Both the position numbers and the translations under genes were made by a program. Under the pieces are notes generated by a model. The model worked only from the letters and a program-made list of their open reading frames with translations. It did not search any database and was not told where the DNA came from. Shown one piece after another: positions 1 to 52,120 of a stretch of DNA of 52,120 nucleotides. The DNA is taken from contig JANXRY010000123.1 in NCBI GenBank assembly GCA_025356635.1, forward strand, positions 1-52,120. Reading direction: 5' to 3'. The stretch is from Gammaproteobacteria bacterium (GTDB taxonomy: Bacteria; Pseudomonadota; Gammaproteobacteria; Xanthomonadales; Xanthomonadaceae). Each line of letters begins with the position of its first letter. Position 1 is the stretch's first letter.

Positions 1-1236
1 GATATCGGCGACGAGATCGGGTTCGGGCAAATCACGAGCCCAGTTCACGCCGGCGAGATGAAAGCCTTTTTCATTGGCGCCGACCACGAAGTCGTGCATC
101 GCCGCGACCTCGCGGTCGGCGATCACCACGACGCGCCGGGATATGGGGTTGGTGAAACTGGTGGAACTATCGATGATGGTGGGCGTCGCACCTGGCGCCT
201 GGACGTTCTTGGGCACGTCCACCGGCCCCAAAAATCCTGGTTCGGTACCGAAGACAGCGCTAATTTCTTTTTCGTTCGCCAGTCGATATCCGTCTAGACC
301 GGGCAGTTTCGCCAGTTTCACTTCATTGACAACGTGGTCGCCGCGAACAAGGGCGACAACGAAAGTCGGATCGCTTGCATCATCCACACACAAGGCCACT
401 GTTTTGACCGTGCGCGCGAGCGCGATGCCCAACAACGCGGCGACTTCCTCGCAGGTTTTCTGCCAGGGCGTAGCGATTTTATGCAACGCATCGCTGGCGG
501 CAGCGCGTGGTCCGGGCGCCATCGCCTGGGCCATTTCCACGTTCGCCGCGTAGTCGGATGCCGTCGAATAAGCGATCGCATCCTCGCCCGAATCGGCCAG
601 CACGTGGAACTCCTGCGAAGCGTCGCCGCCAATCGCGCCGCTGTCGGCGCGCACCGCGCGGAAACCCAATCCGAGCCGCTTGAAGATGCGTGTGTAAGCC
701 GCATGCATGTTGCGGTATTCGTTCTCCATGCACTCCGGCGTGAGGTGGAAGGAGTAGGCGTCCTTCATCAGGAATTCGCGCGCGCGCATCACCCCGAAGC
801 GCGGGCGGATTTCGTCGCGGAACTTGGTCTGGATCTGATAGAAGTTCAGCGGCAACTGTTTGTAGCTGCGTAGTTCGTTGCGGGCGAAATCGGTGATCAC
901 TTCCTCGGCGGTCGGCGCGTAGCAGAACTCGCTGTCCTTGCGATCCTTGATCTTGAGCAACTGACCGCCGAATTTCTGCCAGCGCCCGGTTTCTTCCCAC
1001 AACTCGCGTGGTTGCACGGTCGGCATCAGCATTTCGACCGCGCCGGCACGGTTCATTTCCTCGCGCACAACCGCCTCGACCTTACGCAATACTCGCAGCC
1101 CGAGCGGCGTCCAGGTATACAGGCCAGCGGCGAGCTTGCGGATCATCCCGGTTCGCAACATCAGCTGGTGGCTGACGATCTCGGCGTCGGCGGGGGTTTC
1201 TTTCGAGGTGGACAAGTGGAACTTGGAAAGGCGCAT
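1..1236 (-). CDS. proS: Prolyl-tRNA synthetase, N-terminal 412 residues (3' end outside window)
   Basis: Charges tRNA-Pro with proline in the cytoplasm. The reading frame is open from an ATG at 1236 to the window edge, so only the N-terminal 412 residues are visible. They carry the class II start ([10 protein letters not shown], then the TLKETP-like entry with KLAAGLYTW), motif 1/2 residues around [14 protein letters not shown], and the inserted YbaK-like editing domain from about residue 220 to 400 (for example [17 protein letters not shown]). This is the bacterial long form with editing insertion, about 570 residues when complete. The gene lies 53 nt downstream of a small DUF4124 gene on the same strand; a possible -10 (TACAAT) sits at 1264-1269. 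The Shine-Dalgarno site is weak. The assignment is secure; the C-terminal anticodon domain cannot be checked. Confidence 0.95.
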
Positions 1237-1289
1237 GGCGCGATCTACCGACGGAAAGGCGCCATTGTAACGGGCCGCAACCCTCGCCC

Positions 1290-1586
1290 CTATGGCTGCG
1301 ATGGCGGGGCCGGTGAAACCGAGGCGTCCGGCGACATCGGGATTACGTTGACGTCTTCGCGCATTTTCACCCGCTCGTATTTGCGGCCTTGCGGCGGCTG
1401 GTCGGTCAGTTGCAGTACGCCTTGGGCATTGCGCCAGCGATACAGCACCGGTTCGGCGGCCTTTTCGACCTTTTGCACCCTGGCCTGGAACTGGGCATCG
1501 GTTTCATAGCCGGGATGCCCCAGGGCCCACCAGCCGACCCCGGCGCCCAGCAATACACCTGCGACGATGGCATGGCTGGCGCGCAT
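1290..1586 (-). CDS. Small DUF4124-type envelope protein
   Basis: A 98-residue protein of unknown function. It starts with a hydrophobic N-terminus (about residues 4-22) that could be a membrane anchor or uncleaved signal. The C-terminal half has the pattern of the DUF4124 domain: [19 protein letters not shown], a YxW-x3-G-x5-D-x-PP arrangement seen in many short gammaproteobacterial periplasmic proteins. The ATG at 1586 is chosen because AAGGAGA lies about 7 nt upstream; a longer frame to 1928 is antisense to pssA and has no such site. It is transcribed toward proS and divergently from pssA. Function is not known. Confidence 0.75.
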
Positions 1587-1628
1587 GGCCGGTCTCCTTG
1601 ACGAGATGCCCACTTTACCGGCTCCGGG

Positions 1629-1657
1629 CTGGCAAGCGCAGCGGCAGCGGCTACACT
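1629..1657 (+). promoter_or_regulatory. Candidate pssA promoter giving a leaderless transcript
   Basis: CTGGCA (1629-1634), 17-nt spacer, TACACT (1652-1657). With standard -10 spacing, transcription would begin at 1664, the A of the pssA ATG. No Shine-Dalgarno sequence precedes that ATG, which fits a leaderless mRNA. Assigned by eye only. Confidence 0.45.
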
Positions 1658-1663
1658 GCAGGC

Positions 1664-2443
1664 ATGGAACAGCCCCGCAACCCGCCACGCAACCGGCATA
1701 TCTACCTGCTGCCGAACCTGCTGACCACCTGCGGCATGTTCGCCGGCTTCTACGCCATCCTGGCGGCCGCCAGCGGCCGATTCGAGCACGCCTGCATGGC
1801 AGTGTTCGTGGCCGCCCTCTTCGACGGGGTCGATGGCCGGGTCGCGCGATTGACCGGCACCAGCAGCGAATTCGGCGTCCAGTACGACTCGCTGGCCGAC
1901 CTGGTGAGCTTCGGCATGGCCCCAGCATTGGTGATGTACCACTGGGCGCTGGTTGGCATGAAGCTGGACGGTGTGCTGCCCGGCAAGATCGGCTGGGCCG
2001 CGGCCTTCCTGTACATGGCCTGCGCGGCCTTGCGTCTGGCCCGTTTCAACACCCAGATCGGCGTGGTCGACAAGCGCTGGTTCATCGGCTTGAACAGCCC
2101 GTCCTCGGCGGCGTTGATGATGTCTTTCGTCTGGACGATGAACGATTGGGGCTACAGCGGCGAGGAATTGCGCTATATCGCGGTCGCGCTTTCGGTGGTC
2201 TGTGGCTTGCTGATGGTCAGCCGGATCCGCTATCCCAGCTTCAAGGGCGGCGCCAAACCCGAAACACCGGAAGGACCGAAAAGCGAGCGCGTGCCGTTCT
2301 GGACCATGCTACTGGTGGTGGGCTTCCTGGTGGCATTGCTGATCGACCCTCCGCGGGTATTGTTCGCAGTCGCCGTTTCCTACGCGATTTCCGGCCCCGG
2401 CCTGTGGCTGTGGGGCCGCATGCGGCGCAAGCCGGTCGCCTGA
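1664..2443 (+). CDS. pssA: CDP-diacylglycerol--serine O-phosphatidyltransferase
   Basis: Makes phosphatidylserine from CDP-diacylglycerol and serine in the inner membrane, the first step to phosphatidylethanolamine. The 259-residue protein has the CDP-alcohol phosphatidyltransferase signature D57-G58-x2-A61-R62-x8-G71-x3-D75-x3-D79, which binds the metal and CDP group. Several hydrophobic segments follow (roughly residues 15-50, 95-125, 145-165, 180-200 and 215-245), so it is the integral-membrane (type II) form and not the E. coli peripheral PssA. The start at 1664 gives the N-terminus typical of this family (basic stretch, then IYLLPNLLTT). No ribosome site is seen; a promoter places +1 on the ATG. 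The next gene begins one base after the stop. Confidence 0.93.
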   Translation: MEQPRNPPRNRHIYLLPNLLTTCGMFAGFYAILAAASGRFEHACMAVFVAALFDGVDGRVARLTGTSSEFGVQYDSLADLVSFGMAPALVMYHWALVGMKLDGVLPGKIGWAAAFLYMACAALRLARFNTQIGVVDKRWFIGLNSPSSAALMMSFVWTMNDWGYSGEELRYIAVALSVVCGLLMVSRIRYPSFKGGAKPETPEGPKSERVPFWTMLLVVGFLVALLIDPPRVLFAVAVSYAISGPGLWLWGRMRRKPVA

Positions 2444-2444
2444 G

Positions 2445-2696
2445 ATGGCCTGGTCCGCCGAACAAGCTGCGACCTTGCAGGCGATGGGATTGACGCCCTA
2501 CGTTCGTCCAAGCGCCATCCCTGTGGCGCGAACCTTTGGAACCGATGCGAGCGATCGTTTGTTGCAGGCACTAAATCGCGCTGCCCGTGGCGGCAATGTC
2601 GACGCACTCTTGGCCGATCTCGACGGGCTGCGCCGCGACCCGCAACGCAAGCGCCAGCTCTGGCCGCAGCTGCGGGCTTTGCGTCGGGCACGTTGA
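2445..2696 (+). CDS. Short protein resembling the two ends of DNA polymerase III psi subunit (candidate reduced HolD)
   Basis: An 83-residue protein between pssA and rimI, starting one base after the pssA stop and ending 4 nt before rimI. In E. coli the gene directly before rimI is holD. Compared from memory, the N-terminus (AATLQAMGLTPYVRPSA) resembles the E. coli psi N-terminus (QLQQLGITQWSLRRP), the peptide that docks on the clamp-loader collar. The C-terminus (LLADLDGLRRDPQRKRQLW) resembles the psi C-terminus (ALTDLRANPTARAALW). The middle of psi (about 60 residues) is missing. I therefore read it as a reduced or diverged psi that would link the DnaX clamp loader to chi. Position and both ends agree, but similarity is modest and it may be an unrelated small protein. 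Confidence 0.55.
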   Translation: MAWSAEQAATLQAMGLTPYVRPSAIPVARTFGTDASDRLLQALNRAARGGNVDALLADLDGLRRDPQRKRQLWPQLRALRRAR

Positions 2697-2700
2697 CGTC

Positions 2701-3195
2701 ATGAACGCGCGTCTTGCGCCCGATTCGCAGTTCCGGCCGATGCGCCCGGCTGACATCGATGCCGTCGCGGCGGTTGAGCAGCGCGCTTACGAATTTTACT
2801 GGTCGCCCAATGTCTTTTCCGATTGCCTGAAAGTCGGGCATGAATGTTGGGTGCTCGAAGGCCGCTCCGGCCTGATTGGCTACGGCGTAGTCAGCTGCGC
2901 GGCCGGCGAAGCGCACATCCTCAATCTATGCGTGGCGCCCGAACACCAGGGCCATGGCCAGGGCCGGCGGGTATTGCATCGATTGGTTGATATTGCCCGC
3001 TGGCACATGACCGATCGGGTGTTTCTGGAAGTGCGGCCGTCGAATCCGGCGGCGATCGCGCTCTACCACGACGAGGGCTTCAACGAGATCGGCCGGCGGC
3101 CGAACTATTACCCGGCGCGCAATGGTCGCGAGGATGCGATTGTGATGGCGATGGAACTGCTGCCGCCGGAGCCGACCTGTCCGCCGAAGCTTTGA
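2701..3195 (+). CDS. rimI: Ribosomal protein S18-alanine N-acetyltransferase
   Basis: A 164-residue GNAT acetyltransferase expected to acetylate the N-terminal alanine of ribosomal protein S18. The start (FRPMRPADIDAVAAVEQRAYEFYWS) and the body (AHILNLCVAPEHQGHGQGRRVL) match RimI, with the acetyl-CoA pyrophosphate loop Q-G-H-G-Q-G. The later stretch LEVRPSNPAAIALYHDEGFNEIGRRPNYYP holds the conserved Asn and Tyr of the family. The ATG at 2701 is used; a longer in-frame start at 2587 would overlap the preceding gene. It is the last gene of pssA-'holD-like'-rimI and ends at a long hairpin that separates it from convergent valS. Confidence 0.93.
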   Translation: MNARLAPDSQFRPMRPADIDAVAAVEQRAYEFYWSPNVFSDCLKVGHECWVLEGRSGLIGYGVVSCAAGEAHILNLCVAPEHQGHGQGRRVLHRLVDIARWHMTDRVFLEVRPSNPAAIALYHDEGFNEIGRRPNYYPARNGREDAIVMAMELLPPEPTCPPKL

Positions 3196-3203
3196 TCGCG
3201 CTT

Positions 3204-3266
3204 GTGCGACGGGCTATGGCCCCGACTTAGCGCCGCCAACGACGTCGGTGCCACAGCCCGTCACAC
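3204..3266. terminator. Long imperfect inverted repeat between convergent rimI and valS
   Basis: Two 23-nt arms (3204-3226 and 3244-3266) are complementary at 20 of 23 positions, with a loop of 17 nt. The hairpin fills the whole gap between the two converging genes and so may end transcription from both sides. No long T-run follows either arm, so it could also be a REP-like palindrome or an mRNA 3'-end stabiliser. Confidence 0.6.
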
Positions 3267-3275
3267 ATCGTTTAG

Positions 3276-6017
3276 CTACAAACGTTTGCGTTGTGCTTCC
3301 AGCGCTGCCAACTGATTGTTCCAATCCGCGAGGCGCGCGCGTTCCTGCTCGACGATCGCCGCCGGTGCCTTGTCGCCGAACTTGGCGAGCTTGGCTTCGC
3401 CCTTGGCGATCTCGCCGACCACGCGGGCAAGCTCTTTGTCCAGGCGCGTTTTCTCGGCGTCGAGGTCGATCAGGCCAGCCAGCGGAATCAGCAGCGTGAG
3501 TTTTCCGACCACGGCAGAAGCCGCCGCCGGTGCTTCGCCCGCAACCCACTCGATCGACTCAAGTCGAGCGAGGAATTTCAACGAGGCTTCGTGGCGCGCG
3601 AGTTGCTTGGGATCGTCGAGTTCGCCGGCCAGCAATAACGGCACCGCTTTCGAGGGCGCGATGCCCATCTGGCTACGGATCGAGCGCAGTTGCGTCACCA
3701 CCGACTTCAACCATTCGATGTCGGCGGCGGCGCCGGCATTGTCGAACGCAGCGTTGGCTTCCGGGTAGGCCTGCAGGCTGATCGAATCGCCAACGATGCC
3801 GAGCTTCGGCGCTACCGAGTGCCAGATTTCTTCGGTGATAAACGGAATCAGCGGATGCAGGGCACGCAACAGCGTTTCCAGCACGAACAGCAGGGTATGG
3901 CGAGTGCTCGCAGCGGCGTCGGCATCCGCACCAGCGAGCGCCGGCTTGGCCAGTTCCAGGAACCAATCGCAGTATTCGTTCCAGGCAAATTCGTACAAGG
4001 CCTGCGAGGCCAGGTCGAAGCGGTAGTCGGCGTAGCCTTGTTCGACTTCGCGCAGGGTCTGCTGCAAGCGATGCAAGATCCAGCGTTCGGCATCGGTCTT
4101 GGGCTGCGGCGCGCCGGTTGCCGTGAAGTCTTCGCAGTTCATCAGTACGAAGCGGGCAGCGTTCCACAATTTGTTGCAGAAATTCTTGTAACCTTCGCAG
4201 CGCTGCAGGTCGAACTTGATATCGCGGCCATGAGTAGCGAGGGACGCAAAAGTAAACCTCAACGCATCCGCACCGAACGCCGGAATGCCGTCCGGGAATT
4301 CCTTGCGCGTGGCCTTGGCGATTTTTTCCGCCATCTGCGGTTGCATCAGGCCGCTGGTGCGCTTCTCGACCAGGGCATCGAGAGTGATGCCGTCGATGAT
4401 ATCGATTGGATCGAGGATGTTGCCCTTGGACTTGGACATCTTCTGGCCGTGCGAATCGCGCACCAGGCCGGTGATGTAGACATGTTCGAACGGGACTTTC
4501 CCGGTGAAGTGGTCAGTCATCATGATCATCCGGGCGACCCAGAAGAAAATGATGTCGAAGCCGGTCACCAGCACCGAGGTAGGCAGGTAGCGGTCGTAGC
4601 CGCGCTCGGCCATGAGTGCCGGGTCGGGCCAGCCGAGCGTGCTGTGTGACCACAGCGCCGAGGAAAACCAGGTTTCGAGCACGTCGTTGTCGCGAGTCAG
4701 TGCGACGTCGGCGGCGAGACCGTGCTCGCTGCGTACTTCGGCCTCGTCGCGACCTACGTAGATCTTGCCGGCGGCGTCGTACCAGGCGGGGATGCGATGG
4801 CCCCACCAGAGTTGCCGCGAGATGCACCAGTCCTGGATGTTGCCCATCCAGTGCCGGTAAGTGTTGATCCAGTTTTCCGGCACGAAACGGACGCTGCCGT
4901 TCTCAACGAGTTCGAGTCCGCGCGCGGCCAGCGAATCCATCTTCACGAACCACTGGTCGGTGAGATAGGGCTCGATCACCTGGCCGGTGCGGTCACCACG
5001 CGGCACCTGCAGCTTGTGTTTCTTTTCCTCGACGAGCAGGCCGAGCGACTCCAGGTCGGCGAGCACGGCCTTGCGCGCAGCGTAACGATCCAGGCCGCGA
5101 TATTTTTCCGGAGCATTGGCGTTGATCGCCGCGTCGGGCGTCAGGATATTGATCAGCGGCAGGCTATGGCGTTGGCCAACCGCGTAGTCGTTGAAATCGT
5201 GGGCGGGTGTGACTTTCACAACGCCGGTGCCGAATTCGCGATCCACATAATCGTCGGCGATGATCGGGATCTCGCGTTCGCTCAGCGGCAGGCGCACCGT
5301 CTTGCCGATCAGGTGCGCGTAACGTTCGTCTTCGGGATGCACCATCACCGCGGTGTCGCCGAGCATGGTCTCCGGGCGGGTCGTGGCGACCACCAGCGAA
5401 TCGCTGCCGTCCGCGAGCGGATAGGAGATCGACCAAAGCTTGCCGTCCTCTTCCTCGCTCACGACTTCGAGATCGGAGATTGCGGTCTTCAGTACCGGAT
5501 CCCAGTTGACCAACCGTTGCCCGCGATAAATCAGGCCTTGCTCGAACAGACGCACGAAGGTTTCGGTCACCGCCTTCGACGGCATCGCATCCATCGTGAA
5601 CACGGTGCGTGACCAATCGCCGGACGAGCCCATCCGGCGCATCTGCCGCTCGATGGTGTCGCCCGATTCCTGTTTCCATTCCCAGACTTTCTCGATGAAC
5701 TTGTCGCGGCCCAAGCCGTCGCGCGTCAGGTTGTCGCGCGCCAGATTGCGCCCGACCACCATCTCGGTGGCGATGCCGGCGTGGTCGGTGCCCATCTGCC
5801 ACAACGTATCGAAGCCACGCATGCGGTGATAACGGATCAGCGCATCCTGCAGCGTGTGCTGGAAGGCGTGGCCCATGTGCAGCGTGCCGGTGACATTCGG
5901 CGGCGGCAGCATGATCGTGTACGGCTTGCCCTTTCCAGATGGCTTGAAGCAGCCGCTGGCTTCCCAATGTGCGTACCACTTGGTTTCGAAAGTGGCGGGC
6001 TCAAAACTTTTATCCAT
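3276..6017 (-). CDS. valS: Valyl-tRNA synthetase
   Basis: Charges tRNA-Val. The 913-residue class Ia enzyme has the HIGH motif as H47-M-G-H50 after PPPNVTGTL, a CP1 editing domain that would clear mis-charged threonine, the KMSKS loop at residues 526-530, the anticodon-binding domain ([10 protein letters not shown] region) and a C-terminal coiled-coil arm from about residue 845 ([19 protein letters not shown]). Length is slightly below the E. coli enzyme. It starts 3 nt after the stop of the upstream peptidase gene, so the two are co-transcribed. Its ribosome site is weak, which suggests coupled translation. In E. coli valS follows holC; that partner is not here. Confidence 0.97.
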
Positions 6018-6020
6018 GGC

Positions 6021-7340
6021 TTACGCGAGCTCGGCGAACGCGTCGCGGGTGAGGTTCTCCGGATCGCCGTCGGTGCAGTGCACTTCGTCCTCGATGCGCA
6101 CGCCGCCGAATTTCGCCAGGTGCTCGACCTTGGCCCAATCCACGCACGATGCATGCGGACCTGCCATCAGCCGGGACAGCAAGGTCGGGATGAAGTAGAG
6201 GCCCGGCTCGATGGTGACCACCATGCCGGGTTCGAGGACGCGGGTCATACGCAGGAACGGGTGGCCGTCCGGACGCGGGATCAGGTTGCCGTGCTCGTCA
6301 CTGAAGCCGGCGACATCGTGCACCTGCAAGCCGATCGGATGGCCGAGGCCGTGCGGGTAGAACGTCGAAGTGACGCCGGTTTCCGACATCGACGCCGGGT
6401 CCATGTCAACGATTCCCCGCTCGCGCAGCACGCCGCCGAGCCGACGATGACAGGCCAGGTGCAGGTCGCGGTAATCGACACCGGCGCGAACCATTGCGCA
6501 CAGTGCTTGTTGCTCGCGTTCGACGGCATCGATCAGCGCAGCGAATTCGCTGTCGCCATTGCCCCAGGTGCGGGTGATGTCGGAAGCGTAGCCATCGACT
6601 TCGGCGCCGGCATCGATCAACAAGCTGAAGTGTTCGGCCGGTTTGGCGATGGCTTTGTACTGGTAATGCAGGGTCGCGCCGTTTTCGTTCAAGGCGACGA
6701 TGTTGTTGTAGGGCACGTCGCTGTCGGTGTGGCCGGCGCCGGCCAGGTAGAGCGCATTGATCTGCGCTTCGGATCCGCCGCCAAAGAAGGCCTGGCGTGC
6801 CGCCAGGTGGCCGCGGGCGCCTTTGCGCTGCGCCCGGCGCATCAGGCCAAGTTCGTACGGCGTTTTGTAGGCGCGGTGGTAGTGCAGGTAATCAAGTACC
6901 GCCTTGGGGTTGTTCGGCTCAAAGCCCGGCAAGGCCGCGTCGTGTTCGGCAATGATCGCGGCCCGGCCCAAATTTGGCAGATGCTGCGTTGCTTCCGCGG
7001 GATCGGCGATCACCCGGATATCGAAATGCTTGACCCAGGCGCCGGACGGTGCGCTCGGCGGCACATGCCAGTAGTCGTCAGGCTGGTAGTACACAAGCAC
7101 TGGCTTGCGGCCGGGCGTATAGGAAATCCAGCAGTGCGGGTGGCGCGTCAGCGGCAGCCAGGCCTTGAATTGCGGGCTGGCCTTGAACGGATAGGGCGTG
7201 TCGTCGAGGTAGCGCATCTTCTCGATGCCCGAGGCGACCAGAAGATGGTCGAAGCCACCGCGCTCCAGCGCCGTGTCGGCGCGCCCCAAGACGGTGGCGA
7301 GGTGGTCAGCATAAAGGCCGGAGGGCGTCGTGAGGCTCAT
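6021..7340 (-). CDS. pepQ: Xaa-Pro dipeptidase (prolidase), M24B family
   Basis: A 439-residue cytoplasmic metallopeptidase expected to cleave Xaa-Pro dipeptides. The pita-bread fold ligands for two metal ions are all visible: D243 and D254 (DAGAEVDGYASDITRTW), H334 (PHGLGHPIGLQVHD), E378 (TIEPGLYF) and E417 (GVRIEDEV). The E. coli PepQ is about the same length (443). The start MSLTTPSG at 7340 is preferred because the extra 13 residues from 7379 look non-coding; neither start has a good ribosome site. It lies directly before valS and 72 nt after the PilZ gene. Confidence 0.92.
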   Translation of the reverse strand: MSLTTPSGLYADHLATVLGRADTALERGGFDHLLVASGIEKMRYLDDTPYPFKASPQFKAWLPLTRHPHCWISYTPGRKPVLVYYQPDDYWHVPPSAPSGAWVKHFDIRVIADPAEATQHLPNLGRAAIIAEHDAALPGFEPNNPKAVLDYLHYHRAYKTPYELGLMRRAQRKGARGHLAARQAFFGGGSEAQINALYLAGAGHTDSDVPYNNIVALNENGATLHYQYKAIAKPAEHFSLLIDAGAEVDGYASDITRTWGNGDSEFAALIDAVEREQQALCAMVRAGVDYRDLHLACHRRLGGVLRERGIVDMDPASMSETGVTSTFYPHGLGHPIGLQVHDVAGFSDEHGNLIPRPDGHPFLRMTRVLEPGMVVTIEPGLYFIPTLLSRLMAGPHASCVDWAKVEHLAKFGGVRIEDEVHCTDGDPENLTRDAFAELA

Positions 7341-7411
7341 GGTTTTGCTCGGGCAAGAGGACGCGACATTGTGCCGCATCGGTCTTGCGCCGTCTTGGCT
7401 GCGCTGCTGCC

Positions 7412-7759
7412 TCAGGCGCCCTGGCTGCCTGGTTCCGCCACCCAGCGGCGGATAAAGCCAAGATCGTTGGGCGAGACGTCAATGAAACGCAGTCCGGCCC
7501 ATATTTGCCCGGGCGCGGCGGCCTCGTCCAGCCACAGTTCGTGGGCGCCGACCTCGATCGTCTGGCTGGCGCCGGAAGTCGAGGTCAGCCGGAACCGGAA
7601 CTGGTAAAGCGCATCGCTGATCAGCGGCTTGCTGGCAATGAGCAACATCCCGGTTTCCGAGAGATCGCCGAGGTGGCCGACGACCTGCGTAGTCATCGAG
7701 TCAATGACATCGACGTTGTGGCCGACGGTACGGCGGCGGGCGCGGCGGTACTCGGTCAT
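7412..7759 (-). CDS. PilZ domain protein (candidate c-di-GMP receptor)
   Basis: A 115-residue stand-alone PilZ domain. The two binding motifs are present: the basic RxxxR box at the very N-terminus (YRRARRR, R5-R9 or R6-R10) and D32-x-S34-x2-G37 (DLSETG). Both fit a domain that can bind cyclic di-GMP. No membrane segment or signal is seen, so it is cytoplasmic. Its ATG overlaps the last codons of the DUF1631 gene by 4 nt, so the two are probably made together and may act together. What it controls cannot be read from the sequence. Twitching or envelope functions are possible given pil genes elsewhere in the window. Confidence 0.88.
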   Translation of the reverse strand: MTEYRRARRRTVGHNVDVIDSMTTQVVGHLGDLSETGMLLIASKPLISDALYQFRFRLTSTSGASQTIEVGAHELWLDEAAAPGQIWAGLRFIDVSPNDLGFIRRWVAEPGSQGA

Positions 7760-10125
7760 GGTCGCGGCACTCCCGGCCGGGAGTCGGGCGAAAATGTCTG
7801 CAGCGCCGAAAGCACATTGTTCCAGGCACGGTCCAGCAAACTGACTTTCTCCGACTCGACGATCTTCAATTGATCCTTGGCCATCAGGCGGGCCAGTTGT
7901 TCCAGCGTGTATTCGGCCACTTTCTGGCCGCGATGGTTGACGAACAGCGCGTGGCTGGTGGCGACACTGAACCAGGACAGCCGCCGGCGCGAAATATCGC
8001 CCTGCTGATTGGAAGTGAAGTCGAACCAGGTGCCAAAGGCAACCTGCTTGAGTCGCTCCAGATGGGTCCGTTGTTCTTCACTCAACGGTGTTTTGCGGGC
8101 AGTGGTGCCCTCCATCTCCTCGCCCAGGCGGGCACCCGACTTCAGGCGCATCGTCAGTTCGGTCCGACTGTTGCCTTCGTCCTTGCTGGCGGGCGCGGCA
8201 GGATCGACCAGGCGCAGCGCGATCGCGCTGGCTTCATCGGCCTGATAACCGACCTGGGTCAGCCCCTGCTCGATATCGGTTTGCAGGGGTTTGGCATCCG
8301 CAGGCCGTTCCTTGGCATCGGCTAATTCGACCAGCCGCTTGGCAATGGCGATTTGTTGCTGCCAGGCGTCGGATTCGTCGCCACGGCGCAGGGCAGTCAA
8401 TGCCATCACATCGGTCCAGGCCTGGCTCAGCATGGTTTTGGTGAAGTGCGGCAGTTTTTTCTGTTTGCAAATTGCCTCGATCGACTGGGCGGCACGATCG
8501 CGCGCCAGCGACAGTTTTTCCTTGCCGCGTGCCGCTTCGACATGGCGTCGTTCGGCGACTTCGGCCTTGTGGGTGACCGTCTTGAGGAATCCAAGCAGGT
8601 CTTCGAGCAGATTCCTGAACACGTCGAGGTCGCCGTTGTACTCGCGGGCGCTGCGGTCGACGATGGTGTTGAGTTTGTCGACCAGGCCCGGGTCGGGCTC
8701 TTCCTCACTCAACCAGTGCGCGCCGGTATCGGCAATCGTGTCGAGCATCTGCCGGGCGGGATGATGGGAACCCACGAAAAACTGCGGATCCTCCAGGGCG
8801 GCACGCAGCACCGGCACTTGCAGTCGCGCCAGCAGCTGGGCCGCCGGGCTGCCGGGGCGGACGTCCTTCATCAGGTTGTCGTAGAGCATGCCCATGAGGT
8901 CGATCACGCCATTGTCGAGCTCTGACAGCGCCGGGGCTTCCTGGTATGCGGCGAACTGGCGCAATGCCGCCAGCGCGTCCTGCTTGAGATGGCTGACCGT
9001 GCGCGGGACTGCCTTGCCATCAACCATGACCGGTGCCGATGGTTTCAATTGCAGGCTGCGCAGCGCTGATTGCAAATCGGCGGACGATACTGCTGCAGCC
9101 GATCGCTCGCCGGGCCCAACTGTGTTGGTGGTGGCTAGACGGCCGAGCAATTTTCGCCGGTTGGCGAGCAGTTGCAGCAGCATGTCGATCGGCGCGCCAG
9201 TCGAGTCAGCAGTAGCGGCCGGCCCCGACGGCGCCGCGGGAGCTATTCGCTGTGGCTGGCCAACACCTGTGGTCAAGCCGGACAGGCTTTGTTCACTGCC
9301 ACCGAAACGCAATTGCGAACGCGCCGAGCGCTCGGAATCGGCTTCCTCCAGACTCAGGCCGACGGTCTTGAGATCGGGCATGCCGATGCCACTCTCGCCG
9401 CCGGTCCGCGCGGTTGGTCGCATGCGCACCGGCACGTACTGCATGTTTGGCAGGACGCCGCTCTCGACGAGGTAACGGTTGATGGCATCGATCAGCGGGC
9501 CGAGCGTCGAGATGACATGGCGGTCGAAGGAACGGAACAGCATGACCCGCTGGCCTTCCGACAGGCCGGAGTTTTCGGCGGCCTGGCGAATGGCACGGCA
9601 CAACGCCTTCGGGCCCACGGGCAGCGTTTCCGGGTCGAATCCGGGCCGTCCGGCAAGTACGCCGAAGCGTTGGCCGAGTAAATACAGCGGCAGGCTGTGG
9701 CGGAGTTCGGCACGGCTGGCGATGTCGGTGAGGACGCTGGTCTCGTCCATCTCGATATCGTCCACCAGCGACATTTCTTCGCTGCGCAGTGCTTTTGCCT
9801 GGATTTGCCCACGAACGATTTGCGGCTCTCTCAAGTTGGCCAGTTCCGCCTCGAGCCCGGAAGTGAAACGGTTGATCAGGGCATTGTGACCACGACTGAA
9901 GGCCTGCTTGACGTCGAGCAAGCGCAATTCTTCACCGTGGTCGCCCGCTCGACCGGCACTTTGAACCAGGCGCTGCTCGAATTCATTGATCGCAGTCAGC
10001 AGGGTAGGATCCAGTTGCTTGCCTACCAGGCGCAGCACGCCTTCGAGCAATTCGCGCACGCGCCTGGGCATGAACCGGGACGCAAGCGTTGCTTGGTCGC
10101 GCTGGTCGTTGGTCGGCTGGGACAA
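7756..10125 (-). CDS. DUF1631 family protein
   Basis: A 789-residue cytoplasmic protein of the DUF1631 family, whose role is not established. The N-terminal part (LLEGVLRLVGKQLDPTLLTAINEFEQRLVQ, then a long helical region with SLPLYLLGQRFGVLAGRPGF) and the C-terminal part (VAFGTWFDFTSNQQGDISRRRLSWFSVAT, VNHRGQKVAEYTLEQLARLM) look like this family. The middle (about residues 250-340) is low-complexity and rich in Ala, Ser and Gly. The C-terminal WFDF...RRRLSW stretch has a PilZ-like flavour, which is an inference. The start is TTG at 10125, supported by GGGAG 7 nt upstream; the next ATG is at 10071. It overlaps the PilZ gene by 4 nt. Confidence 0.8.
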   Translation of the reverse strand: MSQPTNDQRDQATLASRFMPRRVRELLEGVLRLVGKQLDPTLLTAINEFEQRLVQSAGRAGDHGEELRLLDVKQAFSRGHNALINRFTSGLEAELANLREPQIVRGQIQAKALRSEEMSLVDDIEMDETSVLTDIASRAELRHSLPLYLLGQRFGVLAGRPGFDPETLPVGPKALCRAIRQAAENSGLSEGQRVMLFRSFDRHVISTLGPLIDAINRYLVESGVLPNMQYVPVRMRPTARTGGESGIGMPDLKTVGLSLEEADSERSARSQLRFGGSEQSLSGLTTGVGQPQRIAPAAPSGPAATADSTGAPIDMLLQLLANRRKLLGRLATTNTVGPGERSAAAVSSADLQSALRSLQLKPSAPVMVDGKAVPRTVSHLKQDALAALRQFAAYQEAPALSELDNGVIDLMGMLYDNLMKDVRPGSPAAQLLARLQVPVLRAALEDPQFFVGSHHPARQMLDTIADTGAHWLSEEEPDPGLVDKLNTIVDRSAREYNGDLDVFRNLLEDLLGFLKTVTHKAEVAERRHVEAARGKEKLSLARDRAAQSIEAICKQKKLPHFTKTMLSQAWTDVMALTALRRGDESDAWQQQIAIAKRLVELADAKERPADAKPLQTDIEQGLTQVGYQADEASAIALRLVDPAAPASKDEGNSRTELTMRLKSGARLGEEMEGTTARKTPLSEEQRTHLERLKQVAFGTWFDFTSNQQGDISRRRLSWFSVATSHALFVNHRGQKVAEYTLEQLARLMAKDQLKIVESEKVSLLDRAWNNVLSALQTFSPDSRPGVPRP

Positions 10126-10149
10126 TGCGCACTCCCTGACGCGAAGAAG

Positions 10150-10169
10150 GTCGCCTGTTTCCAGGCGAC
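10150..10169 (-). terminator. Terminator after btuB
   Basis: On the minus strand, a perfect 8-bp stem closed by a GAAA tetraloop, followed by CTTCTTC. It lies between the btuB stop and the DUF1631 start, so it would end the btuB transcript. The T-run is interrupted. Confidence 0.65.
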
Positions 10170-10185
10170 TGCGTCACAGTTTTGC

Positions 10186-12039
10186 TTACTGACCCTCCCA
10201 ACGCAAGCCGAGCATGCCGCTGCGGCCGGGCGTGTTGTAACCCTTCGCCAGGGTGTAGTCGTGGTCGCCGAGGTTTTCTATCCGGGCCTCGGCCTGCCAA
10301 CCACCGCCCAGCGGCAGGGCCGCGCGCAGACCCAGCAACGAATATCCACCCAAGGTGATGCGGGCGGCAGGAAACAGGTTGAAGTCGAAGTCTGGCCGGC
10401 CCGAGACGGCATCGGCATCCAGGCCCAGGGTCAGCCCGGAATCGAAGCGATAGTCGAGGCTCGCATGGGCCTTGCGCGGTGCCCGCCGCAAGAGTGCTTC
10501 GCCTGTGTCCGCGTTCTTGGCCCGTTGCCAGGTGGCATTGGCGGCGAACGACCAGGCGCCGGATTCGAAGCGGTAGTCGGCTTCGAGGCCGTCGAGCCGT
10601 GCATGGGCGATATTGATGGCGCTGAAGTCGTCACCCTGGAACGCGATCAAGTCCGAAACCCGGGCCCGATAGGCGGACAGGCCGAGCATTTGGCCTGCGC
10701 CGATCTGCCAGTCCATGCCGACTTCGGCGCTATTGGAACGCTCGGGGTTCAGGTCGGGGTTGCCGCCGTAAAAGCCAAAAAACCCTGGATAGTAGAGTTC
10801 GTTGAAGTTCGGCGCCCGGAAACCCTGGCCCCAACTGGCGCGCAGATGCACGGCATCGCTCGCTTGCCAGCCCCAGGCGGCATTGGTGGTCGTGGCGCTG
10901 CCGAACTGGCTGTTGTCGTCGTGACGCACGGACAACTCCAGTTGCTGCGCATCGAACTGGCCAGACCACCGGGCGAAGACGCCGGTGTTGCGACGATCGA
11001 GGCTGTAATTGCAGCAATTGGAGGAATCTTCGGTGCTGCCCGATTCGCGGCTCCAGTTGATGCCCAGTTGTAGCTGCTGGTGCTCGCCCAGCGCGAGATG
11101 ATTCAGCCAGTCCAGCGAGGTGCGGGTACTGCGGAATCCGAAGTCGAAGAACGGCTCGGTGCTGCGCACGTCGTCGCTGTTGTAGCCGACGAGCAATTCG
11201 TGCGACCAGCCCGGCCGCAGTTCACCGCTCAGGCGAATTCCGAATTGCCGGTCGTGGATCTGCGAGACGCCCCGGTCGTATTCGGTTTCAGCATTGGCGG
11301 CGCGGCCGCTGATGCTCAACTGTTGGCTACCGAGGCGATCGCTGAACTGGAAGTTGCCGTGGGTGTTGCGATAGCCATCCTTGTCGGCGTCGTACACATA
11401 CGGGCCGGACTCGGGATTGCTGGCGGAAAACCCGGTCGCGACTTCGCGGCCGGCGCTGACAGTGAAATGCCGCTCGTCTGAATCCAGACCAACTCCGGCA
11501 TCGAGGCTGGCCTTGCCGTAACTGCCGGCATGCGCTTCGACATATGGATGGGCGGTGTTGCGGGTGAAAATCTGCACGACACCGCCGAGCGCATCCGAGC
11601 CCCAGAGTGCAGCGCGCGGGCCGCGCACGATTTCGATGCGTTCGATTTGCGCCAGCGGCAGGTGTGCCAGGTCGAACAGGCCTTGCACGGCGGTATTTAC
11701 CCGCAGGCCGTCGATGAGGATCAGCGTGTGGTTGGAATTGCTGCCGCGGGTGTTGATCGTGCTGACGCTGCCGGTCCCGCCGGTGCGAACGGTATCGATG
11801 CCCGGCTGGCGCGCCAGCAGGCTGATCAGGTCGGGGGCCTGGCTGCGCACGATATCGTCGCGCGTGAGCACGGTGACGGCGGCGAGCGCCGCGCTCGCCG
11901 GCTGCTCGACGCGATTGGCGGTCACCATGACGGTGCCGATCGGCTTGGCCGATTCGGATGCTGCACTTGCTGTGGCTGCTAGGGATAAGGCGACGGCAAT
12001 GGCCGTCGCCGGAACGGTATTAAGAACTGACATTTTCAT
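10186..12039 (-). CDS. btuB: TonB-dependent vitamin B12 receptor
   Basis: Outer-membrane receptor that takes up cobalamin using TonB energy. The 617-residue protein has a signal peptide (MKMSVLNTVPATAIAVALSL up to about A27), a TonB-box region (PIGTVMVTANR), a plug domain (LARQPGIDTVRTGGTGSVSTINTRGSNSNHTLILIDGLRVN, then ERIEIVRGPRAALWGSDALGGVVQI) and a beta-barrel ending in W at the penultimate-but-two position (LGLRWEGQ), typical of barrel proteins. The plug closely follows E. coli BtuB. ATG at 12039 is chosen for the AAGGAGA site just upstream; a second ATG lies two codons on. A cobalamin riboswitch in the leader confirms the substrate and predicts repression when B12 is abundant. Confidence 0.93.
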   Translation of the reverse strand: MKMSVLNTVPATAIAVALSLAATASAASESAKPIGTVMVTANRVEQPASAALAAVTVLTRDDIVRSQAPDLISLLARQPGIDTVRTGGTGSVSTINTRGSNSNHTLILIDGLRVNTAVQGLFDLAHLPLAQIERIEIVRGPRAALWGSDALGGVVQIFTRNTAHPYVEAHAGSYGKASLDAGVGLDSDERHFTVSAGREVATGFSASNPESGPYVYDADKDGYRNTHGNFQFSDRLGSQQLSISGRAANAETEYDRGVSQIHDRQFGIRLSGELRPGWSHELLVGYNSDDVRSTEPFFDFGFRSTRTSLDWLNHLALGEHQQLQLGINWSRESGSTEDSSNCCNYSLDRRNTGVFARWSGQFDAQQLELSVRHDDNSQFGSATTTNAAWGWQASDAVHLRASWGQGFRAPNFNELYYPGFFGFYGGNPDLNPERSNSAEVGMDWQIGAGQMLGLSAYRARVSDLIAFQGDDFSAINIAHARLDGLEADYRFESGAWSFAANATWQRAKNADTGEALLRRAPRKAHASLDYRFDSGLTLGLDADAVSGRPDFDFNLFPAARITLGGYSLLGLRAALPLGGGWQAEARIENLGDHDYTLAKGYNTPGRSGMLGLRWEGQ

Positions 12040-12043
12040 GGAA

Positions 12044-12090
12044 TCTCCTTGAACGCTCACCCGCGTGGTTGTGGCACGGGCGAAAGGAGA
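12044..12090 (-). promoter_or_regulatory. Candidate anti-Shine-Dalgarno hairpin in the btuB leader
   Basis: On the transcribed strand, UCUCCUU (complement of 12084-12090) can pair with the btuB ribosome site AAGGAGA (complement of 12044-12050), and a GC-rich stretch between them could fold into a supporting stem. This would hide the start region and fits translational control by the riboswitch upstream. Confidence 0.5.
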
Positions 12091-12114
12091 AAGGACAACA
12101 CGCAGGCGCACGCA

Positions 12115-12137
12115 GGCGACAGGTGTGCCCCGTCGCC
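12115..12137 (-). promoter_or_regulatory. Stable hairpin between the riboswitch and btuB
   Basis: A 9-bp stem (one G-U pair) with a 5-nt loop GCACA on the minus strand, directly after the riboswitch core. No T-run follows, so it is unlikely to be a simple intrinsic terminator; it may be part of the switching region. Confidence 0.45.
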
Positions 12138-12154
12138 CTCCGCAACGTGCCGTC

Positions 12155-12312
12155 TGAACTCCAGGCCGGTCTCCGGACTTGCCAGCGAACCGATCGCTCG
12201 GTCCTGTCCTTCGCCTTCCCAGGCCGGGGCCCAGTGGCATTGCTGAAGGAGGTTCTGGCTTACCGTTGCGGGGGCAGCGCCGGACTTGCACCGGCTTCCC
12301 GAGCACCTGAAG
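12155..12312 (-). promoter_or_regulatory. Cobalamin (B12) riboswitch
   Basis: Read on the minus strand, the leader holds the core elements of the class in order: GGTGCTCGGGAAGCCGGTGC, AAGTCCGGCGCTGCCCCCGC followed by AACGGTAA, then GCCACTGG, GGGAAGGCG, and the closing AAGTCCGGAGACCGGCC near 12165. It binds adenosyl- or related cobalamin and reduces btuB expression. The whole 308-nt gap between hemW and btuB is taken by this element and its expression region. A weak -10 (TACACT, complement of 12320-12325) would start the RNA at about 12313. Confidence 0.93.
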
Positions 12313-12347
12313 CATCGTTAGTGTAACTGATAGCGCGGCGGCGGGCG

Positions 12348-13499
12348 CTAGCGGAGGAATAGGCCGATCACGTCGTTGGTGAAGCGCCGGCCTAGTTCGG
12401 TCGGGACGATCCGTTCGCCGTCGCGATACAGCCAGCCACGTAGCACGGCGGTGTCGAGTTCGCGAGCGATGGCACTGCGCTCGAGTCCAGTACGCGATTC
12501 GAAATCCTTCAGCGAAAAGCCTTCGACCAGACGCAGAGCGTTCAGCATGTAGTCGAACGGACGATTCTCCGGCGCAATCGGATCGTCGCCGCCGATGCGA
12601 TCAACACCAGCCGCCGTGGCTAGGTAATCGCGCGGGTTCTTCACTTTCCAGCGGCGCAGGATCTCGCCGCTGGCGCCAGAACTGATCTTGCCGTGGGCGC
12701 CGGCGCCAATGCCGAGGTAATCGCCGAAACGCCAGTAGTTGAGGTTGTGCGCGCATTGCCGATCCGGCTTCGCGTACGCCGAGACTTCGTATTGCCCGTA
12801 GCCGGCGGCGGTCATGACTTCGATGCAGCGTTCCTGCATGTCCCAGGCATCGTCTTCGGCAGGGAGGCCGGCAGGTGGTCGCGCCGCGAAGGCAGTGTTG
12901 GGCTCAAGCGTAAGTTGGTAGTGCGACAGGTGCGCGGGCTGCAAGGCAATGGCGCGTTCCACGTCGTGCAAGGCCATCGCTAGCGTTTGTTCCGGCAACG
13001 CGTACATCAGGTCGAGGTTGATATTCGAAACTCCCGCGTCCTGCGCCAGCTTGACCGCGCGCTCGGCTTCATCGCTGTCGTGGATGCGCCCGAGCCGTTG
13101 CAGGCAACCGTCGTCGAAACTTTGCACGCCGAAGGAAATACGATTTACGCCCGCCGCGAGGTACTGCTCGAAGCGGCCATGCTCGGCGGTGCCGGGATTG
13201 CACTCCATGGTGATCTCGGCGCCCGGCGCGAAGCGCAGGCGCGCGCTGGCGGCATCGAGGATCGTGCCGATCGCCGCGGGCGGGAACAGGCTGGGTGTGC
13301 CGCCACCGAAAAATACACTGTGCACGGTTCGGCCCCAAACCAGCGGCAGGTCCTGTTCGAGATCGGCAACAAGCGCCGCGATGTATTCGGCGACCGGAAT
13401 GGTTTCCGGCTGCTGATGTGAATTGAAATCGCAGTACGGGCATTTGCGCACGCACCACGGGATATGGATGTACAGCGACAGCGGCGGCGGGACTAGCAT
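12348..13499 (-). CDS. hemW: Radical SAM heme chaperone HemW
   Basis: A 383-residue radical SAM protein, often mis-named coproporphyrinogen III oxidase. The cluster motif is C16-x3-C20-x2-C23 followed by D-F (CVRKCPYCDF), which is the HemW pattern and lacks the further Cys of true HemN. The SAM-binding glycine stretch FFGGGTPSLF and the ECNPGT and GVQSFDD motifs follow. The C-terminal HemN_C domain begins near NPRDYL (about residue 285). HemW binds heme and delivers it to respiratory enzymes. Its start overlaps the end of rdgB by 7 nt; it is the last gene of rph-rdgB-hemW, before the btuB leader. Confidence 0.93.
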   Translation of the reverse strand: MLVPPPLSLYIHIPWCVRKCPYCDFNSHQQPETIPVAEYIAALVADLEQDLPLVWGRTVHSVFFGGGTPSLFPPAAIGTILDAASARLRFAPGAEITMECNPGTAEHGRFEQYLAAGVNRISFGVQSFDDGCLQRLGRIHDSDEAERAVKLAQDAGVSNINLDLMYALPEQTLAMALHDVERAIALQPAHLSHYQLTLEPNTAFAARPPAGLPAEDDAWDMQERCIEVMTAAGYGQYEVSAYAKPDRQCAHNLNYWRFGDYLGIGAGAHGKISSGASGEILRRWKVKNPRDYLATAAGVDRIGGDDPIAPENRPFDYMLNALRLVEGFSLKDFESRTGLERSAIARELDTAVLRGWLYRDGERIVPTELGRRFTNDVIGLFLR

Positions 13500-14116
13500 G
13501 TCGAGCGCTGGCTTGCCGCCAGACGTTCGCGTAACGCCGCCAGCGCTTGGCCGCGATGGCTGACTCGGTTCTTGAGTTCGGCCGGCAACTCCGCCGCACC
13601 GAGCCCAAGCGCCGGATCGAAAAAGATCGGGTCGTAGCCGAAGCCATTCGCACCGCGTGGTGCCTCGAGAACGCGGCCTTCCCAGATACCTTCGGCGATC
13701 AGTGGCTGCGGATCGTCAGCGTGGCGCAGCACAACGATCAGCGAATAGAAGCGCGCGGTGCGTTGTTGTTCGGGCACGCCGGCCAGTCCGGTTAGTAGCT
13801 TGCGGATATTACCGGCGGCATCGCCGTGCACGCCGGCATAGTGCGCGCTGATCAGCCCCGGTGCGCCGTCGAGTGCGTCCACGATCAGGCCGGAATCGTC
13901 GGCCAGTGCCGGCAAGCCGGTGCAGGCACAAGCATGACGCGCCTTGATCAGCGCGTTCTCGACAAAGGTCTTGCCATCCTCGATCGCATCGGCGACGCCG
14001 AGCTCGCCCTGCGTGATCAACTCGTAGCCGAGATCCGCCAGCAAGGGTTGCATCTCGGCGAGCTTGCCGCGATTCGATGTCGCCAGAACGAGCCGTTTTG
14101 AATCGGACCCCTTCAC
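13493..14116 (-). CDS. rdgB: dITP/XTP pyrophosphatase (Ham1 family)
   Basis: House-cleaning enzyme that hydrolyses dITP, ITP and XTP to monophosphates so that they are not built into nucleic acid. The 207-residue protein has the family start [15 protein letters not shown], the metal and base site [13 protein letters not shown], the catalytic [24 protein letters not shown] stretch, and GFGYDPIFF plus [11 protein letters not shown] near the C-terminus. It overlaps rph upstream by 4 nt and hemW downstream by 7 nt, so the three are translated as one operon. Confidence 0.95.
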
Positions 14117-14844
14117 GCCCGACCCAAAGCCTCGCGCTGCCTGGCCACCAGTTGCGCGACGCCCAGTTCGGCCAGCAACAGCAGGGCGTCCATCTCGCTG
14201 CGGCGGAAGGCGTGGCCTTCGGCGGTGCCTTGCACTTCGATGAAGCCGCCGCCGTCATTCATCACCACGTTCATGTCGGTGTCGCAGTTCGAATCCTCGG
14301 CATAGTCGAGGTCGAGTACCGGTACGCCTTGGTAAATGCCGACCGAGATCGCGGCGACGCCTCCGAACACCGGATCGCGGGCGAGATCGCCGCGCTTCTG
14401 CAGAACCGACACGGCGTCGCAGAGGGCGACGTAGGCGCCGGTGATCGCTGCTGTGCGGGTGCCGCCATCGGCCTGCAAGACATCGCAGTCGAGGGTGATG
14501 GTGCGCTCGCCCAGCGCCTTGCGATCGACGCAGGCGCGCAGCGAGCGGCCGATCAGGCGTTGGATTTCCAGCGTGCGCCCGCCCTGTTTGCCCTGCGCGG
14601 CCTCGCGGTTCATGCGTTCGTGGGTCGAGCGCGGCAGCATGCCGTATTCGGCGGTGACCCAACCTTCGCCTTTGCCGCGGAGAAAGCCGGGCACCCGGTT
14701 CTCGACGCTGGCGGTACACAGCACCCGGGTGTCGCCGAAGCTGATCAGCACCGAACCTTCGGCATGTTTGGTGAACTGGCGTTCGATGCGCACATCGCGC
14801 ATCTGGTCGGGCGCGCGGCCGCTGGGTCGGGCGAAACGGGTCAT
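14113..14844 (-). CDS. rph: Ribonuclease PH
   Basis: Phosphorolytic 3'-5' exoribonuclease that trims tRNA 3' ends. The 243-residue protein matches the family along its length: [85 protein letters not shown] and [23 protein letters not shown]. The conserved Arg and Asp residues of the phosphate site (RSTH, GGRT) are intact. ATG at 14844 is used; a TTG 15 nt upstream has no ribosome site. First gene of rph-rdgB-hemW, divergent from yicC with only 65 nt between them. Confidence 0.96.
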
Positions 14845-14909
14845 GGTCGATTCCGGCAAATTCTGGTCGGCTAGATTACCATTCGAGTCCTTCCTTACCT
14901 GGAATGCGC

Positions 14910-15773
14910 ATGATCCGCAGCATGACCGCCTTCGCCGCTTGCGAGCGTACCGCCACCGGCGGCCGCCTGGCCTGCGAATTGCGCGCCGTCAACCACCGCT
15001 TCCTGGAATTGTCGGTGCGCGCACCGGAAGAACTGCGGGCGATTGAAGCCGCCTGCCGCGAGCGTGTTGCGACAAAAGTGGCGCGCGGCAAGGTCGATTT
15101 GAGTTTTCGCTTGCGCCCGGTGCCCGGGACGCGCGCGGAATTGGTTATCAACGAAGGACTGATTGACCAGCTGGCGCGAACGGCCCGGCGCCTGCATCCG
15201 CAATTCCCGGGCATGGCCACCGACTTCACCGAACTCATGCGGTATCCCGGCGTGGTCGAAGAAGCCGAGCTCGACCAGGCCGGCCTGCAAGCCGAAGCCT
15301 TGGCATTGCTCGACGAGGCACTGGCCGAGTTCGTTGCCGCCCGCGAGCGCGAAGGCGCCAATCTGGCGGCGGTGATGCGTGAGCGCATCGACGGCATCGA
15401 GCGGATCGTCGCGCAAATCAAACAGTGGTTACCAGAGATCCGCACGGCGTTACGAGCGCGCCTGGAAACGAAGCTCGCCGACTTGAAGCTGCCGCTCGAT
15501 CCGGGCCGGCTCGAACAGGAAGTCGTACTCAACCTGCAGAAGATCGATGTCGACGAAGAGCTCGATCGCCTCGGCAGCCACGTCGCCGAAGCGCGGCGCG
15601 TGTTCGGTTTGCCGGAAGCCGTGGGCCGGCGCCTGGATTTCCTGATGCAGGAATTCAATCGCGAAGCCAACACGCTCGGCTCGAAATCGGTGGATGCGCG
15701 CACCACCCAGGCCGCGGTCGAACTCAAGGTCCTGATCGAGCAGCTGCGCGAGCAGGTGCAGAACTTGGAATGA
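14910..15773 (+). CDS. yicC: YicC family endoribonuclease
   Basis: A 287-residue protein, exactly the length of E. coli YicC, which is reported to be an endoribonuclease acting on small RNAs. The start [12 protein letters not shown], the central [20 protein letters not shown] and the C-terminal block ([20 protein letters not shown], then [20 protein letters not shown]) are characteristic. ATG at 14910 fits the family N-terminus; an ATG two codons earlier (14904) is also possible. A -10-like TAGATT lies at 14872-14877. Its stop overlaps a possible gmk start and the two genes are 14 nt apart at the preferred start. Confidence 0.93.
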
Positions 15774-15787
15774 GCATGGGAGTGAGC

Positions 15788-16402
15788 ATGCGCGGAACCC
15801 TGTTTATCGTTGCGGCCCCGTCCGGAGCAGGCAAATCCAGCCTGGTCAACGCTGTGCTGGCGCGCATGCCGGGCATTTCGCTGTCGATCTCCTACACATC
15901 GCGGGCGCCGCGCCCGGGCGAGCGCCACGCCCAGCACTACCACTTCATAGGCGTCGACGAATTCCAGAAAATGATCGTCGCCGGCGACTTCTTCGAACAC
16001 GCGCTGGTTCACGGCGATTACAAAGGCACGGCGCGGCAGTCGGTCGAACCGCAGCTGGCGGCCGACCAGGACGTGCTGCTGGAGATCGACTGGCAGGGCG
16101 CGCGCCAGGTGAGAGCCGCCATGCCCGAGGCGCTGAGTGTGTTCATCCTGCCGCCGTCGCGCGAAGCCCTGCAGGCGCGCATGCGCGCGCGCGGCCAAGA
16201 CAGCGAGGAGGTCATCGTTCGCCGGCTGGCCGCCGCACGCGAGGAAATGTCCCATTACGCCGAATTCGATTTTGTGGTCGTGAACGAGGACTTCGAGACC
16301 GCCGTGACCGAGATGCAGGCGATCTTCCAGGCCAGCCGCCTGCGCCGAGCCGCACAGGCCGAGCGGCACGTCGGGCTCATCGCAGGCCTTCTGGCGTCCT
16401 GA
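15788..16402 (+). CDS. gmk: Guanylate kinase
   Basis: Phosphorylates GMP to GDP with ATP, an essential nucleotide step. The 204-residue protein has the P-loop at residues 11-18 (PSGAGKSS), the GMP-binding SYTSRAPRPGE segment, and the conserved IDWQGARQVR and RGQDSEEVIVRRLAAAREEMSHY blocks. ATG at 15788 gives the standard N-terminus and has GGGAG 6 nt upstream. In-frame ATGs at 15770 and 15776 would only add MSMGVS. Gene order yicC-gmk-rpoZ-spoT is the usual gammaproteobacterial one and links GMP metabolism with the ppGpp enzyme downstream. Confidence 0.96.
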   Translation: MRGTLFIVAAPSGAGKSSLVNAVLARMPGISLSISYTSRAPRPGERHAQHYHFIGVDEFQKMIVAGDFFEHALVHGDYKGTARQSVEPQLAADQDVLLEIDWQGARQVRAAMPEALSVFILPPSREALQARMRARGQDSEEVIVRRLAAAREEMSHYAEFDFVVVNEDFETAVTEMQAIFQASRLRRAAQAERHVGLIAGLLAS

Positions 16403-16415
16403 GGAAGCCGGCGCC

Positions 16416-16443
16416 TTGCCGGGGCGCCCAAGCGTGCTAAAAT
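16416..16443 (+). promoter_or_regulatory. Candidate rpoZ promoter
   Basis: TTGCCG (16416-16421), 16-nt spacer, TAAAAT (16438-16443), 81 nt before the rpoZ start. The -10 sits in the same GCTAAAAT context as the gap and rpmE2 promoters. Confidence 0.6.
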
Positions 16444-16523
16444 GCCGGGTTCGCGCAATGCTTCGCGCAACCCGTTGATTTTTCAGCCCTACCCAAGTGG
16501 CCGGGACTGACCGAGGAGACCGT

Positions 16524-16823
16524 ATGGCCCGCATTACCGTTGAAGACTGCCTCGCCGTGGTCGATAACCGCTTCGAACTCGTGCTGATGGCGTCCAAGCG
16601 CGCCCGGCAGCTCGCCGGCGGCGTTGAACCGCTGTTGGACAACAGCGAACATCAGGACAAGCCCACCGTCATGGCCTTGCGCGAGATCGCCGAGCGCAAG
16701 ATCGATTCGACCATGATCGACGCGGTCGAGAAGTCCGAGCGTGAGCGCGCCGAGCGCGAAGCGCTGGAATGGGCCGCCGCAGAAGTGGTTGACGACGACC
16801 TGTCCAAGGGCGGCGACGACTGA
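16524..16823 (+). CDS. rpoZ: RNA polymerase omega subunit
   Basis: A 99-residue small subunit that helps assemble and stabilise RNA polymerase and forms part of a ppGpp site. [30 protein letters not shown] and the [16 protein letters not shown] block are the conserved omega motifs. The acidic tail ([12 protein letters not shown]) is normal for the group. ATG at 16524 follows GAGGAGA. It has its own promoter after gmk and a strong hairpin after its stop, so it may be transcribed apart from spoT. Confidence 0.96.
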
Positions 16824-16849
16824 GTCGCTGCGGCTTGCGGCACTTGAAA

Positions 16850-16873
16850 ACAACGGCCCTACGGGGCCGTTGT
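16850..16873 (+). terminator. Hairpin after rpoZ
   Basis: Perfect 10-bp stem (16850-16859 with 16864-16873) closed by the very stable cUACGg tetraloop. The T-run after it is poor (GCATTTC), so termination may be partial. Confidence 0.65.
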
Positions 16874-16890
16874 GCATTTCGGTGGCCGCA

Positions 16891-16919
16891 TTGATGGTCC
16901 GGCCGTGCCCGCGTAGGCT
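16891..16919 (+). promoter_or_regulatory. Candidate spoT promoter with +1 at the ATG
   Basis: TTGATG (16891-16896), 17-nt spacer, TAGGCT (16914-16919). Standard spacing puts +1 at 16926, the A of the first spoT ATG, so the mRNA would be leaderless. The -10 is only a fair match. Confidence 0.4.
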
Positions 16920-16925
16920 TCGGTC

Positions 16926-19112
16926 ATGACTCGTTTGCAGAAAACCACCGTCGCACCGACCCAGGAATCGAACCCGGACCCGTGCCCGGACGCGATGCAT
17001 TCGCTTGAACTCAGGCTGGCCGAGTACCTGACCGAGCCGCAGGTGGATCTGGTCCGGCGCGCGTATCGGGTTGGCGCAGAGGCCCACGACGGCCAGATCC
17101 GCAAGTCTGGAGAGGCCTACATTACCCACCCGGTGGCGGTGGCGACGATCCTGGCCGAACTGCGTCTGGATGCCGAAACGCTTTCCGCCGCGATCCTGCA
17201 CGACACCCTGGAAGATACGCCGCTGCCTCGGGTCAAGATCGCTGCCGAATTCGGCGAGGCGGTGGCCGAGCTGGTCGATGGCGTCACCAAGCTCGACAAG
17301 ATCAGCTTCCGTGATCGCCAGGAAGCCGATGCCGAGAGCTTCCGCAAGATGATGCTGGCGATGTCGCGCGATTTGCGGGTGATCCTGATCAAGCTCGCCG
17401 ACCGCCTGCACAATATGCGCACGCTGGACGCGATGAGCACCGACTCGCGTCGGCGGATCGCCCGCGAGACGCTGGAAATCTACGCGCCGATCGCGCAGCG
17501 CCTGGGCATGAATCGGATCAAGGCGGAATTGCAGGATCTGGGTTTCCGCGCACTGCATCCGATGCGGCATCGGGTGATCGCCAAGCGCATCGCCAGCCAG
17601 CCGGTGATGCGCCGCGAGGCGATGGCCACCCTGGAGGCGCAGATTGCGCAGCGCCTGGCGCATGAAGGCTTGCAGTTTCGCCTGATCAGCCGGGTCAAAG
17701 CGCCCTGGAGCATCTACCAGAAGATGCGTGAAGAGAACAAAAGCTTCAACCAGGTGATGGATGTGTTCGGCTTCCGCCTGGTGGTGCAAAAGGTGATGCA
17801 GTGCTATCACGCGCTCGGCGCTGTGCACTCCCAGTTCAAGCCGCTCGACGCGCGCTTCCGCGACTTCATCGCGATCCCGAAGGCGAACGGCTACCAGAGC
17901 CTGCACACGGTCTTGTTCGGGCCCTATGGCTCGCCGGTGGAAGTGCAGATCCGCACCGAGGAAATGGACCTGATCGCCGAGCGCGGCATCGCCGCGCATT
18001 GGCTGTACAAGAACATTGGCCAGGGCATGAACAATGCCCAGATCCGCGCCCAGGACTGGGTGCGGAACCTGATGGACAGCCAACAGGCCGCAGCGAGTTC
18101 GCTGGAATTCCTCGAGAACGTCAAGGTCGATCTGTTCCCGGATGAGGTCTATCTGTTCACGCCCAAGGGCGACATCCTGTCGCTGCCGCGCAACGCCACC
18201 ACGCTTGACTACGCCTACGCCGTGCATACCGACGTCGGCAACCACGCCGTCGCCGCGCGCGTGGACAAGAAGCTGGTTCCGCTGCGCACCAAGCTGGTCA
18301 GCGGCCAGACGGTGGAGATCATCACCGCACCCTCGGCCTCACCCGGCCCGCAGTGGCTGGAATTCGTCGCCACCAGCAAGGCGCGCACGGCGATCCGGCA
18401 TTTCCTGAAGCGGCTCGAACACGAGGACGCGGTCGACCTCGGCCACCGCATGCTCGACCGCGCGCTGGAATCACTGGACAGCTCGCTCGATCGGGTAGCG
18501 CAGGACAAGATCGATCGCTTCCTGTCCGAACACCGCTATCGCCGGCTGGAAGAGTTGTTGGCCGACATCGCCCTGGGCAATCGCATGCCCGGGCACGTGG
18601 CGCAGACTTTGCTTCAAGGGCAGGCGCCGACGCAGCGCAGTCCGGAACGCAAGCGCGCGACCAGCAGCACCGGCGAGCAGATACTGATCACCGGCGCCGA
18701 ACGCGGCGTACTCAGCTTCGCCGGCTGCTGCTATCCGATCCCGGGCGACGAAATAATGGGTTACCTGAGCGCCGGCAAGGGCGTGGTTGTGCATCGCGCC
18801 GACTGCCCGAACGTGGTCGAGTACCGCAAGCATCCGGATCGTTGTGTGCCGATGGCCTGGGATCGCTACGTTGAAGGCGATTACCGGGCCGCGCTCAAGC
18901 TCGAAGTCGATAACAAGCCGGGCGTGCTCGCGCAGGTCGCGGCAGCCGTGGCCGAGAGCGAGTCCAATATCGACTCGGTCGAATACCGAGAGCGCGACGT
19001 GAGTGTTTCGATGATGGTGTTCGGCATCGAAGTGCGCAACCGCAAGCACCTTGCCGATGTGATCCGGCGGGTGCGCCGGCTGGCCGTCGTGCATGGCGTG
19101 GAGAGGCTGTAG
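16926..19112 (+). CDS. spoT: Bifunctional (p)ppGpp synthetase/hydrolase
   Basis: Long Rsh protein that makes and degrades the stringent-response alarmone. The 728 residues comprise an HD hydrolase domain (H68, then H92-D93-x2-E96-D97 in LHDTLED), the RelA/SpoT synthetase domain (about 265-375, with FNQVMDVFGFRLVV and AIPKANGYQSLHT), a TGS domain (about 405-465), a helical/zinc-finger-like stretch (VLSFAGCCYPIPGDEIMGY) and a C-terminal ACT domain (about 650-728). An intact HD pair implies hydrolase activity. The start at 16926 has no ribosome site; an alternative ATG at 16995 fits the E. coli N-terminus better and has a weak GGA. Located between rpoZ and ridA as in relatives. Confidence 0.95.
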   Translation: MTRLQKTTVAPTQESNPDPCPDAMHSLELRLAEYLTEPQVDLVRRAYRVGAEAHDGQIRKSGEAYITHPVAVATILAELRLDAETLSAAILHDTLEDTPLPRVKIAAEFGEAVAELVDGVTKLDKISFRDRQEADAESFRKMMLAMSRDLRVILIKLADRLHNMRTLDAMSTDSRRRIARETLEIYAPIAQRLGMNRIKAELQDLGFRALHPMRHRVIAKRIASQPVMRREAMATLEAQIAQRLAHEGLQFRLISRVKAPWSIYQKMREENKSFNQVMDVFGFRLVVQKVMQCYHALGAVHSQFKPLDARFRDFIAIPKANGYQSLHTVLFGPYGSPVEVQIRTEEMDLIAERGIAAHWLYKNIGQGMNNAQIRAQDWVRNLMDSQQAAASSLEFLENVKVDLFPDEVYLFTPKGDILSLPRNATTLDYAYAVHTDVGNHAVAARVDKKLVPLRTKLVSGQTVEIITAPSASPGPQWLEFVATSKARTAIRHFLKRLEHEDAVDLGHRMLDRALESLDSSLDRVAQDKIDRFLSEHRYRRLEELLADIALGNRMPGHVAQTLLQGQAPTQRSPERKRATSSTGEQILITGAERGVLSFAGCCYPIPGDEIMGYLSAGKGVVVHRADCPNVVEYRKHPDRCVPMAWDRYVEGDYRAALKLEVDNKPGVLAQVAAAVAESESNIDSVEYRERDVSVSMMVFGIEVRNRKHLADVIRRVRRLAVVHGVERL

Positions 19113-19154
19113 GTTCGCGCTAGACTTCCCGCACCAGAATCCGCCGGAGCCACC

Positions 19155-19538
19155 ATGTCCCGAATTGCCATCCACAGCGATCGTGCGCCCGCCGCCATCG
19201 GCCCGTATTCACAGGCAGTGCGAAGCGGAAATACGGTTTACCTGTCCGGCCAGACACCGCTGGATCCGGCCACTGGACAGTTGGTCGAGGGCGATATTTC
19301 GGTGCAGGCACGGCGTGTTTTCGACAACCTCAAGGCAGTCTGTGCGGCCGCAGGTGGCTCGTTCGACGGCGTGGTACGCGCCGGCATCTATCTGACCGAC
19401 CTGGGTAATTTCGCCGCCGTAAATGCGGTGATGGCGGAATATTTCAGCCAGCCCTACCCGGCGCGGTCGACCATCGAGGTCACGGGCTTGCCGCGTGGCG
19501 CGCAGGTTGAAGTCGATCTGGTCCTGGTCCTCGACTGA
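19155..19538 (+). CDS. ridA: RidA family reactive enamine/imine deaminase
   Basis: A 127-residue protein that speeds hydrolysis of 2-aminoacrylate and related imines, protecting PLP enzymes. The family blocks are clear: [12 protein letters not shown] near the N-terminus, [14 protein letters not shown], the [17 protein letters not shown] segment and [18 protein letters not shown], which carries the substrate-binding Arg and a Glu. ATG at 19155 follows a CCGGAG site. A possible -10 (TAGACT) lies about 30 nt upstream. It ends 3 nt before recG. Confidence 0.94.
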
Positions 19539-19541
19539 CTA

Positions 19542-21656
19542 TTGGCGCTTAAAACGACCAGCACGGAGACCCGCCTAACCGCCGCTGGCGAAGCGAGCCT
19601 GACCTCGTTGCCCGGCGTCGGCCCGGCGGTCGCTGAAAAACTGGCGGCGCGTGGCTTGCTGACGTTACAAGACCTGTGGCTGCATCTGCCGCTGCGATAC
19701 GACGACCGGACCCGACTCCTGTCCATCGCCGATCTGACGCTTGGCGTGCCCGCGCAGGTTGAAGGGCGGGTCGTTGCGGTCGAGCGTGGGTTTCGCTACC
19801 GGCCGCTGCTGCGGGTCTCGATCAATGATGAGTCCGGAGCGATGCTGGCGTTGCGCTTCTTCCATTTCAGTGGCGCGCAGGCGGCGCAATTCCAGCCCGG
19901 CCGACGGATTCGCTGCTTCGGTGAAGCACGACCGGGAAGTCATGGCCTGGAGATCGTCCATCCCAGCTATCGGTTTCTTGCCGAAGAAGAGATAGCGGAT
20001 TTGCCGGCGGCCCTGGATCCGGTTTATCCGGCGGTCGAGGGTATCGGGCCGGGCTCGCTTGCGCGGATCGTCGGCCGGGCGTTGGATCGGCTGCCCCCGG
20101 ACGACACGCTCGAGCTGCTACCGGCAGCATTGCGTGCCGAACTGGCAATGCCGTCCCTGCGCGACGCCTTGTTGCAGGCGCATCGTCCGCCACCCGACGC
20201 CGATGTGGCACTGTTCGCATCGGGTCGGCATCCGGCCCTGCAACGGCTGGCTTTCGAAGAATTGCTCGCCCATCAGCTGAGCTTGCGGCGGCGGCGCGTC
20301 GCCTTGCGCGCGCATGGGGCAGCTCCGGTCCGGGCGTCGGGAAAGCTCTCACATCTTCTGGAAGCGCAATTGCCGTTCGCACTCACCGCCGCCCAGGCGC
20401 GCGTCCTGGCGGAGATCGTGGCCGACATCGCGTGCGCCGAACCCATGCTGCGACTCGTCCAGGGCGATGTCGGTTCCGGCAAGACGGTCGTGGCGGCGCT
20501 GGTGGCATTGCGGGCGGTTGAAGCCGGCAAACAGGTGGCCCTGATGGCGCCGACCGAATTGCTGGCCGAGCAGCATCTGGCCAGCTTTCTCGCCTGGCTG
20601 GAGCCGATCGGCGTGCCGGTTGCATGGCTGGCCGGCAAAGTCACCGGCAAGGCCCGTGCCGCAGCGCTGGCCGGTATCGCTTCAGGACAGTCGGCCGTCA
20701 TCATTGGCACCCACGCGTTGATGCAGGAGGCCGTGACTTTCAAGGATTTGGCCCTATGCATCGTCGACGAGCAACACCGGTTCGGTGTTCATCAACGGCT
20801 TGCCTTGCGCGACAAGGGGCTGGCCGGCAGCAAGGTCCCGCATCAGCTGGTGATGACCGCCACGCCCATTCCGCGCACCTTGGCAATGTCGGCCTACGCG
20901 GACCTGGATGTCTCAGTGATCGATGAGTTGCCGCCCGGGCGAACGCCAGTGGCGACCGTGGCGGTCAGCGCGGAACGGCGTGGCGAGGTCATCGAACGCA
21001 TCCGCGTTGCCTGCGCCCAGGGGCGGCAGGCGTATTGGGTCTGCCCGCTGATCGAGGACAGCGACCTGATTGAGGCGCAGGCCGCACAAAGCACCCACGA
21101 ACTGCTCGCCACGACCTTGCCGGAACTTCGAATCGGGCTGCTGCATGGGCGGCTCAAGTCGTCGGAAAAGCAGGCGGTGATGGCGCGATTCAAAGCCGGG
21201 GATTTGCAACTGCTGGTGGCCACGACCGTGATCGAGGTCGGCGTGGATGTGGCCAATGCCAGCCTGATGGTGATCGAGAACAGCGAGCGCCTGGGCCTGG
21301 CGCAACTGCATCAGTTGCGTGGTCGGGTCGGGCGCGGCGCCCAGGCGGCAAGCTGCGTACTGCTCTATCGGTCGCCACTTTCCCAGATGGCGCGGGCCCG
21401 GCTGGAAGTACTGCGGCAAACCACCGATGGCTTCCTGATCGCTGAAAAAGACCTGGAATTGCGTGGCCCGGGCGAGCTGCTCGGCACCCGCCAGACCGGC
21501 CTGGCCGGCTTTCGGGTCGCCGACCTGATCCGCGACGCCAACCTGCTCCCGGTCGTACAACGAAGCTCCGATGCCCTGCTGGCCAAGTCGCCTGAACTGG
21601 CTGATCTTCTGGTCGCACGCTGGGTCGGCAGCGCGGCCCGTTTTGCCGGCGCCTGA
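19542..21656 (+). CDS. recG: ATP-dependent DNA helicase RecG
   Basis: Branched-DNA helicase that reverses stalled forks and unwinds Holliday junctions. The 704-residue protein has the N-terminal wedge domain ([28 protein letters not shown], an OB fold to about residue 150), Walker A GDVGSGKT, the DEQH box ([14 protein letters not shown]), [10 protein letters not shown], and a C-terminal helicase domain ending with the TRG-like region. Length fits the family (E. coli 693). The start is uncertain: TTG at 19542 is the first in-frame start after ridA but has no clear ribosome site, so coupling to ridA is likely. Confidence 0.95.
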
Positions 21657-21674
21657 TCGGGGGCGTCGATTGGC

Positions 21675-21704
21675 TTGCGCCGGGTCGCTCCCGAAGGCTA
21701 AAAT
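21675..21704 (+). promoter_or_regulatory. Candidate rpmE2 promoter
   Basis: TTGCGC (21675-21680), 18-nt spacer, TAAAAT (21699-21704), predicted +1 at 21711 and a 30-nt leader with GGAG before the ATG. Confidence 0.55.
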
Positions 21705-21740
21705 GGTGGTCTTTCCTACGATTCAGCGGCGGAGTTACCC

Positions 21741-21983
21741 ATGAAGGCCGACATCCATCCCAAGTACAACCCAGTGGTGTTCCAGGACGTCACCTCCAAT
21801 TTTTCCTTCCTGACCCGTTCCACGCTGACCAGCAAGGACAGGATCAAGTGGGAGGATGGCGAGGAATACCCGTTGGTGAAAGTGGAAATTTCCTCCGCTT
21901 CACACCCGTTCTACACCGGCAAGCAGAAGCTCATCGACACCAGCGGCCGCATCGACAAGTTCAAGAAGCGTTACACCAAGTAA
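21741..21983 (+). CDS. rpmE2: 50S ribosomal protein L31, type B (zinc-free form)
   Basis: An 80-residue L31. It has the type B start ([16 protein letters not shown]), the [10 protein letters not shown] loop and the C-terminal [25 protein letters not shown]. The CxxC zinc motifs of type A L31 are absent; there is no cysteine at all. In many bacteria this form replaces zinc-binding L31 when zinc is scarce, but no Zur-like site is obvious upstream, and it may be the only L31. It has its own promoter and precedes gltA by 89 nt. Confidence 0.95.
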
Positions 21984-22072
21984 ATCTGGTAATCACGTTC
22001 GGGCGCCGGCCTGACCAGTTCTACGCGGCGACCCCTGGATCCGGCGCCGCCGCCCGTTTCCCAGGAGCCCGC

Positions 22073-23362
<1,290 letters not shown>

Positions 23363-23388
23363 AGCAATTTCTCGCAAGCGGATGACGC

Positions 23389-23406
23389 AGGCCGTAGGGA
23401 CGGCTT
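23389..23406. terminator. Hairpin between convergent gltA and mrcA
   Basis: A 7-bp stem with one G-T pair and loop AGGG, followed on the plus strand by GCAATTTCG. It fills the short gap between the two converging genes. The stem begins in CCGTAGGG, so a degenerate GTAG-type REP element is an alternative reading. Confidence 0.4.
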
Positions 23407-23439
23407 GCAATTTCGTCGCTGACAATTTCCAGCGTGGCC

Positions 23440-25881
23440 CTAGAAGATGTCGAAGGTCTTTTCGCTCTCGGGTTCGGTCGTGTCCTGCGGCTGGTAACCG
23501 CCTGACGTCAGGCGTTGATAGTCCTCTGACTTGAAGAACTCCGGGATCGATCCCGGGGTGCCGTCAGGAACCAATCCGCCGGTGCCTGGATTGATCCGCG
23601 CGATCACGATCCCGGCCGGTGGCGTGGCGTCGTTGATCGGTATGCCCGTCAGCGCGACGCGCATGTAGTCGATCCAGATCGGCAGCGCCGCCTTGCCGCC
23701 GTATTCCTTGTAGCCGAGCGAACTGAAATCATCTTTGCCGACCCAGACCGTGGTCACCAGATCGCCGCCGAAACCCGAGAACCAGGCGTCGCGGTGGTCA
23801 TTGGTTGAGCCGGTCTTGCCGCCAATATCGGCGCGATTCAGAACCTTTGCGGCAGTGGCAGTCCCGCGCAGGACCACATCGAGCATCAAAGACCGGGCCA
23901 GGAAAGCCGTGCGCTCATCGATGGCGTGTGGCGCCAGAACTTCCGCCGGGGGGCCGATCTGGCGCGATGGGTCCGGCGCCTTGGCGACTGCAGGCCCTGA
24001 ACGGCTGAAATCGAAGTCGTCCACAACGGTGCCGGCGCTGGCTTCGCTGCTGAGGCGTTGCGGGCAATCCCGGCAGGCCCGTGGCGGGTGCGGCCGGGCG
24101 ATAACCACGCCACGGCGGTCGACGATGCGATCGATGAAGTTCGGTTCAACCAGGAAGCCGCCGTTGGCGAACACGGTGTAACCGCGCGCCACCGACATTG
24201 GCGTCAGCGATGCGCTGCCCAGCGACATCGACAGGTTGGCGGGCAGGCTGTCGAGGCTGAAACCAAACTGGGTGATGTATTTGCGGGCGAAATCCACCCC
24301 GATCGCATCAAGCAGGCGCACCGAGACCAGGTTGCGCGACTGCACCAGGGCTTCGCGCAAGCGGATCGGGCCAACGAAGTCGCCCTTGTCGTTCTGCGGC
24401 TTCCAGATGTGCCCGACCCGATCCTGGAACACCACGGGAGCATCGAGCACGATGCTGGCTGGCGTATAGCCGTGCTCGAAGGCGGCCGAATACAGGAAGG
24501 GCTTGAAACTCGATCCCGGTTGGCGCCTCGCTTGGGTCACGCGGTTGAACTTGCTGCGGCCGAAACTCATGCCGCCGACCAAGGCCCGGAGTGCACCATT
24601 TTCTGGCTGCAACGAGACCAGGGCTGCCTCGGCTTTCGGAATCTGGCCCAGTTCGAACTTGCCTTTTGCCAAGGGCAGGACGCGCGCGATATCTCCACGT
24701 TTGAGCAAGGCTTGCGGCGTCTTTGTGGTCCATTCGCATGACTTGGCATCCAGCAGGACGGTGCTGCCATCGGCCTGGATTAGATGGGCGCCGCCTGCGT
24801 CAACCGTCATTACCAACGCTGCCGACATGCCGGCCACCGTGGAATAACCCGTCAACCGCTTGCGTACGTCTGCATCGGTTGCCGCCGGCGCCAGCTCCAC
24901 ATGCGCTTCCGCGCCCCGCCAGCCGTGGCGCCGGTCGTAAATGATCAAGCCATTGCGAACGGCCAGGTCGGCGGCTTGCTGATCTTGGCTGAGCACGGTC
25001 GTGTAGACCTGCAGGCCGCTGGTTTCAGAAGATTCCCCGTAGCGCTCCGCCATGCTCTGGCGAACCATCTCGGCCAGAAAGGGCGCTTCGATCTCGATCG
25101 CCGGCTCGTGCGGCTTGGCGTGCATCGGTTCGGCCTGGGCGCGACGGGCCTGATCGGCATCGATGAAGTCGACCTCCTGCATTCGCTGCAGGACATAGTT
25201 GCGTCGTTTCAGGGCGCGCGCGGGATTGCTGATCGGATTGGCGCTGGAAGGGAATTTCGGGATGGCTGCCAATGATGCTGCTTCGCCCAGGGTCAGCTGG
25301 TCGAGTTTCTTGCCGTAGTAGAACTCAGCCGCGGCGGCCACGCCGTAAGCGCGGTTGCCGAAGAATATCTTGTTGAGGTAGAGCTCGAGGATCTCGTCCT
25401 TGGTCAGTTCCCGCTCCATCTTGAGCGCGAGGAACATCTCCATGAATTTGCGGTTGAAGCTGTATTCGGTGCTCAGGTAGAAGTTCCGTGCTACCTGCTG
25501 GGTGATGGTGCTGCCACCAGGGACACGCTGATTGTTGGTAGTGGCGATCAGCCAGATCGCCCGGGTTATGCCGCGCCAGTCCAGGCCATGGTGGTGGTAG
25601 AAGCGGGCATCCTCGATCGCGATGAAGGCCTGCCTCACGGGCAAGGGGATATTCGCCACCTTGACTGGATATCGGCGTGTCTCACCAATCAATGCGATGA
25701 GCTTTCCATCCCGGGAGTAGATGGTCAGTGGGACCTGCAGCTCTACGTGCTTAAGCTGCTCGACATCGGGCAGTCGTGAAGAAAAATACCAATAGGCCGA
25801 GCCCAGTGCCACCAGGCCAAGCGTCAGGCAAGCCAGCGTCAGCTTGGCCAATCGGCGCAGCCAAGGGCGGAGAACGGCCAT
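23440..25881 (-). CDS. mrcA: Penicillin-binding protein 1A
   Basis: Bifunctional class A enzyme that polymerises and cross-links peptidoglycan. The 813 residues give a membrane anchor (about 10-32), a GT51 glycosyltransferase with catalytic E90 (IEDARFYHHHG) and GGSTITQQ, an OB-like insert typical of PBP1A (about 310-420), and a transpeptidase with S457-x2-K460 (SSFK), SRN and KTG (GGKTGSTND). Active residues are intact. It is divergent from pilMNOPQ with 224 nt between, a common gammaproteobacterial arrangement. A -10-like TATACT (complement of 25919-25924) could drive it. Confidence 0.95.
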   Translation of the reverse strand: MAVLRPWLRRLAKLTLACLTLGLVALGSAYWYFSSRLPDVEQLKHVELQVPLTIYSRDGKLIALIGETRRYPVKVANIPLPVRQAFIAIEDARFYHHHGLDWRGITRAIWLIATTNNQRVPGGSTITQQVARNFYLSTEYSFNRKFMEMFLALKMERELTKDEILELYLNKIFFGNRAYGVAAAAEFYYGKKLDQLTLGEAASLAAIPKFPSSANPISNPARALKRRNYVLQRMQEVDFIDADQARRAQAEPMHAKPHEPAIEIEAPFLAEMVRQSMAERYGESSETSGLQVYTTVLSQDQQAADLAVRNGLIIYDRRHGWRGAEAHVELAPAATDADVRKRLTGYSTVAGMSAALVMTVDAGGAHLIQADGSTVLLDAKSCEWTTKTPQALLKRGDIARVLPLAKGKFELGQIPKAEAALVSLQPENGALRALVGGMSFGRSKFNRVTQARRQPGSSFKPFLYSAAFEHGYTPASIVLDAPVVFQDRVGHIWKPQNDKGDFVGPIRLREALVQSRNLVSVRLLDAIGVDFARKYITQFGFSLDSLPANLSMSLGSASLTPMSVARGYTVFANGGFLVEPNFIDRIVDRRGVVIARPHPPRACRDCPQRLSSEASAGTVVDDFDFSRSGPAVAKAPDPSRQIGPPAEVLAPHAIDERTAFLARSLMLDVVLRGTATAAKVLNRADIGGKTGSTNDHRDAWFSGFGGDLVTTVWVGKDDFSSLGYKEYGGKAALPIWIDYMRVALTGIPINDATPPAGIVIARINPGTGGLVPDGTPGSIPEFFKSEDYQRLTSGGYQPQDTTEPESEKTFDIF

Positions 25882-26028
25882 CCAGGGCCTCTGCTCGTTT
25901 ACTTCGGAAGGGAGGCGGAGTATAGAACGGGGACGGTGATCACGGGTCCAAAGTGAGGTTTGATGCGGTCCTCCGGGTCATCGAAGGGTCCTTTGGCGGG
26001 GTCCGGACCAAAAAAATCCGGGGGGGCA

Positions 26029-26056
26029 TTGCCATTTCGGAAAATTTCGTTATTAA
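26029..26056 (+). promoter_or_regulatory. Candidate pilM operon promoter
   Basis: TTGCCA (26029-26034), 16-nt spacer, TATTAA (26051-26056) within the only AT-rich part of the 224-nt mrcA-pilM gap. The rest of the gap holds a short hairpin with an A-tract and G-tract near 26003-26027; nothing else is recognised. Confidence 0.5.
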
Positions 26057-26075
26057 TGTAACGGCGCACGAATAG

Positions 26076-27163
<1,088 letters not shown>

Positions 27164-27164
<1 letters not shown>

Positions 27165-27751
27165 TGGCCAGAATCAACCTATTGCCGTGGCGCGCCGAGC
27201 GTCGCAAACAGCGGCTGCAGGAGTTCTACTCCATGCTCGGCCTCGCTGCCATCATGGCTGCGCTGATCAGTCTGGTCATCGTCTTGTACTACAACGCCAA
27301 GATCGACACCCAGAACGAACGCAATACCTATCTGCAAAACCAGATCACCCAGTTGGATGCGCAGATTCAGGAGATTGCCGCGCTCGACAAAAAGAAGGAG
27401 CGACTGCTCCGGCGCAAGCAGGTGATTGAGGAGTTGCAGGCCAGCCGCTCGCAGATGGTGCATCTGTTCGACGAAATGGCGCGCACGATCACCGATGGCA
27501 CCCAGATCATGTCGGTCCAGCAGAACGGTACGGACCTCACCATCCAGGGCCGCGCCCAGTCCAATGCCCGGGTCAGTACTTACATGCGCAACCTCGAAGC
27601 ATCGGGCTGGATGACCAACCCTGACCTGTCGATCATCGAGGCGCGCGGCGGCGAGAAGGGCCTGCCCTACGAATTCAATCTCAAGGTCACGCTCAAGAAC
27701 CCGAACGCCGAACCCGCCGCTGACGGCTCCAGCCCGGGAGCAACGCCATGA
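27164..27751 (+). CDS. pilN: Type IV pilus assembly protein PilN
   Basis: Inner-membrane protein of the pilus alignment complex. The 195 residues begin with the cytoplasmic INLLPWR motif that binds PilM, then a basic stretch, one membrane segment (about 22-42), a coiled-coil (about 46-90) and a ferredoxin-like periplasmic domain (about 105-180). The Pro- and Ala-rich end is disordered. Overlaps pilM by 1 nt and pilO by 4 nt. Confidence 0.95.
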
Positions 27752-28383
27752 GCACCAAGGTAGACCTCAGCAAGGTCGACATGAACAACCCGGGTGGCTG
27801 GCCGTTGCCGATCAAGGCCGTGGCCTGCGTCGTCCTCGCCCTGTTCATCATCGGCATGTCTTGGTGGATGTTCGTCAGTGACCGTCGCGACATCCTGGCC
27901 GCCCTGGAATCCAAGGAGCAGTCCTTGCGCGCCGAATTCCAGGACAAACAGGGGCGCGCCGCCAATCTCGAGCCGCTCAAGCAGCAGCTGGCCCAGATGG
28001 AACTGATGCTGCAGCAGATGCTGCGCCAGCTCCCGAGCAAGAACGAAATGCCGGATCTTATCGTCGACATATCCCAAACCGCGTTGGCTACCGGAATCAC
28101 TAACGAACTGTTCCAGCCCGGCGCTGAAACTCCCAAGGAGTTCTACGCCGAAAAACCGATTGCCTTGCGCATGGTGGGTACCTATCACCAGTTCGGCGCG
28201 TTCGTGAGCGGCGTGGCCTCGTTGCCACGGGTGGTGATCATGACGATGCATGATATTTCACTGACTCCCCGGGCCGGTAAGCCTGGCCAGCTGGTGCTGC
28301 AGGGAACCGTCAAGACCTATCGTTATCTCGACGAAGAGGAAGCTGCAGAAACGGCGGCAGCGGCGACGGGAGGTGGCAAATGA
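27748..28383 (+). CDS. pilO: Type IV pilus assembly protein PilO
   Basis: Partner of PilN; together they form heterodimers that connect PilM to lipoprotein PilP. The 211 residues have a cytoplasmic start (NNPGGWPLPIKA), a membrane segment (about 24-43), a coiled-coil (about 50-92, KEQSLRAEFQDKQGRAANLE) and a periplasmic core with FYAEKPIALRMVGTYHQFGAFVSGVASLPRVV, the most conserved PilO stretch. Overlaps both neighbours by 4 nt. Confidence 0.95.
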   Translation: MSTKVDLSKVDMNNPGGWPLPIKAVACVVLALFIIGMSWWMFVSDRRDILAALESKEQSLRAEFQDKQGRAANLEPLKQQLAQMELMLQQMLRQLPSKNEMPDLIVDISQTALATGITNELFQPGAETPKEFYAEKPIALRMVGTYHQFGAFVSGVASLPRVVIMTMHDISLTPRAGKPGQLVLQGTVKTYRYLDEEEAAETAAAATGGGK

Positions 28384-28910
28384 TGGTTACCCACGTCAAT
28401 ATCCGCATGACCCGCCGGTATTTGTTCCTGCTCGTTCTTTCGTGCGTACTGGCTGCATGCACTGGCGGCACCAAGGAAGTCGAAGCCTGGGTTCAAGAGG
28501 TCAAGGCCCGGCCGGCGCCGCCGTTGGATCCGTTGCCGATCATGAAACAGTTCGAGAGCTTCCAGTATTCGGGGGTTGGCCTGCGAGATCCTTTCTCGGT
28601 ACCCGAACCGGATCGCAATTCCGGTGGCGGACTACGGCCGGACAAGGATCGGCGCAAGGAAGTTCTCGAAGCGTACCCCTTGGACAGTCTGAACTTGGTT
28701 GGCAGCATCGGCAGTGGCCCGGGACTTGTGGCCTTGGTGCTTGCTCCTGACAAGGTTACCTACCGCGTACGTCCCGGCAACTATGTTGGCCAGAACGACG
28801 GTAAAGTCACAGCAGTGTCCGAAGATCACATCGAAATAGTGGAACTGGTACCAGACGGGGCGGGCGGCTGGCTGGAACGCCAAGCCAAGATGGCCCTTGA
28901 AGACAAATGA
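28380..28910 (+). CDS. pilP: Type IV pilus lipoprotein PilP
   Basis: Inner-membrane lipoprotein that joins PilN/PilO to the secretin PilQ. The 176 residues have a type II signal with lipobox L-A-A-C27. The central linker (FQYSGVGLRDPFSVPE) is the conserved PilN/PilO-contact region, and the C-terminal beta-domain (LDSLNLVGSI through VRPGNYVGQNDGKV) contacts the N0 domain of PilQ. Signal length favours starting at M10 (MTRRYLF), but the ATGA overlap with pilO supports 28380. Confidence 0.94.
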   Translation: MMVTHVNIRMTRRYLFLLVLSCVLAACTGGTKEVEAWVQEVKARPAPPLDPLPIMKQFESFQYSGVGLRDPFSVPEPDRNSGGGLRPDKDRRKEVLEAYPLDSLNLVGSIGSGPGLVALVLAPDKVTYRVRPGNYVGQNDGKVTAVSEDHIEIVELVPDGAGGWLERQAKMALEDK

Positions 28911-28922
28911 TTGGGGGATAGC

Positions 28923-31037
28923 ATGATGACCGCAATGAATCAGACCGGCGAAGCCAAGGGCATCTTGCAGGCCCTGCGAACCGCAACAATAGCACTGTGC
29001 CTGATGGCGGCCGGTGGGGCTGCGTCTGCAGCGAATGTCCTGCAGGATATCCGTTATGCGGCCGCGCCTGGCGGCAAGGTGGACATCACCTTGCAGTTTT
29101 CCGGCCCGGTTGGTGCGGTGCAGGCCTTCACGACCGACAGCCCGCCGCGCATCGCGCTTGATCTACCCAACACCAGTAATGGGCTCAGCGCCCGGAAAGT
29201 GACGGTAGGCAGCGGTGCAACTTCTTCGGTCTCAGCCGCAGAAGCGGGAGGCCGAACCCGTGTTGTAGTCGACCTGCTCCGCCCTGCTGGTTACACGACC
29301 CGCAGCGCTGGAAATCTGCTGGTGCTCACGGTGGATGCCGGTGCGGCGGCGACGGCCAACAGCATCATGGTCAATAGCGCCGACCCCATCAAGCGTGCGC
29401 CTTCAACCCTCAATCTGGCCAATATCGACTTCCGACGTGGCGACGGTGGCGCCGGCCGGCTGATCCTTCGCTTCGACCACGACGGCGCCTCAGCGGATAT
29501 GCGCACTGAGGGCGACAAGATCATCATCGACGTCAGCAATGCCCAGCTTCCGGAAAACCTGCGGCGCCGGCTCGATGTCACCGATTTCGCGACTCCGGTG
29601 GCCAGCATCGAACCGCGCGCCAACGCTGGCAGTACGCGCCTGGTGATCAACACCAGTGGTGCCTATGAAAGTTCGGCATACCAGACCGGCAACGAATACG
29701 TACTTGAGGTTTCGCCAAAGCACAGCGCCGCCGTAATCCAGGCGGCGGGTGCAGTGATCGAAGTCGGCGGTGCCCAGCGCTATACCGGCAAGCCAGTCAC
29801 CTTCAACTTCCAGGATGTGCCAGTCCGTACCGTGCTTCAGCTGATGGCCGAGGAATCCGGTCTTAACTTGGTGGTTGCAGATACTGTGGGTGGCAGCGTG
29901 ACGCTTCGCCTGATCAATGTGCCTTGGGATCAGGCCATGGACATCGTCCTGCGCGCCAAGGGCCTGGACAAACGTCGCGACGGCAATGTGGTCTGGGTTG
30001 CACCGCAGGCCGAGTTGTCCAGCTACGAGCTGGCGGTCAACCAGGCTCGGATCAATCTGGAAAACTCCGCAGAAGTGGTTTCTGAGTACATCCCGATCAG
30101 TTATGCCAATGCCACCGCCTTGGCCAGCTTGCTGGGCGGCGGCGGCGGCGGTGCTGGTGCAAGCGGTGGTTCTGGCGGCGGGCAGCAGCGCGGTTTCCTG
30201 TCACCGCGCGGCAGCGTGATCGCCGACGATCGCACCAATACCTTGCTGGTGGTGGACATCCCGAAGAAAGTCGAGGAGATCAAGAAGCTGCTTGAGACGC
30301 TGGATCGTCCAGTGGATCAGGTGCTGATCGAAGCCCGCGTGGTTATCGCTGATGATTCTTTCTCGCGCGACCTGGGCGCAAAGTTCGGCTTCTCGAATAC
30401 CGATACCAGCCATAGTGGCGACACCACCACGACCAATGGCTTCAATCTCAGCCTGCCGGTCAGTGGCGGCGGCGCCTTCAATTTCAGTATCCTGAAGCCG
30501 TCTTCCAATCTGGAACTGGAGCTGTCGGCGCTAGAGCAAGAGGGCCGGGGCGAAGTGATTTCAAATCCCCGGGTGATCACCAGCAACCAGCGTGAAGCCA
30601 CGATTACCCAGGGCGACGAAATTGGTTATGTGACGCCCTCCACCAGCTCCGGTTCGAGCACAGGTGGCGGGCAGGCAATTTCGGCTCCGGCGTTCAAGGA
30701 CGCGACCCTCGAACTCAAGGTGACTCCGACCATCACCCAGGATGGCCGTGTCTTCCTGGCCATCAACCTCAAGAAGGATGACGTCAAGTCGTTCTTCAAC
30801 GGCGTCCCTTCCCTGACCAAGCGTGCCATCACCACGGCCGTGTTGGTGGATAGCGGCGCCACGGTCGTGATCGGCGGCGTCTATGAATTCCGCGAACGCC
30901 AGGATATTTCCGGCCTGCCGTGGTTGCGCGACTTGCCCGTGCTCGGGAACCTGTTCAAGAAGAACGGCAAGTCCCATTCGAAGGCCGAGTTGCTGATGTT
31001 CATTACGCCGCGCATTCTGCAGGTGCCCAAGCGCTGA
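28923..31037 (+). CDS. pilQ: Type IV pilus secretin PilQ
   Basis: Outer-membrane channel through which the pilus passes. The 704 residues give a signal peptide (cut near A35), two AMIN domains (about 40-135 and 165-260) that bind peptidoglycan, an N0/STN domain (about 285-345, VTFNFQDVPVRTVLQLM), an N1 domain and a C-terminal secretin barrel (about 465-700, with EVISNPRVITSNQREATI and the VPSLTKRAITTAVLVDSGATVVIGG signature). A Gly-rich stretch lies at about 404-420. ATG 28923 follows GGGGGA 5 nt upstream; a TTG at 28911 is less likely. Confidence 0.95.
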   Translation: MMTAMNQTGEAKGILQALRTATIALCLMAAGGAASAANVLQDIRYAAAPGGKVDITLQFSGPVGAVQAFTTDSPPRIALDLPNTSNGLSARKVTVGSGATSSVSAAEAGGRTRVVVDLLRPAGYTTRSAGNLLVLTVDAGAAATANSIMVNSADPIKRAPSTLNLANIDFRRGDGGAGRLILRFDHDGASADMRTEGDKIIIDVSNAQLPENLRRRLDVTDFATPVASIEPRANAGSTRLVINTSGAYESSAYQTGNEYVLEVSPKHSAAVIQAAGAVIEVGGAQRYTGKPVTFNFQDVPVRTVLQLMAEESGLNLVVADTVGGSVTLRLINVPWDQAMDIVLRAKGLDKRRDGNVVWVAPQAELSSYELAVNQARINLENSAEVVSEYIPISYANATALASLLGGGGGGAGASGGSGGGQQRGFLSPRGSVIADDRTNTLLVVDIPKKVEEIKKLLETLDRPVDQVLIEARVVIADDSFSRDLGAKFGFSNTDTSHSGDTTTTNGFNLSLPVSGGGAFNFSILKPSSNLELELSALEQEGRGEVISNPRVITSNQREATITQGDEIGYVTPSTSSGSSTGGGQAISAPAFKDATLELKVTPTITQDGRVFLAINLKKDDVKSFFNGVPSLTKRAITTAVLVDSGATVVIGGVYEFRERQDISGLPWLRDLPVLGNLFKKNGKSHSKAELLMFITPRILQVPKR

Positions 31038-31060
31038 GTGTGGCGATAACCGTTGTAGAG

Positions 31061-31086
31061 CACAGGGCCGCAGTCGCGGCCCTGTG
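31061..31086 (+). terminator. Terminator after pilMNOPQ
   Basis: Perfect 11-bp stem (31061-31071 with 31076-31086) with loop AGTC, followed by ACTTTCC. It starts just after GTAGAG, so a REP-like origin is possible. It would separate the pil operon from the EAL gene. Confidence 0.7.
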
Positions 31087-31129
31087 ACTTTCCGGGGGCA
31101 GGATCATCCGCCATATTCGGGATACCCAC

Positions 31130-32290
31130 ATGACGTCCTTGCGCATACATCTCGCCCCAGGACAGGCGCTATTCCTGGAAGGTGATCCCCCGACGACCGC
31201 CTTCCTGATTGAAGTCGGCGAAATCGAGGTGAGCCTGCGACAAAAAGGCCGGCGTATCGTCCTTAGCCGACTCGGCGAAGGTGACCTGCTCGGTGAGATG
31301 GCAGTGATCGATGATGCGCCGCGAACCGCGACCGCGACTGCAGTCAACGAGTGCGTGCTGATTCCGATCGATCGGGAGCAAATCGCCGAGCGCCTGGCCA
31401 AGACCGATCCGATCATCCGCTCGCTGATGGAAGGCCAACTCAAGCGCTATCGAGGTGCGCTGGCTGCAATGCAGGGCAAGGATCATCGTGCCCTGGATGC
31501 GGCTGACACGCCCTCCGAACAGGTCGGCATCGGCAAGATCCGGCTGGAAACGCATTTGCGCGAAGCGCTGAACAATGATGATCTGGATGTCCGCTACCAG
31601 CCTTTGCTGCATGTCGCGAGCGGCAGGATTGCTGGCTATGAGGCGCTTGTTCGCTGGACACATCCCGAGCGCGGCCCAATTTCACCGATGGAATTCGTGG
31701 CGCTCGCGGAAGAAACCTCACTGATCGTTCCGATTGGCGAGTACGTCTTCGATACGGCGTGCCGTGCCGTGCAAAGACTGGCCAGAATTGGCGCAGGCAA
31801 TGAATTGTTCATAGCAGTAAACGTATCAGCGCGACAGTTGGGCCATTCGGGGCTTATCGAGCGCATCGTCGCCCGTGTCGATGCTGCCGGCCTGCCACGG
31901 GGTAGCCTGAAGGTTGAGATCACCGAAAGCCAAGCGCTGGACTACGATAGCGTCGCCACACTCATCGCGTTGTGCCATCAGCATGGGATCAAGGTGGCGC
32001 TGGACGATTTCGGAACTGGTTATTCGAACCTCACTCATTTGTACCGACTTGCTTTTGACACGCTCAAGGTGGACCAGTCGTTTACCCGCAGCATGCTCGG
32101 TGATCCGCGCTCGATGGCGATCGTCGAGGCGATCGTGCGCATGGGCAAGGCGATCGGCGCGGAGATTGTCGTCGAAGGCGTCGAGACCGATGCGATGCTC
32201 GACGTGCTGCGTCGGCTCGACTGCGACTACGCGCAAGGCTACCTGATTGGAAAGCCGCAAACGCTAGACGAACTATTGGCGAAGTCCTGA
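31130..32290 (+). CDS. Cyclic-nucleotide-binding domain fused to EAL c-di-GMP phosphodiesterase
   Basis: A 386-residue cytoplasmic two-domain protein. Residues 5-100 form a CRP-like cyclic-nucleotide-binding domain; its phosphate cassette reads G55-E56-MAVIDDAP-R65-T66-A, retaining the Gly-Glu and Arg of cNMP binders. Residues 135-386 form an EAL domain with every catalytic-site motif: E171-A-L, NVSARQ, ITES, DDFGTGYSNL, LKVDQSF, EGVE and QGY. This predicts an active c-di-GMP phosphodiesterase gated by a nucleotide or other ligand. No DNA-binding or membrane part is seen. It follows the pilQ terminator by 43 nt and precedes the symporter by 14 nt. Confidence 0.9.
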   Translation: MTSLRIHLAPGQALFLEGDPPTTAFLIEVGEIEVSLRQKGRRIVLSRLGEGDLLGEMAVIDDAPRTATATAVNECVLIPIDREQIAERLAKTDPIIRSLMEGQLKRYRGALAAMQGKDHRALDAADTPSEQVGIGKIRLETHLREALNNDDLDVRYQPLLHVASGRIAGYEALVRWTHPERGPISPMEFVALAEETSLIVPIGEYVFDTACRAVQRLARIGAGNELFIAVNVSARQLGHSGLIERIVARVDAAGLPRGSLKVEITESQALDYDSVATLIALCHQHGIKVALDDFGTGYSNLTHLYRLAFDTLKVDQSFTRSMLGDPRSMAIVEAIVRMGKAIGAEIVVEGVETDAMLDVLRRLDCDYAQGYLIGKPQTLDELLAKS

Positions 32291-32304
32291 ACCTGGAGAG
32301 TCGA

Positions 32305-33615
32305 ATGAGCCGCCCTATCAGTACGTCCGCACAAGCCGGCCTGCCATTGCACCTCAAGGTATTGATCGGCTTCATGCTCGGCGGATTGCTGGGCCTGCTG
32401 GTCAACCACTACGGCCTCGACCAATCGCCCTTCGTCACGGCGGTGACGAGCTACATCGCCAAGCCGTTCGGGCAGATCTTCCTCAACCTGCTGTTCATGC
32501 TGGTGATCCCGCTGATGTTCTCGGCCCTGGTACTGGGCGTGGCTGAACTGGGCGATATCGCCAGCCTGGGCCGGCTGGGTTGGAAAACGCTGACCTACAC
32601 CGCCGTGGTGACCGGCATCGCGGTGGCGATCGGCCTGCTTATGGTCAATCTGATCCAGCCGGGACTGCACATGGATCCGGCACTGGTGAACCAGGCGATG
32701 GCGCAATACGCCAGCAAGGCCATCGACATAGCCAGCAAGGGTCAGGAGCTGGATTTCGTGACACTGCTGATCAATATCGTTCCGCACAACGTCATCGCCG
32801 CGGCCACCGACGACAAGCAGAAGTTGGGCGTGGTGTTCTTCGCGCTTATGTTCGGCATCGGCCTGGTAATGACGCCGACTCCGGCAACGGCGGCGTTCAA
32901 ACAGATGCTGCAGGGCCTGTTCGAAGTCTGCATGAAGCTGATCGGCATGATCATCAAGCTCGCCCCGTATGCAGTGGCCTGCTTCACCTTCACCCTGTGC
33001 GCGACCTTGGGCTGGGATGTGATCAAGGGCCTGAGCTACTTCGTAGTCACCGTCCTGCTGGCGCTATCCCTGCACATGTTCGTGGTGCTGCCACTGTGGG
33101 TGAAGTTCATGGGCGGCATGTCGCCGCGCGAGTTCTTCCGCGGCTGCCAGGAAGCCAGCCTGACCGCCTTCGCGACCGCCTCGTCCTCCGCAACGCTTCC
33201 CGTGACACTGCGCGTTGCCGAGGAAAACCTGAAACTCCCGCGCAAGGTTTCGCGCTTCGTGCTGACCGTCGGCGCATCCGCCAACCACCATGGCACCGCG
33301 TTGTTCGAGGGCGTGACCGTGCTGTTCCTCGCGCAGGTGTTCGGACAGCACCTGGACCTTCCCCACCAAGTGATGGTACTGGGCCTGTGCATCCTCGGCG
33401 GCATCGGCACGGCTGGCATCCCGTCCGGATCCCTGCCGGTGATCGCCATGATCTGCGGGATCATCGGGCTCAAGCCCGAAGGCATAGCGATCATCCTGGG
33501 CGTGAATACTTTCCTCGATATGTGCCGAACGTCGCTCAACGTGACCGGCGATCTGGCCACGGCGGTGGTGGTTTCGCGACGCAGCGGGGAAACAGAGGCA
33601 CAGGCGCTCGGCTAG
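32305..33615 (+). CDS. SDF-family dicarboxylate/amino-acid:cation symporter with altered cation-site motif
   Basis: A 436-residue inner-membrane transporter of the GltP/DctA/GltPh fold. Visible motifs are the HP1 serine stretch (TASSSATLPVT), HP2 GTAGIPSG, and LDMCRTSLNVTGD in TM8 with D405, R408, T409, N412 and D416, which match GltPh D394, R397, T398, N401 and D405. The usual TM7 NMDGT is replaced by N327-H-H-G-T, so the aspartate (GltPh D312, Na3 site) is His. GltPh D390 is N401 here. Retained Arg suggests an acidic substrate; coupling ions may differ. ATG follows a good GGAG site and the gene may share a transcript with the EAL gene. Confidence 0.87.
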   Translation: MSRPISTSAQAGLPLHLKVLIGFMLGGLLGLLVNHYGLDQSPFVTAVTSYIAKPFGQIFLNLLFMLVIPLMFSALVLGVAELGDIASLGRLGWKTLTYTAVVTGIAVAIGLLMVNLIQPGLHMDPALVNQAMAQYASKAIDIASKGQELDFVTLLINIVPHNVIAAATDDKQKLGVVFFALMFGIGLVMTPTPATAAFKQMLQGLFEVCMKLIGMIIKLAPYAVACFTFTLCATLGWDVIKGLSYFVVTVLLALSLHMFVVLPLWVKFMGGMSPREFFRGCQEASLTAFATASSSATLPVTLRVAEENLKLPRKVSRFVLTVGASANHHGTALFEGVTVLFLAQVFGQHLDLPHQVMVLGLCILGGIGTAGIPSGSLPVIAMICGIIGLKPEGIAIILGVNTFLDMCRTSLNVTGDLATAVVVSRRSGETEAQALG

Positions 33616-33677
33616 AATAGGCTACCCGGTTCTGCCGGCAAGCGCGCTTCAAACCTCAGTCCCTGCCCGAGCCGACC

Positions 33678-35678
33678 ATGACGCCGACCCGCCGCGATCT
33701 CGCGAACGCCATCCGTTTCCTTGCCGCCGACGCCGTCGAGCAAGCCAAATCCGGCCATCCGGGCATGCCGATGGGCATGGCCGATATCGCCGAGGTGCTT
33801 TGGAACGACTTTCTGCGGCACAACCCGAACAATCCGAAGTGGTTTAACCGCGACCGCTTCGTTCTTTCCAACGGCCACGGCTCGATGTTGCAATACGCGC
33901 TGTTGCACTTGTCCGGTTACGACTTGTCGATCGACGATCTCAAGCACTTCCGGCAATTGCATAGCAAGACTGCCGGCCATCCCGAATACGGGCACACGCC
34001 CGGTGTCGAGACCACCACCGGCCCGCTCGGACAAGGCCTTGCCAATGCCGTGGGTATGGCGCTAGCGGAAAAATTGTTGGCGCAACGCTTCAATCGCCCC
34101 GAACACGCGATCGTTGATCACAGCACTTACGTTTTCCTCGGCGACGGCTGTTTGATGGAAGGCATCTCTCACGAAGTCGCCTCGCTGGCCGGCACCTGGA
34201 GTCTGGGCAAGCTGGTCTGTTTCTGGGACGACAACAAGATTTCCATCGACGGCAATACTGATGGCTGGTTCACCGACGACACCCCCGCGCGTTTCGAAGC
34301 CTATGGCTGGCAGGTGATTCGCAAGGTCAACGGCCACGATCCGGTCGAGATCGCCCAGGCGATCAAGACCGCGCAGGCGGAAACACACAAGCCGACCTTG
34401 ATCTGCTGCCGCACCGTCATTGGCTTCGGTTCGCCGAACAAGGCCGGCAAGGAATCCGCACACGGCGCGCCGCTGGGCAAGGACGAAATCGCCGCCGCGC
34501 GCGTGCAGCTGAACTGGCCGTATCCGCCGTTCGAAATCCCGCAGGCGATTTCCGATGGCTGGCGCGCCGGCAACACCGGCATCGTCCGCGAGGAAGAGTG
34601 GAATAGCGCTTTCGATGCCTATGCCCGACAGTATCCGGAGTTGGCGGCCGAATTGACCCGCCGCTCGCACGGCGAGCTCCCGGAAGGCTTCACCGACGCC
34701 GCGCAGGCCTATATTGCCAAGCTGCAGGCCGAGGGCCCGGTGGTCGCGTCGCGCAAAGCGTCGCAAATGGCGCTCGAGGCCTTCGGCCCACTGCTGCCAG
34801 AACTGATCGGTGGCTCGGCCGACCTTGCGCACTCCAACCTCACACTCTGGAAAGGCAGCAAGTCGGTTACTTCAAACGACGCCAACGCCAACTACATCTA
34901 TTTCGGCGTGCGCGAATTCGGCATGAGCGCGATCTGCAACGGCCTCGCCTTGCACGGCGGTTTCCGCCCCTACGACGCGACCTTTCTGGTGTTTTCGGAT
35001 TATTCGCGCAATGCCTTGCGTATGTCGGCGCTGATCCCCGCCAACGTCGTGCACGTGTTCACGCACGACTCGATCGGCCTCGGCGAAGACGGCCCGACCC
35101 ACCAGCCCGTCGAGCACCTGGCTTCGCTGCGTTACATCCCGAATAACGAGGTCTGGCGGCCTTGCGATGCGGTGGAATCAGCAGCGGCATGGCAGCGTGG
35201 ATTGGAGCGTCGTGACGGGCCCACGTGTTTGATCTTCAGCCGACAAAATCTTGTGCACCAATCGCGCTCGAGCGATCAGCTGGCCAACATCGCCTGCGGT
35301 GGCTACGTGCTGCACGAGCCGGATGACGGGCAATTCGATGTGATCCTGATCGGTACTGGTTCGGAAGTGGAATTGGCGATGCAGGCCTCGCGCCAGCTGG
35401 CATCGGAAGGGATCAAGGTGCGCGTGGTGTCGATGCCATCGAGCAATCGTTTCGATCGCCAGTCGGCGGAATGGCGTGAGTCGGTATTGCCGTCCTCGTG
35501 CCGCAAGCGTGTTGCGGTCGAAGCTGGAGTGACGGATTTCTGGCGCAAGTACGTGGGCCTCGAAGGCGTGGTGATCGGTATCGACTGCTTCGGCGCCTCG
35601 GCGCCGATCGATGCGCTGTACAAGCACTTCGGCATCACGGTGGATGCGTTGGTGAATGCGGTCCGGCGTTTGGGATAG
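33678..35678 (+). CDS. tkt: Transketolase
   Basis: Thiamine-diphosphate enzyme of the pentose phosphate pathway. The 666 residues show the signature [30 protein letters not shown], the H in [21 protein letters not shown], the ThDP motif [12 protein letters not shown] through DDNKIS, the central Pyr domain ([25 protein letters not shown] with catalytic Glu, [17 protein letters not shown]) and the C-terminal domain. Length equals E. coli Tkt. A -10-like TAGAAT (33613-33618) overlaps the symporter stop. Together with gap downstream it marks a central-carbon stretch. Confidence 0.96.
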
Positions 35679-35679
35679 C

Positions 35680-35754
35680 GCTGTAGGCGCGGCCAGGGTC
35701 ACGAGCGAGAGGTACCGAAGGGCTCCGTGAGTGGCCCTGGTCGTGCCTAAACAG
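35680..35754. terminator. Large imperfect hairpin between convergent tkt and the CoA-transferase gene
   Basis: Arms at about 35680-35702 and 35731-35754 pair over 20 or more positions with three mismatches and a 2-nt bulge, around a 28-nt loop. The outer end begins GCTGTAGGC. It contains the stop codon of the minus-strand gene and may end transcription from both sides; a GTAG-type REP element is an alternative. Confidence 0.55.
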
Positions 35755-37693
35755 CGGTCCTTCGCAAAGCCAGGCTCACCAGCCGCGCTTCCAGCTTTTC
35801 GCCGAGTCCGTTTGGCTCGAGTAAGCCCATGCGCTGCAGGGCTTCCGGGTCGCCGAGTGTTGAATCGAGCAGCGCGGACGAAATCGTTCGCAGTTTTCCG
35901 CCGGTCGTCGCGGTCGCCGATTTCAACCAGCCCAGCGCGCGCACCAGCCGCTGCTCTACGAGTGTGAAATCACTGCCGAACGGATAGTCCGGCAACAGAC
36001 CCATTTGCCGATAGGGCCTCAGTTTGGCGCTCAGCTGCGCAGGTGTGTTGGCCATCGTTCTTGTGGGGGCGGCAAGCTCGGACCGAAGTTTTCCGGCGCG
36101 TTTGGCCGCGTCCATCAGGTTCAGCAGAAAGCGGGCATCGCATAGCCCGAGCATGCGCTCGACGCATTCGCTGTCGCTGGCGCCACGCAAGTCAGCGACG
36201 CCGTATTCGCTGATGGCGATATCGCGCAGATGGCGCGGGATGGTGGTGTGGCCGTAGTTCCACAGCACCGACGAATTGACGCGCGCACCGGATTCGCGCA
36301 CCGCCCGGAACATCAGCATCGAACGGCCGTCACGCAGCGCATGCGCCATCGCGACGAAGTTGTACTGGCCGCCAACACCAGAGACCACGCGTCCATCCTC
36401 AAGCGCGTCGGAGGTCGCCGCGCCGAGCGCCGTCATCATCATGCAGGTATTGAAGAAACGGGCATCGCGGCGTTGCACTTTTTCCAGGGCTTCAAAGCCG
36501 CCGTAAAGCTCATTGATGTGCGAGATGCGGGTCATGCCCAGGCCGCGCTTCTGCGCTTCCGGCATGTCGCGCAGCCAATCATAGAGGTCATGCGAGCCAA
36601 GATAAAAGCCGCCGTCGAGCCAGCGACCTTCGCGATCAATGCGCGTGTTGTCTTCGGCATTCGCCTGGCCGGCGTTGATTCGGATCATCGCTTCGATGTC
36701 ATCGATGACGCGGCGCTTCAGGATGCCGGCTTGCGCGAGGCGCATGAAACCGTCGTTGACCATCTCGCTGGCGCCGTACAACCCCAGCTCGAATGCGTCG
36801 GTGCCGCCGGTCTCGCGCACCAAGGCGCTTTCGGCGTAACCGGGGAGCAGGGTCTCGAGCAGCAACCTGTATTGCTGCGGGCGGGTGTGACGAAGAATCA
36901 GCGCGTGGCAGAGCGCTTCCGAGAGCGAACCGATGCCGATCTGCAAGGTGCCGCCATCCTTGACCAAGGCGCTGGCATACAGGCCGATGGCGTAATCAGC
37001 ATCGCTGACCGGGCCGCGCGGCAACGCAAAGAGTTTTGCCGCCGGGCCGGGCAGATCCAGCACCATGTCGAAGTAGTCGGCGTCGACGCAGGCGCTGCCG
37101 CCCATATACGGCAAGTTCGGATCGATTTCCGCTATCAGCAAGGGCCGTTGTTTTCCGAGCAATGCTATTTCATCGAGAAGATCGAACGTCAGGTCCGGGT
37201 TGCAGCTCATGCTCAACCGCGAGCCGCCGGGTTCGCGTGCAACCTTCTGTACCAGCAAGTTGAGGCCTCGCGCCGCCACCGTGCGCGCCACATGCGTGTA
37301 GTTCAGGCTTGTGTAGTCTTGCTGCGCCTGATGCGATCCGAGCATCGCGCCGGATTGCAGGTAGAACTCCTCGACCCGGATATTTTCCGGCAAGGCATTC
37401 TGGCGTTGCGCATGCACGTATTTGAGTGCCGGGAAATCCTCGCCGAAATGACGTGCGAGGAAGGGTTCAAGGAAGCGTCGTTCCATGCCTGCGCCGCGTT
37501 CGGGCGGAGTAAGCGAGAGCGCGGTGAACAGATGCATCGAGCGCGAGGAATCATCGGCGACGGCATCGTAGAGCACATTCAGCAGGCGATGCGGCTTGCC
37601 CAATCCCAGTGGCGCGGCAACGATGATGCGTGGGCCGCAGTGGCGGGAAATCTCCGCAAGCGTCGCTTCGAGCGATTGATAAGAGGAAGTCAT
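35747..37693 (-). CDS. Acetyl-CoA hydrolase/transferase family protein
   Basis: A 648-residue member of the class I CoA-transferase/acetyl-CoA hydrolase fold. Recognised parts are the N-terminal half (RIIVAAPLGLGKPHRLLNVLY, NYTHVARTV) and the C-terminal domain (SHINELYGG, VVSGVGGQYNFVAMAHAL, SVLWNYGHTTIPRHLRDIAISEYGVADLRG). It is about 150-200 residues longer than Cat1/AarC-type enzymes, mostly in the middle and C-terminus. The acyl group is not predictable. It starts 7 nt after the stop of the metallo-hydrolase gene, without a clear ribosome site, so it is the last gene of a three-gene operon. Confidence 0.85.
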   Translation of the reverse strand: MTSSYQSLEATLAEISRHCGPRIIVAAPLGLGKPHRLLNVLYDAVADDSSRSMHLFTALSLTPPERGAGMERRFLEPFLARHFGEDFPALKYVHAQRQNALPENIRVEEFYLQSGAMLGSHQAQQDYTSLNYTHVARTVAARGLNLLVQKVAREPGGSRLSMSCNPDLTFDLLDEIALLGKQRPLLIAEIDPNLPYMGGSACVDADYFDMVLDLPGPAAKLFALPRGPVSDADYAIGLYASALVKDGGTLQIGIGSLSEALCHALILRHTRPQQYRLLLETLLPGYAESALVRETGGTDAFELGLYGASEMVNDGFMRLAQAGILKRRVIDDIEAMIRINAGQANAEDNTRIDREGRWLDGGFYLGSHDLYDWLRDMPEAQKRGLGMTRISHINELYGGFEALEKVQRRDARFFNTCMMMTALGAATSDALEDGRVVSGVGGQYNFVAMAHALRDGRSMLMFRAVRESGARVNSSVLWNYGHTTIPRHLRDIAISEYGVADLRGASDSECVERMLGLCDARFLLNLMDAAKRAGKLRSELAAPTRTMANTPAQLSAKLRPYRQMGLLPDYPFGSDFTLVEQRLVRALGWLKSATATTGGKLRTISSALLDSTLGDPEALQRMGLLEPNGLGEKLEARLVSLALRRTAV

Positions 37694-37700
37694 GCCGACA

Positions 37701-38567
37701 TCACAGTTGGTCCAGCGGAAGTTTCAGGTAGCGAATACCGTTGTCTTCGGGCGCGGGCAATTGGCCGCCGCGGATATTGACCTGCACAGAAGGCAGCAGC
37801 AACGCAGGCATCGCCAACGTTTTGTCGCGAGTGGTGCGGATCACGACATAGTCCTGTTCGCTGACGCCGTCGCGGACGTGGATATTGTCGCGTTTTTCTG
37901 CGCTGATGCTGGTCTCGCAGGCCACTGGCCGCCCGCCCGGGCCGTAGTCGTGGCAGACGAATACACGGGTATTTTCCGGTAGTTCGTACAGACGCTGGAT
38001 CGACCGATAGAGGAGCGCAGCGTCGCCACCGGGGAAATCGCAGCGGGCGGTACCGCCGTCGGGCATGAACAGCGAGTCGCCGACGAAAAGTGCGTCGCCA
38101 ATCCTGTAGCTGACGCTGTCGTTGGTGTGGCCGGGTGTGGCGATCACTTCGCACTCGATCTGGCCAAGCCTGAAATTTTCGCCATCATTGAACAGATGAT
38201 CGAATTGCGAACCATCGACCGGGAAATCATCGCCGAGATTGAAGATCGGTTGGAACGTCTTCTGTACCTCGCGGATGCCCTCGCCAATACCAAGCTGCGT
38301 GCCCATCGCCTGTACGCGCAGCCAGGCGCCAGCCGAAAGATGATCAGCGTGCGCGTGCGTTTCCAGCACCCAGCGCAGCTTGAGCCCCTGCGCGTTCGCG
38401 GCATCGAGAACCGATTGGACCGATTTCGTTGAGGTGCGGCCGGACTTGGCGTCGAAATCCAGCACCGGATCGATCACCAGGGCGTCGCCACTCGCCGGGT
38501 CGGCGACCAGATACGTCCAGGTGCTGCTGTCGGCGTGGAAGAAGGGCTGTACCGACGGCGTGCTCAT
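37701..38567 (-). CDS. MBL-fold metallo-hydrolase, ETHE1/persulfide-dioxygenase-like
   Basis: A 288-residue metallo-beta-lactamase-fold protein. Metal ligands are present: HAHADH, the His of ATPGHTNDS, the Asp of FVGDSLF and the His of CHDYGPGG. The segment TARCDFPGGDAALLYRSI resembles the RTDF..G region of ETHE1, which binds a single iron and oxidises glutathione persulfide. A glyoxalase II-like thioesterase is the alternative. Start ATG 38567 has an excellent GAGGAGG site and overlaps the nuclease stop by 4 nt. Confidence 0.85.
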   Translation of the reverse strand: MSTPSVQPFFHADSSTWTYLVADPASGDALVIDPVLDFDAKSGRTSTKSVQSVLDAANAQGLKLRWVLETHAHADHLSAGAWLRVQAMGTQLGIGEGIREVQKTFQPIFNLGDDFPVDGSQFDHLFNDGENFRLGQIECEVIATPGHTNDSVSYRIGDALFVGDSLFMPDGGTARCDFPGGDAALLYRSIQRLYELPENTRVFVCHDYGPGGRPVACETSISAEKRDNIHVRDGVSEQDYVVIRTTRDKTLAMPALLLPSVQVNIRGGQLPAPEDNGIRYLKLPLDQL

Positions 38568-39385
38568 TGCGTGCCTCCTCGTTTCGGATCCAGGGCGTAA
38601 TTGATCATGTTGGCCAAGCGCGCGCCGGCTTCGCGCAAGCGGCGCTCGGCAGTGGCCTGGTTGCGGTGCACATAACCGGCATCGAGCTGGCCTTTCGGTG
38701 GATAGAAATCCGGCGCGGAGACGATCCGGCAGGATTCCTCCGCCCATTCGACGGCCGGGCGATCGGAGTGGCGGGTCGGATCGTAGGCCAGCGGAGTCAG
38801 CTGCGACAGGGCTTGCGCGTATTCGCCTGCTTCGCGGTGGCCTTGTCCCAGGATTCGAGCGTCCCAGAGGCTGTGCAGGTTGATGCCCTTGCCTTCGAAA
38901 TTCAGCTGGTAGTCGTTGCCACCGCGATCATCGCCGAAGCCGGCATGCAGCGGCTGGTGTACATCGGCGACGAAATGCACGAGGAACTTCAGGGCTTCGG
39001 CACGCTCGGCATCCGCTCGGCGATGATCGGAAAGTGCGAGGAAGTAACGATTGATCGCGGCGACCACGCACTGGCCGTCGGGGCAATCGCGCGGCGGCAC
39101 ATAGTTGCAGTTGCCACGCGGGAAATTCAGGTAATGCCAGCGCCGACTTTGACGCGCGAGATCGGAGTCGGTGTCGCGCAGCTCATCGGCCCAATAGGAA
39201 ACGCCGGCCAGGGTCGGCTCGGGCTCGCCCGCCAGCAATCGCCCAACTTCAGCGCGTGCGGCCGGATGCAGTTGCTGCTCGGCCAGTTCGCCGACGATCC
39301 GGTGGCCGAGCTGGCCCCAGGCCAAGGCCGACAGGGGCGCCAACGCCAGCAAGACCGGGAGCAGGTGACGGAAAAACCGGGACAT
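38564..39385 (-). CDS. Secreted S1/P1-type zinc nuclease
   Basis: A 273-residue periplasmic or secreted phosphodiesterase/nuclease. A signal peptide (MSRFFRHLLPVLLALAPLSALA) precedes WGQLGHRIV; in this family the mature protein must begin with Trp because its amino group binds zinc, as it would here. The other ligands of the three-zinc site are visible: H in GHRIV, D in YWADELR, H in RWHYLNFP, HFVADVHQPLH (H, D, H) and NLHSLWD (H, D). It may degrade single-stranded nucleic acid for phosphate or nucleosides. First gene of the operon, divergent from gap. Confidence 0.92.
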   Translation of the reverse strand: MSRFFRHLLPVLLALAPLSALAWGQLGHRIVGELAEQQLHPAARAEVGRLLAGEPEPTLAGVSYWADELRDTDSDLARQSRRWHYLNFPRGNCNYVPPRDCPDGQCVVAAINRYFLALSDHRRADAERAEALKFLVHFVADVHQPLHAGFGDDRGGNDYQLNFEGKGINLHSLWDARILGQGHREAGEYAQALSQLTPLAYDPTRHSDRPAVEWAEESCRIVSAPDFYPPKGQLDAGYVHRNQATAERRLREAGARLANMINYALDPKRGGTQ

Positions 39386-39403
39386 GTAGGTTCCTGAGGG
39401 GTG

Positions 39404-39430
39404 TTGCCGGGGCGTCGACAACGCTAAAAT
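39404..39430 (+). promoter_or_regulatory. Candidate gap promoter
   Basis: TTGCCG (39404-39409), 15-nt spacer, TAAAAT (39425-39430), predicted +1 at about 39437. The first 11 bases (TTGCCGGGGCG) are identical to the rpoZ promoter start. Confidence 0.5.
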
Positions 39431-39469
39431 AAGCGTTCTGCTGCAATCTCGCATCCCCCGGAGCCCTTC

Positions 39470-40483
39470 ATGACGATCAAGGTCGCAATCAACGGTTATG
39501 GCCGCATCGGCCGCAACATCCTCCGCGCGCTGTACGAGTCCGGCCGTACCCACGAAATCCGGATCGTCGCGATCAACGACCTGGGCAATGCCGAGACCAA
39601 CGCGCACCTGACCCAGTACGACACCGCCCACGGCAAGTTCCCGGGCACGGTCTCGGCCGAGGACGGCTTTCTGGTCGTCAACGGCGACAAGATCAAGGTC
39701 TGCGCCGAGCGCGATCCGGCCAAGCTGCCCTGGGGTGAGTTGGGCGTGGACGTGGTGCTCGAGTGCACCGGCCTGTTCACTTCCAAGGCCAAGGCCGGCG
39801 CGCACCTCGTTGCCGGTGCGAAGAAGGTCATTATCTCTGCCCCCGGCGACAAGGACGTGGACGGCACCTTCGTCATCGGTGTCAACCAGGACCAGCTCAA
39901 GAGCAGCTACACGGTTATCTCGAACGCTTCCTGCACCACCAACTGCCTGGCGCCGCTGGCCAAGGTGCTGCACGAAAAAATCGGCATCGTGCACGGCCTG
40001 ATGACCACCATCCACGCCTACACCAACGATCAGGTGCTGACCGACGTCTATCACTCGGATTTGCGCCGTGCGCGCAGCGCCACGATGTCGCAGATCCCGA
40101 CCAAGACCGGCGCCGCCGCCGCGGTCGGCCTGGTGTTGCCGGAACTCAACGGCAAGCTGACCGGCTTCTCGATGCGCGTGCCGACCATCAATGTCTCGGT
40201 GGTCGACCTGTCCTTCGTGGCCGCGCGCGCCACCAGCAAGGACGAAATCGACGCCGTGATCAAGGCCGCCAGCGAGGGCGCGTTCAAGGGCATCCTCGGG
40301 TTCAACAGCAAGCCGTTGGTGTCGATCGACTTCAACCACGATCCGCGCAGCTCCGTCTACGACAGCACCTTGACCCAGGTGATGGGCGACACGTTGGTGA
40401 AGGTCTGCTCGTGGTACGACAACGAGTGGGGCTTCTCCAACCGCATGCTCGACATGACCGTCGCGCTGATGGCGGCGAAGTAA
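39470..40483 (+). CDS. gap: Glyceraldehyde-3-phosphate dehydrogenase, type I
   Basis: Glycolytic enzyme that oxidises glyceraldehyde 3-phosphate with NAD. The 337 residues have the NAD-binding start [18 protein letters not shown], catalytic Cys in SNASCTTNC, catalytic His in [21 protein letters not shown] and the C-terminal [13 protein letters not shown]. The Asp of AINDLGN that binds the adenine ribose favours NAD over NADP. ATG follows CGGAG. Its own promoter is seen; a small esterase-like gene follows after 13 nt. Confidence 0.96.
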
Positions 40484-40496
40484 GCGAGCGCCGGTA

Positions 40497-41324
40497 GTGC
40501 GTGCGCTGCTGGCCATGTTGTCACTCTCGCTGTTGGCTCTGGCGGCCGGTCCGGTGCTCGCGCATACGCGTGACACCGGTTTTCTTGATCGCAGCGTGGT
40601 CGTCGATGGCGTCCGCTATCGCTACCAGGTGTACGTGCCGGTCGATTACACGGTAACGAAGCCCTGGCCGGTCGTGCTGTTCCTGCACGGCTCCGGCGAG
40701 CGCGGCACTGATGGCAGCGCGCAAGCGCAGACCGGCATCGGCAGCGCCATCCGCAGCGATCGCAAGCGCTTCCCGATGATCGTGGTTATGCCGCAGGCGC
40801 GGCCGAACACGCGTTGGAGCGGTACGATGGCAGCGCAAGCGATGCAGGCGCTGGAAAAATCCATCACTGAGTTTCATGGCGATCGGCAACGCGTCTATCT
40901 CACCGGCTTATCGATGGGCGGGCAGGGCGTGTGGTTGTTGGCGGCCGCGCATCCGCACACCTTCGCGGCGCTGGCACCGATTTCCAGTTTCCTGCGTCTT
41001 GAAAACGACGACGACGTCACCGATCCCGCCGTGGATCGCGCCTTGCTCGCGCAATTCCCGGAATTGCTGGAGCAAGTTCCTGCCGCCGCTTTTGCAAAGC
41101 GGATCGACAAAACACCGGCGTGGATTTTCCACGGCGCCGCCGATGATCTGGTATTGCCGGAAAACGCTCGGCAGCTGAATCGCGCCATGCGCGCGGCGGG
41201 CGGCGAAGTTCGTTACAGCGAGTACGACGGCGTCAACCACGGCGCCTGGGATCGCGCCTATGCCGAACCTGAGTTGATCCCGTGGTTGCTGGCGCACCGT
41301 TTGGACAAACATCAGGGCCAGTAG
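40497..41324 (+). CDS. Secreted alpha/beta hydrolase (esterase-like)
   Basis: A 275-residue alpha/beta hydrolase with signal peptide (RALLAMLSLSLLALAAGPVLA). The nucleophile elbow is GLSMGG (Ser near residue 142), the oxyanion region is VVLFLHGSGERG, the acid is likely in FHGAADDLV, and the histidine is in GVNHGAWD. It resembles predicted peptidase/phospholipase-type secreted esterases; the substrate is unknown. Start is GTG 40497 (or ATG 40515, which keeps a signal peptide). It follows gap by 13 nt and its end overlaps the convergent outer-membrane gene by 13 nt. Confidence 0.82.
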   Translation: MRALLAMLSLSLLALAAGPVLAHTRDTGFLDRSVVVDGVRYRYQVYVPVDYTVTKPWPVVLFLHGSGERGTDGSAQAQTGIGSAIRSDRKRFPMIVVMPQARPNTRWSGTMAAQAMQALEKSITEFHGDRQRVYLTGLSMGGQGVWLLAAAHPHTFAALAPISSFLRLENDDDVTDPAVDRALLAQFPELLEQVPAAAFAKRIDKTPAWIFHGAADDLVLPENARQLNRAMRAAGGEVRYSEYDGVNHGAWDRAYAEPELIPWLLAHRLDKHQGQ

Positions 41325-42076
41325 AGCGATACGCCTGCTCCGGCCTGCAGGTCGGGGCTCGCTGGCGTCAGTCCGCAACGCGCGTAGAGATCGAGCTGAA
41401 GGCGGTCGCGGAAAAGCCAGGTCACGCCGCCGCCAGCGACGGACGCCGGCGCACCGGTGCCGAAACTGCGACCAGCTTCCACGTAGCCAGCGAAATTACC
41501 GCCGAGTGGAAAGCCATAGTTCGCCGACAAGGTCCAGATATCCGCGCCGCCGCTGTGATCCACGTTCGCGTAGGCCGCCAGCGAACGATCGCCACCGAGG
41601 TCGCGCGCTACCGTCACGCCCAATGAATACACTTGCTGGCCATTGCTGAAGGCGGCGGTGCCGGTGTCGAAGCTCGCGCTGCCGAGCAGCGCCAGCGACC
41701 AATCCTTGCTTGTCAACGAAGGCGCCCACTTCAACGAGATCCGGGTATCGCCCGCGCCACTCAGACGCTGCGACGAGACCGCGTCGTGCTGGTCGAGACG
41801 GTTCCAGGGCGAGCCGGAGAGTTGCAATTCCAGGTCGTTGCCGAGGCCGATCCGGACATTGGTCCCGGCGCTCTGCAGTGTCGACCAGATGCCATTGCCG
41901 TGATCGCGTTCCAGATCCGGCAGACCTTGTTCCCAATCTAAGCTGTCCACGGGCAAGACCGAGGTCGAAAAAGAAATGCCGGGCCGATCGAAGGCTGGTG
42001 CATCGGCCCGCGCGAGCGGCGTGCCGAGCAGCGCCAAGGTGGACAAGCAAGCTACGCGAAGAATCCTTGCCTTCAC
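41312..42076 (-). CDS. Outer-membrane beta-barrel protein, transporter/MetA-pathway-like
   Basis: A 254-residue protein with signal peptide (cut after LARA, about residue 24), then alternating amphipathic strands typical of a small barrel (RIGLGNDLELQLSGSPW, TRISLKWAPSL, SLALLGSASFDTGTAAFS, GGVTWLFRDRLQLDLYA) and an aromatic near-terminal residue (GVSLYWP). It resembles the putative transporter family seen next to phenol-degradation genes (Phenol_MetA_deg). Substrate unknown. Starts at GTG 42076, with GAGGA upstream, overlapping the tsaC/sua5 stop as GTGA. Confidence 0.72.
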   Translation of the reverse strand: MKARILRVACLSTLALLGTPLARADAPAFDRPGISFSTSVLPVDSLDWEQGLPDLERDHGNGIWSTLQSAGTNVRIGLGNDLELQLSGSPWNRLDQHDAVSSQRLSGAGDTRISLKWAPSLTSKDWSLALLGSASFDTGTAAFSNGQQVYSLGVTVARDLGGDRSLAAYANVDHSGGADIWTLSANYGFPLGGNFAGYVEAGRSFGTGAPASVAGGGVTWLFRDRLQLDLYARCGLTPASPDLQAGAGVSLYWP

Positions 42077-43065
42077 GTCGCATCGTCCTCGTGTTGGCCG
42101 GCCCCCGCCGCGCTACGACGCAAGCGATCGAGCACGGCGATCCACGCCATGTCATCGGGCGGGCGTTCGACCACGATCAAGTGCGCGTGGCGAGCATCGA
42201 GTTCGCGTAGACAGGCATACAAGCCATGTGCGTAGCCCGCGGGATCGGCGGGCAGGGCGATGCCTTCACATCCGGCCGGCTGCGTGGCGAGTGCGAGCAC
42301 CACCACGTGCTTGCCAAGTGCGCCTTGTTCGCGCGCCGTGGCGACGGCTTGCGCGCGTGACAGCAACTGCAGCGCGGTGCGCGGCGCGTAATGTTTCTCC
42401 AACATGCCCGATGCGCGGGGACTGTCGTAGCCTGCGCTTGTTTCGACGTGGCCGATCACCGCTTCGAGTTCGGCACAGGAAATTCGCCCCGGGCGCAGGA
42501 TTCGCGGCACGACGCCAGACAAATCCACGATCGTGCTTTCGATGCCGACCTCGCAATCGCCACCGTCGAGCACGATCGGCACGGCGGCGCCGAATTCGTC
42601 GCGCACGTGCTGCGCCGTGGTCGGGCTGACGTGACCGAAGCGATTCGCCGAAGGTGCAGCGAGCCCGCCACCGAAGGCGCGCAATAACTCGAGTGCGACG
42701 GGGTGCGCCGGGCAACGCAGGCCGATGCTGTCCTGGCCACCAGTGACGATCGACGGCACGTCGTCGCGTTTTTTCAGGATGAGCGTCAAAGGCCCCGGCC
42801 AGAATGCGTTGGCCAGTCGCTGCGCCGATTCCGGAGTTGAACGCGCCCACTGCGCAAGTTGCGAGGCATCGGCGATATGGACGATCAGCGGATGGTCGGC
42901 CGGCCGGCCCTTCAGAGTGAAGATCTTCCGCACCGCCTCGGCATTGCTGGCATCGGCAGCCAGCCCGTAGACGGTTTCGGTGGGCAAGCCGATAGCTTCG
43001 CCACGGCGCAAGGCGGCGAGTGCGGCAGCAAAAACTGCTTCGTTGGTGGGCGCGTGTGAAGGCAT
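42073..43065 (-). CDS. L-threonylcarbamoyladenylate synthase, Sua5 type
   Basis: Makes threonylcarbamoyl-AMP from threonine, bicarbonate and ATP for the t6A modification of tRNAs reading ANN codons. The 330-residue protein has the YrdC fold (GEAIGLPTETVYGLAADA, IFTLKGRPADHPLIVHI, WPGPLTLIL, AAPSANRFGHVSPTTAQHV, ESTIVDLSG, LRPGRI) plus a C-terminal Sua5 domain starting at EKHYAPRTALQLL. It is thus the long Sua5 form and not short TsaC. Start 43065 is chosen by domain fit; 43080 and 43137 are alternatives and no site is decisive. Confidence 0.92.
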   Translation of the reverse strand: MPSHAPTNEAVFAAALAALRRGEAIGLPTETVYGLAADASNAEAVRKIFTLKGRPADHPLIVHIADASQLAQWARSTPESAQRLANAFWPGPLTLILKKRDDVPSIVTGGQDSIGLRCPAHPVALELLRAFGGGLAAPSANRFGHVSPTTAQHVRDEFGAAVPIVLDGGDCEVGIESTIVDLSGVVPRILRPGRISCAELEAVIGHVETSAGYDSPRASGMLEKHYAPRTALQLLSRAQAVATAREQGALGKHVVVLALATQPAGCEGIALPADPAGYAHGLYACLRELDARHAHLIVVERPPDDMAWIAVLDRLRRSAAGAGQHEDDAT

Positions 43066-43101
43066 GGGGCATTGTCCCATAGGCCGCAAGTATCGGTCGG
43101 G

Positions 43102-43143
43102 TTGATCCATGTCAGGCTGCCGCTTGAACCGCGCCATTAAAAT
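43102..43143 (+). promoter_or_regulatory. Porin promoter with weak FNR/DNR-type box
   Basis: TTGAT-CCAT-GTCAG (43102-43115) differs from TTGAT-N4-RTCAA at one base. Its centre is 41.5 nt before the start predicted from TAAAAT at 43138-43143 (+1 at 43150), the class II activator position. No good -35 is present, as expected for an activated promoter. Confidence 0.5.
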
Positions 43144-43170
43144 GGCAACAGTTCCCTACGGAGATGTGAC

Positions 43171-44364
43171 ATGAGCAACCGGACCCTGATTTTCCTGGCC
43201 GTATTGGCGGCGCTGCCGCTGTCTGTACAGGCGGCGGATACCGCCCCCGCCAAGGGAAAGCTTATTTTCGAAGCCAGGCTGCGTAACGAACAAGTCAACG
43301 ACGATGCTTTCGCCAGGGACGCCACCGCCACTACCTTGCGCGCCCGCCTTGGCTACAAGACAGCCGTGCATTCGGGTTGGAGCGGTGTGGTCGAATTCGA
43401 AGGCACCCAACACTTGGGCAGCGAGCATTTCAACAGCACCGCCAATGGCCAGAACGCCTATCCGAGCGTGGTCGATCCCGACAACACCGAGCTCAACCAG
43501 CTCTACGCGAACTACCAGCCGAGCGATGCCACCCGCGTAACCTTCGGGCGCCAGCGCTTGCAGTACGACAACCAGCGTTTCATCGGCAATTCCGGTTGGC
43601 GCCAGAACGAACAGACCTTCGACGCGCTGGATGTCCAGCACAAGTTCGGCAATGGATTGACGCTTCGTTACAGCTACCTCGATCGCGTGCAGCGGGTGAA
43701 TGGCGATGACAATCCCAACCGCAATCTCGCTCGTTGGAATCTCGACGCGCATCTGTTGAGCCTGGCGCATGCCGTTGGTCCGGGCACGCTGACCGGCTAC
43801 GGATATTTCATCGACAACCAGACCTTGCCGACCACCTCGCACCGCGATCTCGGTCTGCGCTATGTTGCCAAGCATGATGCGGCGGACGCGATCGGCTGGC
43901 AGTTCGCTGCCGAATTCGCCCGCCAGGACAGTTACGCCAACGGCAGCGCCTTGATCGGCGCCGACTATTACCTGCTCGAAGGCGGCGTGACCTGCCACGG
44001 CAATACTTTCAAGGCCGGCCACGAAGTGCTGGGCGGCGACGGCCACTACGCCTTCCAGACACCGCTCGCGACCTTGCATGCTTTCGATGGTTGGGCCGAT
44101 CGTTTCCTGACCACGCCGGTCAATGGTCTGCAGGACAATTACCTTGGCTGGAACCGCAAGTTCGGCAAACTCACGGCGACGGTGGCCTGGCACGATTTCC
44201 GTTCCGATCATGCCTCGATCCACTATGGGCAGGAATGGGACGCTTCACTGGCTTGGGCGTTCGCGCCGCATTGGACCGCGCTGGCCAAGCTCGCTGACTA
44301 CAGCCACAAGGATGTCGGCGCCGACGTCACCAAGACCTGGGTCAGCGTCGAATACGTTTACTGA
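43171..44364 (+). CDS. Outer-membrane porin, alginate-export-like
   Basis: A 397-residue barrel protein with signal peptide (MSNRTLIFLAVLAALPLSVQA, cut before ADT). The body is a series of amphipathic strands ending in aromatic Y (WVSVEYVY). Segments such as ARLRNEQVNDDAF, LRARLGYKTAV, NQLYANYQPSDATRVTFGRQRLQYDNQRFIGN are typical of the alginate_exp/AlgE-like porin family. Many members are general anion or organic-acid channels and do not export alginate. It has its own promoter with an FNR-like box and converges on the nirK operon, whose last gene ends 6 nt away. Confidence 0.8.
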   Translation: MSNRTLIFLAVLAALPLSVQAADTAPAKGKLIFEARLRNEQVNDDAFARDATATTLRARLGYKTAVHSGWSGVVEFEGTQHLGSEHFNSTANGQNAYPSVVDPDNTELNQLYANYQPSDATRVTFGRQRLQYDNQRFIGNSGWRQNEQTFDALDVQHKFGNGLTLRYSYLDRVQRVNGDDNPNRNLARWNLDAHLLSLAHAVGPGTLTGYGYFIDNQTLPTTSHRDLGLRYVAKHDAADAIGWQFAAEFARQDSYANGSALIGADYYLLEGGVTCHGNTFKAGHEVLGGDGHYAFQTPLATLHAFDGWADRFLTTPVNGLQDNYLGWNRKFGKLTATVAWHDFRSDHASIHYGQEWDASLAWAFAPHWTALAKLADYSHKDVGADVTKTWVSVEYVY

Positions 44365-44369
44365 CGTTC

Positions 44370-44987
44370 CTACATCAGCGCGGCTTTGACGGCCTTCATG
44401 AATTCCGGATCTGGCGTCGCGCCCATCTTCTCGGTGCGTGCCAGGATCCGGCCATCGGCATCGAGCAGCACCAGCGCGCTGGTGTGATTGAAGTCGCCGT
44501 CGGCCAGTTTCCGATAACGAACACCGAGCAGGGCCGCCAGCTTGCGCACGGAAGCATCGTCAGTGCGCGCCAGTGTCCATCGCGACAGGTCAAGCTTGCG
44601 CTTGGCCGCCAACGCTGCCAGCACTGGCGGCGTATCGCGGGCCGGGTCGATACTGACGAACAACACGTTCATGCGCGCGCGTTCGCTGGGCGTAAGTGCG
44701 TGGTCCACGCCACGGGCGCTGTCGACCAGCAGCGGGCACATGTACTTGCAGGAGCTGTAGAACATCGCCACCAGCTGCGGTTTGCCGCGCCGTTCGGCAA
44801 GCGTGAAGGCGCGGCCGTCCTGCGTCGTGAAGCTATCTTTCAATTGCAGAATTGAATCGACGGGTAATGGCGCTGCGGTCGTCTTTGCGGACGCGCTCGC
44901 GCCGCTCGCGCCCTGCGGTACCGCGTCGGTCGCGAGCGCGTCTGCCGCCGACAGCAGCGCGATCGTTAAAGCGAGAGTTCGAATCAT
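44370..44987 (-). CDS. SCO/SenC-type copper chaperone
   Basis: A 205-residue periplasmic thioredoxin-fold protein with signal peptide (cut near A19). The copper ligands are intact: C80-x3-C84 (YSSCKYMCP) and H168 (DGDFNHTSA). VLFVSIDPARDTP is a conserved Sco block. Sco proteins deliver copper to cytochrome oxidase CuA or act as thiol reductases. Here the gene overlaps nirV by 4 nt and is third in an operon that begins with copper nitrite reductase, so a role in loading NirK copper is likely (inference). ATG follows GGAGAAAG. Confidence 0.92.
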   Translation of the reverse strand: MIRTLALTIALLSAADALATDAVPQGASGASASAKTTAAPLPVDSILQLKDSFTTQDGRAFTLAERRGKPQLVAMFYSSCKYMCPLLVDSARGVDHALTPSERARMNVLFVSIDPARDTPPVLAALAAKRKLDLSRWTLARTDDASVRKLAALLGVRYRKLADGDFNHTSALVLLDADGRILARTEKMGATPDPEFMKAVKAALM

Positions 44988-45760
44988 CGCGCTTTCTCCG
45001 GAATATCCATGGCACAACGAAAACCCAGGTTGCTGGTGGTGTCATCGGCTTCAAGCGAAGACAGCATCGCCACCCGCATCAACACCGCATAGTTGTCGCG
45101 ATCATCTACGGCCAGCGCGCCGGCGCCGCAGAATTTCAACCGATCCGGATCCTGCTGGTTGCGACTGTCCCCGGAGACAAGCATGCCGGAAAAATCGTCC
45201 ACCCATTCCCAGACCAAATCATTCAGATCGTAAATGCCGTAAGCATTGGGAAGTGACTGGCCGACGTTTGTGAGTGCTTGGTTGGAGGGCCGCGCATACC
45301 AGCCCAAGATCGCTTCGCGCCAGGCCGGATCGCTGCGAGCGTCGCGCCGAGTCGCATCGGCGGCGGCGGTGTATTCCCATTCGTTCCAAGTTGGCAGGCG
45401 CGTGCCCTGGGCTTCGCAAAAGGCCGATGCGGCGAACCAGCTGACGTTGACCACCGGCTGCGCCGGCTTGGCGCCACCGCCGAGTTCCAGTGGCCCGGCC
45501 CAGTGCTGCAGGTAGCGCGACTCGGCGAACACCGGCGAAACCTGGCCGCGCTGCCATTGCGGATGGGCCTGCACGAAAGCGAGGAACTCGGCGTTCGTGA
45601 CCGGTTTTTTCATCAACAGGAACGGCGGCAAGTTAACCTTGCCGCCGGTGTCCTCGTACTTGAGCGTGCTGCGGAACTCGCCGCCCGGCAATCGAACGAA
45701 ATCGTCGGCGGCCGCAGCGAGTGAGGGTGCCAACGCCAGTGCGAGCACCCATCCGCGCAT
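44984..45760 (-). CDS. nirV: NirV-like SUMF1/FGE-domain protein
   Basis: A 258-residue periplasmic protein with signal peptide (MRGWVLALALAPSLAAAA). It has the formylglycine-generating-enzyme fold: FVRLPGGEF, the KKPVTNAEFLAFV segment, PVVNVSWFAASAFCEAQGTRLPTWNEWEYTAA, YDLNDLVWEWVDD and the end SNLGFRCAMD. NirV genes often follow nirK; their function is unsettled. The two copper-binding Cys of true formylglycine enzymes (Cys-x4-Cys before the SSNLGFRC end) are not both present: only FCGAGA is seen. It starts 3 nt after the nirK stop and overlaps sco by 4 nt. Confidence 0.85.
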   Translation of the reverse strand: MRGWVLALALAPSLAAAADDFVRLPGGEFRSTLKYEDTGGKVNLPPFLLMKKPVTNAEFLAFVQAHPQWQRGQVSPVFAESRYLQHWAGPLELGGGAKPAQPVVNVSWFAASAFCEAQGTRLPTWNEWEYTAAADATRRDARSDPAWREAILGWYARPSNQALTNVGQSLPNAYGIYDLNDLVWEWVDDFSGMLVSGDSRNQQDPDRLKFCGAGALAVDDRDNYAVLMRVAMLSSLEADDTTSNLGFRCAMDIPEKAR

Positions 45761-45763
45761 CCG

Positions 45764-47251
45764 TCAGTGACCCTCGGCCGGCTGGCTTGCGGCTCGCGCC
45801 TTGGTCACGTCATCGGTGCTGATCTGGCCACCTGGATTGCCCCAGCTGTTGAGCACGTAGGTCACGATGTTGGCGACTTCATCGTCGCTGAGCTGGGTCA
45901 TCGGTGGCATTACCGAGTCGTACTGCTGGCCGTTGACCGTGACCTTGCCGTTGAAACCGTGCATGACGATGCCGATGGCGCGCTTGGGATCGGCGGCGAG
46001 GAAATCGGACTTCGCCAACGGCGGGAACACGCCGGGAAGGCCCGCACCGCTAGCCTGGTGACAGGCCGAGCAGGTGCCGTTGAAGAGCGCGCCACCGGCC
46101 TTGACTTGTTGTTCCAGAGTCAGCGTGCCACTGGCGGCGGCGGCGGTCGCTACCGACACCGAAGTCAGGTTTGGTGCCGCGCGCTCACCCACATAGGTCG
46201 AGTCGACTTCCTTGCCCGAATAGATCGCGTGGTTTTCCGGGCCGGTCGCCTTGAGCATCGCCAACGCGCCTTTGTTGAAGGTACGGAAGATCGAATGATC
46301 CACCAGCAGGTAGGTGCCCGGCACGTCGATATGGAATTGCGCCATGGCGGCGCCGCCGGAAGGAATCAGGGTCGTCTGCACGTTTTCCTGGAAGTGCGAA
46401 CCGCCCTCGAACCAGACCTTGTCGAAGATTTCGCCGATCACGTGGAAACTCGACACCAGGTTCGGGCCACCGTTGCCGACATAGAGCCGCACCGTCTCGC
46501 CGACCTTGGCCGGCAGGGCCTTGTCACCGGTCAGCGCGCCTTCGGCGCCATTGAACAGCACATAGGTGGGGCGCTCGTCGATGGCCTTGCCCATGTCGAA
46601 GTCCTGGTGGCCTTTCTCGCGATATTTTCCGGTCGTGTAGAAGTCGCCCTGCATCACGTAGTACTCGTGGTCGACCTTGGGCAGGCCCTGCGGTGGCTCG
46701 ACCAGAATCAAACCATACATGCCGTTGGCGATATGCATGCCGACCGGCGCGGTGGCGCAGTGGTAGACGAACAGGCCGGCATTGAGCGCCTTGAAGGTGA
46801 ACTGCGATTCATGGCCTGGTGCGGTGAAGCTCGACGCCGCACCGCCGCCCGGCCCGGTCACGCCGTGCAGGTCGATGTTGTGCGGCATCTTGTTGTCCTG
46901 GTGGTTCTTCAGGTGGAACTCCACCGTGTCGCCCTGGCGCACGCGGATGAAGCTGCCCGGCACCGTGCCGCCGAAGGTCCAGAAGGTGTAGGTCACGCCT
47001 TCGGAGATTTCCCGTTCGACTTCGCGTACTTCCAGGTTGACGATCACTTTCGCCGGCACGTGCCGGCCGGTGGCTGGCGGCACCATTGGCGGCGAGGTCA
47101 GGATGGCGTTGATCGGCGCGCCTTGCGGCGGGCCGAAGTCGCCATGGGTTGCGCCTCCCGTAACAGCGGCTCCGGCGGGTACGCTGGACGTGAGGCCCAC
47201 GGCCAAGGCAAGCGAGCTGGCGATCAAAAGAGGCAAGAGTGCGCGTTTCAT
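45764..47251 (-). CDS. nirK: Copper nitrite reductase with C-terminal cytochrome c domain
   Basis: Reduces nitrite to nitric oxide in the periplasm. The 495 residues include a signal peptide (about 1-29), two cupredoxin domains and a fused class I cytochrome c (about 378-475). Type 1 copper ligands: H124, C165, H173, M178; type 2: H129, H164, H319; catalytic D127 and H270. All fit the known NirK pattern. The heme site is C394-x2-C397-H398, with M449 or M451 (VMPPM) as axial ligand. The three-domain form, known for example in Ralstonia pickettii, tethers the electron donor. ATG 47251 follows GGGGGAC. First gene of nirK-nirV-sco, with an FNR/DNR box at -41.5. Confidence 0.95.
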
Positions 47252-47285
47252 GAAGTCCCCCGACAGGTTGGAAGTTGATAGTGGC

Positions 47286-47291
47286 ACCATA
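47286..47291 (-). promoter_or_regulatory. Predicted nirK -10 element
   Basis: TATGGT on the minus strand; with +1 at 47279 it leaves a 28-nt leader and puts the FNR/DNR box centre exactly at -41.5. Confidence 0.55.
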
Positions 47292-47313
47292 GGGAAGCAG
47301 CCGTCTGTCTGCT

Positions 47314-47327
47314 TTGACACAGGTCAA
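47314..47327. promoter_or_regulatory. FNR/DNR/NnrR-type operator between nirK and moaC
   Basis: Perfect palindrome TTGAC-ACAG-GTCAA, matching the TTGAY-N4-RTCAA consensus of CRP/FNR regulators that sense oxygen or nitric oxide. It lies at -41.5 for nirK. On the moaC side it covers the -35 (TTGACA, 47314-47319) of a promoter with TAGAAT at 47335-47340. Confidence 0.75.
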
Positions 47328-47340
47328 TCACCGCTAGAAT
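47314..47340 (+). promoter_or_regulatory. Candidate moaC promoter, nearly leaderless
   Basis: TTGACA, 15-nt spacer, TAGAAT; predicted +1 at 47347, two bases before the moaC ATG. The regulator box overlaps the -35, so binding would interfere with this promoter. Confidence 0.45.
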
Positions 47341-47348
47341 AGTGGGCA

Positions 47349-47876
47349 ATGAACACCACTGATCCCGAATCGCGTGGCTTCTCCATGGCCGATGTCCGCC
47401 ACAAGCAGGTTACTGCGCGTCGCGCGGTGGCGGTTGGTGAGATTTCAGTGGGCGAAGTTGCCTATCCGCTGGTCGTTGAGCGCCGGCTTCCCAAGGGCGA
47501 TGCACTCGTCATGGCCGAGATCGCCGGCCTGCAAGGCGCCAAGCAGGCTTCGAACCTGATGCCGCTGTGTCATCCGCTGATGCTTGATTTGGTGCGGGTG
47601 CGCTACCGGCTGGTGCCGGAGCGGCACGCCATCCACGTTTATTGCGAAGTCGCCACCGAGGCGCGTACCGGCGTGGAGATGGAAGCCCTGGCCGGCGTCA
47701 GCGCCGCCCTGCTCACGCTCTACGACCTGGTCAAGCCGGTCGAGCCGGCCCTGGCGATCGGTGGCATCCGTCTGTTGTTCAAGGAAGGCGGCAAGCGCGG
47801 CCTGTGGAAGCATCCGGACGGCATGACCGAGGCCGAGCTCGCGCAGTACGCGCCGTCCGAACCGAACGCGCCATGA
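47349..47876 (+). CDS. moaC: Cyclic pyranopterin monophosphate synthase
   Basis: Second enzyme of molybdenum cofactor synthesis, making cPMP from the MoaA product. The 175-residue protein has GFSMADVRHKQVTARRAVA, ASNLMPLCHPLML with the active-site His, EVATEARTGVEMEALAGVSAALLTLYDLVK and the C-terminal Lys/Gly loop KEGGKRGLW. No ribosome site lies before ATG 47349. Its stop overlaps moeA by 4 nt. moaA is not in the window and must be elsewhere. Confidence 0.94.
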   Translation: MNTTDPESRGFSMADVRHKQVTARRAVAVGEISVGEVAYPLVVERRLPKGDALVMAEIAGLQGAKQASNLMPLCHPLMLDLVRVRYRLVPERHAIHVYCEVATEARTGVEMEALAGVSAALLTLYDLVKPVEPALAIGGIRLLFKEGGKRGLWKHPDGMTEAELAQYAPSEPNAP

Positions 47877-49132
47877 TTTCGTTCGAACAGGCGCAGCGGA
47901 CGATCATCGCCGCTTGCCGGCGCTTGCCCATGGATGTGGTCGAATCGACACAGGCGTTCGGACGCGTGCTCGCCGAAGACGTCATCAGCCCGGAAAATCT
48001 GCCGCCGTTCGACAACAGTGCGATGGACGGATTCGCGCTCGCCTGCACCGGCGCGCCACTTGCTGCCGGGCGTGAATTCGAGGTCACCGGCGCGATCGCC
48101 GCCGGCGACGCGCCAGGCGCGCTGGCGGCCGGCGCCGTGGAAATCATGACTGGCGCGCCCGTCCCGGCCGGGTTCGACGCGATCCTGCCGGTGGAGCAGG
48201 TGGAAGTGCTCGAGCGTGACAGCAATGGCCGGCCGATTCGCATCCGAACGCTTGCCGAAGTCGTACCCGGCGTGCATGTCCGTCGGCGCGGCCAGGATAT
48301 CGTGTGTGGTCAAGCCGTGTTGCCGGCTGGCGCACCGATCGATGCCGCGGCGAAGATGCTGCTGGCGGCGCTAGGCATCGCCGACGTCAGTGTGTTCGCG
48401 CGTCCTCGGGTCGCGATCCTGTGTACCGGCCGCGAATTGCTCGACGATCCACGCTCGCCGCTCGCGCCGGGACAGATCCGCAACAGTAACGGGCCTTTCC
48501 TTGCCGACCGCCTCGCCGGTCTCGGCGTCGATGTCTGCTCGCGCGAAACCGTGCCCGATGAGAGCGGAGCTTTCCTCGCCGCCGTTCGCCGGTCGATTCA
48601 AGCGCATGTCGATATCGTGATCAGCACCGGTGCGGTGTCGATGGGTCGCTACGATTTCGTTCCCGAGGCCTTGCGTGAACTCGGCGCCGAGATCGTCTTC
48701 CACAAAGTCGCGATCCGGCCGGGCAAACCGGTATTGTTCGCGCGCCTGCCGTCGGGAGCGTTGTTTTTCGGCCTGCCCGGCAACCCGATATCGAGCGCGG
48801 TCGGCCTGCGCTTTTTCGTACAGCCCGCGCTGCGGGCGATGCAGGGTTTGCCGGTAGAAATGCCCTTGCGCCTGCCGCTCGCGCAGCCGATCGAAAAGAA
48901 AACCGGCTTGCGTTTCCTGCAGAAAGCACGCGTAAGCGTGGCCGGTACCGGCGGCTTGCAGGTGCATTTGCTGCCAGGCCAGGAATCCTTCCGCATCCAG
49001 CCCCTGCTCGCCGCCAATGCCTGGGCGGTGTTGCCTGAAGATATCGAGAAATTTTCGGCAGGTGATCTCGTCGAAACCCACGGCCTGGAGCATGTTGCCG
49101 TATCGATTACGACATCGGTAATCACGCCATGA
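47873..49132 (+). CDS. moeA: Molybdopterin molybdenumtransferase
   Basis: Inserts molybdate into adenylylated molybdopterin. The 419 residues have the MoeA blocks AFGRVLAEDVISPENLPPFDNSAMDGFAL, IMTGAPVPAGFDAILPVEQ, RRRGQDI, the MoCF/MogA-like domain (ILCTGRELLDD, GQIRNSNGPFLADRL, ISTGAVSMGRYDFVPEAL, GLPGNPISSAVGLRFFV) and a C-terminal beta domain. ATG 47873 overlaps the moaC stop; longer upstream frames lie inside moaC. Overlaps moaD by 4 nt. Confidence 0.95.
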   Translation: MISFEQAQRTIIAACRRLPMDVVESTQAFGRVLAEDVISPENLPPFDNSAMDGFALACTGAPLAAGREFEVTGAIAAGDAPGALAAGAVEIMTGAPVPAGFDAILPVEQVEVLERDSNGRPIRIRTLAEVVPGVHVRRRGQDIVCGQAVLPAGAPIDAAAKMLLAALGIADVSVFARPRVAILCTGRELLDDPRSPLAPGQIRNSNGPFLADRLAGLGVDVCSRETVPDESGAFLAAVRRSIQAHVDIVISTGAVSMGRYDFVPEALRELGAEIVFHKVAIRPGKPVLFARLPSGALFFGLPGNPISSAVGLRFFVQPALRAMQGLPVEMPLRLPLAQPIEKKTGLRFLQKARVSVAGTGGLQVHLLPGQESFRIQPLLAANAWAVLPEDIEKFSAGDLVETHGLEHVAVSITTSVITP

Positions 49133-49386
49133 TCATCGAACTCGAACTTTTCGGTGCCTTGCGTGGCCTCGAACACGCGGACCGGATGTCGCTGCAAGTC
49201 TCCGGCGATCGCGTCGCCGATTTACGCGCCGCCCTTGCCGCATACGCCGCTGCCCATTGGCCCGGTTTGGCGCCGGGCCTGCTGGCCAAGTGCGCGTTCG
49301 CCACGCATAGCGAAATCCTGCGCGATGGCGATGCCGTGTCCGCCGACGTACGCATGTCGGTGTTGCCGCCGGTCAGTGGCGGTTGA
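49129..49386 (+). CDS. moaD: Molybdopterin synthase sulfur carrier subunit
   Basis: An 85-residue ubiquitin-like protein (beta-grasp) that carries thiocarboxylate sulfur on its C-terminal glycine for molybdopterin synthesis. It starts MIIELELFGALR and ends with the diagnostic PPVSGG. Overlaps moeA by 4 nt; moaE begins 2 nt after its stop. Confidence 0.93.
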   Translation: MIIELELFGALRGLEHADRMSLQVSGDRVADLRAALAAYAAAHWPGLAPGLLAKCAFATHSEILRDGDAVSADVRMSVLPPVSGG

Positions 49387-49388
49387 CC

Positions 49389-49835
49389 ATGTCCAATCAC
49401 TTCCTGCATGTTTCCGGTATCGCCGCGGAAAAACTTGATGCGGCCACCGCGCTGGACTTCGTCGCCGATCCCGGTTTCGGCGGGGCGACCCTGTTCATCG
49501 GCCGCGTGCGCGACCGCAATCACGGCCGCGACGTGCTCGGCGTGAGTTACGACATCCATCGGCCGCTGGCGCTGGTGCGTTTTGCGCAGATTGCCGTGGA
49601 AATCGAGCGCGAAGTCGGTGGGCAATTGAAGCTTTACATCGCCCATGCCCATGGTCGGCTCGCGGTCGGCGACATCGCCGTGGTGATCGCCGCCGGCACG
49701 CCGCATCGCGACGAAGCCTTTCGTGCCTGCCGGCAGGCGATCGAATCGGTCAAGCACAGCGCGCCGATCTGGAAGCAGGAACACTACGCCAACGGCGACA
49801 GCGCCTGGGGCGAGGGTTGCTCGCTCTGCGACTAG
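49389..49835 (+). CDS. moaE: Molybdopterin synthase catalytic subunit
   Basis: Converts cPMP to molybdopterin with MoaD. The 148 residues include GATLFIGRVRDRNHGRDV (the conserved FxGxVR region), AHAHGRLAVGDIAVVIAAGTPHRDEAF and the active-site block ESVKHSAPIWKQEHY with the catalytic lysines. ATG 49389 is preferred to a TTG at 49383. Last gene of moaC-moeA-moaD-moaE; its stop codon shares CTAG with the convergent gene. Confidence 0.94.
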   Translation: MSNHFLHVSGIAAEKLDAATALDFVADPGFGGATLFIGRVRDRNHGRDVLGVSYDIHRPLALVRFAQIAVEIEREVGGQLKLYIAHAHGRLAVGDIAVVIAAGTPHRDEAFRACRQAIESVKHSAPIWKQEHYANGDSAWGEGCSLCD

Positions 49836-50884
49836 CTGGCGAGTAATGCCTGCAGCGCATGTCGCGCCGGGTCGAGATCGACGTTGTGTGCAGACAGCCA
49901 TTCCGGGTTGAACAAGGTCTGCTGGTAGCGTTCGCCGTGATCGCAGAGCAGGCTGACGATGCTGCCGCGCTCACCGCGCGCACGCATGGTCGTCGCCAAC
50001 TGCAGGCAGGCGATCAGGTTGGTACCTGAAGACCCGCCATAGCGGCGGCCCAACAAGATTTCCAGTTCCCAAGCCGCGGCGATCGAATCGGCGTCCTCCA
50101 CTTCGATCACGGAATCGACGATCTCGAACAGGAAACCCGGTTCGACATGTGGCCGGCCGATGCCTTCGATCACGGTGGCCTTGGTGGCGATGGCGCGGCG
50201 ATCGCGCGTAGCCCAGCCGCGCGCAAAGGCACCACCGGCCGGCTCGGCGACGCACAGTTGTGTCGCCAACAGGCGGTAGCGCAAGTAGCGGCCAAGGGTG
50301 GCCGAGGTGCCGCCGGTGCCAGCGCCGCAGACGATCCAGGCGGGTTCCGGATGGGCTTCGCCCGCCATCTGGCCAAGAATAGACTCGGCGATGTTGTTGT
50401 TGCCGCGCCAGTCGGTCGCCCGTTCGGCCAGGCCGAACTGGTCCAAGTGGCAGGCGCCGCGTTCGGCATGCCAGGCTGCGCGTGCGTGGACATCGGCCGG
50501 ATCCCGCACGAGGTCGCAATGGCCGCCGAGCGCCTGCACATCGCTGATCTTGCGCGGCGCCGTGCAGGCCGGCATTACCGCGATGAATGGCAGGCCAAGC
50601 AGGCGCGCGAACCAGGCTTCGGAAATCGCCGTGCTGCCCGAAGATGCATCCACCACCGCCTGACCTTCGTGCAGCCGGCCGTTGCACAGCGCGTACAGGA
50701 ACAGCGAGCGCGCCAGACGGTGTTTCAAGCTGCCGGTCGGGTGCGCTGCTTCGTCCTTGAAGTAGAAATCGATGTCGGGGAAGGCCGGCAAGTCCAGCTT
50801 GAGCAGATGCGTGTCGGCCGAGCGCCCGGCCTCGCGCGCCAGCATCACCAGCGAGGCGTTGACGAAGGATCGCTCCGCGCTCAT
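49832..50884 (-). CDS. PLP-dependent cysteine-synthase-fold enzyme
   Basis: A 350-residue fold-type II PLP enzyme. K54 in HPTGSLKHR is the cofactor lysine; SSGSTA replaces the TSGNTG substrate loop of CysK, and GAGTGGT is the phosphate-binding loop. LLCDHGERYQQTLFNPEWL near the end resembles the cysteine synthase/CBS/Cds1-type C-terminus. It could be a cysteine desulfhydrase or a beta-replacing synthase. Its ATG overlaps by 4 nt the stop of a PLP decarboxylase upstream, so the two are probably linked in one pathway. Confidence 0.82.
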   Translation of the reverse strand: MSAERSFVNASLVMLAREAGRSADTHLLKLDLPAFPDIDFYFKDEAAHPTGSLKHRLARSLFLYALCNGRLHEGQAVVDASSGSTAISEAWFARLLGLPFIAVMPACTAPRKISDVQALGGHCDLVRDPADVHARAAWHAERGACHLDQFGLAERATDWRGNNNIAESILGQMAGEAHPEPAWIVCGAGTGGTSATLGRYLRYRLLATQLCVAEPAGGAFARGWATRDRRAIATKATVIEGIGRPHVEPGFLFEIVDSVIEVEDADSIAAAWELEILLGRRYGGSSGTNLIACLQLATTMRARGERGSIVSLLCDHGERYQQTLFNPEWLSAHNVDLDPARHALQALLAS

Positions 50885-52120
50885 GGGCTGACCAAGGCCC
50901 GAATTCGTTGCGCCAGGAAATCGAAATACAGGTCGATGTAACTGATGCCATTCTCGTGGTCGATCAGATACGGATTCATCAAGGTGTGCCGCAGGATGCT
51001 CAGCCGATCGGTATCGCTGTCGCCGACGATCAGGCTGTCCGGATCGAGGTCGAGCACGGCCAGCAGGCGTGTGGTTTCTTCGGGACCGATGACTTCCGGG
51101 CGCAGGGTCGTGCTGGAGCTGAAGAATTCCTTGAACTGCAGCGGGTGTCGGGGATCGCTGCGCAATTCGTCGTGCAAGCAGCGGACAAATTCGTTCATGT
51201 GCTTGACCGAACGATTACCGCACGGATTCAGCGCCAGGCAGACCAGGTTGCTGTCGGGCGGGAATGGCACTTCGACCTTGACCACGCCTGCCATCTCCTC
51301 GGCGAACACCAGCGCGCGCGCATGGAAGGCTTCGGCCGCGAGCAGGGTCTGCCGCAACAGGCGCCCGAAGTGGCGATGGTCCAGCGGCAATACTTTGTGG
51401 GTTACATAGACTGCGGCGGCGGCCGCACCGGACTTCGACCCCTCAGGGATGAATTGGCCTAGCGATCGGTAGCGGGTCAGATAATCTGCGGCTTGCTCGC
51501 CATGGAACACGTAATCGGCTTCTTCGGAAAGCAGGGCCATGGCGCGATGATCGCGGCAGATAAAGGCACCCGTGCCGAACGGTAGGAAGCCAAGCTTGTG
51601 CGGATCGACGGTGACCGAATCCGTGCGGCCCAACGCGGCGAAGGCGGCATGGACTTCTGGTGCGGGGAAGTTTCGATATTCGGCGCGCACCTCGGCGAGC
51701 GGGCGCAGGCTGCCGTCTTCGCTGCGGAACACGGTGGTCAGGTAACCGCCCCAGGCGCCATCGACGTGCACCGAGAAACCAAGGCCCTGCGCGGCAGACC
51801 GGTCGCGGGCAGCGAGCACCGCATCGACCGGATCGATGGTTCCGTATTCGGTCGATCCTAATACCGCCACGGCCAGCAGCACCGGCTGTTGTTCCCGATG
51901 GAACCGCTCCAGCGTCTCTTCCAGAATCGCTGCATCCATGCGCATGCCGCGCTGCGGTAGCAACTCCAGTTGCTCGCGACCCAGGCCGAGCAGCTTCACG
52001 CCCTTGCTCCAGGAATAATGCGCGGTGATCGGCGCCAGCACCTTCGGCGGGCGCAGGTCCGGGTGTCGAGCGAAGAAACCGGTGAGCCCATGCTGCTCGA
52101 TGCGCTGGTTTTTCACGCGT
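50881..52120 (-). CDS. Group II PLP-dependent amino-acid decarboxylase, C-terminal part (5' end outside window)
   Basis: The frame is open to the window edge, so the first part is missing and about 413 residues are seen. PLP residues are present: HVDGAWGG (Asp to the pyridine nitrogen) and VDPHKLGFLPFGTGAF (cofactor Lys). AHYSWSKGVKLLGLG and EYGTIDPVDAV fit the group II fold (glutamate, aspartate, tyrosine and cysteine-sulfinate decarboxylases). The DPHKLGF-type active site is closer, from memory, to PanP-like aspartate decarboxylases than to DPHKW-type enzymes. Substrate unknown. Overlaps the cysteine-synthase-fold gene by 4 nt. Confidence 0.85.
   Translation of the reverse strand, partial: RVKNQRIEQHGLTGFFARHPDLRPPKVLAPITAHYSWSKGVKLLGLGREQLELLPQRGMRMDAAILEETLERFHREQQPVLLAVAVLGSTEYGTIDPVDAVLAARDRSAAQGLGFSVHVDGAWGGYLTTVFRSEDGSLRPLAEVRAEYRNFPAPEVHAAFAALGRTDSVTVDPHKLGFLPFGTGAFICRDHRAMALLSEEADYVFHGEQAADYLTRYRSLGQFIPEGSKSGAAAAAVYVTHKVLPLDHRHFGRLLRQTLLAAEAFHARALVFAEEMAGVVKVEVPFPPDSNLVCLALNPCGNRSVKHMNEFVRCLHDELRSDPRHPLQFKEFFSSSTTLRPEVIGPEETTRLLAVLDLDPDSLIVGDSDTDRLSILRHTLMNPYLIDHENGISYIDLYFDFLAQRIRALVSP

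Follow-up and report, generated by a model that had tools for sequence, protein, structure and literature searches.

The window analysed here is the whole 52,120-nucleotide stretch of a contig assigned to the Xanthomonadaceae, and belongs to an assembly (genome G000) of 2.5 Mb in 126 contigs with an estimated completeness of 97%. It contains a copper nitrite reductase gene, nirK, which is transcribed divergently from an operon for molybdenum cofactor (Moco) biosynthesis that begins with moaC. The features on which the analysis is based, including those of one sister species (genome G016) where they bear on a signal, are the following:

43102 to 43115, plus strand: second FNR-type box, TTGATCCATGTCAG, which has a single mismatch and stands ahead of the gene for an outer-membrane protein (43171 to 44364), with TAAAAT at 43138 to 43143
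44370 to 45017, minus strand: SCO1/SenC gene (PF02630), start codon uncertain
44984 to 45760, minus strand: nirV-like gene with an FGE-sulfatase domain (PF03781)
45764 to 47251, minus strand: nirK, encoding a copper nitrite reductase whose C-terminal part matches cytochrome c (TIGR02376, over cut-off; ATG at 47251)
47279, minus strand: predicted nirK transcription start, deduced from the -10 hexamer
47286 to 47291, minus strand: predicted nirK -10 hexamer TATGGT, 23 to 28 nt past the box
47314 to 47327, no strand: FNR-type box, TTGACACAGGTCAA, exact match
47314 to 47319, plus strand: possible moaC -35 hexamer TTGACA, within the box (TTGACC in G016)
47335 to 47340, plus strand: possible moaC -10 hexamer TAGAAT, at a distance of 8 nt from the ATG (G016 has the same hexamer at a distance of 7 nt)
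47349 to 47876, plus strand: moaC (TIGR00581, over cut-off; ATG at 47349)
47873 to 49132, plus strand: moeA (best NCBIfam model MoeA, under the curated cut-off)
49129 to 49386, plus strand: moaD-like gene (TIGR01682, under cut-off)
49383 to 49835, plus strand: moaE-like gene with an uncertain start codon (matches to molybdopterin synthase models score below the cut-off)

The moaC-moeA-moaD-moaE block lies reversed upstream of nirK, and moaA is absent from the operon. The start codon of moaC is backed by homologues, in which the same residue is encoded by ATG (G016) or by GTG just after moaA (G023). Beyond moaE, positions 49832 to 52116 carry genes for a PALP-family PLP enzyme and a pyridoxal-dependent decarboxylase; homologues of both occur upstream of nirK at locus L116, and one or the other at L079, L082 and L117.

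The sequence between the two start codons contains TTGACACAGGTCAA, a perfect TTGAC-N4-GTCAA palindrome, and both this element and the minus-strand TATGGT are present exactly where the first-pass annotation had placed them. The box is the sole exact TTGAY-N4-RTCAA match in the window, for which 0.13 matches are expected; at least one such match was carried by 10 of 100 shuffles of the window, so that the bare palindrome is by itself weak evidence. From the position of TATGGT, transcription of nirK would start at 47279 and the box would be centred at -41.5, the spacing of a class II activated promoter. The corresponding hexamer of G016 reads TAAGGT. An inverted repeat between the box and the -10 (AAGCAG...CTGCTT) was also considered and was dropped because its copy in G016 is not exact.

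The proposed geometry was compared across nirK loci from two sources: 30 that represent the best matches among 61 genomes, and the 80 highest-ranking of 303 from the genome_contigs set. These amount to 110 loci and, once identical sequences were merged, 101 distinct upstream regions. With one mismatch allowed and a distance of up to 350 nt from the nirK start, the box was found in 85 of the 101 regions, perfect in 44 and missing from 16, in a sample whose members are mutually related and were picked by nirK similarity and are hence not independent. The same pattern read backwards occurred in 1 of the 101 regions, and 20 shuffled versions in a mean of 2.65 and a maximum of 6. When the 85 box-bearing regions were aligned on the box nearest to nirK, the information content after it was highest at +24, with 0.97 bits for A, and at +28, with 0.82 bits for T. 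The corresponding pattern.A...T stood at offset 23 past the box in 53 of the 85 regions (24 of 28 in the subset L024 to L053) and in 0 to 10 at each of 39 other offsets; no such peak appeared on the far side of the box (at most 10/85), and 32 regions lack the pattern at the class II offset. This peak indicates that the -41.5 geometry is real and bears out the spacing claimed for nirK. The footprint shows a class II FNR layout before nirK throughout the Lysobacterales sampled and in some beta-proteobacteria. It gives strong support to class II activation of nirK, whose promoter is very probably an ordinary class II FNR promoter.

The first-pass annotation had proposed scanning the genome for further TTGAY-N4-RTCAA sites and for genes of the FNR, DNR and NnrR type. 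Exact sites occur at 22 places in the assembly (backward control, 2 per strand), four of them tied to respiratory or heme genes, namely nirK, a COX1-family oxidase gene that is probably ccoN, hemN, and a COX2/COX1 cluster. Many of the 22 are probably chance occurrences, since 12 of the 21 sites outside the window lie within predicted ORFs; the hemN site is counted among these 12 and lies in a pgk ORF, at its 5' end, which is predicted too long. The one-mismatch box TTGATCCATGTCAG has TAAAAT at the class II offset, and among the five promoters compared the.A...T pattern is found at this offset for nirK, the COX1-family gene, hemN and the outer-membrane protein gene, the COX2 cluster being the one without it. 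The outer-membrane protein is of the alginate-export type, and a homologue of its gene is divergent from nirK in 12 of 80 loci. The contig with the COX2/COX1-type cluster (C19, locus L170) also bears a second COX1-family gene, with two exact boxes nearby at contig positions 8588 and 9325; the COX1-family products encoded there score below the NCBIfam cut-offs, and the models do not assign them to the oxidase or the NO reductase type.

Three proteins of the assembly match the Crp/FNR-type helix-turn-helix family PF13545. Two of them have Cys at all four conserved positions that we take to be the ligands of the FNR cluster; among known structures both are most similar to FNR-type regulators, and the nearest NCBIfam model of both is Fnr, with 222.2 and 200.8 bits, slightly under the cut-off of 228. 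The third is presumably a Clp-like protein, as judged on its sequence. A Cys-less relative of DNR or NnrR was not found among the three in this 97% complete assembly, and the remaining cNMP-binding matches do not match PF13545. With two four-Cys FNR proteins and no Cys-less relative detected, FNR is more likely than DNR to regulate the nirK box, and of the FNR/DNR-type regulator first proposed the FNR half is the likelier, the DNR half finding no candidate gene. Control of the box by HcpR or by an NO sensor without the cysteines, such as DNR or NnrR, in place of FNR is very improbable on this count. The motif itself is common to these regulators: according to PMC1274295, a DNR motif of the FNR-box type is found ahead of denitrification genes that include nirK, and TTGACnnnnGTCAA is the consensus for HcpR in two cyanobacteria. 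At the stated completeness a DNR or NnrR gene could be missing from the assembly; with no candidate gene found in it, DNR, NnrR and HcpR were rejected as regulators of the box, and the genome evidence points to an oxygen sensor and not to an NO sensor.

One of the two FNR genes sits after hemN, which has a box of its own with TAGTCT at the class II offset. In loci extending at most 4 kb to each side of nirK, the better FNR match near nirK was of the hemN-side type in 11 of 80 loci and of the other type in 2 of 80, so the hemN-side paralogue is perhaps the best candidate for acting on nirK. In several Dyella, Rhodanobacter and Frateuria loci (L098, L122, L125, L097, L119 and L120), hemN and, behind it, the second FNR type lie directly or closely upstream of nirK.

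On its other side the box stands just 21 bp from the ATG of moaC, and a moaC promoter must consequently be located upstream of the box or share sequence with it. The pair TTGACA/TAGAAT overlaps the box and would start transcription 0 to 2 nt before the ATG, giving a nearly leaderless mRNA; its spacer of 15 nt is shorter than usual. The 13 bp beside the box that include TAGAAT are identical to G016 in 13 of 13 columns (permutation p 0.003 at that place), against 55 identical columns of 83 overall outside the box. For an identical run of at least 13 columns at any place p is 0.08, and a further run, of 16, is found near the nirK start, which makes the conservation beside the box suggestive only. 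A scan confined to spacers of 16 to 18 nt returned instead a sigma-70 pair of TTGACA and AATAGT (47338 to 47343, spacer 18), discarded since G016 has AATGGC there. The earlier claim that the box covers the moaC -35 is therefore partly sustained: both hexamers are present and the 13 bp are kept in G016, whereas the spacer is short and the -35 of G016 reads TTGACC. An overlap between the box and a moaC -35 is plausible. Searches with Rfam models returned no riboswitch before moaC or moaA in L024, L025 and L168 (SRP RNA and tRNA were the only matches, in L168), and control of this kind was rejected for these loci.

Activation of nirK and moaC together through the one box is very improbable, as a class II -10 for moaC would be needed at 47350 to 47355, within the start of the gene, where TGAACA (GAACAC in G016) is unfit; shared class II activation was rejected on this ground, even though in relatives the moaA-moaC cluster is often FNR-boxed (15 of 23 loci when one mismatch is allowed, three of them perfect) and activation may be the older state. 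With the class II -10 place not fitting, bound FNR could hinder moaC and could hardly activate it, and we consider a lowering of moaC by FNR on the box an even chance. According to section 10 of PMC3688515, the sites of the 16 FNR-repressed E. coli promoters whose start is known range from -125.5 up to the start itself, and within this range the moaC placement is possible and not diagnostic. Against repression, a single copy of moaC was found in G000, so that a strong block would deprive the cell of Moco; moaA lies on a different contig, where the 4 kb examined contain no box, so the operon should still be expressed.

The reading in which the box serves nirK alone, with the moaC promoter elsewhere (in the nirK leader or coding sequence) or constitutive and closeness without regulatory effect, is a serious competitor that we hold somewhat less likely than not. 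It agrees with the youth and rarity of the divergent layout, found in 2 of 395 family genomes, with the sub-optimal TTGACA-15-TAGAAT pair, and with the statement in PMC1805755 that in divergent pairs often just one side is regulated. It accounts less well for the preservation of TAGAAT and its surroundings in G016, and transcription from a promoter upstream of the box would still meet bound FNR.

The unusual dual placement emphasized by the first-pass annotation is indeed rare. A 441-bp query spanning nirK-moaC matched somewhere in 104 of the 395 family genomes and at full length only in G000 and G016, the other matches being moaC coding sequence or short stretches; nine plasmid records with short nirK matches belong to Agrobacterium and Rhizobium. 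Divergent moaC within 1 kb of nirK was found at 3 of the 110 loci, many of which are short, and these are G000 and G016 (the latter twice). Gene orders were established by tblastn, and a count of the orientation of the upstream neighbour of nirK by ORF calling was set aside as too noisy. Elsewhere moaA is upstream of moaC: of the moaC loci compared, this holds for 24 of 28 in the first set, not counting those of G000 and G016, and for all 18 in the second. Among the 23 loci with moaA of the closer type, 8 have no box before it; at 13 loci the hexamer at the class II offset could be read, and it agrees with.A...T in 11 of them, many of the loci coming from one genus. In G023 and G106 narG lies within the moaC stretch and in G005 about 4.5 kb from moaC; none was listed among the ORFs of the moaC stretch of G048 and none was found in G006 (85% complete). 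No NarG scored over the cut-off in G000 or in G016 (81% complete), and of the four PF00384 proteins of G000 NuoG and an FdhF/YdeP-like protein exceed their cut-offs while the other two reach none.

Beyond moaE, G016 carries SirB-like and NorB-like genes oriented as nirK, and the order norB-sirB-nirK without the moa block is found in 7 of 80 loci (L055, L071, L078, L086, L094, L105 and L126), although the genes are not always adjacent. A perfect box also lies in G016 between the norB-like and SirB-family genes (L212, 7406 to 7419). The simplest reading of these gene orders is that the moaC-moeA-moaD-moaE block was placed, reversed, directly upstream of the nirK box in an ancestor of the two species. 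A more specific scenario, tentative and on balance unlikely, is that a moaA-led Moco operon, often FNR-boxed and near narG in three genomes, moved reversed into the nirK control region in an ancestor of the two species, neither of which has a detected NarG, and that half of the box became there the -35 of a new leaderless moaC promoter and the sign of FNR on moaC changed from activation to repression.

As a whole, we favour, with a probability of about 0.6, the explanation in which a class II FNR site for nirK also blocks moaC. On depletion of oxygen, an FNR dimer whose iron-sulphur cluster is intact, likelier the hemN-adjacent of the two paralogues, would bind at -41.5 and recruit RNA polymerase to TATGGT, leading to expression of nirK and of the nirV and SCO genes behind it. 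The half-site TTGAC(A/C) would serve as the -35 of the moaC promoter, with TAGAAT for its -10, and FNR on the box, at about -26.5 relative to moaC, would block this promoter, so that nirK rises and moaC falls. The comparison supports the box, the spacing of the -10, the FNR candidates and the gene order; which FNR acts, where moaC starts and that it is lowered are our inferences. One regulator raising nirK and lowering or re-timing moa, as first suggested, is in agreement with the footprint for nirK, and a lowering of moaC is predicted from the geometry.

The nirK half belongs to a kind that is already known. According to PMC3688515, 19 of 23 directly FNR-activated E. coli promoters with a known start have a site at -41.5 +/- 4, and the class II promoters of narG, nirB, narK and dmsA share with the present one an FNR site centred at -41.5; they differ in that the target is nirK here, with a start deduced from the sequence. 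Our literature search found no report of nirK with FNR as a class II promoter, which does not prove its absence from print. In Neisseria, PMC1802743 and PMC1274295 describe an FNR-dependent copper nitrite reductase gene (aniA, or nirK) with a divergent neighbour, which is norB there, with NsrR and NarP sites also predicted, and moaC here. Moco genes under FNR are likewise known from enterics, where activation of moaA by FNR in nitrate is reported (PMC3688515) and FNR control of moaABCDE is predicted for several species (PMC1805755); there the effect is activation, whereas the geometry at the present locus predicts hindrance of an operon without moaA. The moaC half is a lineage-specific rearrangement with a putative regulatory effect and, if true, would provide a compact natural case of a regulator switching sign because an operon moved.
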